This document shows, one piece after another, positions 1 to 64,000 of a stretch of DNA of 64,000 nucleotides. Made by a program: the position numbers and the translations under genes. Under the pieces are notes generated by a model. That model was not told the origin of the DNA. It made no database searches and saw only the letters and a program-made list of their open reading frames with translations. The stretch covers positions 62,001 to 126,000 of the forward strand of contig NZ_FOZS01000004.1 in the NCBI RefSeq assembly GCF_900116205.1, given 5' to 3'. Position 1 is the stretch's first letter. Each line of letters opens with the position of its first letter. The stretch comes from Halostagnicola kamekurae (GTDB taxonomy: Archaea; Halobacteriota; Halobacteria; Halobacteriales; Natrialbaceae).

Positions 1-92
1 TTCCGCTCTCGTTCGTGAGCAATTGTAAGTGTGATCGGATATGGGTTCTGAGCCCTTCTCGCTCGAGTTTCACAGAGAACACCTCGAGAATT

Positions 93-155
93 GACTACTG
101 GTACCGACCGTTCGACTATCGGTACGAATCATTCGACTACTGGTTCTGATCGTTC
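93..155. repeat. 21-bp imperfect tandem repeat, three copies
   Basis: Three consecutive 21-base units begin at 93, 114 and 135. Each opens GACTAYYGGT and ends TTC (for example GACTACTGGTACCGACCGTT at 93). The block ends 13 bases before the first ORB-like element at 168. Units of two helical turns next to origin-type boxes may be protein-binding iterons, but that role is an inference. Confidence 0.7.
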
Positions 156-167
156 ACACTCTCCTCG

Positions 168-510
168 CACACCGTCTTTCCGGTGAAATACACCGCCCCC
201 TCACCCGCCCCACCCCCCTTCAGACCCGTTTCACCGGAAACCCGGTGTGTGCGCGCTCAAGAAAAAATCACCCACCATACGCGAGTATCGTTCCTCCGTG
301 TCGCTCTCAGCCAACCGATCCGATCGAAATTCGCTCGGGTATCGCGGGCGTTCACCGATCAGGACCGGTGTTTCACTGGAAACCCGGTGTCTTCTCTCTC
401 GGTGCACTCTCGTCGCCGCTTCACCGGAAATCTGGTGTGTTCTCCGCCGATCACGCGGATGACCCACGCCGGCTCTCGACGATCGCTCTCTCCACCGGAA
501 ACCCGGTGTG
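168..510. other. Cluster of five ORB-like elements (candidate replication origin)
   Basis: Five copies of a motif close to TTTCACCGGAAACCCGGTGT are present. One is on the minus strand at 168-188; four are on the plus strand at 229-249, 370-390, 419-439 and 490-510. The core CAYYGGAAA and the arm GGTGT are kept in all, so each element is partly palindromic. Archaeal Orc1/Cdc6 initiators bind origin recognition boxes with a core of this kind (CANTGGAAAC), and inverted orientation of boxes around an unwinding region is typical. A C-rich run follows the first box (191-220), recalling the G-string beside many ORBs. No orc1/cdc6 gene is in the window, so the initiator gene would have to lie to the left of base 1. 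The boxes are clear; origin activity is inferred. Confidence 0.7.
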
Positions 511-667
511 TCGATTTCGCGCGTGTGTCGTTTACACCTCTCGCAGTATCCCGTGTCGAGTATCGGATCCTGTTACCCGTTCCACTATCCAGCGATCCGC
601 CACAGCATCACGAACTCACACATGGATTCGTGGTGAGTTGCACCCCTTTTCAACCCTGTTCGCCCCC

Positions 668-850
668 TCAGTAGAAGTATACCTCGAGTTCGTGTCCACA
701 CGACCGACATTCGGTTTCGGTCCCGCGGAGTTGGCTCCGGCTGTCAGATGCTGTCGCGTCGATCGTCGTTCCTCGCGGAACACTGGCGCTAATTATCGTC
801 TCACATTTGGGACAGCCGACCTCCATCGTGGTTCGATTCACGCTCGCCAT
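668..850 (-). CDS. Small CPxC zinc-ribbon protein
   Basis: A 60-residue protein with a CPKC pair near residue 13 and a CRSC pair near residue 48, followed by GHELEVYFY. Two CxxC knuckles about 30 residues apart are the layout of the small zinc-ribbon proteins common in haloarchaea; most have no assigned function, though some act in regulation or stress. It is cytosolic (no signal peptide or membrane segment). The ATG at 850 is used; a second ATG eight codons in would still keep both knuckles. It stands alone between the ORB-like cluster and a long gene-poor stretch. The fold is fairly sure; the role is unknown. Confidence 0.7.
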   Translation of the reverse strand: MASVNRTTMEVGCPKCETIISASVPRGTTIDATASDSRSQLRGTETECRSCGHELEVYFY

Positions 851-1612
851 ATGTGGCCGTCAGACAGCCACTGGGTTAGTTATCCCAACCGTACTTTCCG
901 CATCGTCGCATTCGAGTTCGAAATCGGCCTGAACCGAGCGATGCGCTTCGTTTCTCACAGTTTTGAAACAGCCGCGTCTATTTCTCGCGATCTCCACAGT
1001 ACCGATTCCGTATCGCGCTCGAGTCGCCGTTATTTCGCTGTTTCGTTCGCTCCTCCAAGCGCTTCGGTCGATTTCGAACAGTTACTATCGAAAATCTGAC
1101 GCCCCCAAACCGGGTCAATCGTCGGTTTCGCCATCTGCTCTCAGGAGATGTCGGTCGTTACTCGTCTACACTCTCATCGCAACGAGAACGTTCGTCGATG
1201 CAACGCGTTGGATTCGAGTTCAGCGGCACGATTTGCTCGAGCTGATGGTTCACCGCCGGCGATTCCCAGTCACCCGTAACGAACCAACGAGCATTTGATA
1301 CTGTGGTCGAAGGAGTATACATGGACGGACGGTCGTCTCTCGGTTCGCTGGCGAGAAGCGATATCTTCGTCCCCGGAGTACGCTTCGACAGCACCGGCGG
1401 TAACCGGCCTTCCGATAGTACCGCGACCGTCGGTAGTAGCGAGACAAGCCATCTCGAGTTTCCCCCTTCGAATCACGGTTCGAAACTGACGGTCCCAACG
1501 TCGCGTTCGTTCCCGAAACAGCGACCCCCCACATCGAAGCGATCGTCTTCGCGATTTCGAACGCCCGCATCGATTGATTCGTCCGCCGACGGCCGAACGG
1601 AGGTCGGACGCG
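851..1612. other. Gene-poor stretch of about 760 bases
   Basis: Open frames on both strands here give basic, low-complexity translations without recognisable motifs and unlike the acidic proteins elsewhere in the window. I see no credible gene, RNA or repeat. The promoter of the TlpA-like gene at 1613 must lie at its right end. Confidence 0.5.
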
Positions 1613-2170
1613 ATGCGTAGACGCGAGTTGCTCGCCGGCATCGGGAGCATCGGTGTTCTCGGGACCGCCGGTACCGCGGCAGTGTACGGCGTTCCGTCGA
1701 TACCGGGGTTGACGGGCGACGAGGGCGAACGCCGTCACGATCCGGTCCCGATTCAGACCCTCGACGCGCCGGGGAGCGAATCGGGCGAGATCTTGGTTCC
1801 GAACGAAGAGCGGGTGATGTTCGTCGATCTGTTCGCGACCGACTGTATTCCGTGTCAAGACCAGATGCCGGAGCTGCGAGAAGCCCACGACCGAATCGGC
1901 GACGAGGTGCAGTTCGTTTCCGTCACCAACGAAAGCGAGGACATCGTCACGGACGAGGACGTCGCCGACTGGTGGAACGAGTACGACGGCAACTGGACCG
2001 TCGGACGGGATACGATGTCCGATTTGATCGTCCACTACGGCGCGGCGACGCCGATCGCGATCGCGTTCGATTCCGACGGCCGCCTTCACTGGGAGGAGTC
2101 CGGAAAGAAGACGGCGGACAAAATCGTCACCGAACTCGAGGCCGTTCTCAGAGCCGACAGGAGGTCGTAA
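1613..2170 (+). CDS. TlpA/ResA-like thioredoxin-fold protein, Tat-exported
   Basis: A predicted extracytoplasmic thiol-disulfide oxidoreductase of 185 residues. The N-terminus MRRRELLAGIG followed by a hydrophobic stretch is a twin-arginine signal, which fixes the ATG at 1613 rather than the frame start at 1574. The active site C78-I-P-C81 lies after the strand MFVDLFATD, and a TP at residues 146-147 (ATPIAIAF) fits the cis-proline loop of the fold. Proteins of this family reduce disulfides in exported proteins, often for cytochrome c maturation. The next gene, seven bases downstream, is a CcdA-type membrane electron carrier that would supply reductant, so the two probably form one operon and one pathway. 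The substrate is not known. Confidence 0.85.
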   Translation: MRRRELLAGIGSIGVLGTAGTAAVYGVPSIPGLTGDEGERRHDPVPIQTLDAPGSESGEILVPNEERVMFVDLFATDCIPCQDQMPELREAHDRIGDEVQFVSVTNESEDIVTDEDVADWWNEYDGNWTVGRDTMSDLIVHYGAATPIAIAFDSDGRLHWEESGKKTADKIVTELEAVLRADRRS

Positions 2171-2176
2171 CTAGTC

Positions 2177-2848
2177 GTGATAGATCCCGCTCTGGTGTCG
2201 ATGGTCGGGTTTGCGATTACAGCAGGAGTCACGACGTTCTTCTCGCCCTGTTCGTATCCGCTCCTTCCGGGGTACGTCGGATTTTACGTGAACCAGACGG
2301 AGGGCCAGGGCTCGTCGGTGTCGGGCTCGGTCCTCCGTGGACTCGTGGCTGGTATCGGGGTACTGGTGACCTTTACGGCGCTTTTCGGCGCGGCATACTG
2401 GCTCGGCCAGAACCTCCTCACTAACATCACGATTCTCGAGACGGCAGTGGGCGTCGCGTTGGTCGCGTTCGGGCTCCTCGTCGTGTTCGACCTGGCACCG
2501 TCCCTTTCGGTTCCCCTTCCCAAGCGCAGAAGCGGTCTCGCGGGATTCGGCATCTTCGGCGCGGGGTACGCACTCGCCGCGGCCGGTTGCGTCGCACCGG
2601 TCTTTATCGGCGTCGTCAGCCAGTCGATGACGATGGATCCCGTTCCGGCGATGCTGGTAGTGGGATCGTACATCGGGATCGTCGTCGTTCTGATGGTCGC
2701 GCTGACGGTCGCGACGGGCGTCGGCCTCGTCGCGAACGCCGGCTGGATCGCCGGGCACACGAAAACGCTCGAGCGAATCGCCGGGATCGTAATGATCCTC
2801 GCAGGTCTCGGGCAGATCTATCTGACACACTTCGTCAACACGTACTGA
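2177..2848 (+). CDS. CcdA/DsbD-type membrane thiol reductant carrier
   Basis: A 223-residue integral membrane protein of the CcdA family, which passes electrons from cytoplasmic thioredoxin across the membrane to TlpA/ResA-like proteins. The two conserved cysteines are visible: C25 in FFSPCSYPLLPGY and C138 in AAAGCVAPVF, each followed by proline-containing helices typical of the family. About six hydrophobic helices fill the length, normal for CcdA. A GTG at 2177 is the likely start; an ATG at 2201 is possible but would cut into the first helix. It follows the TlpA-like gene closely. Its stop codon lies inside the first unit of the tandem repeat starting at 2836. Confidence 0.88.
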   Translation: MIDPALVSMVGFAITAGVTTFFSPCSYPLLPGYVGFYVNQTEGQGSSVSGSVLRGLVAGIGVLVTFTALFGAAYWLGQNLLTNITILETAVGVALVAFGLLVVFDLAPSLSVPLPKRRSGLAGFGIFGAGYALAAAGCVAPVFIGVVSQSMTMDPVPAMLVVGSYIGIVVVLMVALTVATGVGLVANAGWIAGHTKTLERIAGIVMILAGLGQIYLTHFVNTY

Positions 2849-2911
2849 TTTCCGCCAACACGTACTGATTTCCGCCAACACGCACTGATTTCCGCCAACA
2901 CGTACTGATTT
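2836..2911. repeat. 20-bp tandem repeat running out of the ccdA-like 3' end
   Basis: CAACACGTACTGATTTCCGC is present at 2836 and 2856, at 2876 with one change (CGCAC), and as a 16-base partial copy at 2896. The first unit encodes the last residues and stop codon (NTY, TGA) of the preceding gene, so the repeats look like duplications of the gene's own end by slippage. All copies are contiguous, unlike a CRISPR. Confidence 0.9.
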
Positions 2912-3252
2912 TCTCGCGGCTTCCACCGGTCCGCTTGGTCCTTCGGCCCATCGAGAGTTCCGACCCGTTCCGTCTTCGAGAACTGGTTCGGGACACGCTA
3001 CACGGCGGCATACCACGCGGGCCCCCACACCTCGCTTCCGGTGAATTTCTCGCGTAGAGATAGCTTTCGAATCCGTTACTCTCGACCCGGTCGCGAACCC
3101 GGCTCGAGCCACAGCGCTCCCGTCTCGAACGTCTGATCGGCGTTTCTCATTGCGATGAATCACTCGATAAAGTAAATCTCGCTAGACGATGCGGCGGCTC
3201 GAGCAGATCGAACGTTTTCTCAGAATCGGGACCTCTGGCCGACCGACCCAGT
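2912..3252. other. Intergenic region with one inverted ORB-like box
   Basis: No credible gene is seen. The stretch holds one minus-strand ORB-like element at 3026-3046 (TTCACCGGAAGCGAGGTGT when read on the minus strand), facing the plus-strand copy at 3480. The mini-gene at 3253-3426 sits between the two. Confidence 0.55.
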
Positions 3253-3426
3253 CTATTCGTCGTCTTTCATCTCGCCGAGTTGCGAGATGAGTTCGTCCGT
3301 CGAAGCGTCCGATTCGACGGTAAGTTGTCCGTCGTGGTCGTGTTCGTGGACGTTTACGGCTTCGCCGTCGTCTTCATCCGTCGTTCCTTGCTGTTGCTCG
3401 GACTCGTCGTAGCTTCCAAAACCCAT
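3253..3426 (-). CDS. DUF5786-type haloarchaeal mini-protein
   Basis: A 57-residue, strongly acidic, hydrophilic protein. It opens MGFGSYDESEQQQ, has a histidine/aspartate-rich middle (HEHDHD) and ends LISQLGEMKDDE. The opening is what I recall as characteristic of the haloarchaeal DUF5786 family of unknown function; the family assignment is from memory. It has no signal peptide, membrane segment or cysteine. A purine-rich GGGTGAG about five bases upstream of the ATG at 3426 could be a ribosome-binding site. ORB-like boxes flank the gene at 3026 (minus) and 3480 (plus), which is notable but gives no function. Confidence 0.8.
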   Translation of the reverse strand: MGFGSYDESEQQQGTTDEDDGEAVNVHEHDHDGQLTVESDASTDELISQLGEMKDDE

Positions 3427-3479
3427 GACTCACCCTTCGAACCCACTCTCAAAGAAGTGCCGATTCCTGATCGGCGGCA

Positions 3480-3500
3480 CTTCACCGGAACTCCGGTGTG
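3480..3500 (+). other. Isolated ORB-like element
   Basis: TTCACCGGAACTCCGGTGTG at 3481-3500 matches the ORB-like boxes at 168-510 and forms an almost perfect palindrome. Together with the inverted box at 3026 it brackets the DUF5786-type gene. A short inverted repeat (AGTGCCG at 3456, CGGCACT at 3475) abuts it. Confidence 0.6.
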
Positions 3501-3650
3501 GTCGACCCGTCTCGCTCGAGAGACGGCGCTCACGAAATCCGAAACCACTCCCAACGGGAGAGTAGGCTGATCGAACGGCGCTTACCGCCGATCCGGCGCT
3601 CGGTTTGTCGATCCATACTGGTCGCACTATGCAGTCGCTACAACCGTCGA

Positions 3651-3971
3651 TCACTCCTTGAGTGGCGCTCTGTCAGCGCTCCAGTTGGTATCGCGGTCGA
3701 CACGACACGCTGTCTCGTCAACCCGATTCCCGTCCGGGTTCTCTTCGAGCACCGAACTGGACCACATATCGACAGTGATGGAAACGATTCCGTTCGAATC
3801 GAACGATCGATAGGCCCGTACTACAGGGTCCGTACAGTCTGCGTTAGCGGATCTATAGTAATGGGCCATGTCGGTTTGTAGTGTATCCATGTCCGTGCCA
3901 TGTTCGCATCTCGGACAGCGCTCACGGACACCTATCCGATCATGAAACGAACGACCATTGGTGGCGCTCAC
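3651..3971 (-). CDS. Possible small CPRC-containing protein
   Basis: An open frame of 106 codons from a GTG at 3971. The translation has CPRC near residue 19 and two further cysteines, and a composition not obviously random (DMDTLQTDMAHYY, SNGIVSITVDMW). One CxxC plus scattered cysteines could bind zinc, but the second knuckle is not convincing and codon choice is less GC-biased at third positions than in neighbouring genes. No family is recognised. The stretch 3427-4078 otherwise holds only the ORB-like box at 3480. Confidence 0.3.
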   Translation of the reverse strand: MSATNGRSFHDRIGVRERCPRCEHGTDMDTLQTDMAHYYRSANADCTDPVVRAYRSFDSNGIVSITVDMWSSSVLEENPDGNRVDETACRVDRDTNWSADRAPLKE

Positions 3972-4078
3972 ACGACGGGATTCGCTCTCGAGTCCCGTCT
4001 CGCTGACCGGTGCCCGCCCTCGAAATCGCAGACCCCTCCCGAGATCGACCGTCGACCCAGTTCGGAGGTGAGCGACGG

Positions 4079-5893
4079 ATGTGTGGAATAATCGCGCGCG
4101 TCGGCGACGGAAGCGCGATAGACCCGCTGCTCTCGGGACTCGAGAACCTCGAGTACCGCGGCTACGATTCGGCGGGCGTCGCGGTCCAGAACGGCAGCGG
4201 TATCGACGTACAGAAACGGTCCGGTAAGGTTTCGGACCTGAAGCGATCGATCGACGACGTGACGCTCGAGGGCGCGGTCGGAATCGGCCACACGCGCTGG
4301 AGCACGCACGGGCCGCCGACCGACGAAAACGCCCACCCCCACACCGATCAGGTGGGAGACGTCGCGGTCGTCCACAACGGTATCATCGAGAATTACGCTC
4401 GGCTAAAATCCCGGCTCGCCGCGGAGGGCCACGAGTTCACCAGCGAGACCGACACCGAGGTGATTCCCCACCTCATTCAGTCCCACATCGACGACGGACT
4501 CGACACGGAGTCGGCGTTTCGACGCGCGATCGCGGAACTCGAGGGAAGCTACGCCGTCGCGGCGATGCGGTCAGGTGAGCACGTCCTCTACGCGGCGCGG
4601 CAGGGTTCGCCCCTGGTCGTCGGGATCGAGGACGACGGATACTTCCTCGCGAGCGACGTCCCCGCGTTTCTCGAGTACACCGATACCGTCGTCTATCTCG
4701 AGGACGGCGACGTCGTCGTCGTGGACGAAACTGGGATCGAGTACACGGACCAGGACGGGAACCCGATCGAACGCGAACGCGAAACCGTCGAGTGGGATCC
4801 CGAACAGGCCGGGAAAGGCGAGTACGACCACTTCATGCTCAAGGAGATCAACGAGCAACCGACCGCGATCGCCCAGGCGATCGAGGGCCGGATCGATCCG
4901 GCCCGCGGCGCGATCGACCTCGATGGATTCGAACCGGGAGCGTTCGAAGACATCGACGAGGTCCAGTTCGTCGCCTGCGGAACCTCGTACCACGCGGCGT
5001 TGTACGGGGCGACGGCGCTCAACAGGATCGGGATTTCGGCGACGGCGATGCTCGCCAACGAGTACTCGGTGGCGGCCCCGCCGATCGACGACGGGACACT
5101 CGTGGTGGCGGTCACGCAGAGCGGTGAAACGGCGGATACGCTCAACGCGCTCAGGAGCGCGGCGGCTGCGGGCGCCGAGACGTTGACTCTGACGAACGTC
5201 ATCGGCTCGACGGCCTCGCGCATCGCTGACAAGACACTACTCATCAGAGCAGGCCCCGAGATCGGCGTCGCGGCGACGAAGACGTTCTCCTCGCAGGCGC
5301 TCATGCTCGTGTTGCTCTCACGCCGGATCGCTGCGGACCGAAGCGGCGAGCGGAGCGGGGACCGACGATCGCTTCTCGAGGCGGTCGAATCGATGCCAGA
5401 ATCGATCGAACGGGTACTGGACCGATCCGGCGCGGCGGCAGTCGCTCGTCGGTACGGCGACTCCCAGTCGTACTTTTTCATCGGTCGCGGGTTCGGCTAC
5501 GCCGTCTCTCTCGAGGGCGCGTTGAAGTTCAAGGAGATCACCTACGAACACGCGGAAGGGTTCGCATCGGGAGAGTTGAAACACGGTCCGCTTGCGTTAG
5601 TAACCCCGGAAACGCCGATCTTTGCGGTCTTCACCGGCACCGAAGACGAGAAAACGCTGAAAAACGCCGAGGAAGCGCAAACGCGCGGCGCCCCCGTGAT
5701 CGCGCTCTGTCCGCCGGGACACGAGGCGACCGAGATCGCGGACGAGCACCTGGAAATCCCCGAAACCGACGCCACGCTGGCTGGCTTGCTTGCGAACGTG
5801 CAACTCCAGCTAGTCTCCTACTATGCGGCCACCCAGCTGGATCGTTCGATCGACAAGCCTCGAAACCTTGCCAAAAGCGTAACCGTTGAGTAG
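4079..5893 (+). CDS. glmS: Glutamine-fructose-6-phosphate aminotransferase (copy 1)
   Basis: GlmS converts fructose-6-phosphate and glutamine to glucosamine-6-phosphate, the entry step to UDP-GlcNAc. The 604-residue protein is full length. The ATG at 4079 places the catalytic Cys at position 2 (MCGIIARVG), which fixes the start. The glutaminase domain shows LEYRGYDSAG, HTRWSTHGPP at 71-80 and HNGIIENY at 99-106. Two SIS sugar-isomerase domains follow, with CGTSYHA at 300-306, TQSGET at 346-351, and HAEGFASGELKHGP near 491-504. It ends in the family's DKPRNLAKSVTVE. The downstream neighbours are a zinc-ribbon gene and glmM on the other strand. A second complete glmS lies at 13782. Confidence 0.96.
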   Translation: MCGIIARVGDGSAIDPLLSGLENLEYRGYDSAGVAVQNGSGIDVQKRSGKVSDLKRSIDDVTLEGAVGIGHTRWSTHGPPTDENAHPHTDQVGDVAVVHNGIIENYARLKSRLAAEGHEFTSETDTEVIPHLIQSHIDDGLDTESAFRRAIAELEGSYAVAAMRSGEHVLYAARQGSPLVVGIEDDGYFLASDVPAFLEYTDTVVYLEDGDVVVVDETGIEYTDQDGNPIERERETVEWDPEQAGKGEYDHFMLKEINEQPTAIAQAIEGRIDPARGAIDLDGFEPGAFEDIDEVQFVACGTSYHAALYGATALNRIGISATAMLANEYSVAAPPIDDGTLVVAVTQSGETADTLNALRSAAAAGAETLTLTNVIGSTASRIADKTLLIRAGPEIGVAATKTFSSQALMLVLLSRRIAADRSGERSGDRRSLLEAVESMPESIERVLDRSGAAAVARRYGDSQSYFFIGRGFGYAVSLEGALKFKEITYEHAEGFASGELKHGPLALVTPETPIFAVFTGTEDEKTLKNAEEAQTRGAPVIALCPPGHEATEIADEHLEIPETDATLAGLLANVQLQLVSYYAATQLDRSIDKPRNLAKSVTVE

Positions 5894-6534
5894 GGAACCC
5901 TGCAGTCTCGTTTCTGACGGTATCGATTATAGTCACTCGGCACACGCAGCGAGTCGTAGCCACGCACATCGAGGCGAGGACGTACTTGAACACAGCAGGA
6001 CTCGAATCTACCCCCATAGACTCACGTCCACGCTGTGTCTGTGCGGGGTTTGCCGTCCTCGTTCGACGTCGGATCGCAACTGGAGAGATTCTCCCGGGAA
6101 AATCGGGCTCTCTCCGCTAGTAAGTGGCTCCTACCTGTCCATAAACGTAACACCTGATAATCGAACCAGTTCGTTCGATATCACCGGACGGGGCAGGGTG
6201 CTGGCGAGCCGCGATCGCTCGGCCACTGTTCTGTCGACTGTCCACCAACCGGCCGGTCGCCTCGTTCGCGACTCGATACGCACCCATTTCCGTTCGATCG
6301 GAACCAGCGTTCCAGCCGGCCACGCCTCGGGCTGATATCGCGGGTCCTTTCCCTTCGCACAGTCTGTGAAACAACAGATTACCCGTCGGTAATATAGAAT
6401 TTCGGCCGATAGGGACGGTAGCAGTCCGGAAATACTGACACTCTTTCGGTGCGGTTAATGACACATGAAACCAACCCTCGAGCGCCCGCGCCATGTTATG
6501 CAGCCTATAGTAAATAGTATACTGTCACAATGAG
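5894..6534. other. Long intergenic region before the zinc-ribbon gene
   Basis: About 640 bases without a convincing gene; open frames give atypical basic sequences. Base composition becomes AT-richer towards the right end, where TATAGTAAATAG at 6506-6517 is a likely haloarchaeal promoter for the gene at 6541. Confidence 0.5.
6506..6517 (+). promoter_or_regulatory. TATA-type promoter of the DUF7563-like gene
   Basis: TATAGTAAATAG lies 24-35 bases upstream of the ATG at 6541, the spacing expected for an archaeal TATA box driving a leaderless or nearly leaderless mRNA. Confidence 0.55.
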
Positions 6535-6540
6535 TTGACG

Positions 6541-6750
6541 ATGTCGACGGAACCAACCGAAACCAAGTGGACGCCGATGACCGCCGGCCAACAGACGACC
6601 GCCCCTCGCTGTGTCACCTGTGGCAACCAGGTAACACGTCAGTTCGCACGCGTCTTCGGGGATAACCGCGACGTCGTCCACGCCTGCCCCGACTGTTCTA
6701 CGTACCGCGAAATGAAAACGTCCGATTACATCCCGAAGGAAGTCCGATAG
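6541..6750 (+). CDS. Small zinc-finger protein, DUF7563-like
   Basis: A 69-residue protein with two knuckles, CVTCG near residue 22 and CPDCS near residue 47, and the tail STYREMKTSDYIPKEVR. I recognise this as a widespread haloarchaeal mini zinc-finger family (DUF7563, from memory) of unknown function. The ATG at 6541 is preferred over an in-frame TTG six bases upstream because it fits the TATA box. It is monocistronic, convergent with glmM. Cytosolic; probably nucleic-acid- or protein-binding, but that is inference. Confidence 0.85.
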   Translation: MSTEPTETKWTPMTAGQQTTAPRCVTCGNQVTRQFARVFGDNRDVVHACPDCSTYREMKTSDYIPKEVR

Positions 6751-6847
6751 CGAGTCGCCGACTGCGGCCGGTCTACGAGTCACCTCCGTCGAAGTTCCCG
6801 GTCGAGCGGCCGGTGTGGCGCTCTCGATACCGTCTGCAGGAACGCCG

Positions 6848-8161
6848 TCACTCTCGAACGAGTTGCGTCGCCGTCTCGAAGAGATCCGCGGTACGATCGG
6901 TACGACGCGCCTCCGCCGTGACACGGACGATCGGTTGGGTCCCACTCGCGCGGATCAAAAACCAGCCGTCGTCGGTTTCGACGCGGACGCCGTCTCGAGC
7001 GTCCACGTCGTCGTAGGTCTCGAGAACGCGCCGTTCGACGCGTTCCATCTGCCGCGATTTGTCGTCGGACTCGATGGCCCCGCGGCGAATGGGATACGAG
7101 TCGATCTCCGACTCGAGACTCGAGAGTGGCCCGTCGGCGGCGACGAGCTCCGCGAGTTTGCAGGCGGCGAGCGGGCCGTCGGGGCAAAGGGTCTCGTCGG
7201 GCCAGATCCACGCCCCGCTCGGTTCGCCGCCGAAGACGACGTCCGCGTCGGTCGCCCGCTGTGCGACGTAGACGTCCCCGACTTTGGTTCGAACGAGCGA
7301 TCCACCGCGGTCGGTCAGCGCGTCTTCGACAGCCAGGCTGGTATCGACCGGCGCTGCGACGCGGTCTCCCTCCCCGACCTCCTCGCGAGCGAACAGCGCG
7401 AGGAGAGAATCCTTCGGGACGAAGGTTCCGGTCTCGTCGACGGCCATCATTCGGTCGGCATCGCCGTCGTGGGCGACACCGAGATCGGCGTCGCTTTCGC
7501 CGACGAGCGTCTCGAGGGACTCGAGGGTCTCCGCGGTCGGCTCGCTCGGTCGCCCGGGGAACGAACCGTCCGGCTGCGCGTTCAGGGTCCGGACCGTACA
7601 CCCAAGCTGCTCGAGCACCGTCGCCGTGATCTGACCCGCGCCGTTTCCGACGTCGACGATCACCGACAGCGGTTCCCGAAGGTCGACGCTCGAGCGGATC
7701 GCCGACGCGTGCGCCGCCGTGGCTCCCGAAAGCGTCGTTCGATCGCCCGTCTCGTCCCAGTCTGCGTAGTCCACCGCGTCCGACTCGACTCGCTCGGCGA
7801 TAGCGGCCCGGCGATCGGGGCCGAACGCTTTCCCCGACGGCGTCCAGAGCTTGATTCCGTTGTCCTCTGGCGGATTGTGCGAGGCGGTCACGACGACCCC
7901 CGCGTCGGCGTCGGCCCAGTCGACCGCTCGAGCGATCGTCGGCGTGGCCGCGAGTTCCCCCTCGATCTCGAGGACGTCGCTCCCGCACTCACACAGCCCG
8001 GCCGCGAGGGCGTCGAGCAACATCGAACCGCTCTCTCTGCTGTCTCGCCCGACGACGACCCGTTCGTACCCCTCAGAGCCGAGCGCACGCCCGACCTCGA
8101 GTGCCAGCGATGCCGTTACGTCCTCGCCGACGCGACCGCGGATGCCGCTCGTTCCGAACAT
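6848..8161 (-). CDS. glmM: Phosphoglucosamine mutase
   Basis: Interconverts glucosamine-6-phosphate and glucosamine-1-phosphate, the second step towards UDP-GlcNAc. The 437-residue protein shows all four signatures of the alpha-D-phosphohexomutase family: FGTSGIRG at the N-terminus, the phosphoserine loop TASHNPP with Ser94, the Mg-binding DGDADR at 232-237, the sugar loop GEPSG at 312-316 and the phosphate-binding RASGTQP at 404-410. Archaeal enzymes of this group may also act on mannose or glucose phosphates, so substrate preference is inferred from the glmS and glmU neighbours. The ATG at 8161 starts directly with the MFGTSGIRG motif. Confidence 0.92.
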   Translation of the reverse strand: MFGTSGIRGRVGEDVTASLALEVGRALGSEGYERVVVGRDSRESGSMLLDALAAGLCECGSDVLEIEGELAATPTIARAVDWADADAGVVVTASHNPPEDNGIKLWTPSGKAFGPDRRAAIAERVESDAVDYADWDETGDRTTLSGATAAHASAIRSSVDLREPLSVIVDVGNGAGQITATVLEQLGCTVRTLNAQPDGSFPGRPSEPTAETLESLETLVGESDADLGVAHDGDADRMMAVDETGTFVPKDSLLALFAREEVGEGDRVAAPVDTSLAVEDALTDRGGSLVRTKVGDVYVAQRATDADVVFGGEPSGAWIWPDETLCPDGPLAACKLAELVAADGPLSSLESEIDSYPIRRGAIESDDKSRQMERVERRVLETYDDVDARDGVRVETDDGWFLIRASGTQPIVRVTAEARRTDRTADLFETATQLVRE

Positions 8162-8393
8162 ACCTGTGTCTCTGTCGGGGCGGCCCTTACTATGTTCTGA
8201 CTACTCCCTGCGTGCTGATCCAATGTGGCCGATACTCGAGCACCGGATGGAAAGACGGCCCGTCAGGGGGTGCAAAACGAGACCGATCACCGACCGCTCA
8301 ACCACTCGACCACCCGACCACTCGACCGATCGACCGCTCAACTGCTCGAGCGTCTCGAGGCAGACAGGGTCAGGGTCTAGTAAACGAAGCGAT
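8162..8393. other. Intergenic region with simple repeats
   Basis: Between two minus-strand genes. The stretch about 8285-8352 repeats CGACC(A/G)CTCRAC-type words (CGACCACC, CGACCACTCGACCGATCGAC). I see no gene. Confidence 0.5.
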
Positions 8394-9404
8394 TCACCTA
8401 AATTTCCGATACCGATCGATCAGGAGGTTCACGCCGTAGGATCCGTTCGTGATGGTAAACTGCGATCGAAGCTCCGGGTTGAACTTCGCCTTATAGCGGT
8501 TGATACTCGGCACACCCGCCCCGACGAGGTCGTACCGTTCGAGCCCGTTTTCGGCCCCATCCCGAATCACGTGCCAGTCCAGTACGTCATTGATCGAGAC
8601 GTCGACGTCCGCGTCGGGTTTCACCCCGCCTTGCCACCGGTAGCGCGTCGTCTCCGATTCGACGACGAGGATGCCCCCGACGAATTCGCCGTCGACGCGG
8701 CAGACGTACGGTCGTATCGCGCCGTCTGGCAGCAACTGATATAGCGACCGGGCGAACCCGTTGTTCATCTGGTAGGACTGGCCTTGACTCTCGTACCGCG
8801 CTCTGACCTGGTCGACGATCCGGTCGATGTCGTCGATCGTGCCCTCTTCGACGACGTACCGGTCCTCCGGGGCGTTGCGGATGTTAGATCGCGCGTCGCT
8901 ACTGAACCGATCCAGCAGGTCGTCGGTGGACCTGTCGAGATCGAGTACGTAGGTGTATCCGGGCTCGACCTCGTAGCCGTTCCAGGTGAACGGCCGAACG
9001 TCGGGAAACTCCGCCGCGACGAACTTGGTATAGACGGGCGATAGCTCCGACTCGATCCACTCGAGACAGCCCTCGAGGAACCGTTTCGTTCGGCGATCGG
9101 CCTTTCGCTGTTTGAGCTTGTCGACGTTCAATAGCGCCGGCCCGAGATAACACGACCACGAGAACGGCGCCGGCGAAAAGACGCCCGTAATCGGCCCCTT
9201 GTTGTACTCGAAGACCGGGAAGAGCCCGACGGCTTCCTGGCCTTTGAACCCCGCGAGCAGGTGCGGTGTGGTCTCCGAGTCCGCGGCCTGCAACTCGAGG
9301 GCTTCGGCTCGGAAGAACGGGTTCGTCCCCGGCGACCGTTCGACGTACCGATTCCACTCCTCTGCGTCCGTCTCCGTGTCGAGAACGCGGATATCGATAC
9401 CCAT
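8394..9404 (-). CDS. FemAB/GNAT-fold peptidyl- or acyl-transferase-like protein
   Basis: A 336-residue cytosolic protein starting MGIDIRVLDTETDAEEWN and containing VGLFPVFEYNKG, a long basic/acidic middle, and the C-terminal GNAT-like block GEFVGGILVVESETTRYRWQGG, then NDVLDWHVIRDGAENGLERYDLVGAG. This arrangement matches the FemAB-like (BioF2-like) branch of GNAT proteins. Bacterial members transfer amino acids or acyl groups to cell-wall precursors; archaea lack peptidoglycan, so here a surface glycan or lipid-linked sugar is a more likely target. Its start lies one base from the stop of the phosphatase-superfamily gene upstream, so the pair is co-transcribed. The donor and acceptor are unknown. 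Confidence 0.8.
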   Translation of the reverse strand: MGIDIRVLDTETDAEEWNRYVERSPGTNPFFRAEALELQAADSETTPHLLAGFKGQEAVGLFPVFEYNKGPITGVFSPAPFSWSCYLGPALLNVDKLKQRKADRRTKRFLEGCLEWIESELSPVYTKFVAAEFPDVRPFTWNGYEVEPGYTYVLDLDRSTDDLLDRFSSDARSNIRNAPEDRYVVEEGTIDDIDRIVDQVRARYESQGQSYQMNNGFARSLYQLLPDGAIRPYVCRVDGEFVGGILVVESETTRYRWQGGVKPDADVDVSINDVLDWHVIRDGAENGLERYDLVGAGVPSINRYKAKFNPELRSQFTITNGSYGVNLLIDRYRKFR

Positions 9405-9405
9405 C

Positions 9406-11025
9406 TTAGAGATATCCGAGGTCGGAGAGTCGATCTTCGACGGCGGCGTCGTCGGTCGTTGCGATCGGACTCGGCTCGTAGGCGGGGTACTCCGCTTGCT
9501 CGCCGGCGTCGACGATCGGAAGGACCTCCCCGTCCATTGCCGCGTCGATCGAGACGTCGAAAAGCGAGCAGATCGTCGGCGCGATGTCGAAGATCGTCGC
9601 CTCCGAAAGCGTCGCGCTCTCGTCGAACGCCGTCCCCGCGGCCGCGACGATTCCCGTCCGCTTGTGATTCCAGGGCTCCATCGGCTCGCCGAAGGTCTCC
9701 TTCTCGAGGTCGGCGACGATCGCGTTGTCGAACCCGGCCGGAACGGTGAGGATGTCCGGCGCGTTCCCGAGTTCGGGGCCGTGGAAGTACGTCTCACGCG
9801 GCTCGACCGCCTCGAACATCGCCTCGCCGTCGGGCGTTCGAACCTCTCGTAACTCCTCGATCAGGGCCGCTCGGAACGACTCGTACTCCGACGCCGGCAC
9901 CTGCCCGTTCGGTTCGCGGCCCTCGAGGTTGATCCGTAAGCCGAGCTCGCTCTTCGAACGGACGTACACCGCCGACTCGGGGAAATCCACCTGTTCGCTC
10001 GCCGCCCGGATCATGTCGTTCGGAACGCGCTTTCCGATCGGTTCTTTCAACCCGACCGTGTCGAGCGTGTTCGCAATCCGCTGGGTTGTAATCCCGAACT
10101 TCGCGGCGACGTTCATCGCGCGTTCGACCGCACCGGGTGAGTGATCGCCTGCCTCTTCGCCGTCGAGAAGGTCGTTACGCCAGGCCTGCGACCAGTCGGG
10201 CATCCCCTCGCCGCCGCTCCGTGCGACGAGGTCCCCGCGGTCGCGGAGGAACTCGTTGACTCTGAACTCGTGGCCCTCGACCGTCCCCATGCCGTGATCG
10301 CTGACGAGCAAGACGTTCTCCGGTTCGACCGCCTCGATCGTCGCCTCGATCTCTCGGTCGACCGCGCCGTAGACCGCTTCGATCGCCTCCGTATCGCCCG
10401 GGCGTTCGTGAAACACCGAGTCGGTCTGCTGGAACTGGACGAACCCGAACTGGGGTTCGAACCGCCGACAGAGGTATCGAAACGCCTCGCCTCTGCGCTC
10501 GATCGTCTCTTCGTACCCCTCGATCTCCCCGTCGGCGTAGTTTCCGCCCTGCGGGTAGACCTGGTAGCCGCCACACTCGGCTTTGATGTCCTCGAGCACG
10601 CCGTTGGGGTGGCAGTCGGGATCTTCCGGAGCCGTCATTCCCGGTACGAGCGCCCCGTCGAACGATCGGGGCGGATGCGTGACGGGGACGTTGACGACCA
10701 CGCTCGTAACGTCGTTCTCGCTCAGCAGTTCCCACACCGCTCGTTCGCGAACGTGGGTCGAATTGACGACGTCCCACTCGTAGCCGTCGAAGGACAGAAA
10801 ATCGAACACGCCGTGTTTGCCGGGGTTTTTCCCGGTGTACATCGAGGGCCACGCGCTGGCCGTCCAGGGCGGGATCTGGGACTCGAGCGGGCCGCTCGAA
10901 CCGTCCTCGACGAGTCGTTGCATCGTCGGTGCCGTTCCGGAATCGAATACCGGCTGCAACACCGGGAGACAACCGGCATCGATGCCGATGACGAGAAGTT
11001 TACAATCGCCGTCCGTACCTTCCAT
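9406..11025 (-). CDS. Alkaline-phosphatase-superfamily phosphodiesterase-like protein
   Basis: A 539-residue member of the type I phosphodiesterase / nucleotide pyrophosphatase family (PF01663-like). The metal site is visible: IGIDAGC near residue 15, a PPWTASAWPSMYTGKNPGKHG segment carrying the putative nucleophile Thr, and LLVSDHGMG with the Asp-His pair. No signal peptide is seen, so it seems cytosolic. The ATG at 11025 is chosen; a GTG two codons upstream is also possible. It is the first gene of a pair with the FemAB-like gene. A paralogue sits at 24145 in the glycan region, sharing the YSSGKNPG/YTGKNPG block and the C-terminal DAAVEDRLSDLGYL, which suggests a common role on phosphorylated glycan or lipid intermediates (inference). 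Confidence 0.85.
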   Translation of the reverse strand: MEGTDGDCKLLVIGIDAGCLPVLQPVFDSGTAPTMQRLVEDGSSGPLESQIPPWTASAWPSMYTGKNPGKHGVFDFLSFDGYEWDVVNSTHVRERAVWELLSENDVTSVVVNVPVTHPPRSFDGALVPGMTAPEDPDCHPNGVLEDIKAECGGYQVYPQGGNYADGEIEGYEETIERRGEAFRYLCRRFEPQFGFVQFQQTDSVFHERPGDTEAIEAVYGAVDREIEATIEAVEPENVLLVSDHGMGTVEGHEFRVNEFLRDRGDLVARSGGEGMPDWSQAWRNDLLDGEEAGDHSPGAVERAMNVAAKFGITTQRIANTLDTVGLKEPIGKRVPNDMIRAASEQVDFPESAVYVRSKSELGLRINLEGREPNGQVPASEYESFRAALIEELREVRTPDGEAMFEAVEPRETYFHGPELGNAPDILTVPAGFDNAIVADLEKETFGEPMEPWNHKRTGIVAAAGTAFDESATLSEATIFDIAPTICSLFDVSIDAAMDGEVLPIVDAGEQAEYPAYEPSPIATTDDAAVEDRLSDLGYL

Positions 11026-11248
11026 GGACACGCAGTTGATCGGTTTCGGCTTTGTTATGCGATGACTGGGTCGGCGTAGGAACCGCCTTCCAAATCGGCG
11101 TTCGCTCTATCTCGTCCCCAACATTCGCGAGTAAGCACCGCCTGTTTCGCCGGATCGAATCGGTATCCCCTCCATCACTAAGTCGGTGATCGTCCAGTAC
11201 CGCGAACGTGGTGGGACGCACGCACGCCGATCGTCCGGAGGCCGATCG

Positions 11249-12367
11249 ATGATCAGCGCGACGCCGTCGCTGTCTCTGTGGGCCCTCTCGAGCGCTCGCC
11301 CCGCGGATTTCGAGTCACTTCTCGAACAGTATGTAACCGCGTACGCTTTCTACGGCTCGGGAAAGGTCGCGCTCCGTGACGGGCTAGAAACCGTTTCGAA
11401 TGCGGGACAGAACGTTCTCCTTCCGGCGTACCTCCCGGATGCCGTCGCCGAACCGATCGTCGAACTCGGCCTCGAGCCCCGATTTTACGCGATTACCGAG
11501 ACGCTCGGCCCCGACGTAGACGATCTGCGCGACAGGATAGATTCCGACACCGCGGCGGTCGTCTCGGTCAACTACTTCGGCTTTCCCCAGTCCGGCCTCG
11601 AGACGATCTCGTCGATCACCAGCGAGTACGGGTGCTATCACGTCGACGACAACGCTCACTCCCCGCTGAGCATGGACGGGGACACACTGCTCGGTACCGT
11701 CGGGGATATCGGGATCACGAGCCTCTGGAAACAGCTTCCGGTCCCGAACGGCGCTCTCTTGTACCTCAATACGGATACTCTCGCGGAATCCTACACCCCC
11801 TCGAGGTACGAGGGCGTCCGCGACCGCTTCGACGCGACCGATTGTCGATTCCTCCTGAAGTCGATCGCGTTCGAGTTGTTCGATCGGAACGCCCGACTCC
11901 GCGAATCGATCGACACGCTCGTCAGCGGAAGCGGCGTCGGCCGGGTAACGGCCTCCCCGCGAGAGCGCTACGAGAACGGCAAGTCCCAACTGTCGAATCT
12001 CACACATCGGGTCTTCGTCGACGCCGACCCCGACTCGATCCGGGCCAGCCGACGGTCGAACTTCTCGGCGTGGCAGCGGGTCCTCGAGACGCGATCCGAC
12101 GTCGCCCCCGTTTTCGACACGCTGCCCGACGGCATCTGCCCGCAGGTGTTCCCGGTCCGCGCCGGGGCCCCGACTCGGCTTCTCCGGCAACTCGATCGCG
12201 TCGGCGTCGACGGCGCGCACACCTGGCCGCGGCTCTCGGCGTCAGTCGAGAACGATCCGACCTACGAAACGTCGAGAAAGCTCTCTGAGACGACGGTCGT
12301 TCTCCCCGTCCACCAGCACATCGATCCAACTGCGATCGAGGCGGTCGGGGACGCCCTCTCGAGATGA
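11249..12367 (+). CDS. DegT/DnrJ/EryC1-like PLP aminotransferase
   Basis: A 372-residue protein with the fold features of the sugar aminotransferase family: a GSGKVALRDGL stretch near the N-terminus, VVSVNYFGFPQSG, the cofactor-binding Asp in HVDDNAHSPLS, and a putative Schiff-base Lys in SLWKQLPVPNGALL. In the usual family this region reads FxxxK with a glycine-rich flank; here LWKQLPVPNG keeps the position. Such enzymes make amino sugars from keto-sugar nucleotides. ATG 11249 starts MISATPSLSLWALSS. It is divergent from the phosphatase gene and lies upstream of glmU. The similarity is remote, so its substrate, and even transaminase activity, is uncertain. Confidence 0.7.
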   Translation: MISATPSLSLWALSSARPADFESLLEQYVTAYAFYGSGKVALRDGLETVSNAGQNVLLPAYLPDAVAEPIVELGLEPRFYAITETLGPDVDDLRDRIDSDTAAVVSVNYFGFPQSGLETISSITSEYGCYHVDDNAHSPLSMDGDTLLGTVGDIGITSLWKQLPVPNGALLYLNTDTLAESYTPSRYEGVRDRFDATDCRFLLKSIAFELFDRNARLRESIDTLVSGSGVGRVTASPRERYENGKSQLSNLTHRVFVDADPDSIRASRRSNFSAWQRVLETRSDVAPVFDTLPDGICPQVFPVRAGAPTRLLRQLDRVGVDGAHTWPRLSASVENDPTYETSRKLSETTVVLPVHQHIDPTAIEAVGDALSR

Positions 12368-12410
12368 AATTCAGGACGAAATCGAGGGATCGAGGTCGTG
12401 GCAGTTCCGA

Positions 12411-12449
12411 TAGTGGTACACCAGTTTTCGAGAGTGGTACAACAGTGAG
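12411..12449 (+). promoter_or_regulatory. Paired AGTGGTACA direct repeats upstream of glmU
   Basis: AGTGGTACACCAG at 12411 and AGTGGTACAACAG at 12432 start exactly 21 bases apart (two helical turns). They lie about 190 bases upstream of glmU and may be operator half-sites. The GTGGTAC word also occurs in the divergent promoter region at 49789. Confidence 0.45.
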
Positions 12450-12619
12450 TGTTGCGTGTGCGAGAGAAGACGAGATTAGCGTGTCGAACGCGGCTTGTAC
12501 GCCTGTGAGGCGTGTAATGTGGCGTTCAACGTGACGGATACGAAATATAATCCTATCATGAAAGTAAAAAGAGCGCTGCATCAGCAGGTATTCAAACCTC
12601 CATCATCCAAGCAGGTGGT

Positions 12620-13780
12620 ATGGAAGCGGAAACCGTGTCAGCTGTCGTACTTGCAGCTGGCGAGGGACGCCGGCTCGAGCCACTGACTAACCGGCGTCCC
12701 AAACCGATGATTCCCGTTGCGAACCGTCCGATACTCGAGTACGTCGTGTCGGCGATCGCGGATGCGGGACTCGAGAAGATCGTCCTGGTCGTTGGCTATC
12801 AACAGGAGCGAATTCGGAATTACTTCGGCGATGGCGACGACTGGGGGATCGACATCGAGTACGTCGTCCAGAAGAAACAGCTCGGAACGGCTCACGCGGT
12901 CTTACAGGCCGAATCCGCCGTTTCGAATTCGTTTCTCGTCCTGAATGGGGACCGACTCGTCGACGCGTCGCTCGTCGAACGCGTTCGAAGCGAGACCGAA
13001 GGGAGCGACGGCCCGGTGATGGCGATCACCCGAACGGAACACGCGAGTGACTACGGCGTCGTGACGGTTGCGGACGATCGCGTCACGGCGATCACGGAGA
13101 AACCGACCGACCCCGTCGCGTCCGAACTTATCAACGCTGGCGTCTACGGATTCGAGCCGTCCATCTTCGACGCGATTCGATCGACGCCGACCGATCGTGG
13201 CGAACTGGCGATCACGACGACACTCGAGCGCGTCGCGGCCGACCAACCGATCCGCGCCGTCAGATATCGCGGCCGTTGGCTCGACGTCTCACACCTCTGG
13301 GATCTACTTGCTGTCAACGCAGCAACCGTCGATGACGACAGAACCCCCTCGCGGGAGGGGCGCGCGATCGCCGCAGATACGGCGATCGGGTCCGACGTGG
13401 CGATCGGTCCGCACGCGACCGTCGGCGGCAGCACCGCCATCGGGGACAACGTGACGATCGAATCGAACGCAGTGCTCTCGAACGCGGTCGTCTTTCCCGA
13501 TGCGGTCATCGAGTCGGGGGCCGTCGTTCGCGACGCGATCATCGCGGAGAACGCAACTGTCGGCGCGAATGCGACTATCGCGGGCGGCAGCGCGACGATC
13601 ACCGTCGACGGTACGGTCCACGACGCCGTCAATCTCGGTGGCGTCGTCGGCGACAATGCGTCCGTCGGAAGCGGCGCGACCGTCAATCCTGGGACCGTCC
13701 TTGGCGATGGGGCAACCGTCGATCACGGTCTGAACGTGAGCGGTCGAATTGAACCCGACGCGGTCGTTAGGAGGGGATAA
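12620..13780 (+). CDS. glmU: Bifunctional sugar-1-phosphate nucleotidyltransferase/acetyltransferase
   Basis: A 386-residue protein with an N-terminal nucleotidyltransferase domain (LAAGEGRRLEPLT then RRPKPMIPVANRPILEY in residues 11-41; LVLNGDRLVD near 108; a NAGVYGF block) and a C-terminal left-handed beta-helix of hexapeptide repeats from about 250 (AIGSDVAIGPHATVGG, TIGDN- and VGANATI-type units). This layout is that of archaeal GlmU, which acetylates glucosamine-1-phosphate and couples it to UTP to give UDP-GlcNAc. The C-terminal part has the repeated I/V-G-x4 pattern but its catalytic residues cannot be checked by eye. The stop is one base before the ATG of glmS copy 2, so they are co-transcribed. 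An AT-rich stretch at about 12540-12560 may hold the promoter. Confidence 0.9.
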   Translation: MEAETVSAVVLAAGEGRRLEPLTNRRPKPMIPVANRPILEYVVSAIADAGLEKIVLVVGYQQERIRNYFGDGDDWGIDIEYVVQKKQLGTAHAVLQAESAVSNSFLVLNGDRLVDASLVERVRSETEGSDGPVMAITRTEHASDYGVVTVADDRVTAITEKPTDPVASELINAGVYGFEPSIFDAIRSTPTDRGELAITTTLERVAADQPIRAVRYRGRWLDVSHLWDLLAVNAATVDDDRTPSREGRAIAADTAIGSDVAIGPHATVGGSTAIGDNVTIESNAVLSNAVVFPDAVIESGAVVRDAIIAENATVGANATIAGGSATITVDGTVHDAVNLGGVVGDNASVGSGATVNPGTVLGDGATVDHGLNVSGRIEPDAVVRRG

Positions 13781-13781
13781 C

Positions 13782-15587
13782 ATGTGTGGGATCGTCGGCT
13801 CAGTTGGTACCGAATCGGCCGGCCCGATCGTCTACAGCGGCCTCGAGAATCTCGACTACCGCGGCTACGACTCCGCCGGGATCGCGCTCGTCGGCCGCGA
13901 ACTGACGGTCGCGAAACAGGCGGGCGAAGTGAGCGAGCTACGCGTTCCGGACGTCTCGGACGCCACCTGCGGGATCGGGCACACTCGCTGGTCGACTCAC
14001 GGGCCGCCGACTGATGCGAACGCTCATCCACACATCAGTCAAAACGGCACCGTCGCCGTCGTCCACAACGGTATTATCGAGAACTACGAGTCACTGAAAG
14101 CGCGGCTCCTGAAGGCTGGCTACGAGTTCTCGAGTGACACCGACACCGAAGTAATCCCGCACCTGCTCGAGCGAGAACTCGACGACGGCCACGACCTATT
14201 GGCTGCCCTCGAACGCGTCGTCGACTTTCTCGAGGGCAGCTACGCGATCGCCGCCGTCCGCGCCGGCAGCGACCGAATCGTCGCGACGCGTCACGAGAGC
14301 CCGCTCGTGGTCGGTCACGGTGACGAGGCCGCGTTCATCGCGAGTGATGTGACGGCATTCCTTGATCGGACCCGCGACGTAACCTATCTCGAGGACGGCG
14401 ACATCGTATCACTCGAGGACAACGGTGTGTCGGTGTACCACGACGGTGAACGAGTAAACCGAGCTATCGAAACTGTCGACTGGGACGCCGACGCTGCAGA
14501 GAAGGGAGGATACGAACACTACATGCGAAAGGAGATCCACGAGCAGCCATCAGCACTTCGGCAAACACTGTCCAGTCGGCTCGACGTGGATCGAGGCGAG
14601 GTCGATCTCGACCTCGACTTCCCGCAGGGCTATCTCGAGTCCCTCGAGGAGATCCAGTTCGTCGCCTGTGGCACGTCCTACTACGCGAGCCAGTACACGG
14701 CGCAGTTGCTCGAAGAGTTCGCGGATGTCCGCGCGACAGTGACAATCGCCAGCGAATACGAGTTCGAGGGCGGGCGCGATCCCTGGCGGACCCTCGTCGT
14801 CGCCGTCACCCAGAGCGGCGAGACGGCGGATACGCTCGGTGCGATTCGCCGCGCCGCCGGTGCGGGGGCGCGGACGCTCGCTGTAACGAACACGCTCGGA
14901 AGCACCGTGACGAGAGAGACCAACGATACGTTGTTTATTCGCGCCGGCCCGGAGATCGGTGTCGCCGCGACGAAGACGTTCGCCTCACAGGTCGCGACGC
15001 TCGCACTGCTCACGGTCGCGATCGGACGCGGTCGGGGGGCGCTCTCGACGGCGGATGCGCGTGATGTTCTGGAAGATTTACGCGCGTTGCCCGGAGCCGT
15101 TCAGCAGGTCCTCGACGAAGAAGAGCAGGTGCTCGCGGCCGCTCGAGAATATCAGGACTCGGACGCGTTCTTTTTCGTCGGGCGGCGGTTCGGCTACCCC
15201 GTTGCGCTCGAAGGAGCGCTGAAGCTGAAGGAAATCTCGTACGACCACGCGGAAGGGTTCGCTGCGGGCGAGTTGAAACATGGGCCACTCGCACTGGTCT
15301 CGGACCAAACGCCCGTGCTCGCTGTCCTGACGACTGGTGCGGACGGGGATGAGACGAGGAATAATCTGACCGAAGCACAGACTCGACGTGCACCGGCAAT
15401 TGGTGTTGTCACAGCGGGAATTCGAACGAAATCGTTAGATTGGGCGCTCGAGGTCCCTGCAGTCGGCGTATTTGAGCCGCTCGTCGCGAACGTCTACTTC
15501 CAGATGTTTGCGTATCACATCGCGAATTTAAAAGAGCGGTCGATCGACAAACCGCGGAACCTGGCCAAGAGCGTGACAGTCGAATAA
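13782..15587 (+). CDS. glmS: Glutamine-fructose-6-phosphate aminotransferase (copy 2)
   Basis: A second complete GlmS of 601 residues. ATG 13782 gives MCGIVGSVG with the nucleophile Cys2. The glutaminase motifs LDYRGYDSAG, HTRWSTHGPP and HNGIIENYE, the SIS motifs CGTSYYAS, TQSGETADT and HAEGFAAGELKHGP, and the C-terminal DKPRNLAKSVTVE are all intact. It is clearly paralogous to the gene at 4079 but differs through the linker and SIS domains (for example LDLDFPQGYLESLEEIQ). GGAGGGGATA just upstream may be a ribosome-binding site, within the end of glmU. Its linkage to glmU and to the epimerases suggests dedication to surface glycan synthesis, while copy 1 may be the general enzyme (inference). 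Confidence 0.96.
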   Translation: MCGIVGSVGTESAGPIVYSGLENLDYRGYDSAGIALVGRELTVAKQAGEVSELRVPDVSDATCGIGHTRWSTHGPPTDANAHPHISQNGTVAVVHNGIIENYESLKARLLKAGYEFSSDTDTEVIPHLLERELDDGHDLLAALERVVDFLEGSYAIAAVRAGSDRIVATRHESPLVVGHGDEAAFIASDVTAFLDRTRDVTYLEDGDIVSLEDNGVSVYHDGERVNRAIETVDWDADAAEKGGYEHYMRKEIHEQPSALRQTLSSRLDVDRGEVDLDLDFPQGYLESLEEIQFVACGTSYYASQYTAQLLEEFADVRATVTIASEYEFEGGRDPWRTLVVAVTQSGETADTLGAIRRAAGAGARTLAVTNTLGSTVTRETNDTLFIRAGPEIGVAATKTFASQVATLALLTVAIGRGRGALSTADARDVLEDLRALPGAVQQVLDEEEQVLAAAREYQDSDAFFFVGRRFGYPVALEGALKLKEISYDHAEGFAAGELKHGPLALVSDQTPVLAVLTTGADGDETRNNLTEAQTRRAPAIGVVTAGIRTKSLDWALEVPAVGVFEPLVANVYFQMFAYHIANLKERSIDKPRNLAKSVTVE

Positions 15588-15680
15588 GCCACCACACTCG
15601 CGGAGGATCGTCTGTCACGGTCGCCTCGAACTCGTCGTATCGAGAGACTTTCAGCCAACCGTGATCTACTGAACAGAAGA

Positions 15681-15710
15681 ACTATAACGACGCTTTACTC
15701 AGATTCTGAG
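15681..15710 (+). promoter_or_regulatory. Promoter and 13-bp palindrome before the sulfoquinovose synthase gene
   Basis: A TATA-like ACTATAAC at 15681-15688 lies about 30 bases before ATG 15715. A perfect palindrome, CTCAGATTCTGAG, covers 15698-15710, where transcription should begin. A protein bound there would block initiation, so it is a candidate operator. Confidence 0.5.
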
Positions 15711-15714
15711 TAAC

Positions 15715-16968
15715 ATGAGCATCCTCGTCACCGGGGGAGATGGATACCTCGGATGGCCAACGGCACTGCGTATCGGAACCAACACCGATTCCCGCGTCGT
15801 TCTCGTCGATAACTTCGGCCGACGGGACTGGGTCGAGTCAGTCGGCTCGACGAGTGCCGTACCGATCGCGTCTATCGACGAACGATTGGATGCCGCCGAA
15901 GAGACGCTCGGAGTCGACACCCTCTCGTTCGTCGAAGGGGATTTGACCGACCGAGCGTTCGTCGATGAACTCCTCTCTATTCACGAACCAGAGACCGTCG
16001 TCCACACCGCAGCACAGCCGTCGGCCCCCTACTCCCAGATCAACGGGGAGCGTGCGAATTTCACCCAGCACAACAACCTGCAGTCGACGCGGAATCTCCT
16101 GTGGGGGCTCAGTGAACATGGTCTCGAGGACACCCATTTCATCGAAACGACGACCACCGGCGTGTACGGCGCACCGGAGTTTCCGATTCCCGAGGGCGGT
16201 GCGACGATGGAGAATGCGGGGGAGCGCGACGAGGTTCCCTTCCCGGCGATGGCGGGCAGCTGGTACCACCTGACCAAATCCCACGATGCGGCCAACATGC
16301 GGTTGGCTCACAAGCAGTTCGGTATCCCGATCTCGGACGTTCGGACGGCGATTACGTACGGGACTGAAACCGAGGAAACGGCGGCCGATTCGCGTCTGTC
16401 GACGCGGTTCGACTTCGATTACCACTTCGGCGTCGTTACCCACCGATTCTGTGCACAGGCGATTGCCGGCTATCCAATGACCGTCTACGGCAGAGGCGAA
16501 CAGCGGAAACCGTTCATCTCACTCGAGGACGCGGTCGAGGGGCTGGCTCGCCTGGCGCTCGCCGATCCCGATACGAGACCGTCGGATCACGTCGTCTACA
16601 ATCAGGTGACGCGGTCGATTAGCATCGTGGAAATCGCGGAAACGATCGCCAACGTCGCCGCCGAGTTCGATCTCGATGTCGACGTCAAACATTTCGAGAA
16701 CCCGCGAGAGGAGGACGAAACCCACAAATTGGAGATCGAGAACGACCGATACGCCGCCCTCATCGACGGACAGTCGACCACGTTCGAGGACGGCGTCAGA
16801 CAGATACTCGAGACAGTACTCGAGTACGAAGACACGGTCACGGCCCACGAGGACCGATTCCTTCCCGGCGTGTTGACCAGCGACGAACCCGACGAAACGG
16901 TACTCGAGTTCGAGGATTCGGGTCCGGACGAAGACGTGCACCCGGCAGCGAACTCCGAGGAGAAGTGA
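15715..16968 (+). CDS. UDP-sulfoquinovose synthase-like SDR (SQD1/Agl3-like)
   Basis: A 417-residue extended short-chain dehydrogenase. It has GGDGYLGWPTALRI at the NAD-binding N-terminus, a signature of SQD1-type enzymes rather than of ordinary epimerases. TTTTGVYGAP puts Thr147 where plant SQD1 has its catalytic Thr, and WYHLTKSHD supplies Tyr184 and Lys188. SQD1 and the archaeal Agl3 join sulfite to UDP-glucose to form UDP-sulfoquinovose, used for sulfolipid or for N-glycans. The acidic tail after residue 390 (DEPDETVLEFEDSGPDEDV) is a haloarchaeal extension. The gene starts a three-gene operon of SDR enzymes: the next ATG is two bases after its stop. Confidence 0.82.
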   Translation: MSILVTGGDGYLGWPTALRIGTNTDSRVVLVDNFGRRDWVESVGSTSAVPIASIDERLDAAEETLGVDTLSFVEGDLTDRAFVDELLSIHEPETVVHTAAQPSAPYSQINGERANFTQHNNLQSTRNLLWGLSEHGLEDTHFIETTTTGVYGAPEFPIPEGGATMENAGERDEVPFPAMAGSWYHLTKSHDAANMRLAHKQFGIPISDVRTAITYGTETEETAADSRLSTRFDFDYHFGVVTHRFCAQAIAGYPMTVYGRGEQRKPFISLEDAVEGLARLALADPDTRPSDHVVYNQVTRSISIVEIAETIANVAAEFDLDVDVKHFENPREEDETHKLEIENDRYAALIDGQSTTFEDGVRQILETVLEYEDTVTAHEDRFLPGVLTSDEPDETVLEFEDSGPDEDVHPAANSEEK

Positions 16969-16969
16969 G

Positions 16970-17923
16970 ATGCGCGTTCTCGTAACTGGTGGGTGCGGGT
17001 ACATCGGAAGCGCGCTCGTCCCGATGCTGCTCGACGATGACCGAGTTAGTGCTGTCGCCGTCCTCGACTCGCTCGCGTCGGGAACGCCGGCGAATCTCAG
17101 CGGCTGTATCGGCGAGACGTTGCAGTTTCGACGCGGCGACGTCAGAGAGTACGGTGACGTCGAACGTGCGATGCGCGAGGCCGATGTCGTTATCCATCTG
17201 GCGGCGATCACCGGCGCGGCCTCCACGCACGACCGTCGCGAGGAGACGTTCGCGGTCAACCTCGACGGGACGAAAAACGTACTCACTGCCGCCGGAAAGT
17301 TCGATGTCGAACACGTCGTGTTCGCCTCGTCTTGTAACAACTACGGCCGAGCGGCCAGTACGGACATCGACGAGGAAACCGATCAGGACCCGCTCAATCC
17401 GTACGCCGAGACGAAAGTCGAGGCCGAACACCTCCTCGCGGAGGCGATGGACGAATACGGATTCGACGGAACCGCACTCCGGATGAGTACGAACTACGGA
17501 TGGTCGCCGGGGATCCGATTCAATCTCGTGGTGAACCACTTCGTGTTTCGCGGGCTCACCGATCGACCGCTAACCGTCTACGGCGACGGAAACAACTGGC
17601 GTCCGTTCATCCACGTCAACGACGCGGCGCGGGCGTACGCCCACGCCGCGTTGAACCCCGCGTCTTGGCCGAAGGCCGTTTATAACGTCGGTTCTAACGA
17701 CGGTAATCATCGCATCTCCGAAATCGCCGAGATCGTCCGAGACGAACTCGACCGAGAGTTAGACATCACGTACCTCGAGGACGAACACCCCGGCCCGTCC
17801 TATCACGTGAACTTCGACCGGCTCGAGGAAACGGGGTTCACCACGGAGTTGACGCTTCGTGATGGTGTCCGAGATCTAGCAAATCGAATGCAACGGCGTA
17901 ACACGAGGCTGATCGAGGCATGA
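16970..17923 (+). CDS. NAD-dependent sugar epimerase (UDP-glucose 4-epimerase-like)
   Basis: A 317-residue extended SDR enzyme. VTGGCGYIGS at 5-14 is the NAD-binding loop, HLAAITGA the next conserved strand, SSCNNYG supplies the catalytic Ser near 120, and NPYAETK gives Tyr145 and Lys149. The C-terminal half carries RPFIHVNDAARAY, which binds the sugar nucleotide in this family. The exact sugar cannot be read from sequence; 4-epimerisation of UDP-glucose or UDP-GlcNAc is likely from the surroundings. It follows the sulfoquinovose synthase gene by two bases and overlaps the next gene by four (ATGA). Confidence 0.85.
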   Translation: MRVLVTGGCGYIGSALVPMLLDDDRVSAVAVLDSLASGTPANLSGCIGETLQFRRGDVREYGDVERAMREADVVIHLAAITGAASTHDRREETFAVNLDGTKNVLTAAGKFDVEHVVFASSCNNYGRAASTDIDEETDQDPLNPYAETKVEAEHLLAEAMDEYGFDGTALRMSTNYGWSPGIRFNLVVNHFVFRGLTDRPLTVYGDGNNWRPFIHVNDAARAYAHAALNPASWPKAVYNVGSNDGNHRISEIAEIVRDELDRELDITYLEDEHPGPSYHVNFDRLEETGFTTELTLRDGVRDLANRMQRRNTRLIEA

Positions 17924-18933
17924 CGCTTGGATCCCGTTCTGGCAGAAAAGACGTCGACGCGTCGGAATCACCAACGATTGCGGTGACCGGTGCAGCCGGA
18001 TTCATCGGCAGTCGCGTCATCCAGCGATTTCAGTCGGTCCACCCCGAGTGGACCGTCCGTGCACTCGACAATCAGTATCGCGGACAAGTCGAGTCAGTCG
18101 GTGATGTCGACATCGCACACATCGATATCAGGAACCGCCGTCGGCTCGAGACGTTCCTCGACGGCGCAGACGTGGTCCTCCATCTGGCCGCATTAAGCGG
18201 CGTCGACGATTGCCAGGAGCATCCGGATCTGGCCTACGAGGTCAACGTCACTGGAACGAACAACGTCGCCTGGTTTTGCCGAAAGACCGGTGCTGCGCTC
18301 GCGTTTCCGTTCAGCATGACCGTTCTGGGGGATCCAGAGACGTTCCCGATCACCGCGGACCTCCCTCGAGATCCGGTCAACTGGTACGGACGAACGAAAC
18401 TCCTCGGCGAGCGGGCGATCGAGTCGCTCACCGACGGCTCGTTCCCGGCCCACCTGTTTCTGAAGTCGAATCTGTATGGCGACCACGTCGTCGGCGATAC
18501 GGTCGTCTCGAAGTCGACCGTGATCAACTTCTTCGTCGACCGAGCGACGGCCGGCGAGTCGCTGACGGTGTACGAACCGGGGACCCAATCGCGAAACTTC
18601 ATCCACGTCAAAGACGTCGCCAGAGCGTACGTCCGGAGCACAGAACGGCTCCTCGAGCAATTGGCCGCCGACGAAACGGGTACGGAGACGTACGAGATCG
18701 CGGGCACCGAGGATCCGTCGGTGATGGCAGTTGCTGAGACGGTACAGGAACTCGCAAGCGAGGAACTCGGCGCATCGACCGATGTCACACTCGTCGAAAA
18801 CCCACGGAATGGTGAAACGATGGTCGAGGACTTCGCGGTCGATACGTCGAAAGCTAACGAGATACTCGGATGGGAGCCGACCCACGGAGTCGACGAATCA
18901 GTACGCGAGCTGTTACGACGAGACGCCCAGTGA
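17920..18933 (+). CDS. NAD-dependent epimerase/dehydratase
   Basis: A 337-residue extended SDR protein. After a 17-residue lead, VTGAAGFIGSRVIQRF forms the NAD site; HLAALSGVDDC follows. The active site has Ser132 (FSMTVLGDP), Tyr156 and Lys160 (NWYGRTK). FIHVKDVARAYV marks the C-terminal substrate domain. Its start overlaps the end of the preceding epimerase, so translation is probably coupled. The lead before the Rossmann fold is longer than usual; no in-frame ATG lies nearer the motif. Substrate unknown; a role in the same nucleotide-sugar pathway as its two neighbours is inferred. Confidence 0.83.
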   Translation: MTLGSRSGRKDVDASESPTIAVTGAAGFIGSRVIQRFQSVHPEWTVRALDNQYRGQVESVGDVDIAHIDIRNRRRLETFLDGADVVLHLAALSGVDDCQEHPDLAYEVNVTGTNNVAWFCRKTGAALAFPFSMTVLGDPETFPITADLPRDPVNWYGRTKLLGERAIESLTDGSFPAHLFLKSNLYGDHVVGDTVVSKSTVINFFVDRATAGESLTVYEPGTQSRNFIHVKDVARAYVRSTERLLEQLAADETGTETYEIAGTEDPSVMAVAETVQELASEELGASTDVTLVENPRNGETMVEDFAVDTSKANEILGWEPTHGVDESVRELLRRDAQ

Positions 18934-19128
18934 GCCGGTGAATGGCCCCTCGGCCGTCACCCGTTCTACCGGCTGCGACTGGCCGAGGTCGCTATCTCTG
19001 ATGGGAGTTGTACTCGTCGCGTCGGTACGCCCCGAATGCCGTGTTTCACGATGCAGTAAATAGTTGCGTTGGCTGAGAGCATCGGATGAGGGACAGTTTG
19101 CGGTCCGAGAACGGATGCAGCCACGAAG
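18934..19128. other. Convergent intergenic region
   Basis: Separates the SDR operon from the minus-strand glycan operon. No gene or clear hairpin terminator was recognised. Confidence 0.4.
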
Positions 19129-20955
19129 CTACCACGGCGGATTGCGATCCTCGATACACGTGCCCTCGTGTTTCAATATCGCGACGTACTGGTTCGCCCT
19201 GAGTTCCTGTTCGTCACCGTACTGGTCGCTGTGTGGGTTGATACCCAGCGCAACGAGATCGCGGACTGAACCGGGTTCGGCTCTGCTCGGGACGAAATTC
19301 GGGGGCCGGTCACCGAACTCGGCGACGATCTCGTAGTTGTACTCGCCGTCGAGCAGCGCGCGGATGTACCGTGCTCGTTCGTCGACGCGCGAATCGATGT
19401 CGTACCCCCGCTGATCGTCCGGGATATTCTGCAGATACAGGAGTTCCTTATACCCTACCTGTATATAGGTCGGACAGGCTTCGACGGTGGGATCGTCCAT
19501 GCCGCGCCAGATCGGATTGATCTGCATGTCGTGCGGGATGGCGTTTTCCAGAAAGCCGTGGTAGTACGTCTCCATCGTGGCGTTGTCGTCGGCGTTATCC
19601 GACAGCCACTCGGTCGCTTCGTCCCGCGGCATCGAAGAGTACATGCCGACGCCGACGGCAGCGTAGAGCGTCGAACTGACCAACAATACGGCGACGAGGA
19701 CGCGTCCGACCGTCCGTCGACGGTCGCGGAGCCGCCACAGCGAGTCGGCGAGCAACACCACGAGAAACGGTATCGTCGGTAGCAAGTGATGGACGCGGAA
19801 GTCGTGCCACGTCGAAAACAGTAGCCAGAAACACCCGAGTCCGGCTATCAGCAGGATCCGCTCGTCGAACTCCGGTGCAGGCGTCCGGATCGTCTCCGGT
19901 GCTAGTCGCCACAGGGCCGCGAGCGTTGCGAGAACGCCTCCGGTGGCCGCGACGAGCAGCGGCCAGCCGAACGCGCTGACGTAGGTGCGCAGATACCACC
20001 ACCACAACGGTGCCGTCGGACCGACGGCGGTACTCGTTCGGCCCGCGCCACCGCCGATTCGCAACGCGACGAGATCGACGTGGCCGACGAGTGCGGTCGG
20101 GAATCCAAGGAAAATCGTCACGGCACCGATCCCGGCACCTTTCAGCAGGAATCTCGGTTGGGAGAGGACCTCCCGCCAGGACCCGTCGTCGGTTCGGGCC
20201 GACAACAGGAAAGCGAGGCCGAACAGCAAAACCAGCGGGGCAATCGTGAGTTTGAACGCGATCGCCGCACCGCCGGCGACGCTCGCGAGGTAGAACTGGC
20301 GGCGCCGACCGGTTCGGACGTATCGGAGTAAACACAGGACAGCGAGAACGAGACACATCGTCGCAGGGATGTCCTCGCCCCCTTCTTTCGCGAGTTTGAG
20401 AAATCCGAACGTGACGGTCAAAAGCGCCGCGGCGAGCCGTCCGGTCCATCGGTTCCGGAGCTCGGTCCCGAGTCGGTAGACCAAATAGACCGTGACGACG
20501 GCGAAAACCACGTTCGTCAGCCGGACGAAGACGAGACTCCAGGTCCAGACCCACTCCGGCGTCGACGCCCAGACCGGGTAGTGAGCGTACGTGTCGGCGG
20601 GGAAGCCGATCCCGGTGATTGCTTCGACGTTGCCGGTCAGCACCGCCGCAAGCACGACCGGCAACACCGCGATGGCGTAGACGTAAAACGTCGCCCCGAA
20701 CGGGGCCCGTCCCCACGAGACGCCCTCGTGGAGGCCAGCCGGCGACGGGTTCGAGAGGACCGAACTGTAGGCGACCAGCGGATCGAGGAGGCGGTTGTGT
20801 TCGTCCCACGTGGCGAAGTTCGGAATCCGGTGCCAGAAATAAAAGCCGGCGAGTACGAGCGCCGCGAGCAGGATGTATCGGAGGTACCGATCGTTCCGGA
20901 GATCCGAGAGGAACTGGGATTTCACTGCGGCTCCGACGCCCTGCCACCACGTCAT
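19129..20955 (-). CDS. GT39-like membrane glycosyltransferase
   Basis: A 608-residue polytopic membrane protein. After a short amphipathic lead, the first helix (YILLAALVLAGFYFW) is followed by FATWDEHNRLLDP, whose Asp-Glu pair in the first external loop is the catalytic mark of PMT/ArnT-type (GT39, GT-C fold) enzymes. About ten further helices run to residue ~440, and a soluble C-terminal domain (MPRDEATEWLSDNADDN onward) completes it. Such enzymes move a sugar from a polyprenyl-phosphate donor to a surface acceptor outside the membrane. It is the last gene of the minus-strand run from 23979, about 120 bases after the UPF0104 gene, which may indicate its own promoter. Confidence 0.82.
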   Translation of the reverse strand: MTWWQGVGAAVKSQFLSDLRNDRYLRYILLAALVLAGFYFWHRIPNFATWDEHNRLLDPLVAYSSVLSNPSPAGLHEGVSWGRAPFGATFYVYAIAVLPVVLAAVLTGNVEAITGIGFPADTYAHYPVWASTPEWVWTWSLVFVRLTNVVFAVVTVYLVYRLGTELRNRWTGRLAAALLTVTFGFLKLAKEGGEDIPATMCLVLAVLCLLRYVRTGRRRQFYLASVAGGAAIAFKLTIAPLVLLFGLAFLLSARTDDGSWREVLSQPRFLLKGAGIGAVTIFLGFPTALVGHVDLVALRIGGGAGRTSTAVGPTAPLWWWYLRTYVSAFGWPLLVAATGGVLATLAALWRLAPETIRTPAPEFDERILLIAGLGCFWLLFSTWHDFRVHHLLPTIPFLVVLLADSLWRLRDRRRTVGRVLVAVLLVSSTLYAAVGVGMYSSMPRDEATEWLSDNADDNATMETYYHGFLENAIPHDMQINPIWRGMDDPTVEACPTYIQVGYKELLYLQNIPDDQRGYDIDSRVDERARYIRALLDGEYNYEIVAEFGDRPPNFVPSRAEPGSVRDLVALGINPHSDQYGDEQELRANQYVAILKHEGTCIEDRNPPW

Positions 20956-21079
20956 CAGATCTAGGTGATAGGAACGTATCGATAAGCATTGTGATCTCCG
21001 GTAGCCTGCCGTCGCGGGTCGTGGTCCCGCGGTGTGATCTGGAAGTCCTTCCGATTGTTACAGAGCCGGAAGTACGAGT

Positions 21080-22120
21080 CTATTCACCCGCATCGGTGTC
21101 GGTCGACAGTTCCGAGAGGTCGAGGTGGATCGAGGGGTACCAGCCACCCAGTGCCGGGAGATAGACGCCGAGAAAGCGGTCGACGAACACGACGGGGACG
21201 ATAACGGCGTTGGGAACGCCCAGCGCGACGAAGACGACCGTCGCCGTCGCTTCGGTGACGCCGATACCGCCGGGAGTAAGCGGCAGCAACGTGACGCTGT
21301 AAGCCATCACGAGAACGAGAGGTAACAGCACTGCCGGCTGGAAGGAAACGCCGAACGCCTCGAGCAGGAGCCAGACTCGAGCGGCCGGTGCGAGCGCGAG
21401 TGCGATCGTCCAGCCGGCTGCGTAGCCCAGCCAGACGACGGGCGAACCGGAAAGCGCCCGGAAGGCCGCCGTCGACGCCGCAGTGAAGTCGACGGCGTCG
21501 CCGATCTTCGCGACGATCGCGTCGCCGACCCGGGGGAGTCGCCCCAGCGGTCGTTCGAGGGTGGCGATCAGGTAATCGAGAAGCGTCAGGTTCGTCCCGC
21601 CGAGCAGTACGACCGCGCCGGCGGCGAGATACAGGCCGGTCGACAGCGCGATCAGCAGCAGGATCTCAGTCGACAGCGCGGTCGCGGCGACGGCGATCCC
21701 GATGGTCGCGACGAGCCCGTAGAGTACGGCGTAGATCCCCGTGTGGACGCCGGAAGCCGCGACGGCGTCGGAATACGAGAGTCCGGTCTCGCTCCGGAGG
21801 ACGAACGGGGCCGCGACCCGTCCCGAGAGACGCGACGGAAGGAGCTGGTTGACGAAATTGACGATCAGGTCAGTCCTGGCCGCGTCCCAAAAGGAAACCG
21901 GCTGCAGGCGGTTCAAGACGACGTGCCAGGTGTAAAACCGACCGCAGAAACCGAGCACGCTCACCAAGACGATGAGACCGACGGTGATCCCGTCGAGACG
22001 CTCGAGCAGTGTGAGCAGCCGTCCGAACCGGACCTGCGTGAGCAGCCAGGCGAGCGCCGCCAGTCCGATGCCGTACTGGACTGCAGTGACGAGGACGGCC
22101 CGGGGTGACGGACGGTTCAC
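21080..22120 (-). CDS. UPF0104 / lysylphosphatidylglycerol synthase-type membrane protein
   Basis: A 346-residue membrane protein with about eight helices and the family landmarks FCGRFYTWHVVLNRL near residue 60, LLPSRLSGRVAAPFVLRSETGLSY near 95-115 and LLPLTPGGIGVTEA near 275-288. It corresponds to the flippase-like transmembrane half of MprF without a synthase domain. Archaeal versions are often found with glycan genes and are proposed to move lipid-linked intermediates, though this is unproven. The GTG start at 22120 overlaps the deacetylase stop (GTGA), so the genes are translationally coupled. Confidence 0.85.
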   Translation of the reverse strand: MNRPSPRAVLVTAVQYGIGLAALAWLLTQVRFGRLLTLLERLDGITVGLIVLVSVLGFCGRFYTWHVVLNRLQPVSFWDAARTDLIVNFVNQLLPSRLSGRVAAPFVLRSETGLSYSDAVAASGVHTGIYAVLYGLVATIGIAVAATALSTEILLLIALSTGLYLAAGAVVLLGGTNLTLLDYLIATLERPLGRLPRVGDAIVAKIGDAVDFTAASTAAFRALSGSPVVWLGYAAGWTIALALAPAARVWLLLEAFGVSFQPAVLLPLVLVMAYSVTLLPLTPGGIGVTEATATVVFVALGVPNAVIVPVVFVDRFLGVYLPALGGWYPSIHLDLSELSTDTDAGE

Positions 22121-22956
22121 GGCCGATCACCGTCGACCGTGTCCGCTTCGATCACGTTCCGCGCGGTCGTGAACTCGAACGGTTGGTCGAGGATGTACTC
22201 GACCGCGCGCCGCATCCACGACCCGGTCCGAAAGTACACCCGCTTTGGGACCCCGTCGACGGCCGGGAGATCGACCAGTTCCCAGGGGTGGACGTAGAGG
22301 ACGGGCGTAATGTCACGCCTGGCGAGCAGTTTCATCCCCATAACCGTGTATCGAGGACCGAAAAACCGAAGCCAGGTACCGGTCAGCGGGAGTCGGATGC
22401 CCGGACAGACGCTGGCCGGAAGTTCGCTGATCGCCGCCGGCGCGTCCGGATCGACGGCCGTCGCGGGCGACGGGCGATGGATATCGTGTTCACCGCCGTA
22501 CCACCCGGGAATCCGACGGCTCGACACCACGCTCGAGTCGTACGCGTAGCCCGCGTCCGCGAGCGACCGGAAGTGATCGTCGGCGATGTCGAACGCCGGG
22601 GCCCGAAACCCGGAGACCGTCTCGCCGGTGACCGATTCGAGAACGGTGCGGGAGTCGGCCAGTTCCACCCGGCGTTCCTCGCGCCCGAGGTCCGTCAGCA
22701 GCCTGTGCGTCTGCGTGTGCGAGGCGATTTCGTGTCCCGCGTCGGCCAGCGCCGTCACCGCTTCGGGATAGTGCTTTGCTACCTCCGCGACCACGAAGCA
22801 GGTCGCCGTCGCGTTCCTATCCGACAGTGCCGCTCTGAGAAAGTCGCCGCCGTCGAGCCCGATCGCCTCCTCGGCGGCGGTTCCCGCCGCGTTGCGGTAC
22901 GCCGGCGTGTGCTCGAACAACTCAAAGTCGATCGAGAAGACGGCGCGGTCAGTCAT
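22117..22956 (-). CDS. Polysaccharide deacetylase (NodB-type, CE4)
   Basis: A 279-residue soluble enzyme that should remove acetyl groups from sugars such as GlcNAc. FSIDFELFEHT holds the catalytic/metal Asp near residue 9-11, where the usual TFDD is written SIDF. HEIASHTQTH gives the metal-binding His pair, and GFRAPAFDIADDH matches the RxPxG/Y block. VLYVHPWEL near the C-terminus is the conserved leucine/His motif. No signal peptide is seen, so it probably works on cytoplasmic lipid-linked or nucleotide sugars. It overlaps both the upstream DUF2304 gene and the downstream UPF0104 gene. Confidence 0.85.
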   Translation of the reverse strand: MTDRAVFSIDFELFEHTPAYRNAAGTAAEEAIGLDGGDFLRAALSDRNATATCFVVAEVAKHYPEAVTALADAGHEIASHTQTHRLLTDLGREERRVELADSRTVLESVTGETVSGFRAPAFDIADDHFRSLADAGYAYDSSVVSSRRIPGWYGGEHDIHRPSPATAVDPDAPAAISELPASVCPGIRLPLTGTWLRFFGPRYTVMGMKLLARRDITPVLYVHPWELVDLPAVDGVPKRVYFRTGSWMRRAVEYILDQPFEFTTARNVIEADTVDGDRP

Positions 22957-23302
22957 CCATCTCCTCGAGTTCGGTCCGGAGGTAGCTGACCTGTTCGTTC
23001 AGCCGCGAGAGCTTGTCGTAGAGTCTCCCGATCCGATTCAGGAGATAGGTCACGACCACGAAAAGTGTCAGGTTCGAGATAACGAGGATCGCGCGCGCTT
23101 TCAGTTCGAGTCCGAGAAGCGTCGCGATAAACTGGAAGAGATCTGGGTAGAGCCCGACGACGATGAGTCCGGTACCGACGACCAGCGACATGAGAAACAG
23201 AAAGATAGCCTCTCTCCCTTCACGAACTATATACAGGCCGTTCGCGAGGAAGACGAGCCCCACGAGAACGGCGATCACGTTGACGAACGTATACTCAACC
23301 AT
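22949..23302 (-). CDS. DUF2304 membrane protein
   Basis: A 117-residue protein with three hydrophobic helices (FVNVIAVLVGLVFLANGLYI, EAIFLFLMSLVVGTGLIVVG, ARAILVISNLTLFVVVTYLL) and a short C-terminal coiled coil (LYDKLSRLNEQVSYLRTELEEMDD). This is the DUF2304 layout, a family regularly encoded beside GT2 glycosyltransferases, as here: the GT2 stop lies two bases upstream of this start. A role as a membrane partner of the GT2 enzyme is a fair inference. Its end overlaps the deacetylase start by eight bases. Confidence 0.85.
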   Translation of the reverse strand: MVEYTFVNVIAVLVGLVFLANGLYIVREGREAIFLFLMSLVVGTGLIVVGLYPDLFQFIATLLGLELKARAILVISNLTLFVVVTYLLNRIGRLYDKLSRLNEQVSYLRTELEEMDD

Positions 23303-23304
23303 GG

Positions 23305-23979
23305 TTATCGGAAGACGAGTACGCGGAGGATCACGTCGGTCATTCGGAACGGATACAGGAGGAAGGTATCGAGCGTAAACTGCGATTCGCCCGCTTCTCT
23401 GGTCGGCATCTCGATGGAAACCTCCGTGATACGCTGGCCGTTTTTCGCGGCTTCTAGGGTCTGTTCGACCGCCCAGTGCTTGTCTGAGCGGTGCAGAATT
23501 TCCCGGAGGGCCGAGACGCGATACACTCTGAACCCACTCGTGACGTCTGTAATGTCGACGCCGCCGAGAACGTTAACGATTTTCGTGAAAAACGTGATGC
23601 CCAGTTTGCGGACGAACGAGTACTCCTGAAAACTCTCGTTGAGGTAGCGACTGGCAATGACCATATCGTGATCTTCGGCCCGTTCGAGCAGCGTCGGGAT
23701 GTACTCGGGATCGTGTTGCCCGTCACCATCGATCTGCAACACGAAATCGTAGTCACGCCGAATGGCGAACTGATACCCCGTCCGGACCGCGCCGCCGACG
23801 CCGGTGTTGAAGACGTGTTCGATGACCGTCGCCCCGTGTTCACGGGCGATTGCCGCCGTGCCGTCGGTCGACCCGTCATCGACGACCACCACGTCGTCGA
23901 CGTAATCGGACGTTTCGGTTACCACCTCCGCGATAGTATCGGATTCGTTATATGCGGGGATAACGGCGACTACTCGCAT
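23305..23979 (-). CDS. GT2 family glycosyltransferase (dolichyl-phosphate sugar synthase-like)
   Basis: A 224-residue GT-A enzyme. VVAVIPAYNESDTI opens the fold, VVVDDGSTDGT binds the nucleotide, and QIDGDGQHDP is the metal-binding DxD-type motif. The motif DVTSGFRVYR follows. It matches soluble polyprenyl-phosphate mannose/glucose synthases that load a sugar from a nucleotide donor onto dolichyl phosphate. First gene of the minus-strand operon GT2, DUF2304, deacetylase, UPF0104. The donor sugar cannot be read from sequence. ATG 23979 begins directly at the first strand. Confidence 0.9.
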   Translation of the reverse strand: MRVVAVIPAYNESDTIAEVVTETSDYVDDVVVVDDGSTDGTAAIAREHGATVIEHVFNTGVGGAVRTGYQFAIRRDYDFVLQIDGDGQHDPEYIPTLLERAEDHDMVIASRYLNESFQEYSFVRKLGITFFTKIVNVLGGVDITDVTSGFRVYRVSALREILHRSDKHWAVEQTLEAAKNGQRITEVSIEMPTREAGESQFTLDTFLLYPFRMTDVILRVLVFR

Positions 23980-24144
23980 CGAATAGGGATCGGAGGGGGG
24001 TGTACTTATTCCTTATTCTTGATGATCTCTATGGGCTGAGAAAATGTGATTGCGTAACATTACCAGTCGATCTCTTCGGCCGAAGCGTTCAGCGTGGTGA
24101 CGAAAGCGAAACGTACTAGTTCGTTGGTCTGTTTCCACAGACCG

Positions 24145-25689
24145 ATGACCAAGACCATGGTCGTGGGTCTGGACGGTGCGAGCTGGGATCTTTTGGAACC
24201 CTGGCTGGCCGAGGGGGCGCTCCCGAATCTGGCCGCCCTCCGAGAGTCGAGTTCGTGGGCCGAAACGGAGAGCTGTCTTCCTCCGGTAACGTTCCCCAAC
24301 TGGAAGTGTTACTCCTCGGGGAAGAACCCGGGCGGATTCGGTGTCTACTGGTTCGAACGGGTCGATCTGGAAGCCGGAGAGATCGAGGTCACCAACGGGA
24401 GCGATTTCGAGACCGCCGAACTGTGGGATTATCTCAACGACGAAGGGCAACGCGCCGGCGTCGTCAACATGCCGACGATGTATCCGCCCCGCGAGATCGA
24501 CGGTCCCGTCGTCTGCGGCGGTCCCGACGCCGTCGCGGGCGAGTACCGTTCGATCGACGGCGGCTACGCGACCCCCGACGGGCTGGTCGCGGAACTCGAG
24601 GACCGGTTCGACTACCGCGTCCACCCCGAACCGCTCCTGTCGTCCAACGAGGAACGCGGCGACGAAGTCGACGAGATCCTCGACCTCCTCGACCTTCGGT
24701 TCGAGGTCGCGTTGACACTGCTCGACGAACGCGACCTCGAGTTCGTCCACGTGACGCTCTTTTATCTGAACGTGTTGCAGCATTTCTTCTGGAACGACGG
24801 ACCGACGCGACGCGCGTGGGAGCGCATCGACGAGTGGATCGGTCGGCTAGACGACCGCGAGGACCTGAATCTCGTCTTGATGTCCGATCACGGCTGCAGT
24901 GCGACCACCACCGAGTTCTACATCAACGAGTGGCTGGCCGAGAACGGCTATCAGCAGCGTGAGACGAGCGTCGACAACGTCTTTCAGCGCGTCGGGCTGG
25001 ACCGGGAAAACGTCCTCTCGGTCGCGAAACGACTCGGAGCCGTCGATCTTCTGGCGGCGGCCGTACCGGAGCGCATCCAACAGATGGTCCCACAGCGAGC
25101 GGGACTGAAACGCGACCGGAAGCTCGAGGCGATCGATCTAGCGGCCACGAAGGCGGTCGCGAGCGCGCAGGGACCGATCTATCTCAACCCCGCCTTCGAC
25201 ACCGAGACCGTACGCGAGGAACTGATCGCCGATCTCAGGGGGCTCGAGGACGAACACGGGCCACTGTTCGAGAACGTCTACAAGGGCGAGGAAGTCTACA
25301 GCGGCCCCTTCGTCGACGAGGCTCCGGAGGTCGTCCTCGACCAGCGCGTCGGCGTTCACGTCAACGACGGCGTCGGGGGCGGACGGATCACTGCCGGCCC
25401 CGATCGCTGGGCAGCGGAGAATACGCTCAACGGACTTTTCGTCGCCAGCGGTCCGGATTTCGAGGCCGACGGACGGATCGATCAGATCAGCATCCTCGAC
25501 ATCGCGCCGACCCTGTTGACCGCCCACGACTGTGCCGTGCCGACTGACATGGAGGGCGACCGACTCGACATCGTCTCCGGCGAGCCCACCACGTCGAGCC
25601 GCGAGCCGATCTCGCCGGGCGAAACGGGGCGACGGGACAACACCGTCGCGGTCGAGGACCGGCTCAAGGACCTCGGCTATATGGAGTGA
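24145..25689 (+). CDS. Alkaline-phosphatase-superfamily phosphodiesterase-like protein (paralogue)
   Basis: A 514-residue paralogue of the gene at 9406-11025. VVGLDGASWDLL has the metal Asp, PPVTFPNWKCYSSGKNPGGFG carries the putative Thr nucleophile, and LVLMSDHGCS the Asp-His pair. It closes with VAVEDRLKDLGYME, like its paralogue. ATG 24145 is chosen since the longer frame from 24094 adds a basic leader without conserved residues; ATG 24157 is also possible. No signal peptide. Placed between two glycan operons and divergent from the GT2 gene. Members hydrolyse phosphodiester or phosphomonoester bonds; the substrate here is unknown. Confidence 0.85.
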   Translation: MTKTMVVGLDGASWDLLEPWLAEGALPNLAALRESSSWAETESCLPPVTFPNWKCYSSGKNPGGFGVYWFERVDLEAGEIEVTNGSDFETAELWDYLNDEGQRAGVVNMPTMYPPREIDGPVVCGGPDAVAGEYRSIDGGYATPDGLVAELEDRFDYRVHPEPLLSSNEERGDEVDEILDLLDLRFEVALTLLDERDLEFVHVTLFYLNVLQHFFWNDGPTRRAWERIDEWIGRLDDREDLNLVLMSDHGCSATTTEFYINEWLAENGYQQRETSVDNVFQRVGLDRENVLSVAKRLGAVDLLAAAVPERIQQMVPQRAGLKRDRKLEAIDLAATKAVASAQGPIYLNPAFDTETVREELIADLRGLEDEHGPLFENVYKGEEVYSGPFVDEAPEVVLDQRVGVHVNDGVGGGRITAGPDRWAAENTLNGLFVASGPDFEADGRIDQISILDIAPTLLTAHDCAVPTDMEGDRLDIVSGEPTTSSREPISPGETGRRDNTVAVEDRLKDLGYME

Positions 25690-25719
25690 CCGCGACCCCG
25701 GCCCGGATGGGAGTGCCGA

Positions 25720-27093
25720 TCAGGGCGTGAGAGCGTCACCGAACCACTGAACCGGCGGTTGTTCGAACGGCCACTGTCCGCAGGTCGATTTCTCTAACGT
25801 GCCGCCGGTCTGTTGCTCGAAGTACTTCTGTTTGTGTCCGAGCCGGTAGTGACACTGTTCGGGCTGGAGTTTCTCCCAGTAGATCGTGTCCATCGACGGC
25901 CACCCCTCCGGATCGTCCGGCAGCGAGTCGTACGCGGGGACGTCCCACTGCTCGTACTCCGCTTCGACCGCGTCTTGAAGCGGCGGTTCGGGGGCGTTCG
26001 AGACCCCGGGGGCCATGTGCCAGGCGCCGCTGGTCACGACCAAGAGGATGATGAAACCCGCGAGCAGCGAACGCTGTGAGGGCGCCGATCTGTCGGCGAC
26101 GACCAACCCGACACCGAGCGACAGGAAGACGAACACGAGGACGAGTTCGATCGCCCCCTGAAACTCGAGAAACAGTTGGAAGAGATAGAGTCCGCCGCCG
26201 GCTGCCACCCACCAGTACTCGCGGTAATCGTCCGCGACTGCGAGGGTCCAGCCGTACACTGCTACCGGGACGATCAACACGCCGTAACCGATCTCGAGGA
26301 CGAACCGGAGCAGCCGACCGACCGCGGTGTACCCCTCGACACCGTATACCGGTGCGAGGACGACCTCGACGAACAGCGGTATCGTATGCCCCTGGACTAC
26401 GAACGGGGCGACGGTGAGTATCGTCACGGTAACGCCTCCGCCGATCGTTCGTAGCAGTCCCTCGCGCCCTCCTCGCTGGAGGCCGATCCCGACAGCCAGC
26501 AAGGCGACCGGAGCGCCGAGTTGCCAGAACCCGGCGCTCATCGCTCCGACTGCACCCGCGAGGAACGGCCGCTCGTCGACGGCCAGAAGCAACGCGCCGA
26601 CGGCACAGAGGAAGGCGAAATACTTCGGTCTGATCCCGGCGTAGGGGAACGAGTAGATCGAAGCGAGCACGAACATCGTCGCTCCCGCGACGACGCTCGC
26701 GAAGCCATCACCTGTCAGCCGGTGGGTGAGCACGCCCAGCAGCGTCACACCAGCGGTGACCGCTCCAGCGGCGACGATCACGCTAAGGACGTGCAACACT
26801 GCCATGTTTCCGAAGGAGAGCGCAGCCAACAGCGTCGTCACGAAGTAGATAAGCGGCGGCTTTAAGTCCCAGATATCGACGTAGAGGTCGGCGCCGTTGA
26901 GAATCGACCAGCCCGCGTGCTGAAACAGCGCGGAATCCTTGTGGACGTAAAACGGCGACCGAGCGAACTGGACGAGCGTCGCCACCGCCACCACGAGCCC
27001 CGACCCGACGAGAAGCACCCAAAACCAGTGCGTGTCGATCCGTTCGTAGAGTTCGGATTTGCTCTTCGGGATCTGCCCAGCGTGTGCTCGCAT
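25720..27093 (-). CDS. Polytopic glycosyltransferase, DolP-mannose mannosyltransferase-like
   Basis: A 457-residue membrane protein with about ten helices (first at about 28-46) and a hydrophilic C-terminal domain with two cysteines that could pair (EQCHYRL and EKSTCGQW). The first external loop reads FYVHKDSALFQHAGW, holding an acidic residue where GT-C enzymes have their catalytic Asp, and DIWDLKPPLIYFV follows. I recall very similar haloarchaeal proteins annotated as dolichyl-phosphate-mannose mannosyltransferases, so a GT-C role outside the membrane is likely, but it is not proven by motif. Convergent with the phosphatase-like gene, 30 bases apart. Confidence 0.72.
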   Translation of the reverse strand: MRAHAGQIPKSKSELYERIDTHWFWVLLVGSGLVVAVATLVQFARSPFYVHKDSALFQHAGWSILNGADLYVDIWDLKPPLIYFVTTLLAALSFGNMAVLHVLSVIVAAGAVTAGVTLLGVLTHRLTGDGFASVVAGATMFVLASIYSFPYAGIRPKYFAFLCAVGALLLAVDERPFLAGAVGAMSAGFWQLGAPVALLAVGIGLQRGGREGLLRTIGGGVTVTILTVAPFVVQGHTIPLFVEVVLAPVYGVEGYTAVGRLLRFVLEIGYGVLIVPVAVYGWTLAVADDYREYWWVAAGGGLYLFQLFLEFQGAIELVLVFVFLSLGVGLVVADRSAPSQRSLLAGFIILLVVTSGAWHMAPGVSNAPEPPLQDAVEAEYEQWDVPAYDSLPDDPEGWPSMDTIYWEKLQPEQCHYRLGHKQKYFEQQTGGTLEKSTCGQWPFEQPPVQWFGDALTP

Positions 27094-27238
27094 TCTCTAT
27101 CCATGCTTCACAGTATGTCGATACAAAGGTTATTATTCGGAGCCGATGAGAACATGTCGCAGGATCGGATACGGGGAGGTCGACACGAGATCCAACGAAT
27201 TCACGCTGGCAGAGCGGCCCGTCGAGAGAGACGGCGAG

Positions 27239-27688
27239 TCAGGCCACTTGCCAGGTGTACAGACTCTCGGCGACGTAGTTGAAGACCATCCCGACGCCGA
27301 TGCCGATGGCGTTCGCGACGGTCGGCCAGGCGTCGATGCCGGCCACTGGCAACGAAAAATCCGGGATTCGCACTAACAGGATGAGTACGACGAACCCGAC
27401 GGTGAGTCCGACCGCCCGAACGAGGTGCGATTTCCCCCACCGCCGGAGAAATGCCCCCTGTGAGAACGTCCCGCTAGTCGTGAAGGTCCACCGGTCGTTG
27501 AGGAGAAACATCGTCGAGATTGAAAGCTCCGCGCCGACGCCTTTCGCTGCGATCCAACCGAACCCGACGACGGTCGTGAGTACCGTAAAGACGACCGTCT
27601 CGATGCCCGCTCCGACGATGCCGACCGAGACGAACCTCTTGAACCTGTCGAGATAGATCAGCGAATCGATCGTCGAGTCAGCGCTCAT
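27239..27688 (-). CDS. GtrA family membrane protein
   Basis: A 149-residue protein with four hydrophobic helices and the GtrA landmarks RFVSVGIVGAGIETVVF, LSISTMFLLNDRWTF (usual N-x-x-W/R-x-W-T-F) and the C-terminal FNYVAESLYTW. GtrA proteins are thought to help flip polyprenyl-phosphate sugars across the membrane. ATG 27688 overlaps the end of the upstream GT2 gene by 11 bases, the classic GT2-GtrA pairing. Confidence 0.88.
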   Translation of the reverse strand: MSADSTIDSLIYLDRFKRFVSVGIVGAGIETVVFTVLTTVVGFGWIAAKGVGAELSISTMFLLNDRWTFTTSGTFSQGAFLRRWGKSHLVRAVGLTVGFVVLILLVRIPDFSLPVAGIDAWPTVANAIGIGVGMVFNYVAESLYTWQVA

Positions 27689-28484
27689 CGTTCTCCGGGT
27701 AGTACACCGTCGAGGCGGTGGTCGGCTGTCTGTTCGTGGCTGTGGCGTCTCTCCCGTCGACCTGTGACCGATACCGGATCGAACAGACCGCGACCGCGAG
27801 CTCGACGGTCGTCCAGAACGGATGGACAGTCGAGTCGGGGCGGTCGTTCCACTCGACGGGGACCTCGGCGATGTCGTACCCGAGCGAGCCGGCGACCGAA
27901 ACGAACTCGAGATCCCACGCGAATCCCTCCTTCTGACAGCGCTCGCGGATCTCCCGCCACGCGTCGGCCCGGACCGCTTTCGCTCCGCACTGGTAGTCAT
28001 AACAGGTCGTCGTGAGTAGCTTTCTGGCCACGAACGCGAAGGCGTCCCCCAGAATCCGACGACCGGTCGTCTGGTGGCTGACGATCCGCGAGTCCGGGTG
28101 GCGGCGGGAACCGATACTCACCGCCGCGGTCCCGTTTTGAATGCGCTCGACGACGGTCTCCATCGAGCGAGCGGGGACGGAGCCGTCGGCATCGGCGAAC
28201 GCGAGAACGTCGGTCGAGAGGGCATCGAAGCCGTCCGCGATCGCTTTGCCTTTCCCGCGTCGCGCGTCCGCGGCGTTGACCTCGTCGGCGACGGACTCGA
28301 GCCGACCGACCGTCGATTCGGTGGGGGCGTCGATCTCGACGCGTACGGTCGAGGGGGAGAGCGTATCGCGAATATCTTCGATATACGTCGTCAAGATATC
28401 CACGTCGGGGTCGTATGCCGGGATGACGAAGCCGAGCGATGGATCTCGGGCGTTCGTTGGGTTCTTCCCGTGCGGATCGTCCAT
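27678..28484 (-). CDS. GT2 family glycosyltransferase, AglJ/DPG-synthase-like
   Basis: A 268-residue GT-A enzyme without membrane helices. FVIPAYDPDVDIL opens the fold; ARRGKGKAIADGFDAL and LAFADADGSVPA (DxD site) match polyprenyl-phosphate hexose synthases, and CGAKAVRADAWREI replaces the usual SGFRxY block. The N-terminus is unusual: the DDGSxDGT motif typical of GT2 is not seen, the equivalent region reading VRVEIDAPTESTVG. Together with the overlapping GtrA gene this is a lipid-linked-sugar module. Donor unknown. Confidence 0.84.
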   Translation of the reverse strand: MDDPHGKNPTNARDPSLGFVIPAYDPDVDILTTYIEDIRDTLSPSTVRVEIDAPTESTVGRLESVADEVNAADARRGKGKAIADGFDALSTDVLAFADADGSVPARSMETVVERIQNGTAAVSIGSRRHPDSRIVSHQTTGRRILGDAFAFVARKLLTTTCYDYQCGAKAVRADAWREIRERCQKEGFAWDLEFVSVAGSLGYDIAEVPVEWNDRPDSTVHPFWTTVELAVAVCSIRYRSQVDGRDATATNRQPTTASTVYYPENDER

Positions 28485-28751
28485 GTATCGCCGGAGTGGC
28501 TCCTTCGGTGTTAATTCTGTCGTCTATGAGTTATCGCGTCGTACTAGTAACCGGACTGGTCGTAGCTGGTCTCGGCTGATAACAGGGTCTCACAGCCGTC
28601 TTCCCGTCCGATCGGTCCCGCGCCTCTTCATCCGGTCCGAGTCCAGCAGCAAGCGACGCATGGTTCTCAGGGGTATCGACGTGACCGCTTATCGGCGATT
28701 CGCCATCGCCGTGTTCGAGCTCCTATCCTGACGATTCGACCCCGTCACAGG

Positions 28752-30422
28752 TTAGTCGTCCGTTCCCGTTGCAGACAGTGCCTCGAGAATCTCGGACTCG
28801 AGTTGGTACGTTCGCTCGGATGGCCGACAGAGGATGCCCTGTGTCCTGAGTTCAGAAAGCAAACTCTGAACGGCAACTGTGGATCGATCGACCCGATCCG
28901 CCACCTCGACGGTGGTTAGCGGTCCGCCCTGGGCCAGCGTTTTGACGACCCGGCGACTCGTCTCGAGCGAACAGCGCGACCGCTCGCACGCGGCGGTGAG
29001 TCGATCGTCGATCGGCGTCGTCTCGAGGAGTTCGTCGACGTCCTGTTTCTCGTCCGCAACAATGATCTGTGAGTTCGCGACGGTCAGTTCCTCCGGGACG
29101 TCAGCGTAACCGAACTCGAAATCGTCCCCGCCGGCTTGTACGATCGGTTGGTCGGAGGAATCTCCCTCGAGCGACTCGATCCGATCTTTGAGTGCTCGAT
29201 TTCGCTTGGCGAGGTTTTCAGTTCTGCCGCGCTGGGCCTCGAGTTTATCCTGAAGGATGTCGATGACGTGATCTTTCTCCTCGAGTTGCGATTCGAGCTC
29301 TTCCTGCGTGGACTCGAGTTCGACGAGTTCGTCGTGTAACCGTCGGATTTCGTCGTTCGACTGGGGTAACTCCGTCTGGACCGTATCGGGATTCTGCAAG
29401 GCCTCTGCCATCTGCTGGGCGACGCTCGAGATGTCGCGTGCATTCTGCAGTTCCTCTTCGAGCTCTTCGATTCGGTCGCCGCGCTTCTCGAGGTTGCGCT
29501 CGAGTTCCTCGATCCGGCTCTCCTCTCGTTGCTTTCGCTCGGAAATCTTCTGGAGATCCCCCACCAGCGCGTCGGAGACCGATTTGAGCTCCGGCCGCTC
29601 GAAGTCGTCGAGGCCGGGCGTCGCGCCGGCGTCGAACGTCCGTTTGCGGCGGAACTGGATCTTGCGCACGTCGACGTCGTTCCAGTCGGTCTGGACGTAC
29701 GCCTGTCCGTCGTCGAGTTCCGAGACGAGTTCGGAGTACTCGCTGTCGATGATCCGGCCGACGACCTTGGTGTCATTTTCCCACGTGAGACGATGCCAGA
29801 CGAGCCAGTTGGCCTGCGTGATGAAGTCCTTCTTGACGTCCGCCGGTCGCTGGCTGATTCCCAGGATCCCGAGTCCGTGCTTTCGACCGCGCTTGCCGAT
29901 TTTGATCAGCAACTTGCCCGTCTCGTCCATGCCGCCACCTTCGGGAATGTACTCGTGAACTTCCTCGACGACCAGCAGGAACGGTTTCTTGAGCTTCTTT
30001 TCCTTGACGAACAGCTGTCGGGCCGTCTCCCGGAGGAGTTCGTTCGCGACCTCCTCGTCTAAGTATCCCGACACGTCGAGGATAACCGGGACGTTTTCCT
30101 CGAGTGCGAGCGTCGCCATCTGCTCTGCGTGTTCCGGGCCGATCTGGATGTCACACTCCTCGTCCGCTCCGGCGTGAAGCATCTCGTACTCCTCTTTGAG
30201 CCCGTAGTACTCGCCGTCGGTGTCGACGATCAAAAGCGGGAATCCGGCCTCGAGGAGTTCCTCGGCGATCACCGACGCCGTATTCGACTTCCCGCTGCCG
30301 GACTTTCCGGTCACGAACCCCCGTCCGGTCAGCAACTCGACGACCGGAATCGTGACGTCGGTACCGTCCGACGCTTCGCCGACGACGACCTCACGCTCGT
30401 CACTCACTGCAGGGCACCCCAT
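28752..30422 (-). CDS. HerA-like ATPase with coiled coil and winged helix
   Basis: A 556-residue protein. The FtsK/HerA ATPase domain has Walker A GKSGSGKS at 39-46, IVDTDGEYYG after it, a Walker B-type FLLVVEEVHEYIP near 165, and GISQRPADVKKD, typical of HerA/DUF87 proteins. From about 285 to 430 comes a long coiled coil (EESRIEELERNLEKRGDRI and heptad repeats). The last 80 residues form a winged helix (LTTVEVADRVDRSTVAVQSLLSEL). HerA works with the NurA nuclease in DNA end resection, but no nurA is nearby, and the coiled coil plus winged helix are not part of standard HerA. DNA tethering or segregation is a guess. A GTG at codon 6 could be the real start. Confidence 0.82.
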   Translation of the reverse strand: MGCPAVSDEREVVVGEASDGTDVTIPVVELLTGRGFVTGKSGSGKSNTASVIAEELLEAGFPLLIVDTDGEYYGLKEEYEMLHAGADEECDIQIGPEHAEQMATLALEENVPVILDVSGYLDEEVANELLRETARQLFVKEKKLKKPFLLVVEEVHEYIPEGGGMDETGKLLIKIGKRGRKHGLGILGISQRPADVKKDFITQANWLVWHRLTWENDTKVVGRIIDSEYSELVSELDDGQAYVQTDWNDVDVRKIQFRRKRTFDAGATPGLDDFERPELKSVSDALVGDLQKISERKQREESRIEELERNLEKRGDRIEELEEELQNARDISSVAQQMAEALQNPDTVQTELPQSNDEIRRLHDELVELESTQEELESQLEEKDHVIDILQDKLEAQRGRTENLAKRNRALKDRIESLEGDSSDQPIVQAGGDDFEFGYADVPEELTVANSQIIVADEKQDVDELLETTPIDDRLTAACERSRCSLETSRRVVKTLAQGGPLTTVEVADRVDRSTVAVQSLLSELRTQGILCRPSERTYQLESEILEALSATGTDD

Positions 30423-30644
30423 TCGCGTGCGCCACGTTCATTATCTGTACACTTCTGTCACGGACCCTTGAATATTCGCCTCGTGGATTTATCGTTTCTT
30501 CGAGGTGACTTGTCAACTCGAGCACGCACCGGCGCCAACGATCGCATAGTTCGGGGCTTATCGGCGAGATTTTCGCGCTAGACCGTCCGGAGAGAACTCT
30601 CGATTGATCCGCGCGCTTATTCTACCGCAAATCGAAGCGAATCT

Positions 30645-30815
30645 ATGGTCGATGGAGAAAGCGATCAGCTGGATGCAGACAAACTGGGTACGGGAATAGC
30701 GATCGGGCTTCCGATCGGCGTCGCGCTGGGAGTCGCGGTGGACAATATCGGAATGGGAATCGCCATCGGCGTCTCGATCGGCGTCGCTTTCGGCGTCGCG
30801 TGGGGCGACTCGTAG
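30645..30815 (+). CDS. Glycine-zipper mini membrane protein
   Basis: A 56-residue open frame: an acidic head (MVDGESDQLDADK) then two near-repeated hydrophobic segments, IAIGLPIGVALGVAVDNIG and IAIGVSIGVAFGVAWGDS. Glycine every four residues gives a glycine-zipper pattern seen in small membrane oligomers. The GC-rich third positions and the internal repeat argue that it is a real gene. Its neighbour at 30907 is another small membrane protein. Function unknown. Confidence 0.68.
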   Translation: MVDGESDQLDADKLGTGIAIGLPIGVALGVAVDNIGMGIAIGVSIGVAFGVAWGDS

Positions 30816-30906
30816 GCGAGTCGAGCCAGTTCCGTCAGCGTCCGCTCGAGCGCGGACCATCGTCCGGATATTCAGTTTTTAATACCACAAGTACGAACGG
30901 GGCGGT

Positions 30907-31131
30907 ATGGACGAACTGCTCGACGTTCTGGATCTCGTCGCGGACTCCGAACTCGAGGGTATCGTAACGTGGTTGTTCCGCCTTCTCGGCGTCCTCGCCG
31001 TCCTCGCCGGGATCGGCGTCCTGTTGTTCACCGATATCACCCTGCTCGTTCCCGCCGTCCTCATCGTCGTCGGACTCGTCCTCATCGCGATTCCCAGTCT
31101 CCTCCTCGAGCTAGCCGAACTCGCTGGCTAA
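30907..31131 (+). CDS. Small two-helix membrane protein
   Basis: A 74-residue protein with an acidic N-terminal amphipathic stretch (MDELLDVLDLVADSELEG) and two hydrophobic helices joined by the short loop FTD. A TTTTTAATACC run about 25-35 bases upstream of ATG 30907 could be its TATA box. No family is recognised. It lies 90 bases after the glycine-zipper gene and may share its promoter region. Confidence 0.7.
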   Translation: MDELLDVLDLVADSELEGIVTWLFRLLGVLAVLAGIGVLLFTDITLLVPAVLIVVGLVLIAIPSLLLELAELAG

Positions 31132-31276
31132 CCTCCCGAATCCCGGATCGAACCGCTCGAACGCAGTATCTTTACTGGCAGTCACCGCTCCGATCGCGTG
31201 TCGTCCGCTCGAGCGCTCGAGAAACTGCCGCGGACACAACTCTCGAGCGCTCGGTTCGTACGGCCTGTAGATACGC

Positions 31277-32419
31277 TCACTCGGACGACGAGTGATCGTT
31301 CCCGTCCGAGTCGACGGAACTGTCTCCCCCTCCCGCCGTCTCCGGTTCCGTCGACCGAGGCTCCATCCACTCGACCGACCGTTCTGCCTTCGTGTCGGTG
31401 GTTCGTTCTCGAGCGAAGCAATCGAGGGTGAGTTTTGCGCCGCCGAGGACGACCGGGCCGATAAACAGCCCGACGGCTCCGAAGACGATGAGCCCCCCGA
31501 AGATACCGATGACCACGATCGCGGAGTTAAACGCCGCGGTCTGCCCGATCAAGGCCGGTCGGAGGTACGTATCCGAGAACGTGACCAACAGTCCGTAGAC
31601 GATCATCGCGACGGCGGCGGTCGGCCGTTGAACTGTCACGAGATAGACGGCTGCCGGAATCCAGATCCCGAACGCGCCGACGAGCGGCAACAGCGTGAGG
31701 ATGAAGGTGGCCACGGTGAGAAAGATGACCGCCGGGACGCCGGCGACGGCCAGCCCGATCCCGAGCAGTATCGACTGAATGCCCGCCACGGCGACGTTCC
31801 CGACGACCGACGCCCACATGAGTTGGTCCAGCCCGACGCGCAGTTCCTCGAGGATCTCGTCGTCGATCGGCAACACCCACTGAAACCACGCGACCAATCG
31901 TTTGCCGTCCCGCAGGAGGGCAAACAGCACGAACACCGTTACCGTCAGTCCGATAAACATCTTCGGGAGGCTTCCGACGAGGCCGAGTGCGGCGTTCGTC
32001 ACCTCCTGAATGCCGGAGGCGATTCGACCCTGGTTCGCCTCGTACAGCGAGACGAGATCGACGGCGTAGCCGTTGGTTTCGAACACGTTTTCGATCGTCT
32101 CCACGTTGATATCCCCCTGTCTGATAGCGCGAACGATACTCAGTGATTGTCGTGTCGCTACCGTGATGGTATAGACGAGCGGGATGAGTACAGCGAGGAA
32201 GGTCGCTACAACTACGGTGGTCGCCGCGATCGTCGGCCTGAGGTACTGCTCTACGCGGTCCTGAACGGGAAGGAGAATATATGCGAGCACGATGCCGAAC
32301 AGCACGTACTGGAGGTACGGCAGGAGAACGAACACGGCGAGCAGCCCGGCCAGCAGGGCGATCGCGGTGAGGCCGGGCTGTTCGGCGATCCAGTCCGGCG
32401 TGTTCGGTGTATCGGTCAT
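31277..32419 (-). CDS. AI-2E family transporter (permease)
   Basis: A 380-residue membrane protein of the AI-2E/UPF0118 family, with about eight helices. The ordering of helices is typical: two hairpins at the N-terminus, an extracellular amphipathic segment (RQGDINVETIENVFETNG), and the conserved C-terminal half with GIGLAVAGVPAVIFLTVATFILTLLPLVGAF near 245-275. The acidic tail (TAGGGDSSVDSDGNDHSSSE) is haloarchaeal. ATG 32419 (MTDTPNTPDW) is preferred to the upstream frame start. Family members export small molecules or Na+; the name from bacterial quorum sensing should not be taken as function here. Confidence 0.86.
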   Translation of the reverse strand: MTDTPNTPDWIAEQPGLTAIALLAGLLAVFVLLPYLQYVLFGIVLAYILLPVQDRVEQYLRPTIAATTVVVATFLAVLIPLVYTITVATRQSLSIVRAIRQGDINVETIENVFETNGYAVDLVSLYEANQGRIASGIQEVTNAALGLVGSLPKMFIGLTVTVFVLFALLRDGKRLVAWFQWVLPIDDEILEELRVGLDQLMWASVVGNVAVAGIQSILLGIGLAVAGVPAVIFLTVATFILTLLPLVGAFGIWIPAAVYLVTVQRPTAAVAMIVYGLLVTFSDTYLRPALIGQTAAFNSAIVVIGIFGGLIVFGAVGLFIGPVVLGGAKLTLDCFARERTTDTKAERSVEWMEPRSTEPETAGGGDSSVDSDGNDHSSSE

Positions 32420-32512
32420 GCAGGGCATAGGGACACCTGACAGATTAGTCCATTGATACACCAACACACGCCCGTTTCTCGAGGTGCCAGTGACTGATGG
32501 ATCGACCGCGAC

Positions 32513-33859
32513 TCAGTCAGTCGATCGTTCGTGGGCGACCATCACGACGTCGTCTTTCGGTCGCGAGGTGACGGTCGGGACGACCTCGAGATTCCGGTCG
32601 GAGACCAGTTCGAGGTGGTATCGCTGGTAGATCGTCGCGAGCAGGAGCCGGGCCTCGAGCATGGCAAAGCGGTCGCCGATGCACCGTCTCGGCCCGGCCG
32701 CGAACGGGAAATACGCCAGCTTCGGAAGCTCGCGTTCCATCTCGCTGGTCCAGCGCTCGGGTCGGAACGTGCGGGCGTCGTCGTACCAGCGCGGATCTCG
32801 GTGGACGACCCACTGGCTCAGGTGGACCGTCGCCCCCGCGGGAATCTCGTAGCCGCCGACGGTATCGGGCGAGACCGCCTCGCGGACGATGGCCGGCACC
32901 GGCGGAAACAGTCGCATCGACTCCTTGACTACCTGTTCAGTATAGGTCAACTGTGAAAGATCGCTCATCTCCGGCGTCCGTCCGCCAAGCACCGCCTCGA
33001 GTTCCGCTACAAGTCGCTGTTCGACCTTCGGGTGCTGTGAGAGGAGGTACGCCGTGTAGGTCAGCGAGACGGCCGTCGTCTCGTGACCGGCGGTCAGCAG
33101 CGTGATGATCTCGTCGTGGATCTGCTCGTCACTGAGGGACGTTCCGTCGTCGTCGGCCGCCGAAAGGAGCGCCGAGACGACGTCGTCGCCGGGATCGGCC
33201 CGTCGCTCCCGGATGATGTCCTCGACGACGTCGTCGAGGGTCTCGCGTGCGTTCGCCATCTTCCGACGGGACGGGAGAGGAACTTCTTCCGGAAGGAGGA
33301 CGTTCGGGAGGCTCGAGGTCGCCGGGAGGAAGGTGTCGATGGCCGAGGATATCTCCTCGAGGCGATCCTCCACGTCGGCACCCAGGAGGGCCTTCGCGAC
33401 GATCCGTAGCGTGAGCTCCATCATGTCGTCGTGGATCAGTCGTCGCTCGCCGTCGGACCACCGCTCGCAGAGATCCTCGGTGAAGTCGGTCATCATCTCG
33501 GCGTACACCTCGATCCGATCGGGGTGGAACGCCGGCTGTACGAGGTGGCGGTTTCGCCGCCACTCCTCGCCCTCGCTGTTTAAGATCCCGTTGCCGGTCA
33601 GCGGCCCCAGAATCTTCTGGAAGCTCTCGCCTTTCACGTAGTTCTGGTTGTTCTGGACGAGGACGTGTTCGATATCGTCCGGGTGATTGAGCTGGTACAT
33701 ATCGCCCCGGATCCCGTCCCAGTGGACGACGTCGCCGTACTCGTCCGCGATTCGCGTCCTGAAATCCAGACCGTCCCGTACCATCGCTGGATCCGCCCCG
33801 AGGACCGGTAGTCCGCTCGGGCCGGGCGGCGTTTCGTCCCGTCGCGTCTCGTCTGTCAT
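32513..33859 (-). CDS. Cytochrome P450
   Basis: A 448-residue soluble P450 monooxygenase. The I-helix oxygen site reads AGHETT (257-262), the K-helix ExxR is ESMR (313-316), the meander has FRPERW, and the heme loop FAAGPRRCIG places the axial thiolate at Cys393. There is no membrane anchor. It resembles the CYP4/CYP102-like group to which the haloarchaeal CYP174 proteins belong (from memory). No ferredoxin or reductase gene is adjacent, so electron supply must come from elsewhere; the substrate (fatty acid, carotenoid or terpenoid) is open. Confidence 0.92.
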   Translation of the reverse strand: MTDETRRDETPPGPSGLPVLGADPAMVRDGLDFRTRIADEYGDVVHWDGIRGDMYQLNHPDDIEHVLVQNNQNYVKGESFQKILGPLTGNGILNSEGEEWRRNRHLVQPAFHPDRIEVYAEMMTDFTEDLCERWSDGERRLIHDDMMELTLRIVAKALLGADVEDRLEEISSAIDTFLPATSSLPNVLLPEEVPLPSRRKMANARETLDDVVEDIIRERRADPGDDVVSALLSAADDDGTSLSDEQIHDEIITLLTAGHETTAVSLTYTAYLLSQHPKVEQRLVAELEAVLGGRTPEMSDLSQLTYTEQVVKESMRLFPPVPAIVREAVSPDTVGGYEIPAGATVHLSQWVVHRDPRWYDDARTFRPERWTSEMERELPKLAYFPFAAGPRRCIGDRFAMLEARLLLATIYQRYHLELVSDRNLEVVPTVTSRPKDDVVMVAHERSTD

Positions 33860-33984
33860 CGGTTAGATCGAGGGGCGGAACGGATTAGGATCTAATTCCT
33901 AGGATACTAGAGCCACTCTTAGGGTGCTCCGTCTCGAGTGCTCGAACGACCCATGTCCACTCGCTCCGTCGTCAGACCGGAGGT

Positions 33985-34653
33985 GTGCAGCCGGTGAGAT
34001 ACGCCACGATCGTTCTCGGGGGCGAAAACGTTCAGATATCGCCTATCCTGAATCGATTCGTCGGCTCGGACGCCGTCCGTATCGACTCCACGCGCCACAT
34101 CGGACCGATCGAGGACGGCCAACACGTCGTCCTCGTCGACCTACAGGGCGATCTTTCCACCGCCGAGGACCTGCTCGCCGACTCGAGCAACGTCGTCCGT
34201 TACGACGTGACGGGGACGAACGGACGCGGCGTCGCGTACCTGCGCTGTCGGAGCATCGGGTTGATCGGCGACCTGCTGTCGATCCTCTACGCCCACGACA
34301 TCGTTCTCGACTGGCCGATACACCACGCCGAAACGCCCGCCGGCCGGCGCTATCGATTCACCGTGATCGGAACCGAATCCGGAATCCAGCGCGCGATGGC
34401 GCAGGTTCCGGACGAGATCTCGATCGAACTCGAGAAGATCGGCCCGTACGGGACGCGGCCGGACCAGCGTGAGGCTGTCCTGACCGATCGGCAGTCGGAC
34501 CTGCTCGAACTCGCCGTCGAGGAGGGCTACTACGAGGTCCCCCGCGAGACGACTCATCGAGCGCTCGCCGAGGAACTCGGCCTGTCGGTGGGAACGGTCA
34601 GCGATCGCCTCCAGCGAATCGAGCGCCGGCTGGTACTGGCTGCGACCGACTGA
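33985..34653 (+). CDS. Bat-type HTH-10 transcriptional regulator
   Basis: A 222-residue protein whose C-terminal ~55 residues (LTDRQSDLLELAVEEGYYEV onward, then ALAEELGLSVGTVSDRLQRIE) are the HTH_10 domain of the haloarchaeal bacterio-opsin-activator family. The N-terminal 160 residues form a sensor-like domain without recognised motif. Two GTG codons (33985 and 33994) can start it. It is divergent from the P450 gene, with 125 bases between, so it may control that gene (inference from position only). Confidence 0.85.
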   Translation: MQPVRYATIVLGGENVQISPILNRFVGSDAVRIDSTRHIGPIEDGQHVVLVDLQGDLSTAEDLLADSSNVVRYDVTGTNGRGVAYLRCRSIGLIGDLLSILYAHDIVLDWPIHHAETPAGRRYRFTVIGTESGIQRAMAQVPDEISIELEKIGPYGTRPDQREAVLTDRQSDLLELAVEEGYYEVPRETTHRALAEELGLSVGTVSDRLQRIERRLVLAATD

Positions 34654-34690
34654 CGTCCCCTCTCCGAACGCCCGAGTATCGCGTGGTTGC

Positions 34691-34696
34691 TTTAAG
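34691..34696 (+). promoter_or_regulatory. TATA box of the winged-helix gene
   Basis: TTTAAG ends 26 bases before the GTG at 34722. This is the haloarchaeal spacing for a leaderless transcript and is the main reason for choosing that start. Confidence 0.6.
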
Positions 34697-34721
34697 CACG
34701 CTCACGTCATCAGCTAGCACT

Positions 34722-35708
34722 GTGAGTTCGAATACGCTCGATGCGCTCGGACGTGCCATCCTCGAGACGCTCGACGAGGGCCCCACCTCGATCGATACCA
34801 TGGAGGCGACCTTCGACACCGCTCCAGAGACGCTCGAGTCGCACTTACAACAACTGATCGACAACGCGTTGGTCCGAGAGGCACCCGACGGTAGGTACGA
34901 ACTGACCGACAACGGCCGTCGGCTGTTGCGCGCAACGCCGACCGGCGAGTACGTCGACCGAACCGATATCCCCCCGCCCGTCGAGCGAGCGATCGCCTCA
35001 TTCTCTCTGCCCCCGGACGAGGAGCAGGCGGTCCGAACCGCCTTCTCGTTTCTCGCCTACTGGGGCGACGCGACGACCGCAGAACTCGTCGACGGCTGTT
35101 ACAGCGAATCCCCGGCGGGCTACGAGACGCCGGAGGAGTGGTGGGCCCATTGTATCGAAGACCGACTCGAGGGAGTACCACTCGTCGACGCGCCGGAACT
35201 CGACTTGGGCGACGCCGACTCATCGCCGTCGTCATCGTCCGACTCATCGCCGTCGTCATCGTCCGACTCGTCCACACCGTCGACAGATTCGTCCCCGTCG
35301 TCGCCCCGGTCGATCACAACGTCTGACTCGTCGGCGGTAACTCCGGTCGTTTGGACGTACGAACGAACGCCCGTCGTCGACCGATTCGCCGGCGGAGACG
35401 GCCGGAACATTCCCGACTCGGGACCGCCTTACGGGAGCGTCCGCCACGGCCTCGAGAGCCGAACGGGAAGCGAGGACGAACGGGCCGCCGCCCGCGTTGC
35501 GTTCGCCATCCTCTTCGAAGCGGGGACCGTGAGCGAGGCCGATCTGGTCGAGCGGGCGTACGACAACTATCCGGCGGGGTACGACTCGAGTACCGCGTGG
35601 CTGACGTGGCTCTCTGACCTCTTCGAGTCGCTCCCCGGGATCGAACGGGGGGCGGAGGCGGCCGACGAACCCGGGTGGCAGTACAGTCCAACGTTCGATC
35701 GAACGTAA
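34722..35708 (+). CDS. Winged-helix protein with Ser/Asp linker and duplicated domain
   Basis: A 328-residue protein. Residues 1-80 look like a winged helix (TLDALGRAILETLDEGPTSIDTMEATFDTAPETLESHLQQLIDNALV, then a wing). Two related blocks follow: VRTAFSFLAYWGDATTAELVDGCYSESPAGYETPEEWWAHCIEDRL near 105-150, and VAFAILFEAGTVSEADLVERAYDNYPAGYDSSTAWLTWLSDLF near 265-310. Between them lies a Ser/Asp/Pro-rich linker encoded by 24-base tandem repeats. The GTG at 34722 is chosen from the TATA box. No family name is recognised; a DNA-binding regulator is likely from the first domain. It follows the Bat-type regulator by 68 bases. Confidence 0.78.
   Translation: MSSNTLDALGRAILETLDEGPTSIDTMEATFDTAPETLESHLQQLIDNALVREAPDGRYELTDNGRRLLRATPTGEYVDRTDIPPPVERAIASFSLPPDEEQAVRTAFSFLAYWGDATTAELVDGCYSESPAGYETPEEWWAHCIEDRLEGVPLVDAPELDLGDADSSPSSSSDSSPSSSSDSSTPSTDSSPSSPRSITTSDSSAVTPVVWTYERTPVVDRFAGGDGRNIPDSGPPYGSVRHGLESRTGSEDERAAARVAFAILFEAGTVSEADLVERAYDNYPAGYDSSTAWLTWLSDLFESLPGIERGAEAADEPGWQYSPTFDRT
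35217..35264 (+). repeat. 24-bp tandem repeat within the winged-helix gene
   Basis: Two exact 24-base units start at 35217 and 35241 (GACTCATCGCCGTCGTCATC plus CGTCC-type end), encoding the linker residues DSSPSSSS twice. The number of units probably varies between strains. Confidence 0.85.
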
Positions 35709-35747
35709 CTCGCCGTCGAATCATCCACAACACGCGCAGTTTCGTTC

Positions 35748-35805
35748 GCTTTGTCCCGACGCGATCGCTTTGTCCCGGCGCGTTCCCGTTTGTTTCGGCA
35801 TGATC
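35748..35805. repeat. 19-bp imperfect tandem repeat
   Basis: GCTTTGTCCCGACGCGATC at 35748 and GCTTTGTCCCGGCGCGTTC at 35767 are adjacent; a weaker third copy (CCGTTTGTTTCGGCATGATC) follows at 35786. Non-coding, between two convergent genes. Confidence 0.75.
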
Positions 35806-35852
35806 ACCTCTTACGGGCGTACGCGCTCGAGCGAGTCGCCGGGCCCACATCT

Positions 35853-35910
35853 GGTAGAACGAGGAGGGTTAGTCCGTAGCCGGTAGAACAGGTGTATTTA
35901 GTCCGTATCC
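35853..35910. repeat. 29-bp direct repeat, two copies
   Basis: Units starting GGTAGAAC and ending TTAGTCCGTA(G/T)CC begin at 35853 and 35882. They sit just downstream of the minus-strand membrane mini-gene at 35925. Confidence 0.7.
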
Positions 35911-35924
35911 GTTCGAGCCGGTGG

Positions 35925-36128
35925 TTATCGACTCGTGACCGCTCGGTAGAGCAGCCATCCGCCAGCGACCGCGGCGATGGCTCCGCTCGCGGACCTCTTT
36001 TTGAGGCCTGTCAGCACGAGGCCGGTACCGAGTACGGTCGCGGCGATTCGTTCCCCTCGGAAATTCGCTGTCGCCTGCTCGCGTGTCGTGTCTCGCTCCT
36101 GATTTTTGAAGGCAGCTGTAAGTGACAT
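35925..36128 (-). CDS. Small DUF2892-like membrane protein
   Basis: A 67-residue protein with a hydrophilic head and two hydrophobic segments (IAATVLGTGLVLTGL and SGAIAAVAGGWLLYRAVTSR) joined by KKRSA. This hairpin matches the DUF2892 type of small inner-membrane protein, from memory. ATG 36128 (MSLTAAFKNQERDT) is preferred; the frame is open to 36191. Function unknown. Confidence 0.6.
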   Translation of the reverse strand: MSLTAAFKNQERDTTREQATANFRGERIAATVLGTGLVLTGLKKRSASGAIAAVAGGWLLYRAVTSR

Positions 36129-36294
36129 CGGTGCCAGTCTCACCTCGTGTCGCGAGATACTGAAGCTTGGTCGTTCGGCGAGCACTTGCAACGTGGTGTC
36201 GTATTACATCGCGATGCAACGTCGGCAGAGACCTAGCTCAAATAGTAATTTCACTCTGCGATAGTGCTTTTTCTATGTGCAGTGACTGGTGGGT

Positions 36295-37464
36295 ATGGAT
36301 AGACGAACGTTCATAGCTGGAACGACGACAGCGGTTGCGCTGACGGCCGGTTGTCTCGCATCGGGCGAGAAGGGATCGGATGATAACCCGTCGAACGAGT
36401 CGGACGACGACGGAGCGGACGATTCGAGTACGCCGCTCTCAGCCGATACACAGTCGTACGCTGCCGTCGGAGGTGACAGTGTGAGTGGGTCACCGCTGGA
36501 ACACGAAGTAGCCGTCATCGGCGGCGACCTTCGCTCTCCCGACGCCCCGCTGCGAGTCGAAGTGACGGTCACGAACACGTCTGACGACACACTCACTTAC
36601 GGGGAGCGCCGCTCGACGCTGTTCTGGGGGAGTCGCTCGGAGAACGGCTTCACCCTCCTTCCCGAACTGGATTCGGGGACGACCAGTTCGATCCGCGAGT
36701 TCGATACGGAAGCAGAATACTGGGTCGCCACGGGTCCGTTCGTAACGACTGACGACTATCAGGTCGGCTCCCTCGAGCCTGGCGAGTCCCACTCGGAGAC
36801 GTTGAGCGTGGTAGTCAGTCACCGAGAAGACCCACCCGCGGACCCGCCGGGGGAGATATCGTTCAGCACCAAGTTCCGGGCCCCAAGCGGCGTGGGTTCG
36901 GCGGCGGAATCCGAATCAGTGTCATCGAAATGGGGATTTACGCTCAGTCGCGATGCCGAGACGGGGTCGTACGTTGCCGACGGCGATGCGGCCGGTCGCG
37001 AGGTTCCCCTCCAATATAGCGTCGACGCGGTGCAAGCAGACATGCGGTCGCCGGAGGGTCCACTGCGAGTCGAGGTCTCGCTCACGAACGTGGGCGATGC
37101 CGTCGTCCACTACGGCGAGCGTCGAACGGCACTGTTCTGGGGAGCCCGATCCGAGGAGTTCGTTCTGTATCCCGACCGAGAGGTACCCGCGGACCGCTAC
37201 GAGCGAGATCCTGATACCGGCCTGTGGGTCGCAACGGAGGGATTTGGGATGACGATGGACTACCAAACAGAGTCGCTCGAGCCGGGTGCGACCCGTTCTG
37301 AGACGCTTCTGGTACTGGTCCAACCGGACAAAGGGTCAGTCGGCGAGAATCTCCCATCGGAGCTGTCTTTCGAAACGACCGTCACAGTCACCCAGATCGG
37401 CGGGGAGTCCGTCGATGATCGATCCACGAACTGGAGGTTCTCTCTTCAGGCGGGCGCAGAATAA
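36295..37464 (+). CDS. Tat lipoprotein with duplicated BsuPI-like domain
   Basis: A 389-residue exported lipoprotein. MDRRTFIAGTTTAVALTAGC is a twin-arginine signal ending in a lipobox with Cys20. An acidic Ser-rich tether (about 25-60) follows. The rest is two copies of one beta-rich domain: PLEHEVAVIGGDLRSPDAPL with VTNTSDDTLTYGERRSTLFWG, and PLQYSVDAVQADMRSPEGPL with LTNVGDAVVHYGERRTALFWG, each ending in SLEPGxxxSETL and V-S/Q. The YGERR-LFW block recalls intracellular proteinase inhibitor (BsuPI-like) immunoglobulin-type domains, but this is remote. Anchored outside the membrane; role unknown. Confidence 0.85.
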   Translation: MDRRTFIAGTTTAVALTAGCLASGEKGSDDNPSNESDDDGADDSSTPLSADTQSYAAVGGDSVSGSPLEHEVAVIGGDLRSPDAPLRVEVTVTNTSDDTLTYGERRSTLFWGSRSENGFTLLPELDSGTTSSIREFDTEAEYWVATGPFVTTDDYQVGSLEPGESHSETLSVVVSHREDPPADPPGEISFSTKFRAPSGVGSAAESESVSSKWGFTLSRDAETGSYVADGDAAGREVPLQYSVDAVQADMRSPEGPLRVEVSLTNVGDAVVHYGERRTALFWGARSEEFVLYPDREVPADRYERDPDTGLWVATEGFGMTMDYQTESLEPGATRSETLLVLVQPDKGSVGENLPSELSFETTVTVTQIGGESVDDRSTNWRFSLQAGAE

Positions 37465-37543
37465 CGGCCGCCTACCACGTCGGGTGACGGTCGCACGGAC
37501 AGCACCGACGAAGCGATGCAAACAGTCACCGGGTGAGCCGTCG

Positions 37544-38200
37544 TCACTCTCTTGTAAACCGTTCGCCGATCGCCGACGACAGGTCCGTGAGGTAGACCCC
37601 GCCCCACAGCGCCACGATGATGGCACCAATCGTGTTGTAGACGACGTCCCAGAGCGTGTCGTAGACGCCGTACTGAGTGAGTACCGAACGGGTTCCGAGC
37701 CAGTCGGCGGCGATTCCGATCCCGAACTCGAGGAGTTCCCACAGCACCGCGAACGCGAGTACGAACAGCAGGATGATCACGCTGATGAACTTCGGGGGGA
37801 GATAGACGTCGTCGGAGTGTTCGTCGATCGCTCGGACCGTCGCGTAGCCGACGGCCGCGACGACTGACGCCGAAAGCGCGTGGGTCAGGTGGTCCCACCA
37901 CTCCACCCCGGAGTAGAAGTTCGACCCCATCCCGGGGATGCCGACGGTCCCGAGCGCGTGGAGGAACGCGGCGCTGGTGACCCAGAGCGTGATCCGCGGG
38001 TCCATCGGGATCTCGAAGTCCCGCTCTAGCAGCGGCGGGAGCTGGGTCACGATTAGACAGACCACCGTGTTGACGATGATGCCGGCGCTCCCGCGTTCGA
38101 TGCCGACGAAAAGCAGTCCGACGAGGCTGATCTCCATCAGGTACGTGAGCTGGCGCTGTCGGCGCGGGGATGCGAGTACGCTGGTTATCGCGTTGCTCAT
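37544..38200 (-). CDS. DUF2238/YjdF-like membrane protein
   Basis: A 218-residue protein with six or seven helices. The landmark sequences are VEWWDHLTHALSASVVA near 118 and LAFAVLWELLEFGIGIAADWLG near 155, then YDTLWDVVYNTIGAIIVALWG; the WDxxxH, WELxEF and DxxNT triad is what defines DUF2238. The arrangement of conserved acidic and His residues inside helices suggests a membrane enzyme or ion-binding site, but no activity is known. Its start overlaps the end of the gene at 38197-38826 by four bases. Confidence 0.8.
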   Translation of the reverse strand: MSNAITSVLASPRRQRQLTYLMEISLVGLLFVGIERGSAGIIVNTVVCLIVTQLPPLLERDFEIPMDPRITLWVTSAAFLHALGTVGIPGMGSNFYSGVEWWDHLTHALSASVVAAVGYATVRAIDEHSDDVYLPPKFISVIILLFVLAFAVLWELLEFGIGIAADWLGTRSVLTQYGVYDTLWDVVYNTIGAIIVALWGGVYLTDLSSAIGERFTRE

Positions 38201-38826
38201 TCGCTCTCACCCCGCCGATCGTGTGCCAGTTCGTCCGTGAGTTCGGCGGGAACGCGGTCCGCCATGGTGATCTGTCGGCGGAAGTAGACGGTGAACACGA
38301 CGCCGGCGAAGAGCCCGGCGATCGTCGAGTAAATCCACTCGTACATGAGCGCCTCGTTGGTCGTGATGAAGTCGGTTCCGAGGTAGACGTCGGATCCCCA
38401 CCTGACGATTCCCCACAGGGCGGCGGACGCCAACGTGCCCATCACGACGAGGACGACCGCGAATCCGGGGGAGAGTCGAATCGGCGTAAACGACTGGAGT
38501 TCGACGGCTATCACCAGCGAGATCGCCGCAACCGCGAAGTATGCCCCAAATTGGCTGGACAGCAACTCGGAACCGAGTGCCAACCCGACCACCGGCAGCG
38601 CCGCCATGAGTAGGACTTCCCAGGGTAGCATGACGTAGGCCGTTCGGTAGGCGAGCGGCGGGATCACCGCCAGCACGACTAACACCAGCGCGAACAGCGA
38701 CCACAGGACCCCCGTGGTGACGACGACGCCGACGCTCGCACACGAAAGCAAACCGACTAGTAGCCACGCGACGATCGCGTTTCGGCGCCCGTCGTCGAGT
38801 AATTGATCGAGCTCAGAAAGAGCCAT
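38197..38826 (-). CDS. Membrane protein, apparent diverged paralogue of the DUF2238 gene
   Basis: A 209-residue protein with about six helices. Its helix order and several blocks echo the DUF2238 neighbour: VVLAVIPPLAYR against VCLIVTQLPPLLER, LWGIVRWGSDVYLGTDFIT against LWELLEFGIGIAADWLGTR, and YEWIYSTIAGLFAGVVF against WDVVYNTIGAIIVALWG. But the WDHLTH motif is missing (LQSFTPIRLSPGFAVV occupies that region). ATG 38826 (MALSELDQLLDDGRRN) is preferred over 38868. It looks like an old duplicate that lost the polar core. Function unknown. Confidence 0.72.
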   Translation of the reverse strand: MALSELDQLLDDGRRNAIVAWLLVGLLSCASVGVVVTTGVLWSLFALVLVVLAVIPPLAYRTAYVMLPWEVLLMAALPVVGLALGSELLSSQFGAYFAVAAISLVIAVELQSFTPIRLSPGFAVVLVVMGTLASAALWGIVRWGSDVYLGTDFITTNEALMYEWIYSTIAGLFAGVVFTVYFRRQITMADRVPAELTDELAHDRRGESE

Positions 38827-38892
38827 ACTGGCCGTATGAACTTTCGATATAAAATACCGGGTGACCACCTGACAGACAGACAGAACGCTACG

Positions 38893-39939
38893 TCAGGCCG
38901 CTACGACGATAGCAGCGGCATACACGGTCGCGTATCCGCCGAGGGCCGCGGTAATCCCGGTGAGTGCGGTGAGTGCGACGCCGAGTGACGGTATGTGACC
39001 GTCGGCGGTCGGTCCGCTCCAGCGCCGCTCGAGCGCCACCGATCGTGCACGATGTCGCAGAGTCGTCGCCCCCCACGAGAGATCCGACACGGCCGAGAAC
39101 CCGGCACAGACCAACCCAACTGCCAGAATCGAGAACACGAAGTGATACGAGACCTCGAGCGTCGGCGGCGTCATCACGACCGCCGCGACGCCGTAGGCGA
39201 GACCGGCGCTCGCGCGTCGATCGACCAGTCTCGGCAGCGAGCGGTCGGTGACGCGAGCGACGGCGACGGCCGCGAGCCAGACGACCGCCAACTCGAGTGC
39301 GAACGCGCCGAGCAGGTGAGCAGTCGCGTCGTCGTGGAGCATCACCCGGCCGTCAAACACCCGAACGGAGAGCGGATAGAACAACTGCGGCGGTTCGCCC
39401 GTTACCAGGTCGCCCCACGGGTGCGAGAGCAGTCCTGCGGTGGCGGCGAGTCCGATCGTCCGGGCCGAGAAGTCCGTCGCGAATCGGGACGCCGCGGCGA
39501 CACTGACGCCGGCGACGACGAACAGTCCCATCACGATACCGCCCAGCGGACCGCTTACGAGGAACGCGACGCCGACGAGTCCGGCGAGTGCGACGGCACT
39601 ACCCGTCCGACCGACGGCCCGGACCCGCGGCGAGTGCGGTTTCGAGAGGGTCCAGAGCCCGAACGCGGGGCCGGCGAGCAGGGAGACGACGAGCGAGTGG
39701 GTCATCGCCCGATGGACGCCTCGAGTGGCGTCCCAGAACGTACTCGGTCGGGCGACCGACTCGGCGGACAGCGCGCCGAAATCGATCGCTACGGCGGCGT
39801 ACGCGACGTCAATGTCAGGAATCGCGGCGAAGGCTCCCGCGACTACTCCGAGCGAAAGCGCGCGGCGGGCCGGCCATCCTCGCCAGTCGGCAACCAGCGT
39901 GGCGAGGGCGAACGCCAGCAGCGCGTGTCCGAGGAACAC
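38893..39939 (-). CDS. Membrane-bound metal-dependent hydrolase (YdjM/DUF457-like)
   Basis: A 348-residue protein with about ten helices. The polar residues typical of the family are visible: FLGHALLAFALATLVADWRG at the N-terminus, AAIPDIDVAYA, RGVHRAMTHSLVVSLLAG and LLSHPWGDLVTGEPPQLFYPL. The His/Asp residues sit at helix ends and could bind a metal. A GTG at 39939 is chosen because ACTTATG on the minus strand is centred about 27 bases upstream, suggesting a leaderless mRNA; an ATG at 40026 would add 29 residues. It is more than usually long for the family because of a C-terminal four-helix extension. Confidence 0.75.
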   Translation of the reverse strand: MFLGHALLAFALATLVADWRGWPARRALSLGVVAGAFAAIPDIDVAYAAVAIDFGALSAESVARPSTFWDATRGVHRAMTHSLVVSLLAGPAFGLWTLSKPHSPRVRAVGRTGSAVALAGLVGVAFLVSGPLGGIVMGLFVVAGVSVAAASRFATDFSARTIGLAATAGLLSHPWGDLVTGEPPQLFYPLSVRVFDGRVMLHDDATAHLLGAFALELAVVWLAAVAVARVTDRSLPRLVDRRASAGLAYGVAAVVMTPPTLEVSYHFVFSILAVGLVCAGFSAVSDLSWGATTLRHRARSVALERRWSGPTADGHIPSLGVALTALTGITAALGGYATVYAAAIVVAA

Positions 39940-40159
39940 GTCGTCGTGAATATGCGTGCGGACGGCATAAGTTCCTCGCCGATTTTGAACCGTGATAGCA
40001 CGCCCCGAGATAGACGTCCCTCCCATTTCTCGGGAAACAGAGGTACTGGGTGTCGAAACGGGGGAGTAGCAATCCGCGGTCAGTGACCACCTCGACGACT
40101 GCCGGCGACCGAGCATATTCAGGGGCCACTGTTAGGCACGTCGCTGGGTTACCCACCCC

Positions 40160-40429
40160 ATGGCCGAAACCCCAGACGTCGAGACGGTCGAAACGGAAGA
40201 CGAGTACATCCACGTCCGATTTCGCGATCCCGATCGGTACGACGAAATCCGGACGCCCGACTGGGCGGACAACCCAGCGGAGTCGGTTTCCGAGGGCAGT
40301 GAAGTCCGGACCGGTCGCGTCGAGAACGGCGACGACTGGGAGGTCACGAGCGTCCTGATCAAAAAGAACGTCGGCGAGGAGAAAGCAAGAGAACAGGCAC
40401 GGGAGATCGTCGAGAAAATCGAATCGTAA
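40160..40429 (+). CDS. Conserved haloarchaeal acidic protein
   Basis: An 89-residue soluble, acidic protein with the pattern YIHVRFRDPDRYDEIRTPDWADNPAESVSEGSEVRTG and a C-terminal helix (EEKAREQAREIVEKIES). I recall similar unnamed haloarchaeal proteins but no domain name. CATATTCAG at about 40111 lies roughly 45 bases upstream of the ATG and may be the promoter. No function can be offered. Confidence 0.75.
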   Translation: MAETPDVETVETEDEYIHVRFRDPDRYDEIRTPDWADNPAESVSEGSEVRTGRVENGDDWEVTSVLIKKNVGEEKAREQAREIVEKIES

Positions 40430-40539
40430 CCCGCGACGGTGTCTGGATCGCTTCTCGCCCTCGAACGCCGACGCGATTGGTCCACACCCGGCGTTTTCGT
40501 GGTTGCACCTTTTTCATCCGGCTCGGTGGCGAGACTCGT

Positions 40540-41457
40540 ATGGACGCGTACTGGAAATCGCTTCGTACGGTCTGGGAAGGGCTCGAGCCTGGTTCGGCCC
40601 TCGTGACACCGGTTTCGGAGCGCCTGTTCGATGTCGAATCGATCCGTGACGACCGTCTCGAGGTCAGGTTTCGAGACAGCGGCGAGCGTCGATCGCTTCT
40701 CCGGGAGCAGTTCGACGTCCTCGCCGACCGGCTCGAGGAGAATCCGATCCCGGTGGCGACGCTCGCCCCGGGCGTCGAACCGTACGCGGCCGCGTTGAGT
40801 CTCGGCCCTGTCGTCGTCTCCGACGGCGAAACGCTGTCGATGGCTCCCGACGAGGCTGTTGGTGGGGAGAGCCCGCACCTCCGCTCGCCGGAGGAAGCGC
40901 GAACGCGGCCCCGACGGGTCCACGACGACGCCGTGTTGCTGGCCGACCTCCTCGATCGGGTGAACGCGACCGATCCGGGGTCGATCGACACCGAGGCGCT
41001 GACCGACCTGTACGTCCTCCTCTCGGACGTCCAGCGCGGAGCCGATCGCGTCAGGGGGACGGCCAGAAACGCCTTGCTCGAGCGCCTCGGTCCCGACCAG
41101 CGGTTACACGGGCGCTTCGGGACCGTCAGGCGAACGACGCGCGAACGGCGGATCCCGAAGGACGACGAGACGATCTTCGAGGCGCTGGACGAACGCGACA
41201 TCCCTCGAGCGTGGGTCACCGGCGTCGATCCCGAGAAGCTAGACGTCGTCCTCGCGGTAACCGATCTGGACGAAGCTACCGTCTACGACGTCGACGAGCA
41301 GGTCTACGTCCAGAAGACGGGCGTCGACGAGGACGAGAAGTTCGCCCACCTGCAGGGGCTGGCGGAGCGACTCGAGGAGATCGAAGGCGGAGAGGAGATC
41401 CACGACGACCTCCTCGAAATCGAACGACGGATCGACGAGGCGCTTTCAGCCGGGTAG
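40540..41457 (+). CDS. Uncharacterised haloarchaeal protein
   Basis: A 305-residue soluble acidic protein. Residues 1-60 look alpha/beta (MDAYWKSLRTVWEGLEPGSALVTPVSERLFDVESI), the middle is helical with RVHDDAVLLADLLDRVN, and the C-terminal third holds RAWVTGVDPEKLDVVLAVTDLDEATVYDVDEQVYVQKTG, which looks like a compact beta domain, then a Glu-rich helix. No motif is recognised. ATG 40540 is chosen because upstream codons look like spacer sequence. It follows the 40160 gene by 110 bases on the same strand. Confidence 0.75.
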   Translation: MDAYWKSLRTVWEGLEPGSALVTPVSERLFDVESIRDDRLEVRFRDSGERRSLLREQFDVLADRLEENPIPVATLAPGVEPYAAALSLGPVVVSDGETLSMAPDEAVGGESPHLRSPEEARTRPRRVHDDAVLLADLLDRVNATDPGSIDTEALTDLYVLLSDVQRGADRVRGTARNALLERLGPDQRLHGRFGTVRRTTRERRIPKDDETIFEALDERDIPRAWVTGVDPEKLDVVLAVTDLDEATVYDVDEQVYVQKTGVDEDEKFAHLQGLAERLEEIEGGEEIHDDLLEIERRIDEALSAG

Positions 41458-41484
41458 CCGGCCGGAAGCCCCGATAGGTGCCCG

Positions 41485-41922
41485 TTAGTTCGGCTCGCGG
41501 TCGAGCTCTGCGTCTTCGATTCGAACGGCGTCCGTCTCTGGCGGGCCCTCGTCGGCTACAGACGGCTCTCGAGTCGGCCCGTCGTCCTTGTCGGGCGCTG
41601 CTCCCTCGAGCAGTCGGCCCACGTCTCGCTCGAATTCCTCGTCGGAGATCGTTCCCTCCGCGTACCGCGTTTTGAGCGTCTCTACCGGGTCCCTCTGCTG
41701 GCGAGTGGCACCGTCGACTTCGATACCCTGCTTTGGACCCGTCTCGTCGTCGCCCTCGAGGAGGAACGCGAGGGGCGTTCCGACGACGAATCCGATGGCA
41801 TCGACGAGCAAGAGCCACTCGATCTCGAGCGTCGCACCGACGACCGCCACTCCCATCGAGACGAGGGCGAGGACTTCGGCGAGGTGCTCGGAGGCGCGCT
41901 CGAGCGGGGCCGGGCGTTCCAT
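41485..41922 (-). CDS. SHOCT-domain membrane protein
   Basis: A 145-residue protein. Two hydrophobic helices occupy about 14-52 (LAEVLALVSMGVAVVGATLEIEWLLLVDAIGFVVGTPLAFLL). DPVETLKTRYAEGTISDEEFERDVGRLLE near 78-106 is the SHOCT short C-terminal domain, a probable oligomerisation helix pair. A disordered acidic tail follows. ATG 41922 (MERPAPLERASEH) is preferred. The role is unknown, as for most SHOCT proteins. Confidence 0.82.
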   Translation of the reverse strand: MERPAPLERASEHLAEVLALVSMGVAVVGATLEIEWLLLVDAIGFVVGTPLAFLLEGDDETGPKQGIEVDGATRQQRDPVETLKTRYAEGTISDEEFERDVGRLLEGAAPDKDDGPTREPSVADEGPPETDAVRIEDAELDREPN

Positions 41923-41944
41923 AGCGCATACTTCGCTCGCCGCG

Positions 41945-42787
41945 TCAATACGTCTCCACTTTTCCGTCGGCATCATCTTCGTCGTCTGCTGTAGCAAGAT
42001 CGCACGCCGGGAGGCCGAGATCGTTCTCTGCCGAAGCAATATCGTACAATCGCTGACCCTGGAGTTTGGGCACGACGGTACGGCTATCGAACGCGAGGGT
42101 GTACTCGTAGAGGTCCGTTCGCTTGATCTCGGGTTTGTTCTCGTACTTCGGTCCTTTGGCGTACTGGACGACCTGTCGAAACGCCTCGCGCCGTTCGTCC
42201 GTGATCGCGATCCCGTGGAGGTGATGACCGATGACCAGCGTGCCGACGGTGTCCTCTGGCGAGGGTTTCCCGTTCGATCCGGCGGCGACGAGGTACGTCT
42301 CGCGGTCGCTCTCCCGTAGGTGCTCGGCGACGGCCCTGCCGTTGGTCAGGCCGCCGACGTAGATGTCGACATTGTCGCCGCCGGCGAGTCGAAGGTCGGT
42401 GATCGCGTTCCCGCCATTCGTCGACGTCATCGCCGTCGGCCGCCCGTCGACGTCTACGTCCTGGACGAAACTCGGCGAGTTGAAGAAGTCGTATCCGGGT
42501 TCGCCCTCGTAGTCGGGGCCGGAGCCGCCACCGATCTTCGCTCGAGGATGGGCCGCTTTGAATTCGGGTTCGTTCCCGCGTTGTTCGGTAACGTAGATGT
42601 ACTCCGCACCGTTTGCGAGAAGTTCGGGAACGGTCGTCGAAAACTGAGCGACGTCGACGACCACGTAGTTTCCGGGACCCGGATCGTCGGGAATCGCTGC
42701 CCGCGAGGGGATGATCGTCTCGAGTAGTTTCGATTCCAGCGTGCTATCGGCGAGTTCGTCCATGCCGATGGCTTCGCGCCCGCTCAC
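41945..42787 (-). CDS. comB: 2-phosphosulfolactate phosphatase-like protein (ComB)
   Basis: A 280-residue protein of the ComB family, which removes phosphate from 2-phosphosulfolactate in coenzyme M synthesis in methanogens. The family blocks are present: YVVVDVAQFSTTVPELLANGAEYIYV (usual DVLRATTT), GGGSGPDYEGEPGYDFFNSPS, and AMTSTNGGNAITDL (T-x-NG), later AAGSNGKPSPEDTV. The first block reads DVAQFSTT, departing from the DVLRA(S/T)T consensus. Haloarchaea do not make methane, so the true substrate is unclear; a sulfonate pathway is a possible link to the sulfoquinovose synthase at 15715. A GTG at 42787 fits the TATATA box at 42808; ATG 42763 is an alternative. Confidence 0.78.
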   Translation of the reverse strand: MSGREAIGMDELADSTLESKLLETIIPSRAAIPDDPGPGNYVVVDVAQFSTTVPELLANGAEYIYVTEQRGNEPEFKAAHPRAKIGGGSGPDYEGEPGYDFFNSPSFVQDVDVDGRPTAMTSTNGGNAITDLRLAGGDNVDIYVGGLTNGRAVAEHLRESDRETYLVAAGSNGKPSPEDTVGTLVIGHHLHGIAITDERREAFRQVVQYAKGPKYENKPEIKRTDLYEYTLAFDSRTVVPKLQGQRLYDIASAENDLGLPACDLATADDEDDADGKVETY

Positions 42788-42805
42788 AATAGGATAACTA
42801 AGAGT

Positions 42806-42814
42806 GATATATAG
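42806..42814 (-). promoter_or_regulatory. TATA box of the comB-like gene
   Basis: GATATATAG, nearly symmetrical, is centred 23 bases upstream of the GTG at 42787 on the minus strand, suggesting a leaderless transcript. Confidence 0.5.
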
Positions 42815-42898
42815 CCGTCCTGATCGGTATAGTTGGTATATTCTCCAGCGCGTTATAGAACGCTTCCCGTACTCGTTGAAGGGATAGATACAGGTGGC

Positions 42899-43342
42899 TT
42901 AGTTATCGGTCTGTTGTTCACCAGTTATTTCGTTGAACAGAGAATCGACCCTGATCTCGATTTCATCGCGGATCTCCCGTACCGTCCCGAGGTCCTTTCC
43001 GTGGGGGTCAGCAAGCCCCCAATCACGGTTTTCACCGCTCCATGTGGCTGGACAGACTCCTTCTGCAGAACACCCCATTGTAATTACGTATTCACAGTCT
43101 TGGAGATCGGTGTGTGTGATCTCTCGAGGCGTTCGAGTACGGAGGTCGATATCTTTCTCTTGCATAACCTCAACCACTTCCTCGTGGACGGAATCGGCTG
43201 GCTGCGTGCCACCAGTTGTGATCTCGATGGACTCGGCTAACTCTCGGACGTTCCGCTCGCGCTCACCGAAAGCAGACGCCATCTGCGAACGTCCAGCGTT
43301 CTGCACACAGACGAACGCGATACGTGTAGTTTCCTTACTCAT
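42899..43342 (-). CDS. arsC: Arsenate reductase (low-molecular-weight phosphatase type)
   Basis: A 147-residue enzyme reducing arsenate to arsenite. The P-loop CVQNAGRS (Cys12 to Arg18, Ser19) is the phosphatase-type active site, and CEYVITMGC supplies Cys83 and Cys91 in the positions used by thioredoxin-linked ArsC (82 and 89 in Staphylococcus). The Asp in DPHG further on matches the general acid. It is last in the arsR-acr3-arsC operon; 17 bases separate it from acr3. Confidence 0.92.
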   Translation of the reverse strand: MSKETTRIAFVCVQNAGRSQMASAFGERERNVRELAESIEITTGGTQPADSVHEEVVEVMQEKDIDLRTRTPREITHTDLQDCEYVITMGCSAEGVCPATWSGENRDWGLADPHGKDLGTVREIRDEIEIRVDSLFNEITGEQQTDN

Positions 43343-43359
43343 GATGTATTTGCTGTTGA

Positions 43360-44523
43360 TTAGTCGTCTTCTGAGACGGCTGTCTTGGTCGAATTAACTA
43401 TCTGCCCCGTCTCAAAGCTGTCCCAATCGAACGCACGCTGGAAGTACAGTGCCACATGGACGAGTGCGAGGAGGACAGGGACTTCGATGAGCGGGCCAAC
43501 GACGGTCGCAAAGGCAACACCAGATCCGACGCCGAAGACGGCGACCGAGACGGCGATCGCCAACTCGAAATTATTCGACGCCGCTGTGAATCCGATTGCG
43601 GTCGTCGTTGAGTAGTCTGCACCAATACCGCGACCCATGCCAAAGCTCACGAGGAACATCACTATGAAGTAAATCGTCAGTGGGACGGCAATCAATAGGA
43701 CATCTGCGGGAGCCGCGACAATGTTCTCGCCCTGCGTGGCGAACATTACAATGATGGTGAATAGCAGTGCGATCAGCGTCAGTGGATCGATTTTCGGGAT
43801 AAGTTCGTCATCGTACCAGTCCTCGCCCTTCGTTCGCGTTCCGACGTACCGGGTGAGGAACCCGCCTGCAAAGGGAATGCCAAGGAAAATCACGATCGCT
43901 TTGAACACTTGTATCGGCGTGATATCGAAGGTCGTAATCCCGGCAACAAGCGTCTCCATGCCCAATAGCGGCGGAAGGAAGAGAGCAAAGAACCAGACGT
44001 ACACTCCGTAGGTGATGATCTGGAAGAGACTATTGAACGCGACTAAGCCGGTCACGTACTCAGTCGATCCGTCCGCAAGTTCGTTCCAGACCAGCACCAT
44101 CGCGATACACCGGGCCATTCCGATGAATATCAGTCCGAGGAAGTACTCGGGACGAGCCGGTAGGCCGGGCACAAGACCGCTGAAGAAGACGACTGCAAGC
44201 CCGAACATTAGCGTCGGGCCGATCAGCCAGTTCTGAATGAGGCTCAACCCGAGAACCCGCCAGTTACTGAATACAGTTGGAAGCCGTGAGTAGTCTGCCT
44301 TCGCTAACGGGGGGTACATCATCAAGATGAGACCGATCTCGACAAGGTGGAGGTTCTGAATCGGTTGGGTCACTGACGGAGCGGCATAGCCGAGACCGAC
44401 ACCAATTGCCATCGCGCCAAAGATCCAGACAGTGAGATACTTATCGAGGAAGTCCATCGACCGTGGATCGCCACAGCTCTCGCACCCGCAGTTCGGGCCG
44501 TGTTCGTGGGTCGTGTTACTCAT
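43360..44523 (-). CDS. acr3: Acr3-type arsenite efflux permease
   Basis: A 387-residue membrane protein with ten helices that exports arsenite. The essential Cys lies in GMARCIAMVLVWNELADGS in helix 4, followed by EYVTGLVAFNSLFQI; helix 9 shows TAASNNFELAIAVSVAVFG. These are diagnostic Acr3 motifs. The N-terminus HEHGPNCGCESCGDPRS carries a His/Cys-rich cluster that could bind arsenite or a metal. Codons are less GC-biased than in flanking genes. Its start overlaps the arsR stop by eight bases. Confidence 0.94.
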   Translation of the reverse strand: MSNTTHEHGPNCGCESCGDPRSMDFLDKYLTVWIFGAMAIGVGLGYAAPSVTQPIQNLHLVEIGLILMMYPPLAKADYSRLPTVFSNWRVLGLSLIQNWLIGPTLMFGLAVVFFSGLVPGLPARPEYFLGLIFIGMARCIAMVLVWNELADGSTEYVTGLVAFNSLFQIITYGVYVWFFALFLPPLLGMETLVAGITTFDITPIQVFKAIVIFLGIPFAGGFLTRYVGTRTKGEDWYDDELIPKIDPLTLIALLFTIIVMFATQGENIVAAPADVLLIAVPLTIYFIVMFLVSFGMGRGIGADYSTTTAIGFTAASNNFELAIAVSVAVFGVGSGVAFATVVGPLIEVPVLLALVHVALYFQRAFDWDSFETGQIVNSTKTAVSEDD

Positions 44524-44914
44524 CGCTCACGCTCCCTTCGAGGACTGTCACGAGCGCGACAGCGCGGTTGGTCGCTCGGTATTTCTTCCAGCGTCCGTCT
44601 TTCCGGCTCGAGACGAGTCCCGCCTCGACGAGTGCTGAGAGCGCGTGGCTGAGGCCACTCTCGGTCACATCGACGACAGCGTTCAGTTCGCAGACGCAGA
44701 GTTCCGCTTCTGCGGCGACGAGAACGCGAACGAGTGTATAGCGTGTCTCGTTGGCCAGCGCTGAAAGAACGTCGAGTTCGGTGTTGACCTGTTGCGCTCC
44801 AATCGCTTCCTCGAGCGTGCTGAGTTCGTTGAGCCGTTCTTCGACATCTTCGCTGCGACACTCTCCGAGTTCGTCTTCGAGATATCGTTGCAGTCGTTCC
44901 GTCGCTTGTGCCAT
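44516..44914 (-). CDS. arsR: ArsR-family repressor
   Basis: A 132-residue winged-helix regulator. ELCVCEL at about 71-77 is the arsenite-sensing cysteine motif, and TESGLSHALSALVEAGLVSSRKDGRWKKYR is the recognition helix and wing. The N-terminal 40 residues are an unusual acidic helical extension. ATG 44914 (MAQATERLQRYL) is preferred to the in-frame codon at 44932 since the operator occupies that stretch. First gene of arsR-acr3-arsC. Confidence 0.92.
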   Translation of the reverse strand: MAQATERLQRYLEDELGECRSEDVEERLNELSTLEEAIGAQQVNTELDVLSALANETRYTLVRVLVAAEAELCVCELNAVVDVTESGLSHALSALVEAGLVSSRKDGRWKKYRATNRAVALVTVLEGSVSDE

Positions 44915-44919
44915 CGATA

Positions 44920-44970
44920 ATTGATTGAGCAATCTCTCAATTAATCCTTCCGGTAGAAAGCAACTATATC
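44920..44970 (-). promoter_or_regulatory. ars operon promoter and operator
   Basis: ATTGATTGAG (44920-44929) and CTCAATTAAT (44936-44945) form a near-perfect palindrome around CAATCT. On the minus strand, GATATAG at 44964-44970 is the probable TATA box. Transcription should begin near 44939, inside the palindrome, so ArsR bound there would block it. Confidence 0.7.
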
Positions 44971-45022
44971 GGACCCAGCACTCTGTAGTACGGCTATATC
45001 ACCACACTATCAGAAACCTCCA

Positions 45023-45274
45023 ATGATTTTGGTTGAGAGTCCTCTAAACCCTACTATGAGAAACAAGCAGAGAGTCGAGTCCGGTCTTGTTCGTGTCAGT
45101 GAGACCAGCCGGAAGCAACGGGACGGATCAGAGTTCGTTGGTGCGTTCGGAAAGAAAACTGGGAGTTCTGATCTTGTCTTAACAGTAGATAGTAACACAG
45201 TTTCTTTATTCAAGGATATGGTTGAAGATAAATCGAGTGATTCGGCAACTACGTGTGCGGATGTGTTATTGTGA
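45023..45274 (+). CDS. Possible small hydrophilic protein
   Basis: An open frame of 83 codons in an AT-richer stretch. The translation is polar and Ser/Val-rich without motif. A TATA-like GGCTATATC is centred about 26 bases before ATG 45023, which would suit a leaderless transcript and is the main reason to list it. Codon use does not resemble the neighbours. The rest of 44971-45320 shows only possible promoter sequence. Confidence 0.28.
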   Translation: MILVESPLNPTMRNKQRVESGLVRVSETSRKQRDGSEFVGAFGKKTGSSDLVLTVDSNTVSLFKDMVEDKSSDSATTCADVLL

Positions 45275-45320
45275 ACTAGTCAACAGAACAACTATCTAAG
45301 TGGAGTCCGTTCATAGACAT

Positions 45321-45992
45321 ATGGGCGATCGTATCACGTTGCTTTACGAGAACGACCATTTTCGGACGATCGTTGGTACAGTTGGTATACTGGTTCTTCT
45401 CATAGCTTTCACCGAGATGACGCTCCAAACGGCTATTCCGTTATTCCTCATGTTTGGTCTGATGATGGCACACGATGTCGCCGATGAGTTCTACGACTTA
45501 CCTGAGGGAACGAACTGGTTCGTCTACGGGGCGTCTATCGTCGCTGTCGGGGTATACTGGATGGTTGTGTTCCCCCTTCCGTGGGTCGGCGGTCTCTTCG
45601 GTCTCGTTGGGCTCTGGTTCGTCTTCGATGGCGTGACGACCATCCGATACGGGCCGTCGCGGACGACGCCGGGATATATGTCCGACCTCGAAAACGAGCA
45701 GTGGGGAGAGACAATGCTCCGGATGCAGACGTTGAACGTCATCTATCAAGCTTTGAAAAACGCTGACGGCCCACGGACCGCCCCGGAGCTTGCTACTGAT
45801 CTCGACCTTACTGAGTCACGGATCGAACGAGCCCTCGAGTTTCTGGAACACGAAGGCCGTATCGAACACGAGAAGGGCCACTATCGTGCCGATCCGCCCC
45901 GGTGGGGTAGATTGACCCCCGTCGTCCAGTTCGTTGTCTGGCTCCCGCGTCGAGTCAGTCGGCCGTTTCGTCGAGTAACCGCCAACGCATAG
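45321..45992 (+). CDS. Membrane protein with C-terminal winged helix
   Basis: A 223-residue protein. Residues 15-120 hold four hydrophobic helices; about 135-195 form a winged helix (LNVIYQALKNADGPRTAPELATDLDLTESRIERALEFLEHEGRIEHEKGHYR). The membrane plus DNA-binding arrangement suggests a one-component membrane regulator. ATG 45321 follows ACTATCTAAG by about 25-30 bases. Base composition at third positions is mixed. It lies beside the ars operon, divergent from it. Partner and signal unknown. Confidence 0.75.
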   Translation: MGDRITLLYENDHFRTIVGTVGILVLLIAFTEMTLQTAIPLFLMFGLMMAHDVADEFYDLPEGTNWFVYGASIVAVGVYWMVVFPLPWVGGLFGLVGLWFVFDGVTTIRYGPSRTTPGYMSDLENEQWGETMLRMQTLNVIYQALKNADGPRTAPELATDLDLTESRIERALEFLEHEGRIEHEKGHYRADPPRWGRLTPVVQFVVWLPRRVSRPFRRVTANA

Positions 45993-46340
45993 CTCCGTAA
46001 CTGAGCAGTACGTAAGTCACCTGTACTTACCGTGAGTTTCACGTCTAACTCTGAATAAAGAAACCGTATTACCAACTACTGTTAATTGAGGGCTTGCTCC
46101 CAGAACAGGATGGCGAAGTCGCTCGTAGCGAACCGCCCTCGCGGCAGTTAGAAATTTGTCTCCAAAAGCTCGAGGCGGAATTGAACCGATGATAAGTTCG
46201 CAGACCTACTTACCGGCTGATTCGAGCAGAGTGAATTGACATCAACTCACTCGGTTTCGCGGCGACCACGCAGTCGTTTTCCGCCCCAAGCTGTTGCTCG
46301 GGTGAGAGGACAACACGGAAGGCGGAATCGGACTGGGACC
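45993..46340. other. Intergenic region with a possible gene remnant
   Basis: No intact gene. On the plus strand about 46060-46190 is open in one frame and reads PYYQLLLIEGLLPEQDGEVA, continuing to a LEAELNR end before TGA. It has coding-like composition but no start, so it may be the tail of a lost gene. The rest shows nothing. Confidence 0.3.
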
Positions 46341-47150
46341 TTACAGAACGAATGCGATAGCGGCGACGAGGGTCAACGAACCGCCGAAAAAGACGATGTC
46401 GATCGGTTGCACTCGGAGGTCTGCTAGCTGGAGATTCTTGCTCGCCTCGTCGTTCAGCGAGTGCGAGAACCCTCTCGTCTCCATCGCTTCGACGGTCACT
46501 CGACTGCGTTTTGCGACGTTGAATATCATGGGATAGAACGCCCGCACCGAGAGTTTCAACAGGTAGGCGTAGTGACGCCAGCGCAGTCGTCCCGGGGAAT
46601 CCGGTGCGACGCTTCGCAACCGGTAGGCGTTCACCAGATCGTGGTACTCCTCAAACAACACCGGCAGCATTCGGTAGCCGTACGTGATGAGAAAGGTGAA
46701 CTGGCGCGGAACGCCGAGACTGGCGAGTCCGCGGGCGAGCGTCTTCGGCCCCATACTCGAGAAGACGGCGAGGCTCGCCACCGAGATGATCGTCAGCTTC
46801 AGCGTAAACGGGATCAGCGCCTGAATTGCGGCGATCGCATCGCCGGTAACAGCGGTTACGACCGCGTACGATGCGAGCGTCGAGACCACGCTGAACCCCA
46901 TCACCCCGACGAGAAAGAGGCTGACTTGCGAGAGGACCGCGAGCACAGAGACGAACGCTAATAGCCCAAGCAACACGCCAATGTCGTAGAACAGCCACGG
47001 AATGAACAGGAAGACGAAGTACCACAGTAACAACACGCGCGGATCGAGGCGATGCAGAAACGATCCCTCGTTTTCGTAGGCCGTACGGAGCAAGTCGCTC
47101 TTGATCGCGTCGACCGACGCGGCGTCTCGAAGGCCGTCTAAATAGCTCAT
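46341..47150 (-). CDS. ecfT: ECF transporter transmembrane subunit (EcfT)
   Basis: A 269-residue membrane protein that couples the ATPase to the substrate-binding subunit in energy-coupling-factor importers. About five helices are seen. The coupling motifs are in SLGVPRQFTFLITYGYRMLPVLFEEYHDL (first arginine-rich motif) and AMETRGFSHS, the A-x-x-x-RG signature. FLHRLDPRVLLLWYF at the N-terminus is also typical. The start at 47150 overlaps the fused ATPase stop by four bases. Confidence 0.88.
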   Translation of the reverse strand: MSYLDGLRDAASVDAIKSDLLRTAYENEGSFLHRLDPRVLLLWYFVFLFIPWLFYDIGVLLGLLAFVSVLAVLSQVSLFLVGVMGFSVVSTLASYAVVTAVTGDAIAAIQALIPFTLKLTIISVASLAVFSSMGPKTLARGLASLGVPRQFTFLITYGYRMLPVLFEEYHDLVNAYRLRSVAPDSPGRLRWRHYAYLLKLSVRAFYPMIFNVAKRSRVTVEAMETRGFSHSLNDEASKNLQLADLRVQPIDIVFFGGSLTLVAAIAFVL

Positions 47151-48895
47151 CGTGCGCCCTCGGTCATCGCTGATCGTGACCCGTCGGTGACATCGAGTCG
47201 ATCGACGAACGCCTCGACGGTCAACGGCGCAGGATCGAGGCCGAGTTCCGCGGCGAGTCGAACGACCTGTGGCGGATAGAGGTTCGCTCGCTCGAGGTCC
47301 TCGGGGTCCGCAAAGACGGTTTCTGGCGGGCCGTCGGCGATGACGTCGCCACCGTCGAGGACGACGACGCGAGTCGCCCACGAGGCGGCGAGTTCGAGGT
47401 CGTGCGTCGCGATGATCACGGTTTCGACGCGCGACCCGGCCCGTTCGACCGTCCGGCCGACCTCCTCACGGCTCGCGAGGTCGAGGCTCCCGGTCGGCTC
47501 ATCGAGAAGGATGATCGAGGGGTCGGTCGCCAATCCGATCGCCAGCGAGGCGCGACGTTGCTGGCCGACGCTCAAGAGCCGGCCGTCGCGGTCCGCGACC
47601 GCCTCGAGGTCGAGGAAGTCGATCACCTCGTCGACTCGCTCGTCCGTGTCCGGATAGTCCCTGTCCGCGAGGTAGTGGGCAATATCCGCCCGTACCGCAT
47701 CGTCGATGAACATCTCCTCCGGGTTCTGGTGGACGTACACGACGTCTTCGGCGAGTCGTTCGGGAAGGACCGTATCCGTGTCGATACCGTCGACGGTCAC
47801 AGTCCCTTCGTCGGGCGTTTCCAGTCCGGTTATCAACCGCAGGAGCGTCGATTTACCAGCGCCGTTGGATCCGAGGAGCGCAACTCGCTCGTCGGGATAC
47901 AGCCCGAGCGATAGGTCGTCGAGAACGTCTCGAGTACCGCTTCGGAGCGTCTGGTACGAGTGGGAGACGCCGTCGAAGGAGACGACGGGATCTGCGTTCC
48001 GATCGAGCGATCCGCTGCTTTCACTGGTCGTCGTTGGCATTTCCTCGGGGAGTAACTCCTCGAGTCGGTTGGTACCGGCCCGCAGCGTCACCGGTAGCCG
48101 TTGCTCGTCGAAGACGCGCTCGGCGATTCGTGTCACCTGGGGCGGATGGACGTCCTGTGACCGCAAGTCGCCCAGTCTATTGAGCGCTTTCTCGATGGGG
48201 AGCTTCCAGCTGACGGCCCCGTCTTCGACGAGAACGACCGACTCGCAGTACTCGGCGATGAATTCGGTCTGGTGCTCGATGGTGACGACGGTCTTACCCA
48301 GATCCTCGTTGAGCCGGGCGAGGTGGTCGTACGTCTCGCGGGCGTTGACCGGATCGAGCTGTGCGGCGGGCTCGTCGACGACGAGGATCTCCGGATCGAG
48401 CGAGAGCGACGCGGCGAGCGCAACCAAGTGTTTCTGCCCGCCCGATAGCTCCCAGACGAACCGGTCTTCGAGTCCGTCGAGCTCGAGCAAATCGAGCGTT
48501 CGATGAACCCGCTCGCGGTAGTCCTCCTTGCCGTAGTTTATCGGCGCGAACGCGACTTCCTCGAACACGGTCGGATTGACGAGTTGGTTGTCGAACTCCT
48601 GAAAGACGTAACCGACGTGTCGTGACAGTTCGGAAACCGAACTGTTCGGTACGTCCAGGCCTGCCACCGTAACTGTCCCTTCCATCTGTCCTTCGTAGAA
48701 GTGCGGGACGATCCCGTTGAAGGACTTACACAGCGTCGTCTTCCCGGAGCCGTTCCCGCCGACGACGGCGACGAACTCCCCGGGTTCGATCTCGAGATCG
48801 GCACCCGAAAGGACCGCGTCTTCGGCTCCGGGGTAGCGAAACGACAGGTCGTCGACGACGATACTCGCGTCGGTGGGTGAATTCGCCGTTCTCAT
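47147..48895 (-). CDS. Fused double ABC ATPase of the ECF transporter
   Basis: A 582-residue protein with two ABC domains in one chain. The first has Walker A GGNGSGKTT near 47-55, signature LSGGQKH and Walker B ILVVDEPA. The second, from about 310, has GSNGAGKST, SVGQQRR in place of LSGGQ, and IILLDEPT. So it replaces the separate EcfA1 and EcfA2. The second signature is degenerate (VGQQ), meaning one composite site may be less active. Overlaps of four bases on both sides link it with the S and T genes. Confidence 0.9.
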   Translation of the reverse strand: MRTANSPTDASIVVDDLSFRYPGAEDAVLSGADLEIEPGEFVAVVGGNGSGKTTLCKSFNGIVPHFYEGQMEGTVTVAGLDVPNSSVSELSRHVGYVFQEFDNQLVNPTVFEEVAFAPINYGKEDYRERVHRTLDLLELDGLEDRFVWELSGGQKHLVALAASLSLDPEILVVDEPAAQLDPVNARETYDHLARLNEDLGKTVVTIEHQTEFIAEYCESVVLVEDGAVSWKLPIEKALNRLGDLRSQDVHPPQVTRIAERVFDEQRLPVTLRAGTNRLEELLPEEMPTTTSESSGSLDRNADPVVSFDGVSHSYQTLRSGTRDVLDDLSLGLYPDERVALLGSNGAGKSTLLRLITGLETPDEGTVTVDGIDTDTVLPERLAEDVVYVHQNPEEMFIDDAVRADIAHYLADRDYPDTDERVDEVIDFLDLEAVADRDGRLLSVGQQRRASLAIGLATDPSIILLDEPTGSLDLASREEVGRTVERAGSRVETVIIATHDLELAASWATRVVVLDGGDVIADGPPETVFADPEDLERANLYPPQVVRLAAELGLDPAPLTVEAFVDRLDVTDGSRSAMTEGAR

Positions 48896-49743
48896 GGGGA
48901 TCGGCTCGCTCTAAACCAGACGATGCCGGCCACGACTGCGGAGAGGACGATGGGAACTGCCATGAACATCTGTCCGTACGTCTCGAGGAACGCGGGTTCC
49001 CAGATCACGTTGATGGCCCCGCCGGATTCGCTCGCTGCTTCGGCGGCGAGCGCAACGGGGAACGCGACGAGTATGGCCGCCAGCGCCGTGACGGAGAATC
49101 CGCTTCGCATCGACGCCCCGCGTCTCCCCTCGAACGGTTCCATCCCGAGCAACGGCTCGATTTTTCCGTGAAGCTTCGGATACAAGTACAACGCCGGAAT
49201 CACGCCGAAGACGATGCCCGTAATCGCCATCTGCGTGATGAAATCGACGCCCTCGAGCACGAGGACGCTCTCTGGCAGACCGGGAACCGCCTCGAGTTGC
49301 TCGACGCCGACGTACACCTTTCCGACGTCGATCCACATCGCGAGGAACTCCTCGAGCGCTTCCGCGAGGAAAACCACGATAGCCAACTGCGTGCTATTTT
49401 CGGGGTCTTGCAGGAGTTTCGCGGCAAAGTAATAACAGACAGGGATCAACAGCAATCCCTCCATGGCTCCCAGTCCGTCGAACTCGCCGAGCAGTATCTC
49501 ACCGAACACGATTTCGCCGACCGGGACCGCCAGCGCCGCCCAGTACGTCCGGAACAACAACACGAGCACGATCGGGATGAAGATGAACCCGCCGACTCCC
49601 AACTCGAGCGGCCCGAGCGAGAACTCCGGAAGGACCTCCGTGATGGCGTTTTGAAGCCCTGTGAGCGACATGACGAGTATGAATACCATCATGTCGTGCT
49701 TGCCGAGTTCGAATCGACTCCCCGTCGCTGTCGATGTACTCAT
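48892..49743 (-). CDS. ECF transporter substrate-binding membrane subunit
   Basis: A 283-residue protein with about seven helices, placed where ECF S components lie and longer than the usual 170-200 residues because of a C-terminal helical extension (SGFSVTALAAILVAFPVALAAEAASESGG). The loop LLGEFDGLGAMEGLLLIPVCYYFAAKLLQDPENSTQ may shape the ligand site. I cannot assign a known S family, so the ligand is unknown. It is the first gene of the operon and reads divergently from the catabolic operon at 49970. Confidence 0.75.
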   Translation of the reverse strand: MSTSTATGSRFELGKHDMMVFILVMSLTGLQNAITEVLPEFSLGPLELGVGGFIFIPIVLVLLFRTYWAALAVPVGEIVFGEILLGEFDGLGAMEGLLLIPVCYYFAAKLLQDPENSTQLAIVVFLAEALEEFLAMWIDVGKVYVGVEQLEAVPGLPESVLVLEGVDFITQMAITGIVFGVIPALYLYPKLHGKIEPLLGMEPFEGRRGASMRSGFSVTALAAILVAFPVALAAEAASESGGAINVIWEPAFLETYGQMFMAVPIVLSAVVAGIVWFRASRSP

Positions 49744-49788
49744 AGACGGTATAGTAGCTCCTGTAGTTGTATTTGAAATATTATAATT

Positions 49789-49861
49789 GTGGTACGTAAC
49801 GGGGCAGCGAACGTCTGTTCACTCCGTACCACGACCGATACGTATGTGTGGTATATACCAC
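49789..49861. promoter_or_regulatory. Divergent promoter region with GTGGTA/TACCAC half-sites
   Basis: Between the ECF operon and the isomerase operon lie GTGGTAC at 49789-49795, GTACCAC at 49826-49832 and a perfect palindrome GTGGTATATACCAC at 49848-49861, which also contains a TATA-like core. Upstream at about 49771-49788 is an AT-rich stretch that may be the promoter of the S-subunit gene. A single dimeric repressor could control both directions. Confidence 0.6.
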
Positions 49862-49969
49862 TCATAGTTCGACTTAACTATCGATTTAGTTATCGTCACA
49901 CTATGCAACCAGACGACGGCAAACGTCGAACGACGCAGTTGGATCGGCTCAGAGGAGGGACCGAGTCGG

Positions 49970-50755
49970 ATGTCTGAACCGACTCCTCGGTTCGGTGCTT
50001 CGATGGACATTCGATTCGCAGAAGACATTGGGGCATTTGCCGAATTTCTAACCGAACTGGGATTGGACCACGTCGAACTCCGCGCTGGGTATCTCGACGC
50101 ACGCGAGGACGGCCCCGCTCCAGAGATACTTCGAGACGTCGCTCGCACGTACGACCTGACCTACTCCGTCCACGCCCCCCATATCGATGTCGCGCCGGGC
50201 AATATCAACGACCAACTCCGATCGGCGGTCGTCGACGCCACGACGGAGGCACTCGACTTCGCCGCCGCCATCGACGCCGTTGGCGTCGTCGTCCACGGCG
50301 GAAGCGTACGAACACGGTATCCGGAGCGAGTCCACGCGTACGTCAGGGAACGTGCGGTCGAGACGATTCGTGCGTGCGCCCGTCACGCGGCCGACGTCGA
50401 CGTTCCGCTCTGTCTCGAGAACCAGCGCACGAGACGGGAGAAGCGCCGGTTCACCGCGACCCCGGAGCGTCTAGCGTCGTTCCTCGAGGCCGTCGACGTC
50501 GGGCCCGCAGCGCTCCGAATCACTCTCGACGTCGGCCACGCGAAGGCCAGCGGTATCGATTACGACCGTTTCGTCGATCGGTTTGGCGACCGCATCCATC
50601 TCGTTCACCTTCACGACAACGACGGGGAGACCGATGCCCACGATCCGTTACCCTCCTTTCGAGCGGTCGGGGAGTCGATCGGAGCGCCGTATAATATCCT
50701 CGAGATGAAATCGCTGGCCGATATCGAACGCTGCGTGCAAGCGGGTTCGCACTGA
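49970..50755 (+). CDS. Sugar phosphate isomerase/epimerase (AP-endonuclease-2 TIM barrel)
   Basis: A 261-residue TIM-barrel protein. Family features are HVELRAGYLDAR, LTYSVHAPHID, VVHGGSV, CLENQRTRR, ITLDVGHAKASG, LVHLHDNDGETDAHDPL and YNILEMKS; the Glu-Asp-His-Glu set fits a divalent-metal site of xylose-isomerase-like enzymes. The first gene of a four-gene run; the TIM-barrel lyase-like gene follows 177 bases later. Substrate likely a sugar or sugar acid. The ATG at 49970 fits the start of the barrel strand RFGASMDIRF. Confidence 0.85.
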   Translation: MSEPTPRFGASMDIRFAEDIGAFAEFLTELGLDHVELRAGYLDAREDGPAPEILRDVARTYDLTYSVHAPHIDVAPGNINDQLRSAVVDATTEALDFAAAIDAVGVVVHGGSVRTRYPERVHAYVRERAVETIRACARHAADVDVPLCLENQRTRREKRRFTATPERLASFLEAVDVGPAALRITLDVGHAKASGIDYDRFVDRFGDRIHLVHLHDNDGETDAHDPLPSFRAVGESIGAPYNILEMKSLADIERCVQAGSH

Positions 50756-50932
50756 CTTCCTCCCCGCCCTGACCAGTAGTTGCCGCTTCACTGCTGATAG
50801 CCGAGCGAAGTTGGGCGATCAAACGGTATGGGTCGTGACGCCCCGACGATATCGTCTGAGATGTGCTCCTCTGTCCACGACCTCTGCAGCCTCGAGGAAA
50901 GATTGATGAATTGTAGTGTGGTGTCATTTAGC

Positions 50933-51766
50933 ATGGAGTTCACACGCGAGGAATCAGTACGACGACTCGAGGAGACGGTTTCGAACGACGATCCGATTAT
51001 CGGCGCCGGTGCCGGAACGGGGATGTCGGCGAAGTTCGCCGAACGTGGCGGGGTCAACCTGCTGATCATCTACAACTCGGGCCGGTATCGGATGAACGGC
51101 CGAGGGTCGCTCGCCGGGTTGCTTCCGTACGGCGACGCCAACGAGATCGTTCTCGATATGGGACGGCAGGTGTTGCCGGTCGTGGAGGACACGCCCGTGC
51201 TGGCGGGGGTCAACGGAACCGACCCGTTCCGGAACATGGACGTCTTCGTCGAGGACCTCAAGCGACGCGGGTTCTCGGGCGTCCAGAACTTCCCGACAGT
51301 CGGACTCATCGACGAGGACAGCCAGTTCCGCCAAAATCTCGAGGAAACGGGAATGGGCTACGACGAGGAAGTCGAGATGATCCGGGAGGCCGCCGAGCAG
51401 GGCATGCTCACGTGCCCGTACGTCTTCACCGAGGAGCAGGCCCGCGAGATGACCGAGGCTGGCGCGGACGTGATCGTCTCGCACATGGGACTGACGACGT
51501 CGGGCGACATCGGTGCCGAAACCGCGCTCGATCTCGACGCGGCCGCTGAGCGAGTTCAGGCCCACCACGACGCCGCCAAAGACGTCGACGAAGATGTCCT
51601 CGTCATCTGCCACGGTGGGCCGATCGCCTGGCCGGACGACGCCGAGTACGTCTTGAACAACACCGAGGGCGTCGTCGGCTTCTTCGGCGCGTCGAGCCTC
51701 GAGCGACTCCCGACCGAAGAGGCAATCGAGAACCAGGCCAGCGAATTCAAATCGATCGAGTTCTAA
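50933..51766 (+). CDS. PEP-hydrolase-family TIM barrel (Tm-1 C-terminal half homologue)
   Basis: A 277-residue TIM-barrel protein of the phosphoenolpyruvate-hydrolase family (PF09370, from memory). DDPIIGAGAGTGMSAKFAERGGVNLLIIYNSGRYRM opens the barrel; MNGRGSLAGLLPYGDANEIV, VLAGVNGTDPF, GVQNFPTVGLID, and IVSHMGLTTSGDIGAETA follow. In plants this domain is the C-terminal half of the virus-resistance protein Tm-1. ATG 50933 starts MEFTREESVRRLEE; the longer frame upstream lacks conservation. Three bases separate it from the cupin gene. Biochemical role not firmly known. Confidence 0.83.
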   Translation: MEFTREESVRRLEETVSNDDPIIGAGAGTGMSAKFAERGGVNLLIIYNSGRYRMNGRGSLAGLLPYGDANEIVLDMGRQVLPVVEDTPVLAGVNGTDPFRNMDVFVEDLKRRGFSGVQNFPTVGLIDEDSQFRQNLEETGMGYDEEVEMIREAAEQGMLTCPYVFTEEQAREMTEAGADVIVSHMGLTTSGDIGAETALDLDAAAERVQAHHDAAKDVDEDVLVICHGGPIAWPDDAEYVLNNTEGVVGFFGASSLERLPTEEAIENQASEFKSIEF

Positions 51767-51768
51767 CG

Positions 51769-52212
51769 ATGACGGATACGCAAACGTACTTCGTCGAACC
51801 GGACGACGTCGAGAGCCTGACGTTCGATTGGGGGGTCCTCAAGTGGCTACACACTCCCGACACCACCGGCGGCGACCGCTTCAGCGCGGGCGTTGTTCGA
51901 CTCGAACCGGGGAAGGGTCACGAACGACACACGCACCCCGAGAGCAACGAGACCCTCTACGTCCTTCGCGGGGAGGGGAGACAGGAAGTCGGCGACGAGA
52001 CGCGCGAGATCGCGGCCGGCGAGATGGTGTTCGTCCCGGAGGGCGTCGAACACGGGACGGTAAACACCGGCTGGGAGCCGCTGGTTCTCCTGGCCGTCTA
52101 CGCGCCGCCGGGGCCGGAAGACGAACTGCGCTCGCTCCCCGAGTGCGAGGTCGTTCCCGCCGGCGAACCGCCGACCACCGGCGTCGCCGAACCGAGGGAC
52201 TCCGAGCCATGA
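51769..52212 (+). CDS. Cupin-domain protein
   Basis: A 147-residue single-cupin protein. GKGHERHTHPESNETLYVLRGEG is cupin motif 1, with His residues and Glu for the metal, and MVFVPEGVEHGTVNTG is motif 2. Such small cupins act as isomerases, lyases or dioxygenases. Placed between the two Tm-1-half genes. Its TGA overlaps the next ATG (ATGA). Confidence 0.88.
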   Translation: MTDTQTYFVEPDDVESLTFDWGVLKWLHTPDTTGGDRFSAGVVRLEPGKGHERHTHPESNETLYVLRGEGRQEVGDETREIAAGEMVFVPEGVEHGTVNTGWEPLVLLAVYAPPGPEDELRSLPECEVVPAGEPPTTGVAEPRDSEP

Positions 52213-53435
52213 GCGTCGTCATCGTCGGAACGCTGGACACGAAAACCGAAGAGATCGGCTTCGCCAGGGACGTCCTCGAGGCCCAGGGACTGGACGTTCA
52301 CATTGTCGACGCCGGCGTCATGGGCGAACCGGGATCGGCGGTCGACCCGGAAACGACCGCGAAGGAGGTCGCCGAGGCGGCGGGGACGACCCTCGAGAAC
52401 CTTCGCGAGGACGCGGATCGGGGCGAGGCGATCGAGGCGATGGGCGAGGGTGCGACCGCCATCGCCGAGCGACTTCACGAGGAGGGCGTCCTCGACGGCG
52501 TCCTCGGACTGGGCGGGTCGGGCAACACTTCGATCGCGACGGCGGCGATGCGGGCGCTGCCCGTCGGCGTCCCCAAACTCATGGTCTCGACGATGGCCTC
52601 GGGCGATACGGAGCCCTACGTCGGGCCCCGGGATATCGCCATGCTGTACTCTGTCGCCGATATCGAGGGGCTGAATCAACTGTCGCGACGGATCATCGCC
52701 AACGCTGCGCTGGCGATGTCCGGCATGGTCGCGAACGAACCCGACGTAGACGTTGAGGATCGGCCCACGATCGCCATCACGATGTTCGGCGTCACGACGC
52801 CATGCGTCCAGACCGCTCGCGAACGACTCGAGGAGAAAGGGTACGAGACGATCGTCTTCCACGCGACGGGGACCGGCGGACGGGCGATGGAGTCGCTCGT
52901 AGAGGAGGGCGTCGTCGACGGCGTGCTCGACGTCACGACGACCGAGTGGGCCGACGAGCTGGTCGGCGGCGTCTTGAGCGCCGGTCCGGATCGACTCGAG
53001 GCGGCCGGAGACGAGGGGATTCCACAGGTCGTCTCGACCGGTGCGCTCGACATGGTCAACTTCGGCCCTCGTGACTCAGTTCCCGAGGAGTTCGAGGAAC
53101 GCCAGTTCCACGTCCACAACCCGCAGGTGACGCTCATGCGGACGACGCCCGAGGAAAACGCCGAACTCGGGGAAATCATCGCCCAGAAACTCAACGACGC
53201 GACCGGACCGACCGCGCTCGTCCTCCCGCTCGAGGGCGTCTCGGCGATCGATATCGAGGGCGAAGATTTCCACGATCCTGAGGCCGATGAAGCGCTGTTC
53301 GATGCGCTGCGGACGACCCTCGGCGACGATGTCGAGCATATCGAAGTCGAAACCGACATCAACGACGATGTCTTCGCGGAGGAGCTCGCGGAAACCATAG
53401 ACGAGTACATGCGAGACGTCGGTCACGTCCCGTGA
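52209..53435 (+). CDS. UPF0261 / Tm-1-like ATP-binding protein
   Basis: A 408-residue protein matching the N-terminal half of plant Tm-1 (UPF0261). VVIVGTLDTKTEEIGFARDVL, GVLGLGGSGNTSIATAAMRALPVG, KLMVSTMASGDTEPYVG and the second-half PTIAITMFGVTTPCVQTAR with FHATGTGGRAMESL are the family's signature blocks; the glycine-rich loops bind ATP in the tomato protein. Last of four genes. With the TIM-barrel gene upstream it forms the two-part version of Tm-1. Normal cellular role unknown. Confidence 0.88.
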   Translation: MSVVIVGTLDTKTEEIGFARDVLEAQGLDVHIVDAGVMGEPGSAVDPETTAKEVAEAAGTTLENLREDADRGEAIEAMGEGATAIAERLHEEGVLDGVLGLGGSGNTSIATAAMRALPVGVPKLMVSTMASGDTEPYVGPRDIAMLYSVADIEGLNQLSRRIIANAALAMSGMVANEPDVDVEDRPTIAITMFGVTTPCVQTARERLEEKGYETIVFHATGTGGRAMESLVEEGVVDGVLDVTTTEWADELVGGVLSAGPDRLEAAGDEGIPQVVSTGALDMVNFGPRDSVPEEFEERQFHVHNPQVTLMRTTPEENAELGEIIAQKLNDATGPTALVLPLEGVSAIDIEGEDFHDPEADEALFDALRTTLGDDVEHIEVETDINDDVFAEELAETIDEYMRDVGHVP

Positions 53436-53654
53436 GATCAGTTGAATTCCGAAAGTTTCAGCTGAATCACGTGAGCAGCCGTTCATCGACTGCTCACCGA
53501 CTGTTTGCTGTGACCCATTCGCTTATCGAGACTCGTGAGCGGTGATACGCTCTGTGCGACGGGGAATACCGCCGAGTCGACTCGCGGCGGAATCGGTAGT
53601 TCGGACAGGTCATCCGGTCCAGCTACGGGCCCTGATCGAAGTCGGCACGATCGA
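53436..53654. other. Convergent intergenic region
   Basis: Separates the Tm-1-half operon from the minus-strand metallophosphoesterase. No gene or repeat is evident. Confidence 0.4.
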
Positions 53655-55040
53655 TCAGTCGTCGGTTTCGGATCGGGTGTCATCGACCTCGTTAGTGCGC
53701 GAGGGGCTGGATTCGCCTTCAGGTGTCACCGCCGACGCCGGTAGCTCGAGCTCGCCGTCGGGATCGAGCACGGTCCGTTCGGGAATCGTCGCCGGCGCGG
53801 GAGGTCGACGCGCGATCAGGCGCTGAAACCACGTGAGATCCCGCGGCTGGTCCGTTTCGATCTCTTCGTACTCGACGACGATCCGGTCGCCCTCGGGGAA
53901 GATCCGGAAGTAGTTCAGCCGGAACGAGGGGTAGTAAATACCCGGCAGCCGCGAGAACCGCGTTTTGACGTGCCGGAGCTTCTTCAACCAGGTTCCGGTG
54001 TTGACCACAACGCGGTCGCCCCACTTCGTGAGCGACGCCCGGTGGGTGTGACCGTACACGAAGACCGCGACCTCGGAATGCGACTCGAAGGTGTCCCTGG
54101 CCGCATTCAGGAACGGCTGGTCGCCCTGGCCGACGCGCACTCCCGACAACATGACGCCGAAACGCTCGAGCGTGTGTCTGAGGTCCCGCCTGAACAGCCA
54201 GAACGGAATCGCGAGCAGGAGCAACACGGCGATGATGACGATATTCGTGGCGATGATGAGCTCGAGGACGATATCGGCGACGCCGAGCGCCCGAACCAGC
54301 GGATTGTCGGTGAAAAAGTTCTGGGGAAGCAGGCCGATCGACTCGAGGACGGTGCCGAACAGGTAGAGCAGCGTGATGTTGAAAAAGAGCAACAGGGGGA
54401 TGACGATCGCCCGCAGAAACGGGCTCATCTCGCGGTAGAAGTAGTTCGAGAGCAACCACCGCGGAACCTCCTCCATCGGCGCGACCGACTGGATGTCCCG
54501 GAGCCAGTTTCCCCTTGCGCGCTCGGAGTACTGCCCGGCGGCGGCGACGATCCGCTGGACGACGAAGTAGCCGACCGGGAGTGCCGCCGGGTTCCCCCAG
54601 TCGGGCATCCGGTTGTTCGCGTCGTGTTGCTGGCCGTGTTCGATCCAGATCGTGCCGCCGGCGACCTCGCGGGTGATACGGATCTCGGGCTCTAAGGTGA
54701 CGTTGTACTCCGCGAGCCGATCCACGTAGGAGGGATAACACGCGAGGTCGTAGTCGTGGTTCCCCGGGATGAGCGTGATATCGATCTCCGCGCCGGTTTC
54801 CCGAAACTGTTCGAACACCTCCGGGTGGTCTTCGATTACTCGCTCGAGTTTGTCCGTCCCCGTCACCTCGGCGTACTCCCAGAGGCCGAAGGCGTCGCCG
54901 TTGATGATCAACTCGATGTCGCTGTCCCCGTCCTCGAGGCCCTCGAGAAACGAGAGCAGTTCGTCTTTGAAGTCGAGGGCCGTCAACTGCCGGTCGCCGC
55001 CGATGTGAAGGTCGCTGATGAAGACGTACTCGGTGGCCAT
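53655..55040 (-). CDS. Metallophosphoesterase with membrane insertion
   Basis: A 461-residue protein. The calcineurin-like site is split: FISDLHIGGD (Asp10, His12), INGDAFG, and GNHDYD occur in the first 130 residues, and GHTHRA near 335. Between them, about 220-300, two to three hydrophobic helices (FLRAIVIPLLLFFNITLLYLF and IIATNIVIIAVLLLLAIPFWLF) interrupt the domain. So the catalytic core is anchored by helices inserted in the middle. ATG 55040 is used. A disordered acidic C-terminus ends it. Substrate unknown; phospholipid head-group or nucleotide is possible. Confidence 0.85.
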   Translation of the reverse strand: MATEYVFISDLHIGGDRQLTALDFKDELLSFLEGLEDGDSDIELIINGDAFGLWEYAEVTGTDKLERVIEDHPEVFEQFRETGAEIDITLIPGNHDYDLACYPSYVDRLAEYNVTLEPEIRITREVAGGTIWIEHGQQHDANNRMPDWGNPAALPVGYFVVQRIVAAAGQYSERARGNWLRDIQSVAPMEEVPRWLLSNYFYREMSPFLRAIVIPLLLFFNITLLYLFGTVLESIGLLPQNFFTDNPLVRALGVADIVLELIIATNIVIIAVLLLLAIPFWLFRRDLRHTLERFGVMLSGVRVGQGDQPFLNAARDTFESHSEVAVFVYGHTHRASLTKWGDRVVVNTGTWLKKLRHVKTRFSRLPGIYYPSFRLNYFRIFPEGDRIVVEYEEIETDQPRDLTWFQRLIARRPPAPATIPERTVLDPDGELELPASAVTPEGESSPSRTNEVDDTRSETDD

Positions 55041-55368
55041 TCGGATCGGAGTTCGACCTACTACCAGTGGTAACAGGATAGTGGTTTCCCCCGCTGTATC
55101 GAATTTCTCACACATCCACCTCGAGAGTGAAGCTCACGCGTCAGTTCGACTCTCTATGGTAAATGTTCTCATGCGAGTTGGTCGCGAAGCCGAGAGCGCG
55201 ACGTTGGGATGCCTCGAGGATGCCGCTCGCCAAACGTACATTGCGGTCGGTAATGTCTGTCAGCCAGTGGCACAGTCGCTCATAGCTGGTTCCTCGTCAA
55301 CAGTTACGTTCACATTCCGACGCCGTCCGGGTTTTTAAGTCGGCCGTGGCCGAACGAGAGGGTATCGG
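55041..55368. promoter_or_regulatory. Regulatory region of the Mrp operon
   Basis: Divergent spacer of about 330 bases without a gene. TTTTTAAG at 55332-55339 is 30-37 bases before the mrpA ATG and is the probable TATA box of the antiporter operon. Confidence 0.55.
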
Positions 55369-57822
55369 ATGGAACCGCAACTCTGGGTCGTTCTCACCGC
55401 GATCGGGATCCCGTTTCTCGCCGCAGCCCTCGTCCCGCTGTTCTACCGGCTCCTCGGCGAGGCCGTCGCCTACGTCGGCGCCGCAGTCGCCGTCGTCTGC
55501 TTCGGCCTCGTCGCCTCGCAACTGGGGGCTCAGGGGACTGTCGCAGCCACGTGGATTCCGTCGCTGGGCGTCGCCGCCAGGTTCACCGTCGACGGCTGGG
55601 CGCTGCTGTTCGCGCTGCTGGCCAGCGGCATCGGCGCGCTGATCTTTCTGTACTCGGCCGGCTACATGCACGGCGAGGCGAACCTCCCGCGTTTTTACGC
55701 CGCGTTACTGGCGTTCATGGGATCGATCCTCGGCGTCGCGTTCGCCGCGGACATCGTGGTACTCTTCCTGTTTTGGGAACTGACGAGCGTCGCCTCGTTC
55801 GTCCTCATCGGCTACCACACCGACGAGAGCGGCTCCCGGTACGCCGCCCGAATGGCGATGCTCGTGACCGTCGGCGGCGGCCTCTGCCTGCTCGCTGGCC
55901 TGCTGATGCTCTCAGTCGCGAGCGAAGCGGCGCTCGGGTCGCGAACGTTCGACCTCGCGACGATCCTCGCGAACGACGAGGCGATCCGCGCCGCGCTCGA
56001 GGAGCGGGGGCTGTTCGTGCCCGCCCTCCTTCTGATCGCCGTCGCCGCTGGCGCGAAGTCGGCACAGGTCCCGCTGCACTTCTGGCTGCCGAACGCGATG
56101 GTCGCTCCGACGCCCGTCTCCGCGTTCCTCCACTCGGCGACGATGGTGAAAGTCGGCGTCTACGTGATCGGTCGCTTCCGCCAACTGTTCCTCGGCGAGG
56201 CGTGGATGCTCGTGTTCACGACCGTTGGACTGGTGACGATGCTGGTCGGTGCGATGCTCGCGGTGCGCGCGATGGACATCAAGGAACTTCTGGCGTACTC
56301 CACTGCGAGCCACCTCGGATTAATGGTCGCCGGCTTCGGATTCATCTCTCACTACGGCCCCGAGGCAGGCGTCTTTCACCTGTTGAACCACGCGCTGTTC
56401 AAGGCCGCGCTGTTCCTCGTCGCCGGCATCGTCGCCCATCAGGTCGGCACGCGCCGACTCGACGAACTGGGCGGCCTCCGGCGCGACCTGCCGCTGACCG
56501 CCCTGCTCACCGTCATCGCGGCGCTGAGCATGGCGGGAATCCCCCTGTTCAACGGATTCTACTCGAAGGAATTGCTGTTCGAGGCGGCGTGGACGACCGC
56601 GACCGACGGTGGCGGGCTCGCGTGGCTATATCCGGCCGTCGCCCTCATCGCGAGCATTTTCACCGTTCTCTACTCGCTTCGATTCCTCGCGATGTTCTTC
56701 GGCGAACGCCCGTCGACGATCACCGACGTCCGTCGGCCGTCCGTGACCCTGCTCGTCCCGCCGGCCGTGCTGGTCGGCGTCGCGGTGGTGGTCAGCGCTG
56801 TACCCCAGGTCGCGATCGACCTGATCGTTCAGGACGCCGCGGCGGTGACGGCCGTCGAACCGCTCGAGGTCCACGCGCCGATCCCCACCGAACTCACCGG
56901 CCCGGTTGCCATGTCGATCGGTACGGTCGTCGGCGGCGTCACCGCGTTCCCGTTCGGTGACCGCATTCGACGCGGCGTCGACGCGCTCGTCGCCGCGGGC
57001 AGCGCGCTCCAGCCAAGCGCGCTCTACGCGCGATCGCTGACGGGAATCGAGAGCGTGAGCGAGCGCTTCGGTCGGTTCGTCCACAACGGACTGATCCGGA
57101 CCTACGTCCAGTGGGTGCTCGGCGCAACGTGTGCGCTCACGCTGGGCGGCTTCGTCGCCGCCTCGGCCCCGGTGCCGGCGCTGGGCGACCCAGGAGTGCC
57201 GGCCGCGATGGCGCTGGTACTCGGCGTCGCCGTCGTCGCGGCGTTCAGGATCACGACGGCCGACTCACACGTCACGGGGGTGTTGACCCTCGGAATCCTC
57301 GGATTCATGGTCGCCGTCTTCTACATCCTCGCGAGCGCGCCAGATCTCGCACTCACGCAACTCGTCGTCGAGACGCTGATCCTGCTCATCTTCCTCCTCG
57401 TCATCGAGGAGGTGCCCGCCTTCTACAGCGAGCTCGAGGTGAGCGTCGCTGTCAGGGACGCGGCCTTCTCCGTCTTCGTCGGTTCGACGACGTTCCTGTC
57501 CGTACTCGTCGCCGCGCCCGAATCCGGGACCCCACTCAGCGAGACGGCTCGCTACTACGTCGACCACGCGGTCGAGGGCGGCGGCGGAACCAACGTCGTC
57601 AACGTGATCCTGACGGACTTTCGCGCGTTCGACACGCTCGGCGAACTGGTCGTGATCGCGCTCGCTGCGCTCTCGGTCCTGGTCTTGATCCGAATGCGGA
57701 GCCACGGCGAGGAGCAGGGAACCGACGGCGGCGGCCACGGTGAAGACCGCGACGACCCCGATCAGCGTGACGACCGACGAGATCAGCGTGACGACCGGGG
57801 CGCCCGGGGTGATGGCCGATGA
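55369..57822 (+). CDS. mrpA: Mrp/Mnh Na+/H+ antiporter subunit A
   Basis: An 817-residue membrane protein, the large subunit related to NuoL of complex I. Helix signatures include FLFWELTSVASFVLIGYH, AGAKSAQVPLHFWLPNAMVAPTPVSAFLHSATMVKVGVYV, and HLLNHALFKAALFLVAGIVAHQ (conserved Lys). The C-terminal part after about 600 is DUF4040-like (PDLALTQLVVETLILLIFLLVIEEVPAF). It ends in an acidic/basic tail. As in other seven-gene Mrp operons it comes first, and overlaps mnhB by four bases. Confidence 0.94.
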   Translation: MEPQLWVVLTAIGIPFLAAALVPLFYRLLGEAVAYVGAAVAVVCFGLVASQLGAQGTVAATWIPSLGVAARFTVDGWALLFALLASGIGALIFLYSAGYMHGEANLPRFYAALLAFMGSILGVAFAADIVVLFLFWELTSVASFVLIGYHTDESGSRYAARMAMLVTVGGGLCLLAGLLMLSVASEAALGSRTFDLATILANDEAIRAALEERGLFVPALLLIAVAAGAKSAQVPLHFWLPNAMVAPTPVSAFLHSATMVKVGVYVIGRFRQLFLGEAWMLVFTTVGLVTMLVGAMLAVRAMDIKELLAYSTASHLGLMVAGFGFISHYGPEAGVFHLLNHALFKAALFLVAGIVAHQVGTRRLDELGGLRRDLPLTALLTVIAALSMAGIPLFNGFYSKELLFEAAWTTATDGGGLAWLYPAVALIASIFTVLYSLRFLAMFFGERPSTITDVRRPSVTLLVPPAVLVGVAVVVSAVPQVAIDLIVQDAAAVTAVEPLEVHAPIPTELTGPVAMSIGTVVGGVTAFPFGDRIRRGVDALVAAGSALQPSALYARSLTGIESVSERFGRFVHNGLIRTYVQWVLGATCALTLGGFVAASAPVPALGDPGVPAAMALVLGVAVVAAFRITTADSHVTGVLTLGILGFMVAVFYILASAPDLALTQLVVETLILLIFLLVIEEVPAFYSELEVSVAVRDAAFSVFVGSTTFLSVLVAAPESGTPLSETARYYVDHAVEGGGGTNVVNVILTDFRAFDTLGELVVIALAALSVLVLIRMRSHGEEQGTDGGGHGEDRDDPDQRDDRRDQRDDRGARGDGR

Positions 57823-58280
57823 CCACGATCGTCATGCGGACGACCGCCCGCGTGGTGGTCCCGATCATCCTCGTCGTCGCCATCGAACTGCTGCTCCAGG
57901 GCCACAACCTCCCCGGCGGCGGCTTCATCGCGGGGGTACTGACGGTTGTCGCCTTCGCGCTTGTGTACGTGGCTTACGGCCTCGACTACCTCGAGATCGG
58001 CGTCCTCGGGCGGGAGGTCGAATCCTATACCGGTATCTTCGAGCACCGAACCGTCGTCGCCTACCGCCGCCTGTTCACGTTCGGCCTCGTTCTCGCGCTC
58101 GTAAGCGGCACTGCGCCCCTGCTGTTCGGCGAGCCGTTCCTCTCTCAGACGTTCGTCCACGTCGAACTCCCGCTGTTCGGCGACGTGGAACTGGCCTCGG
58201 CGCTCGTCTTCGACGTCGGCGTCTACTGCGTCGTCGTCGGGGGCCTGCTGACGATCCTCTCGGTGGTGGGTGACCAATGA
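57819..58280 (+). CDS. mnhB: Mrp/Mnh antiporter subunit B
   Basis: A 153-residue membrane protein with the MnhB pattern: VVPIILVVAIELLLQGHNLPGGGFIAGVL at the N-terminus, then LFGEPFLSQTFVHVELPLFGDVELASALVFDVGVYCVVVGGLLTIL. Overlaps of four bases at both ends tie it to mrpA and mnhC. Part of the Na+-exporting complex. Confidence 0.93.
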   Translation: MTTIVMRTTARVVVPIILVVAIELLLQGHNLPGGGFIAGVLTVVAFALVYVAYGLDYLEIGVLGREVESYTGIFEHRTVVAYRRLFTFGLVLALVSGTAPLLFGEPFLSQTFVHVELPLFGDVELASALVFDVGVYCVVVGGLLTILSVVGDQ

Positions 58281-58618
58281 GTCTCGCGATCGCAGTCACC
58301 GTCGGTGCGCTGTTCGCGCTGGGCACGTTCTTGCTCCTCAGAGATGACGTGATCGAGGTCGTCTGGGGACTCGCGGTCATCTCGCAGGCGGCGAACGTCT
58401 ACCTGATCTCGATGGGCGGCATCCAGGTCGGGACCCACGACCTGATTCCCGTACTGGTCACCCACGAGGCCCCGTTTCCGGAGACCGCGGACCCGCTGCT
58501 CCAGGCACTGGTGCTGACGGCGATCGTCATCAACTTCGGAATGACCGCGTTCGCGCTCGTGCTATCGTATCGCACCTACCAGGAGAACGAGACGATGGAT
58601 ATCACGGGGTGGAGCTAA
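58277..58618 (+). CDS. mnhC: Mrp/Mnh antiporter subunit C
   Basis: A 113-residue NuoK-like protein with three helices: FALGTFLLLRDDVIEVVWGLAVISQAANVYLISMGG and DPLLQALVLTAIVINFGMTAFALVLSYRTYQ. The DPLPQALxLTAIVI block is the MnhC hallmark. It sits in the expected place between B and D. Confidence 0.93.
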   Translation: MSLAIAVTVGALFALGTFLLLRDDVIEVVWGLAVISQAANVYLISMGGIQVGTHDLIPVLVTHEAPFPETADPLLQALVLTAIVINFGMTAFALVLSYRTYQENETMDITGWS

Positions 58619-58619
58619 C

Positions 58620-60224
58620 GTGGTTGAGAACCTCGTCGTCGCACCGATGCTGGTCGCGCTCGTGAGTATCGCGGTCACTCTCGCCACGGGCCAGTGGCCC
58701 CGCTTGCAGCGAGTCGCGAGCGTCGGCGGCGTCCTCGCGTATGCGGTCGTTGTCGCCGCGCTCGACTGGCTGATCGTCCTGGGTCCGGACGCGCCGGGCG
58801 CCGCGGCCTACCAGGTTGGCGGCTGGAGCGCGCCGTTCGGGATCACGCTCGTCATCGACGGCCTCGCGGCGTTCATGCTCGCGATCGTCGCCGTCGTCGC
58901 CCTCTATGCCGTCGTTTTCTCGGTCTTCTACGTCGATCCGCTGAACCAGCGGGTCTACTACCACCCGCTCGCCCACGTCCTGTTGCTCGGCGTGACCGGC
59001 GCCTTCCTCACCGGTGACCTCTTCAACCTCTTCGTCTGGTTCGAGGTGATGTTGATGGCCAGTTACGCCTTCGTCGCGTTCTACGGAGGCGCCGAACACA
59101 CCGCCACGGGGATGCGCTACGTGGTGATGAACCTCATCGGGAGCGTGCTCATGCTGCTCGGAATCGGTGGCCTGTACGCCACGCTGGGGACGCTCAATAT
59201 GGCCGACATGGCCCAGACGGTGGCCGACCCGTCCGCCGATATCGGAACTGCTCCCATCGTCGGCCTGTCGATGTTTGTCTTCGCGCCGTTCGCGTTGAAG
59301 GCCGGACTGGTTCCGTTCCAGTTCTGGGTGCCGTCGGCGTACCGCGCCGCCCCGGCTCCGATCGCGGCGATGCTCGCCGGCGCGACCAAGAAGGTCGGCA
59401 TATACGCGATCGTCCGGCTCTACTTCACCGTCTTCGCCGGGACGACGATGCCGATCGCCGTTCCGGGAGTGACAGACGCCTCGCTGCTGACTTATTTCGC
59501 GCCGATACTCCTGTTTCTCGCCTCGCTTAGCATCGTCGTGGGTGGACTCGGCGCGATCGGCCGGGAGACGATGGACGGGGTGCTGGCGTACTCGAGCATT
59601 GGGCAGGTCGGGTTCATCGCAGTGCCGATCGGAATCGCCGGGGTGGCGACTTCGGCCTCCGTTCAGCACCTCGGGATCCTCGCCGGACTGATCTACGCGC
59701 TCCACCACGCGCTGACGAAGAGCATGCTCTTTCTCTCCGCGGGCGTGATTCGGGACGGGACGGGAACGACGCGGCTGGCGGAACTTGGCGGTCTCGCGGC
59801 ACGCTCACCGGTGTTCGCCGGGGCCGTCTTCGTCGGTAGCCTCTCTCTGGTTGGAATACCGCCGCTTGCCGGCTTCTTCGGCAAGTTCTTCGCCTTCGAC
59901 GCCGCCGTCTCGTGGCTCGCGGCCGAGCCGACGGCGGGCGCGGCGGTCGTCTTGCTCGTCCTGCTTGCGGGTGCGGTCCTGACTATCGTCTACGCCACGC
60001 GGATCTGGGTCGGGAGTTTCTGGGGCGCCCGGACGGCAGCGGTCGAGGGCGCGATACTCGACACCCCACAGGTGCTGCTGGTTGTGAGCCTCGCGGTGCT
60101 CGTGGTCCTCGTCGGCGTCGGCTTCGAACCCGTCTACCGGTTCGCCGACGCGGCCGCGACCGCCGCGCTCGACACCGAGGCCTACGTCGACGCCGTCGGC
60201 CCCGAGGGAGGTGAGAGCGGATGA
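58620..60224 (+). CDS. mnhD: Mrp/Mnh antiporter subunit D
   Basis: A 534-residue NuoM/N-like proton-channel protein. GVTGAFLTGDLFNLFVWFEVMLMASYAFVAF carries the conserved Glu, LKAGLVPFQFWVPSAYRAAPAPIAAMLAGATKKVGIYA the Lys, and ALHHALTKSMLFLSAGVI the second Lys. A GTG two bases after the mnhC stop is the start. About fourteen helices. Confidence 0.94.
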   Translation: MVENLVVAPMLVALVSIAVTLATGQWPRLQRVASVGGVLAYAVVVAALDWLIVLGPDAPGAAAYQVGGWSAPFGITLVIDGLAAFMLAIVAVVALYAVVFSVFYVDPLNQRVYYHPLAHVLLLGVTGAFLTGDLFNLFVWFEVMLMASYAFVAFYGGAEHTATGMRYVVMNLIGSVLMLLGIGGLYATLGTLNMADMAQTVADPSADIGTAPIVGLSMFVFAPFALKAGLVPFQFWVPSAYRAAPAPIAAMLAGATKKVGIYAIVRLYFTVFAGTTMPIAVPGVTDASLLTYFAPILLFLASLSIVVGGLGAIGRETMDGVLAYSSIGQVGFIAVPIGIAGVATSASVQHLGILAGLIYALHHALTKSMLFLSAGVIRDGTGTTRLAELGGLAARSPVFAGAVFVGSLSLVGIPPLAGFFGKFFAFDAAVSWLAAEPTAGAAVVLLVLLAGAVLTIVYATRIWVGSFWGARTAAVEGAILDTPQVLLVVSLAVLVVLVGVGFEPVYRFADAAATAALDTEAYVDAVGPEGGESG

Positions 60225-60982
60225 AGGTCCGACGCTGGCTCGTCGCCGGCCTCCTGTTCGGCGCGCTGTGGGTACTCGTTCGAGGTGCGTCGCTGACCCC
60301 GCGATCGGTGCTTGCGAACTTCGTCGTTGGCGTCGCAGTCGGCCTTCCAGTCGCCTACCTCTTCCGACGCCTCTATGATGAGGAAGTCGAGATCACGCAG
60401 CCAATCGCCGCGATCCCCTACGTGATCCGGTACGTCCTCGCGTTCTTCAAGGAGATCCTCGTCGCCAACGTCGACGTGGCCTATCGCGTGTTCGCTCCGG
60501 GGACGCCGATCGATCCGCAGGTCATCTTCGTCCCGTTGCGCGTTCAGACCTCGTTCGGGATCACGACCATCTCGAACAGTATCACGGTCACGCCTGGAAC
60601 GGTCACGCTCGATCACGATGCCGACGAGAACGCCCTCTATGTCCACGTCATCGACGGGCGTGACCCCGAGGCGGTCGTCGAGCCGATCCGAACGTGGGAG
60701 GACTACGCGCTCCGCATCTTCGACGAGGAGCGGTCGCCCGAGGACCCGGCCCCGGAGATCACGGTCCATCCACCCGATTACCCGCCGGAACCGAAGCGGG
60801 CCACCGACCACCTCGATGCGATCCAGTCGCCCGGAGAGTCGACCGACGGACGGTCCGATACAGAAGCAGGGGCCGACGCAGAAGCGGAGAGAGAATCCGG
60901 AACTGACGTGGACTCGAGGGGCGAATCCGGAACTGACGTGGGCTCCGACGACCAAACCGGTGGTGAGAACGATGATCGATGA
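60221..60982 (+). CDS. mnhE: Mrp/Mnh antiporter subunit E with acidic tail
   Basis: A 253-residue protein. The MnhE core of about 160 residues has two N-terminal helices and the block RVQTSFGITTISNSITVTPGTVTLDHD. From about residue 185 to the end is a disordered acidic tail with the repeated ESGTDV(D/G)S, encoded by 19-base direct repeats at 60893 and 60923. MnhE is normally near 160-170 residues, so the tail is a haloarchaeal addition. It overlaps mnhD by four bases and mnhF by 11. Confidence 0.92.
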   Translation: MKVRRWLVAGLLFGALWVLVRGASLTPRSVLANFVVGVAVGLPVAYLFRRLYDEEVEITQPIAAIPYVIRYVLAFFKEILVANVDVAYRVFAPGTPIDPQVIFVPLRVQTSFGITTISNSITVTPGTVTLDHDADENALYVHVIDGRDPEAVVEPIRTWEDYALRIFDEERSPEDPAPEITVHPPDYPPEPKRATDHLDAIQSPGESTDGRSDTEAGADAEAERESGTDVDSRGESGTDVGSDDQTGGENDDR

Positions 60983-61262
60983 GGCGGCCCTGGCATCGAC
61001 GACGATCGACGCAGCGCTGATCGTCGTCGCCGCGCTCTGTCTGCTCTGTACCTACCGGGTCGTCCGGGGGCCGACGATTCCGGATCGCGTCGTCGCGCTC
61101 GACGCCATCGCGACGAACGTCGTCGCGATCGCGGTGCTGTTCGCGCTCAAAACCGACCGGGGCCTGTTCGTGACCGTCAGCCTCGTGCTGGCGATCATCG
61201 GCTTCCTCTCGACGGTCACGGTCGCGAAGTACGTCACCGAAGGCGACATCATCACGCGCTGA
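60972..61262 (+). CDS. mnhF: Mrp/Mnh antiporter subunit F
   Basis: A 96-residue three-helix protein with CTYRVVRGPTIPDRVVALDAIATNVVAIAVLFAL, the PxxxDRVxALD signature of MnhF. ATG 60972 starts MIDEAALAST. It overlaps mnhE by 11 bases. Confidence 0.92.
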   Translation: MIDEAALASTTIDAALIVVAALCLLCTYRVVRGPTIPDRVVALDAIATNVVAIAVLFALKTDRGLFVTVSLVLAIIGFLSTVTVAKYVTEGDIITR

Positions 61263-61270
61263 TCGCATCC

Positions 61271-61402
61271 ATGAACGACGAGTCACACAACACCGCCGTT
61301 GGCGACGAACGAAAACACACTGCCAGTGGTGACGAACGCCGGGACGGCACCACGCTGAGTCGTGCGACTCGAGCCAGGGTTCGAGCCGGAGGTGACGAGT
61401 GA
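61271..61402 (+). CDS. Tiny ORF between mnhF and mnhG
   Basis: A 43-codon frame starting eight bases after mnhF and ending in TGA that overlaps the mnhG GTG start (GTGA). The product is polar and basic with the repeat VGDERKHTASGDERRDG, unlike its neighbours. It may be a coupling peptide that hands ribosomes to mnhG, or simply chance. Confidence 0.35.
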   Translation: MNDESHNTAVGDERKHTASGDERRDGTTLSRATRARVRAGGDE

Positions 61403-61791
61403 CGATGGTCTCGCTCGAGGCGATCCAGCACCTGACGATCGTCGCGCTCGTCGTCGTCGGTACGTTCTTTCTCCTGACCGGGACGATAGGGCTTCTCCGC
61501 TTCCCGAACGTCTACAACCGGATGCACGCCACGAGCAAGCCGACGACGCTCGGGACGGCGGCGACCTTCCTCGCCGGCTTCGTCCACTTCGGACCCGGCG
61601 GCGCGGGCCTGACCTCGCTCGTGGGAATTCTCTTTCTGTTCCTGACGGTGCCGACCGGGGCCCACATGATCTCCCGGGCGGCTCAGAAGACCGGTGTGCC
61701 CTTCCTCGGCGGCGTGACGTGGCCGAGCGAGCACGACGACGAGGATGGCGGCGATAAGAATGACGACGGCGAGGATGGCGACGGCGAGTGA
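61399..61791 (+). CDS. mnhG: Mrp/Mnh antiporter subunit G
   Basis: A 130-residue three-helix protein with FFLLTGTIGLLRFPNVYNRMHATSKPTTLGTAATFLA, the RxPDxxxRxHA signature in the form RFPNVYNRMHA, and TVPTGAHMISRAA. The start is a GTG at 61399 or the ATG at 61405. A disordered Asp/Gly/Glu tail ends the operon. Confidence 0.92.
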   Translation: MTMVSLEAIQHLTIVALVVVGTFFLLTGTIGLLRFPNVYNRMHATSKPTTLGTAATFLAGFVHFGPGGAGLTSLVGILFLFLTVPTGAHMISRAAQKTGVPFLGGVTWPSEHDDEDGGDKNDDGEDGDGE

Positions 61792-61941
61792 CGGAGTCGA
61801 TCGAGTTGTCAACCAGTATCTATTCAACGGAGCGGCCGGCGTGAATCGCCGTACGGAAGTTCATTTCCTCGTTTCATACTCCAATAGACGATACAGTGGA
61901 TTTTGGATGTAGAGAATTCCGAGTCTTTCTCACGATCCCTC

Positions 61942-62547
61942 CTACGGGTCCGTCTCAGCTCTGAGAACGGCGTTTACGTACTCCTCTGCCGTCTGTCTGG
62001 CTGTCGCGAGCGTGTCCGCCTCGTCCAGAACGACGGCTCGAGTGCGTCCCCCATCGACGATAGTCATGAGCGCTCGAGTCGCGTGTTCGGCGTCGACGTC
62101 GGTGAACACGCCTTCGGAGATGCCGTGATCGATCACCGTTCGAAGCATGTATCGGACGTACTCGTCGTTCTGTTGGAACCGGTCGGCAAACGGCTCGTTG
62201 TACGGTGTCTGTCCCCGCATCTCGAGCACTGCGATCAACAGGTCGTGATGGTCCTCCGGTGCGACGAGGAGTTGGTCGAGCAGAAGGTCCAATCGCCGTT
62301 CGGGGTCCGTCGTCTCCACCTGGTGTATCGTCTCGACGAACCGATCGAGGATATAGTCCAGAAACGCGACGAGCAAGTCGTCTTTCGTGTCGTAGTGGTA
62401 GTGAATGGCGGCGGTCGATTTCCCGTATTCCTCGGCAATGCGCTTGATCGTCAGATCGGCGTATCCGCTTTCTCGAAGCGCGCGATAGGTCGCACGCATG
62501 ATCTCTACGTCGGGATCCGAGGAAGTTCGTTCCGGAAAGTCGCCCAT
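61942..62547 (-). CDS. TetR-family regulator A
   Basis: A 201-residue repressor-type protein. The helix-turn-helix reads YADLTIKRIAEEYGKSTAAIHYHYDTKDDLLVAFLDY, typical TetR; the remainder is an all-helical ligand domain ending in EEYVNAVLRAETD. It is divergent from regulator B and shares the family sequence IHYHYD(T/S)KD with it. A weak inverted repeat CTGA-ATCG-TCAG lies at 62585-62596 upstream of it. Ligand unknown. Confidence 0.88.
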   Translation of the reverse strand: MGDFPERTSSDPDVEIMRATYRALRESGYADLTIKRIAEEYGKSTAAIHYHYDTKDDLLVAFLDYILDRFVETIHQVETTDPERRLDLLLDQLLVAPEDHHDLLIAVLEMRGQTPYNEPFADRFQQNDEYVRYMLRTVIDHGISEGVFTDVDAEHATRALMTIVDGGRTRAVVLDEADTLATARQTAEEYVNAVLRAETDP

Positions 62548-62688
62548 TGGTGCTGTGTGCGTCCTCGACCAGATAACCGTTTTGACTGAATCGTCAGGAT
62601 TCGGACTGCTCTATTACGCGCTTTGCCGCCATTTTAAGTCGATATAACGCGGAACTCTCACGCGAACCGAACTCCCGAAGACTTTTGA

Positions 62689-62706
62689 CTGACTGGTTAG
62701 TAAGTT
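62689..62706 (+). promoter_or_regulatory. Operator-like palindrome before TetR B
   Basis: ACTGACTGGTTAGTAAGT is an imperfect palindrome (ACTnACT with AGTnAGT). It lies 15-32 bases before ATG 62721, where TetR binding would block the start of transcription. Confidence 0.55.
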
Positions 62707-62720
62707 CTGTATCTCCCGTT

Positions 62721-63320
62721 ATGGCGGACGAACCAGCCACCGAGATCCTGAAGGCAACGTATCAGGTTCTCTGCGAGCGCGGATATACAGATCTCACGCT
62801 CCAGGATATCGCTGCGGAAGCAGACACGAGCAAGTCGTCTATTCATTACCACTACGACTCCAAAGACCAGTTGTTCGTCGCCTTTCTCGATGAACTGTAC
62901 GACCGGTTCACGAGCCGGGTACGTTCGCTCGACAGCGACACGCCACGGGAACGGCTCGACGCGTTGTTGCAGTCACTCCTCGTGACTGATGCTGATCCAT
63001 CACTGCGGGAGTTTCGGACTGCGATGCTCGAGATCAAGGCACAGGCCCCGTACAAGCCAGCTCTTCAGGAACGCCTGACGGAATTCGACGAGTACCTGTT
63101 CGAACGACTCCGAGCGATACTCGAGGCTGGCCGAAGCACTGGCGACTTTGACGACACGGTCGAGCCGGCTCGGGACGCAGAGTTCCTTACAACGACGATA
63201 ACCGGCGCACACACGCGCCACGTGGCCATCGACCACGCTTCTGACCGAATTTACACGACGATGAGAACATACATCCAGAGACACCTGCTCACCGATGAGC
63301 ACACGGAGGCTGCACAGTAA
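62721..63320 (+). CDS. TetR-family regulator B
   Basis: A 199-residue TetR protein with YTDLTLQDIAAEADTSKSSIHYHYDSKDQLFVAFLDELY as DNA-binding domain and a helical C-terminal domain. ATG 62721 (MADEPATEILKAT) is preferred. Its stop overlaps the MATE start (TAATG), so it is translationally coupled to the exporter and is its likely repressor. Confidence 0.9.
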   Translation: MADEPATEILKATYQVLCERGYTDLTLQDIAAEADTSKSSIHYHYDSKDQLFVAFLDELYDRFTSRVRSLDSDTPRERLDALLQSLLVTDADPSLREFRTAMLEIKAQAPYKPALQERLTEFDEYLFERLRAILEAGRSTGDFDDTVEPARDAEFLTTTITGAHTRHVAIDHASDRIYTTMRTYIQRHLLTDEHTEAAQ

Positions 63321-64000
63321 TGGGACTCATAAACCGGATTAGTTCACTCTTCAAGGGTCCCGAGGACGTCGATCTGACGTCGGGCGGTATCGGGAAGCCG
63401 TTGTTCTTCCTCGCAATGCCGATCGTCGTCACGAACCTCTTTCAGACAGCGTACAATCTCGCGGATACGTTCTGGCTCGGCCAGTACAACACCGACGCGC
63501 TGGCCGCGATCAGCTTCGCGTTCCCGCTCGTGTTCCTTCTCATCTCGCTCGGGATGGGAATCGCCGTCGCCGGTAGCATCCTCGTCGCCCAGTACACCGG
63601 TGCAGATCAGAAACGTGAGGCAGAGTACGCCGCCTCGCAGTCCGTAACTTTCGCCGCGATCGCCTCGATCGTCCTCGGCGTGATCGGGTACTTCGGCGTC
63701 GATACGTTTCTCAGCTTGATGGGCGCATCGACCGACGTCCTGCCGTTGGCGACAGACTACATGGAAGTCATCTCGCTCGGCTTGCTGTTCATGTTCGGCT
63801 TCGCCATCTTCATCTCCCTCATGCGAGGGTCCGGGGACACGATCACTCCGATGCTCGTCATGTTCGGCTCGGTCGTGCTCAACATCGTCCTCGATCCGTT
63901 CCTGATATTTGGCTGGACGATCGTCGAGAACGCTCCGCTCGTCGGCACGATTTCGTTCCCCGAACTCGGTATTCAGGGCGCGGCCATCGCGACCGTGTTC
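63320..64000 (+). CDS. MATE-family exporter, cut by window end
   Basis: The first 227 codons of a multidrug/toxin extrusion protein. After MGLINRISSLFKGPEDVDLTSGGIG come LFFLAMPIVVTNLFQTAYNLADTFWLGQYNTDALAAISFAFP and GMGIAVAGSILVAQYTGADQKREAEYAAS, then FISLMRGSGDTITPMLVMFGSVVLNIVLDPFLIFG: the standard N-terminal MATE half. Six helices are seen before the end. It is the target of the coupled TetR B. Substrate unknown. Confidence 0.9.
   Translation, partial: MGLINRISSLFKGPEDVDLTSGGIGKPLFFLAMPIVVTNLFQTAYNLADTFWLGQYNTDALAAISFAFPLVFLLISLGMGIAVAGSILVAQYTGADQKREAEYAASQSVTFAAIASIVLGVIGYFGVDTFLSLMGASTDVLPLATDYMEVISLGLLFMFGFAIFISLMRGSGDTITPMLVMFGSVVLNIVLDPFLIFGWTIVENAPLVGTISFPELGIQGAAIATVF

Follow-up and report, generated by a model that had tools for sequence, protein, structure and literature searches.

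The five-box cluster near the left edge of the window (the whole 64,000-nt stretch analysed, C4:62001-126000, where C4 is contig NZ_FOZS01000004.1 of Halostagnicola kamekurae) very probably represents the distal (right) half of a predicted orc1/cdc6-adjacent replication origin, which probably serves the replicon of C4. An adjacent intact orc gene, inverted ORB-like repeats, an AT-rich region, and a box linked to the Orc protein, which are features of haloarchaeal origins of this type, were all found at the locus. Judged from its sequence, the predicted origin is a standard orc-adjacent haloarchaeal origin, belonging to a family mostly found on plasmids, and this kind of origin is already well known.

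Five boxes within 343 bases, one inverted against the other four, and an adjoining 21-bp tandem repeat had been described in a sequence-only reading of the window, and both were recovered (Table 1). Boxes were searched for as matches to the 21-mer TTTCACCGGAAACCCGGTGTG, with up to 3 mismatches allowed in the window and the genome and up to 4 across C4 and in orthologous loci. Six matches were detected in the window, comprising the five boxes and one at 3480; none of 100 dinucleotide-preserving shuffles of the window contained a match at the same threshold of up to 3 mismatches (mean 0.00, maximum 0). The 4.1-Mb genome had 11 such sites, 8 of which were inside 4.2 kb at the orc locus, and a reversed control pattern had 0 matches. 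A looser degenerate box pattern left this picture unchanged. At up to 4 mismatches, the whole of C4 contained 11 boxes between 59,953 and 65,500 and just 2 elsewhere. The sequence-only reading had considered that the same boxes at many unrelated sites would speak against an origin; instead, they are almost unique to this locus genome-wide.

Table 1. Coordinates of the predicted origin and neighbouring features, in window and C4 numbering
Feature	Window	C4	Strand	Remark
Box beyond orc stop codon		59953	-	box scan
orc1/cdc6 gene		60031-61239	-	402 aa
Boxes upstream of orc		61248, 61391, 61517	-	box scan
AT-rich stretch		61709-61858		candidate unwinding element
Spacer between inverted arrays, right part	1-167		.	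contains 21-bp tandem repeat 93-155
ORB-like box 1, TTTCACCGGAAAGACGGTGTG	168-188	62168	-	innermost of right half; sole inverted copy in window
ORB-like box 2, TTTCACCGGAAACCCGGTGTG	229-249	62229	+	matches family consensus exactly
ORB-like box 3, TTTCACTGGAAACCCGGTGTC	371-391	62371	+
ORB-like box 4, CTTCACCGGAAATCTGGTGTG	419-439	62419	+
ORB-like box 5, CTCCACCGGAAACCCGGTGTG	490-510	62490	+
Brz-type zinc-ribbon ORF, 60 aa	668-850		-	just outside box array; strand of orc
Outlying diverged box	3026-3046		-	4 mismatches; also in H. larsenii
Outlying box	3480-3500		+	3 mismatches; also in H. larsenii

The two outlying boxes have opposite orientations and are ~450 bp apart, and their H. larsenii counterparts (L098:3389 and 3826) flank a DUF5786 gene; they are possibly Orc-titrating or regulatory sites. 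In addition, a variant box, CCTCCGGAAACCCGGTGTGGTC, was observed on two other contigs of the same genome (C6:15609-15629, minus strand, and C8:11513-11533, plus strand), ~1.3-1.8 kb upstream of orc-family genes or fragments, and is possibly the site of a related initiator.

An intact orc1/cdc6 gene has its start codon 762 bp to the left of the window, within the 3 kb in which the sequence-only reading had proposed to look for such a gene. With AAA+, Cdc6 lid, and Cdc6 C-terminal winged-helix domains, its product is full length; it scored 435.7 bits against TIGR02928, where the cut-off is 181.3, and is 99-100% identical to the Orc proteins of two congeners. Its best solved relatives were 2qby_A (E=2e-65), which we take to be Cdc6 homolog 1 (Cdc6-1) of S. 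solfataricus, and 2v1u_A. About ten other full-length orc genes are present in the genome, none of them on C4, and since C4 has no other full-length orc, the predicted origin is probably that of the replicon containing this contig. When the remaining orc loci of the genome were compared by crude GGAAA-centred grouping, a method too weak to establish absence, no comparable box cluster emerged.

Read rightward, the locus consists of the orc gene (transcribed leftward), minus-strand boxes, the AT-rich stretch, and the five window boxes. The two arrays are opposed overall, the left one being entirely on the minus strand and the right one having one minus-strand and four plus-strand boxes. The AT-rich stretch between them has 33% GC (61% for C4), ranks among the lowest 0.16% of 150-nt windows of C4 by GC, and lies outside the window, ~140-290 bp left of position 1. 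Together, the orc gene, the opposed left array, and the AT-rich element support the earlier suggestion that the cluster is half of an Orc1/Cdc6 origin. The tandem repeat comprises three copies of the 21-bp unit GACTACTGGTACCGACCGTTC (71-86% identity) and stands between the box array and the AT-rich element; the matching stretch of H. larsenii does not contain it. Plain blastn searches with the spacer returned mainly matches to the boxes. The AT-rich core aligned to H. larsenii at 84% over 94 nt, and its one other match was of 26 nt in an orthologous locus (L087). Another ~21-bp tandem repeat, CCGCCAACACGTACTGATTT, occurs at window positions 2836-2910, directly after a ccdA-like gene. Cumulative GC skew peaks near 62 kb within C4:1-126000, and over all 466,894 bp of C4 its extremes are at 254,578 and 375,779, away from the site, so that GC skew neither supports nor refutes an origin.

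The relationship between the boxes and the Orc family was examined in 62 orthologous orc loci, which were fetched via the Orc protein alone, making their selection independent of the boxes, and scanned for the box 21-mer at up to 4 mismatches. Upstream of orc, 97 kb of sequence contained 351 boxes; the 62 kb downstream contained 112, and the remaining 493 kb contained 25. At least one box was present in every locus (62/62), which links the box sequence to this Orc family. In most loci, the boxes close to the gene are on the plus strand and those further away on the minus strand, forming inverted arrays that usually have a GC minimum between them. When 466 boxes were pooled, the consensus was TTTCACCGGAAAC-N-C/T-GGTGTG, in which GGAAA and GGTGT are nearly invariant; no conserved G run was found downstream of the box, positions 22-31 carrying little information. 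Moreover, every one of the 62 loci has a plus-strand box that starts 22-55 nt ahead of the orc start codon; in many loci, it stands directly after a conserved CAAACAGTAAAGA-like, promoter-like element. This element looks like the orc promoter, and the start-proximal box is taken as a putative autoregulatory operator of orc.

A cluster formed by chance, or by unrelated repeats such as plasmid iterons of another Rep system, might be suspected from the shortness of the boxes and the unrelated tandem repeat beside them; this explanation, which retains practically no probability, is refuted by the empty shuffles and by the 62-locus comparison, where the boxes are strictly co-conserved with one Orc family across genera. 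It is also highly improbable that the boxes are simply operators, with Orc acting mainly as a transcription regulator of its own gene and its neighbours and not as a replication initiator. The constant start-proximal box, often placed after a promoter-like element, would suit such a role, and a non-initiator regulator has been described in Sulfolobus (Orc1-2; PMC9738581); however, the boxes are confined to the orc locus rather than distributed over many promoters, two inverted arrays surround an AT-rich spacer, and the family is plasmid-borne, providing the sole orc of pNMAG01 and pHALXA01 in Table 1 of PMC3528665.

If the locus functions as an orc-adjacent origin, the Orc1/Cdc6 protein would bind the boxes of the two inverted arrays, and the DNA would be opened at the intervening AT-rich stretch. 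MCM helicase would then be loaded and bidirectional replication would start. Through the start-proximal box, Orc probably represses the gene that encodes it; the box downstream of orc and the outlying ones may serve to titrate the protein. Dormancy is known for some predicted haloarchaeal origins (PMC3528665, PMC3936714), and the presence of such a structure is therefore no proof of activity. An orc-linked origin that is dormant or decayed, and unused for replication in this cell, appears unlikely here, although dormant or broken orc-adjacent origins have been documented in Haloarcula hispanica (PMC3528665, PMC3936714) and the other orc genes of the genome favour this possibility. Against it, the Orc protein has kept its full length and domains as well as near-identity to the proteins of two congeners, the boxes and the promoter element are intact, and this is the sole full orc gene on C4.

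The Brz-type ORF next to the array scored 34.2 bits against PF23454 (cut-off 27.9). Most Natrialbaceae loci in the top-identity group have such an ORF, with four conserved cysteines, near the predicted origin (L098:687-866, L101:2491-2664, and others); no gene at this position is listed in the plasmid tables of H. larsenii or pHTUR04, which are incomplete. In Halobacterium, Brz is a regulator of bop (PMC2253796). A more ambitious proposal, which we regard as speculative and doubtful, is that a Natrialbaceae-centred family of megaplasmid origins is defined by a palindromic ORB variant lacking the G-string. In these origins, the start-proximal ORB would be an obligatory site of autorepression, and control of the origin or the replicon would involve a dedicated zinc-ribbon protein of the Brz type, encoded at the array's edge.

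In Halostagnicola larsenii XH-48, the orc gene and the left boxes were observed at the start of NZ_CP007058.1 (L099, L102) and the right array at the end of NZ_CP007059.1 (L098, L103), the records involved being deposited as complete ('plasmid unnamed3' and 'unnamed4'). At their opposite ends, the two records meet inside one apparent gene, with a frame difference at the join; from its translation, we take it to be a sugar-nucleotide dehydrogenase gene. No orc match was found on the second record, NZ_CP007059 (C5 of the genome matching H. larsenii by box positions). The simplest reading is that the two records are one 303.6-kb replicon deposited as two and cut at the predicted origin. In this way, the Orc family brings to light what is probably a single replicon divided between two 'complete' public records.

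These data locate a likely replication origin for a large secondary replicon of a poorly studied genus and provide a well-supported ORB consensus for one Orc family (466 boxes, 62 loci). In addition, with a box at the orc start codon in every locus, autoregulation of an archaeal initiator can be tested directly.

Members of this Orc family are common on haloarchaeal plasmids of ~60 kb to 1 Mb (39 plasmid records with at least 60% identity, 11 with at least 90%), and in Natrinema and relatives on multi-megabase contigs (L048, L076). The protein from C4 is 96% identical to its ortholog on pHTUR04, 80% to that on pNMAG01, and 79% to that on pHALXA01. On pHTUR04 of H. turkmenica, orc lies between trehalose-synthesis genes and, on the other side, an SCO/TlpA gene pair; these neighbours recur at the C4 locus except for the SCO gene, which was not found within the 64-kb window. 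Table 1 of Wu et al. 2012 (PMC3528665) lists origin-associated orc genes for pHTUR04 (3/3), pNMAG01 (1/1), and pHALXA01 (1/1), and on the strength of these entries origins of this Orc family have already been predicted. The C4 locus resembles the pHTUR04 and pNMAG01 megaplasmid origins included there in having an orthologous Orc and the same boxes beside orc. It differs from those of pHTUR04, pNMAG01, and pHALXA01 in belonging to another species and replicon, and the likeness derives from the Orc protein and our own box scan rather than from a published motif.

A close ortholog of the Orc protein (E <= 1e-150) was detected in just 38 of 61 genomes of the same family and was missing from 23, implying that it is not the universal oriC1 initiator. 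The genome contains 0 matches to the G-string ORB pattern TGGAAAC..GGGGGGT and 1 match to GGAAAC..GGGGGG. Orc-adjacent origins in general are defined without the G-string, and the ORBs of Sulfolobus lack its extended form. The G-string is, however, a search criterion for haloarchaeal ORBs in PMC3528665, and the oriC1-cdc6A family, which is universal in haloarchaea, has G-string ORBs (PMC3936714). With its restricted Orc and its boxes without a G-string, the C4 locus falls outside the oriC1-cdc6A family; since the other structural features are present, it is placed among orc-adjacent origins generally and not with oriC1. Similar to oriC2-cdc6E of H. hispanica (PMC3936714), ORBs are found on both sides of orc, although a single downstream box at C4 stands against eleven titrating ORBs in that system. 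Compared to oriC1-cdc6A of H. hispanica, which requires the G-string (PMC3936714), the C4 boxes end in GGTGTG without an extended G-string, whereas inverted boxes around an AT-rich region beside orc/cdc6 are common to both, and their shared core, a dyad plus GGAAA, agrees with the general layout of ORBs.

Follow-up and report, generated by a model that had tools for sequence, protein, structure and literature searches.

A palindrome between divergent haloarchaeal genes overlaps a probable Pho-type promoter box

The window analysed in this work is a 64,000-nucleotide stretch of the genome of Halostagnicola kamekurae (assembly GCF_900116205.1, contig NZ_FOZS01000004.1), a haloarchaeon whose family includes Natrinema and Halovivax. 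Its relevant features are listed in Table 1. The ecfS, ecfAA and ecfT genes were assigned to an ECF importer on the basis of an S-component fold adjoining ATPase and CbiQ-type genes; the true start of ecfT is probably farther downstream than annotated. EcfS had no match in Pfam or PHROGs, and Foldseek alone found no PDB match at E ≤0.001. When the AlphaFold model of the protein (pLDDT 78.8) was given a structural second look, rows 1-20 (Z 9.4-14.2) held nothing but components of ECF or CbiMQO systems, with the best unrelated rows at or below 5.8. Judged from this model, EcfS has the S-component fold. It shares this fold and the adjoining A and T genes with the ECF vitamin transporters (S components ThiT, RibU, FolT and PanT), but differs from them in about 80 extra C-terminal residues, in belonging to no Pfam family and in its linked phosphatases.

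Table 1. Features of the window discussed in the text (positions are those of the 64,000-nucleotide stretch)
Feature	Position	Strand	Basis or remark
comB-like gene (2-phosphosulfolactate-phosphatase family)	41945..42763	-	PF04029; accompanies ecfS in most genomes
Pho-type box TATATATCACTCTTAG, comB-like gene	42798..42813	-	13-bp core 42798-42810; 22.0 bits, site in training set
ecfT, transmembrane T component (CbiQ family)	46341..47381	-	PF02361
ecfAA, double ATPase of importer	47147..48895	-	TIGR04520/TIGR04521
ecfS, substrate-binding S component of ECF importer	48892..49743	-	S-component fold by structural comparison
TTCAAATA, likely TATA element of ecfS	49770..49777	-	position and conservation; ecfS start codon 49743
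TTATAAT, conserved upstream box of ecfS	49780..49786	-	related to the Pho-type box at most as a degenerate form
Half-site GTGGTA of spaced pair	49789-49794	strandless	not conserved
Half-site TACCAC of spaced pair	49827-49832	strandless	not conserved
Reverse-facing near-copy TATATACCACACATAC, sharing the TATATA core	49842..49857	-	outer bases (TATGT, +) kept in seven genomes; putative function
24-bp dyad TATG-N5-TATATA-N5-CATA, possibly from two facing boxes	49843..49866	strandless	conserved in seven-genome alignment
Perfect 14-bp palindrome GTGGTATATACCAC	49848-49861	strandless	arms not conserved, core TATATA conserved
Pho-type box TATATA-CCA-CTCATAG, iso promoter	49852..49867	+	17.2 bits, comB-only matrix
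CTTAAC, likely TATA element of iso transcript	49873..49878	+	CTTA kept in 7/7; function suggested by fixed ATG distance
Putative 24-codon upstream ORF before iso	49903..49977	+	stop overlaps iso start in window
iso, xylose-isomerase-like TIM barrel (AP_endonuc_2 family)	49970..50755	+	PF01261
PEP-hydrolase-like, cupin and UPF0261 (Tm-1-like) genes	50933..53435	+	beside iso in this genome only, of 391

Of the 391 genomes of the class, 40 had a match to ecfS, as did 12 of the 125 genomes of the family. Its recurrent neighbours are phosphatase-type proteins (comB-like, PHP-domain and inositol monophosphatase); widely recurring beside it are the comB-like gene (36 loci) and the PHP-domain gene (17 loci), and a histidine-kinase-like gene occurs at 8 loci. 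No regulator gene was recurrent beside ecfS among the loci searched. To our knowledge, the organisms carrying this ComB-like family here are not expected to make coenzyme M. The comB-like gene of the window and ecfT are separated by arsenic-type genes (42899-44932) encoding a permease, an ArsR-family regulator and a phosphatase, of which we take the permease to be Acr3-like and the phosphatase ArsC-like. A membrane protein with a C-terminal winged helix (HTH_11; 45300-45992) is encoded between these genes and ecfT, and is not recurrent in other loci. In the congener (L089) comB directly follows ecfT.

On the other side of the gap, the best NCBIfam resemblance of iso is to CbiR, below the cut-off, and iso matches were present in 58 of 391 genomes. 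The original prediction had taken the genes on this side for a breakdown operon, which is doubtful in view of the restriction to this genome of the arrangement that places the PEP-hydrolase-like, cupin and UPF0261 genes next to iso. Among the 391 genomes, 99 have UPF0261, but this is the only one with an iso match less than 10 kb away from it (as compared by eye from the positions). Judged from gene order, the three genes are outside the conserved unit.

The gap between ecfS and iso is 226 bp long, bounded by the ecfS ATG at 49743 (-) and the iso ATG at 49970 (+). Both elements described in the original prediction, the perfect 14-bp palindrome with a TATA core and the spaced inverted GTGGTA/TACCAC pair, are present, and the spaced pair extends to 8-bp arms (GTGGTACG/CGTACCAC). 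The perfect palindrome GTGGTANNTACCAC occurs once in the 4.1-Mb genome of the host (0.07 expected, both strands); perfect palindromes of 14 bp number 10 in the whole window, and when the gap was dinucleotide-shuffled, one arose in 51 of 2000 trials. The GTGGTA/TACCAC hexamer is found four times in the gap, a number reached in 0 of 2000 shuffles, a result that has to be discounted because the hexamer was chosen post hoc; if any hexamer was allowed to reach four copies, 426 of 5000 shuffles did so. Palindrome and hexamers thus exceed chance weakly. The genome scan by which the palindrome was to be checked returned the single perfect copy and no clear regulon of the motif, as sites with up to two mismatches numbered 69 against 58 for the reversed control; as a regulon motif the palindrome was rejected.

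Comparison of ecfS and iso match positions identified seven genomes with the divergent pair. Three of these (G005, G202 and G004) are closely related to one another, and the seven therefore represent fewer than seven independent lineages. Copies of GTGGTA/TACCAC in the other six gaps numbered 0, 0, 0, 0, 1 and 0, and none of the six, including that of the congener, contained a 14-bp palindrome; the congener reads GTACTATATACTCC at the position of GTGGTATATACCAC in the window. Mean identity (of 7) was 3.0 for GTGG and 3.5 for CCAC, but 7.0 for TATATA, 6.9 for CTCATAG and 6.8 for the left flank TATGT. All six columns of TATATA and the outer CATA were identical in 7/7; the first column of CTCATAG was kept in 6/7 and the remainder in 7/7, and the same was seen for the first and following columns of TATGT. 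Also constant in the alignment were the ecfS elements TATTTGNA and TTATAA and, farther downstream, CTTA.

These comparisons bear on the proposal that a single dimer binds the GTGGTA/TACCAC half-sites and controls both operons. The uniqueness of the palindrome in the genome and the presence of four hexamers within 226 bp speak for such an operator, but the arms are missing in 6/6 relatives, hexamer-blind shuffles reach such repetition in 426 of 5000 cases and near-copies in the genome lack clear enrichment, which makes the proposal very improbable. The alignment indicates that the GTGG/CCAC arms arose by coincidence in this genome. What stands of the idea of a shared operator is a genome-rare cis-element in the gap that recurs at a second promoter within this gene group, that of the comB-like gene. 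On the best reading, the original prediction would have found a regulatory site that is real, but on mistaken grounds.

The conserved signal is directional. It reads ATA-N3-CTCWTAG, lies about 47 nt 5' of a start codon and contains the right half of the palindrome; the 13-bp core at iso is ATACCACTCATAG (49855-49867). In the window the comB-like gene, about 7 kb from the iso gap, repeats the box upstream, and in comB-like promoters ATA at -47 and CTCTTAG at -41 are constant in position. The box is at -47/-48 in most comB promoters and at -48/-49 in iso, where the reference is the ATG of the upstream ORF. Two comB starts (L021 and L022) were called too far upstream, with the box reading -26 instead of -47.

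A 13-bp matrix was trained on comB promoters only, and tested on unseen promoters. Of 50 loci searched, 40 had comB; these gave 36 distinct promoters, 34 after deduplication at 90% and 23 at ≥59% identity, and the last were used for training. The exact 13-mer is missing in 17 of the 34 deduplicated promoters, 10 of these 17 being among the 11 below 59% identity. All seven iso promoters scored 13.3-18.8 bits with this matrix, against a median of -8.8 for 301 control promoters, from which comB members only had been removed. The four top-scoring controls came from four other genomes and were all members of one family, inositol monophosphatase, encoded next to ecfS, with the box exactly at -47 (the assignment rests on PF00459 in the two genes tested); at the ecfS loci of these four genomes no comB-like gene was seen. 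A match at window position 9397 (16.7 bits) was rejected, as it is inside a coding sequence.

The short form ATA-N3-CTCWTAG occurs 7 times in the host genome (1.56 expected), two of the sites being those of comB and iso. In 18 other genomes there were 49 matches, of which 20 were comB or iso; 16 of the 18 genomes had at least one. For about two thirds of 28 inspected among the 29 remaining matches, no convincing gene was seen at a promoter-like distance.

Between -28 and -25 the column profile of comB promoters has an AT peak resembling a TATA element; together with the constant box-to-ATG distance of comB and iso, this suggests leaderless transcripts. Transcription of comB would then begin at its start codon, and that of iso at the upstream-ORF ATG (49903). 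Alternatively, an iso transcript with a leader could use TATATA as its TATA box, with CTCWTAG as a repressor site downstream of it. The resemblance of TATATA to a TATA box and its retention in 7/7 genomes agree with this arrangement, but the second AT peak and the constant distances fit leaderless starts, and in Haloferax 72% of transcripts are leaderless (H. volcanii; accessible part of PMC4983044), so that we regard a leadered iso transcript as unlikely. The ATG of the putative upstream ORF is 42-43 nt past the start of CTCATAG in 7/7 genomes, the length of 24 codons being that in the window.

Since one exact box match lay before a phosphate-binding-protein gene, pstS loci were tested. Thirty loci were taken from a larger number of TIGR02136 matches listed in a search of 41 genomes, and 250 bp were scanned at each with no start codon chosen; the 292 controls had been purged of comB and inositol monophosphatase by peptide string. 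Scores of at least 8 bits were obtained at 25/30 pstS loci, compared to 1/30 on the opposite strand and 6/292 control genes. The corresponding numbers were 19/30, 0/30 and 2/292 at 10 bits, and 30/30, 10/30 and 32/292 at the laxer threshold of 4 bits. The box was mostly at -46 to -50, as measured from a start codon chosen here to maximise the score. In pstS the box reads ATAGNN(A/C)(T/A)CATAG, with a TATA-like element, ACTTA or TATTTA, downstream, and the box-to-TATA spacing is identical in pstS, iso (CTTA) and comB. The long form TATATANNNMWCWTAG occurs exactly three times in the host genome, before pstS, comB and iso (0.01 expected); the pattern was derived from these three sites, and its weight therefore rests on the absence of other matches. 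The box is also carried by a second pstS, a PhoU_div (DUF47) gene and a sugar-type solute-binding protein gene.

The position of the box, at that of a B recognition element and at fixed spacing to the TATA element, would also suit a general promoter element, such as the site of an alternative TFB shared by pstS, comB and iso with no phosphate regulator involved. For such an element the box is too rare, with 1 to 7 exact short forms in each genome searched and the long form only three times in 4.1 Mb, and the recurrent box genes cluster in phosphate-type functions; we consider this explanation quite unlikely.

Taken together, these results make it probable that the palindrome overlaps a haloarchaeal Pho-type box, TATATA-N3-CTCATAG, which drives iso and comB and possibly ecfS, with a PhoU-type regulator as the probable acting protein. 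The tie of the box to phosphate is a comparative one. Pho boxes in the pst promoters of Halobacterium salinarum (Furtwangler et al. 2010, as reported in PMC6560208) are described in the accessible part of that article as essential for upregulation. Like them, the present box would be a cis-element of haloarchaeal pst promoters tied to phosphate, and it occurs in pstS promoters across haloarchaea; the ECF importer neighbours, comB-like genes and iso do not appear among the members in that part of PMC6560208. The two boxes are likely the same.

The promoter arrangement and the genes concerned suggest how the box might act. The host genome encodes at least three fusion proteins of an AbrB/MazE-like part plus PhoU, one of which immediately follows phoU in a second cluster of pst-like genes. 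Upon phosphate shortage, a PhoU-type regulator of this kind would act at the boxes, whose constant spacing to the start codon and the TATA-like element downstream puts them in the position from which an activator could contact TFB and TBP. This would raise the expression of iso and comB. The ECF importer might respond as well, by way of the facing near-copy or of a degenerate box; the cell would then import and dephosphorylate either an organic phosphorus compound or the phosphorylated precursor of a vitamin. In bacteria, PhoB boxes precede pst, ugp and phosphatase genes. The haloarchaeal case would resemble the bacterial Pho regulon in using one box for phosphate uptake, organophosphate uptake and phosphatases, but differs in sequence, regulator family and promoter machinery, and in having an ECF-type importer in place of a classical solute-binding ABC system. 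On this evidence, an uncharacterised importer of the vitamin type would, with its partner enzymes, aid phosphorus scavenging.

This would be a first physiological clue to the orphan ECF importer and the ComB-like phosphatase family. An unexplained palindrome would become a testable promoter code for haloarchaeal phosphate control, and the comB matrix can be used for regulon scans. A literature search, most subscription journals being outside its coverage, returned no paper in which a phosphate box of haloarchaea was connected with either an ECF importer or a ComB-like gene; novelty is therefore not proven.

For ecfS itself the evidence was weaker. The best copy in the ecfS promoter of the window (GTACCACAATTAT) scored -0.5 bits (control p 0.10), and the exact box was present in 0/16 close ecfS promoters. 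In the set of ecfS promoters (41, reduced to 35) scores were low, with the best 13-mer at -53 to -50 in 25/35 compared to 52/301 controls; a good copy of the box was found at a few ecfS promoters elsewhere (G160, G125). The 24-bp dyad may represent two facing boxes. Its distance to the TATA element of ecfS, about 65 bp, is unlike that of other boxes, and use of the dyad by ecfS is therefore a guess. We would tentatively extend the model to a haloarchaeal Pho regulon that includes the ECF importer, dedicated phosphatases and the TIM-barrel enzyme, and in which the symmetric double box of the Natrinema/Halovivax lineage (TATG-N5-TATATA-N5-CATA) serves both divergent promoters; this version is possible, though doubtful. 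As a genome motif with three mismatches the wide dyad was rejected, with 41 matches against 71 for the reversed control.

Two further genes with box-like sites were noted. A membrane histidine-kinase-like gene divergent from ecfS has such a site at -49 at two loci (L115:10711-11838, 11.3 bits; L026:4602-5723, 6.3 bits). In two Natrinema-type genomes (L185:1367-1379 and L190) a chemoreceptor (MCP) gene is preceded by an exact box, spaced as in a promoter.
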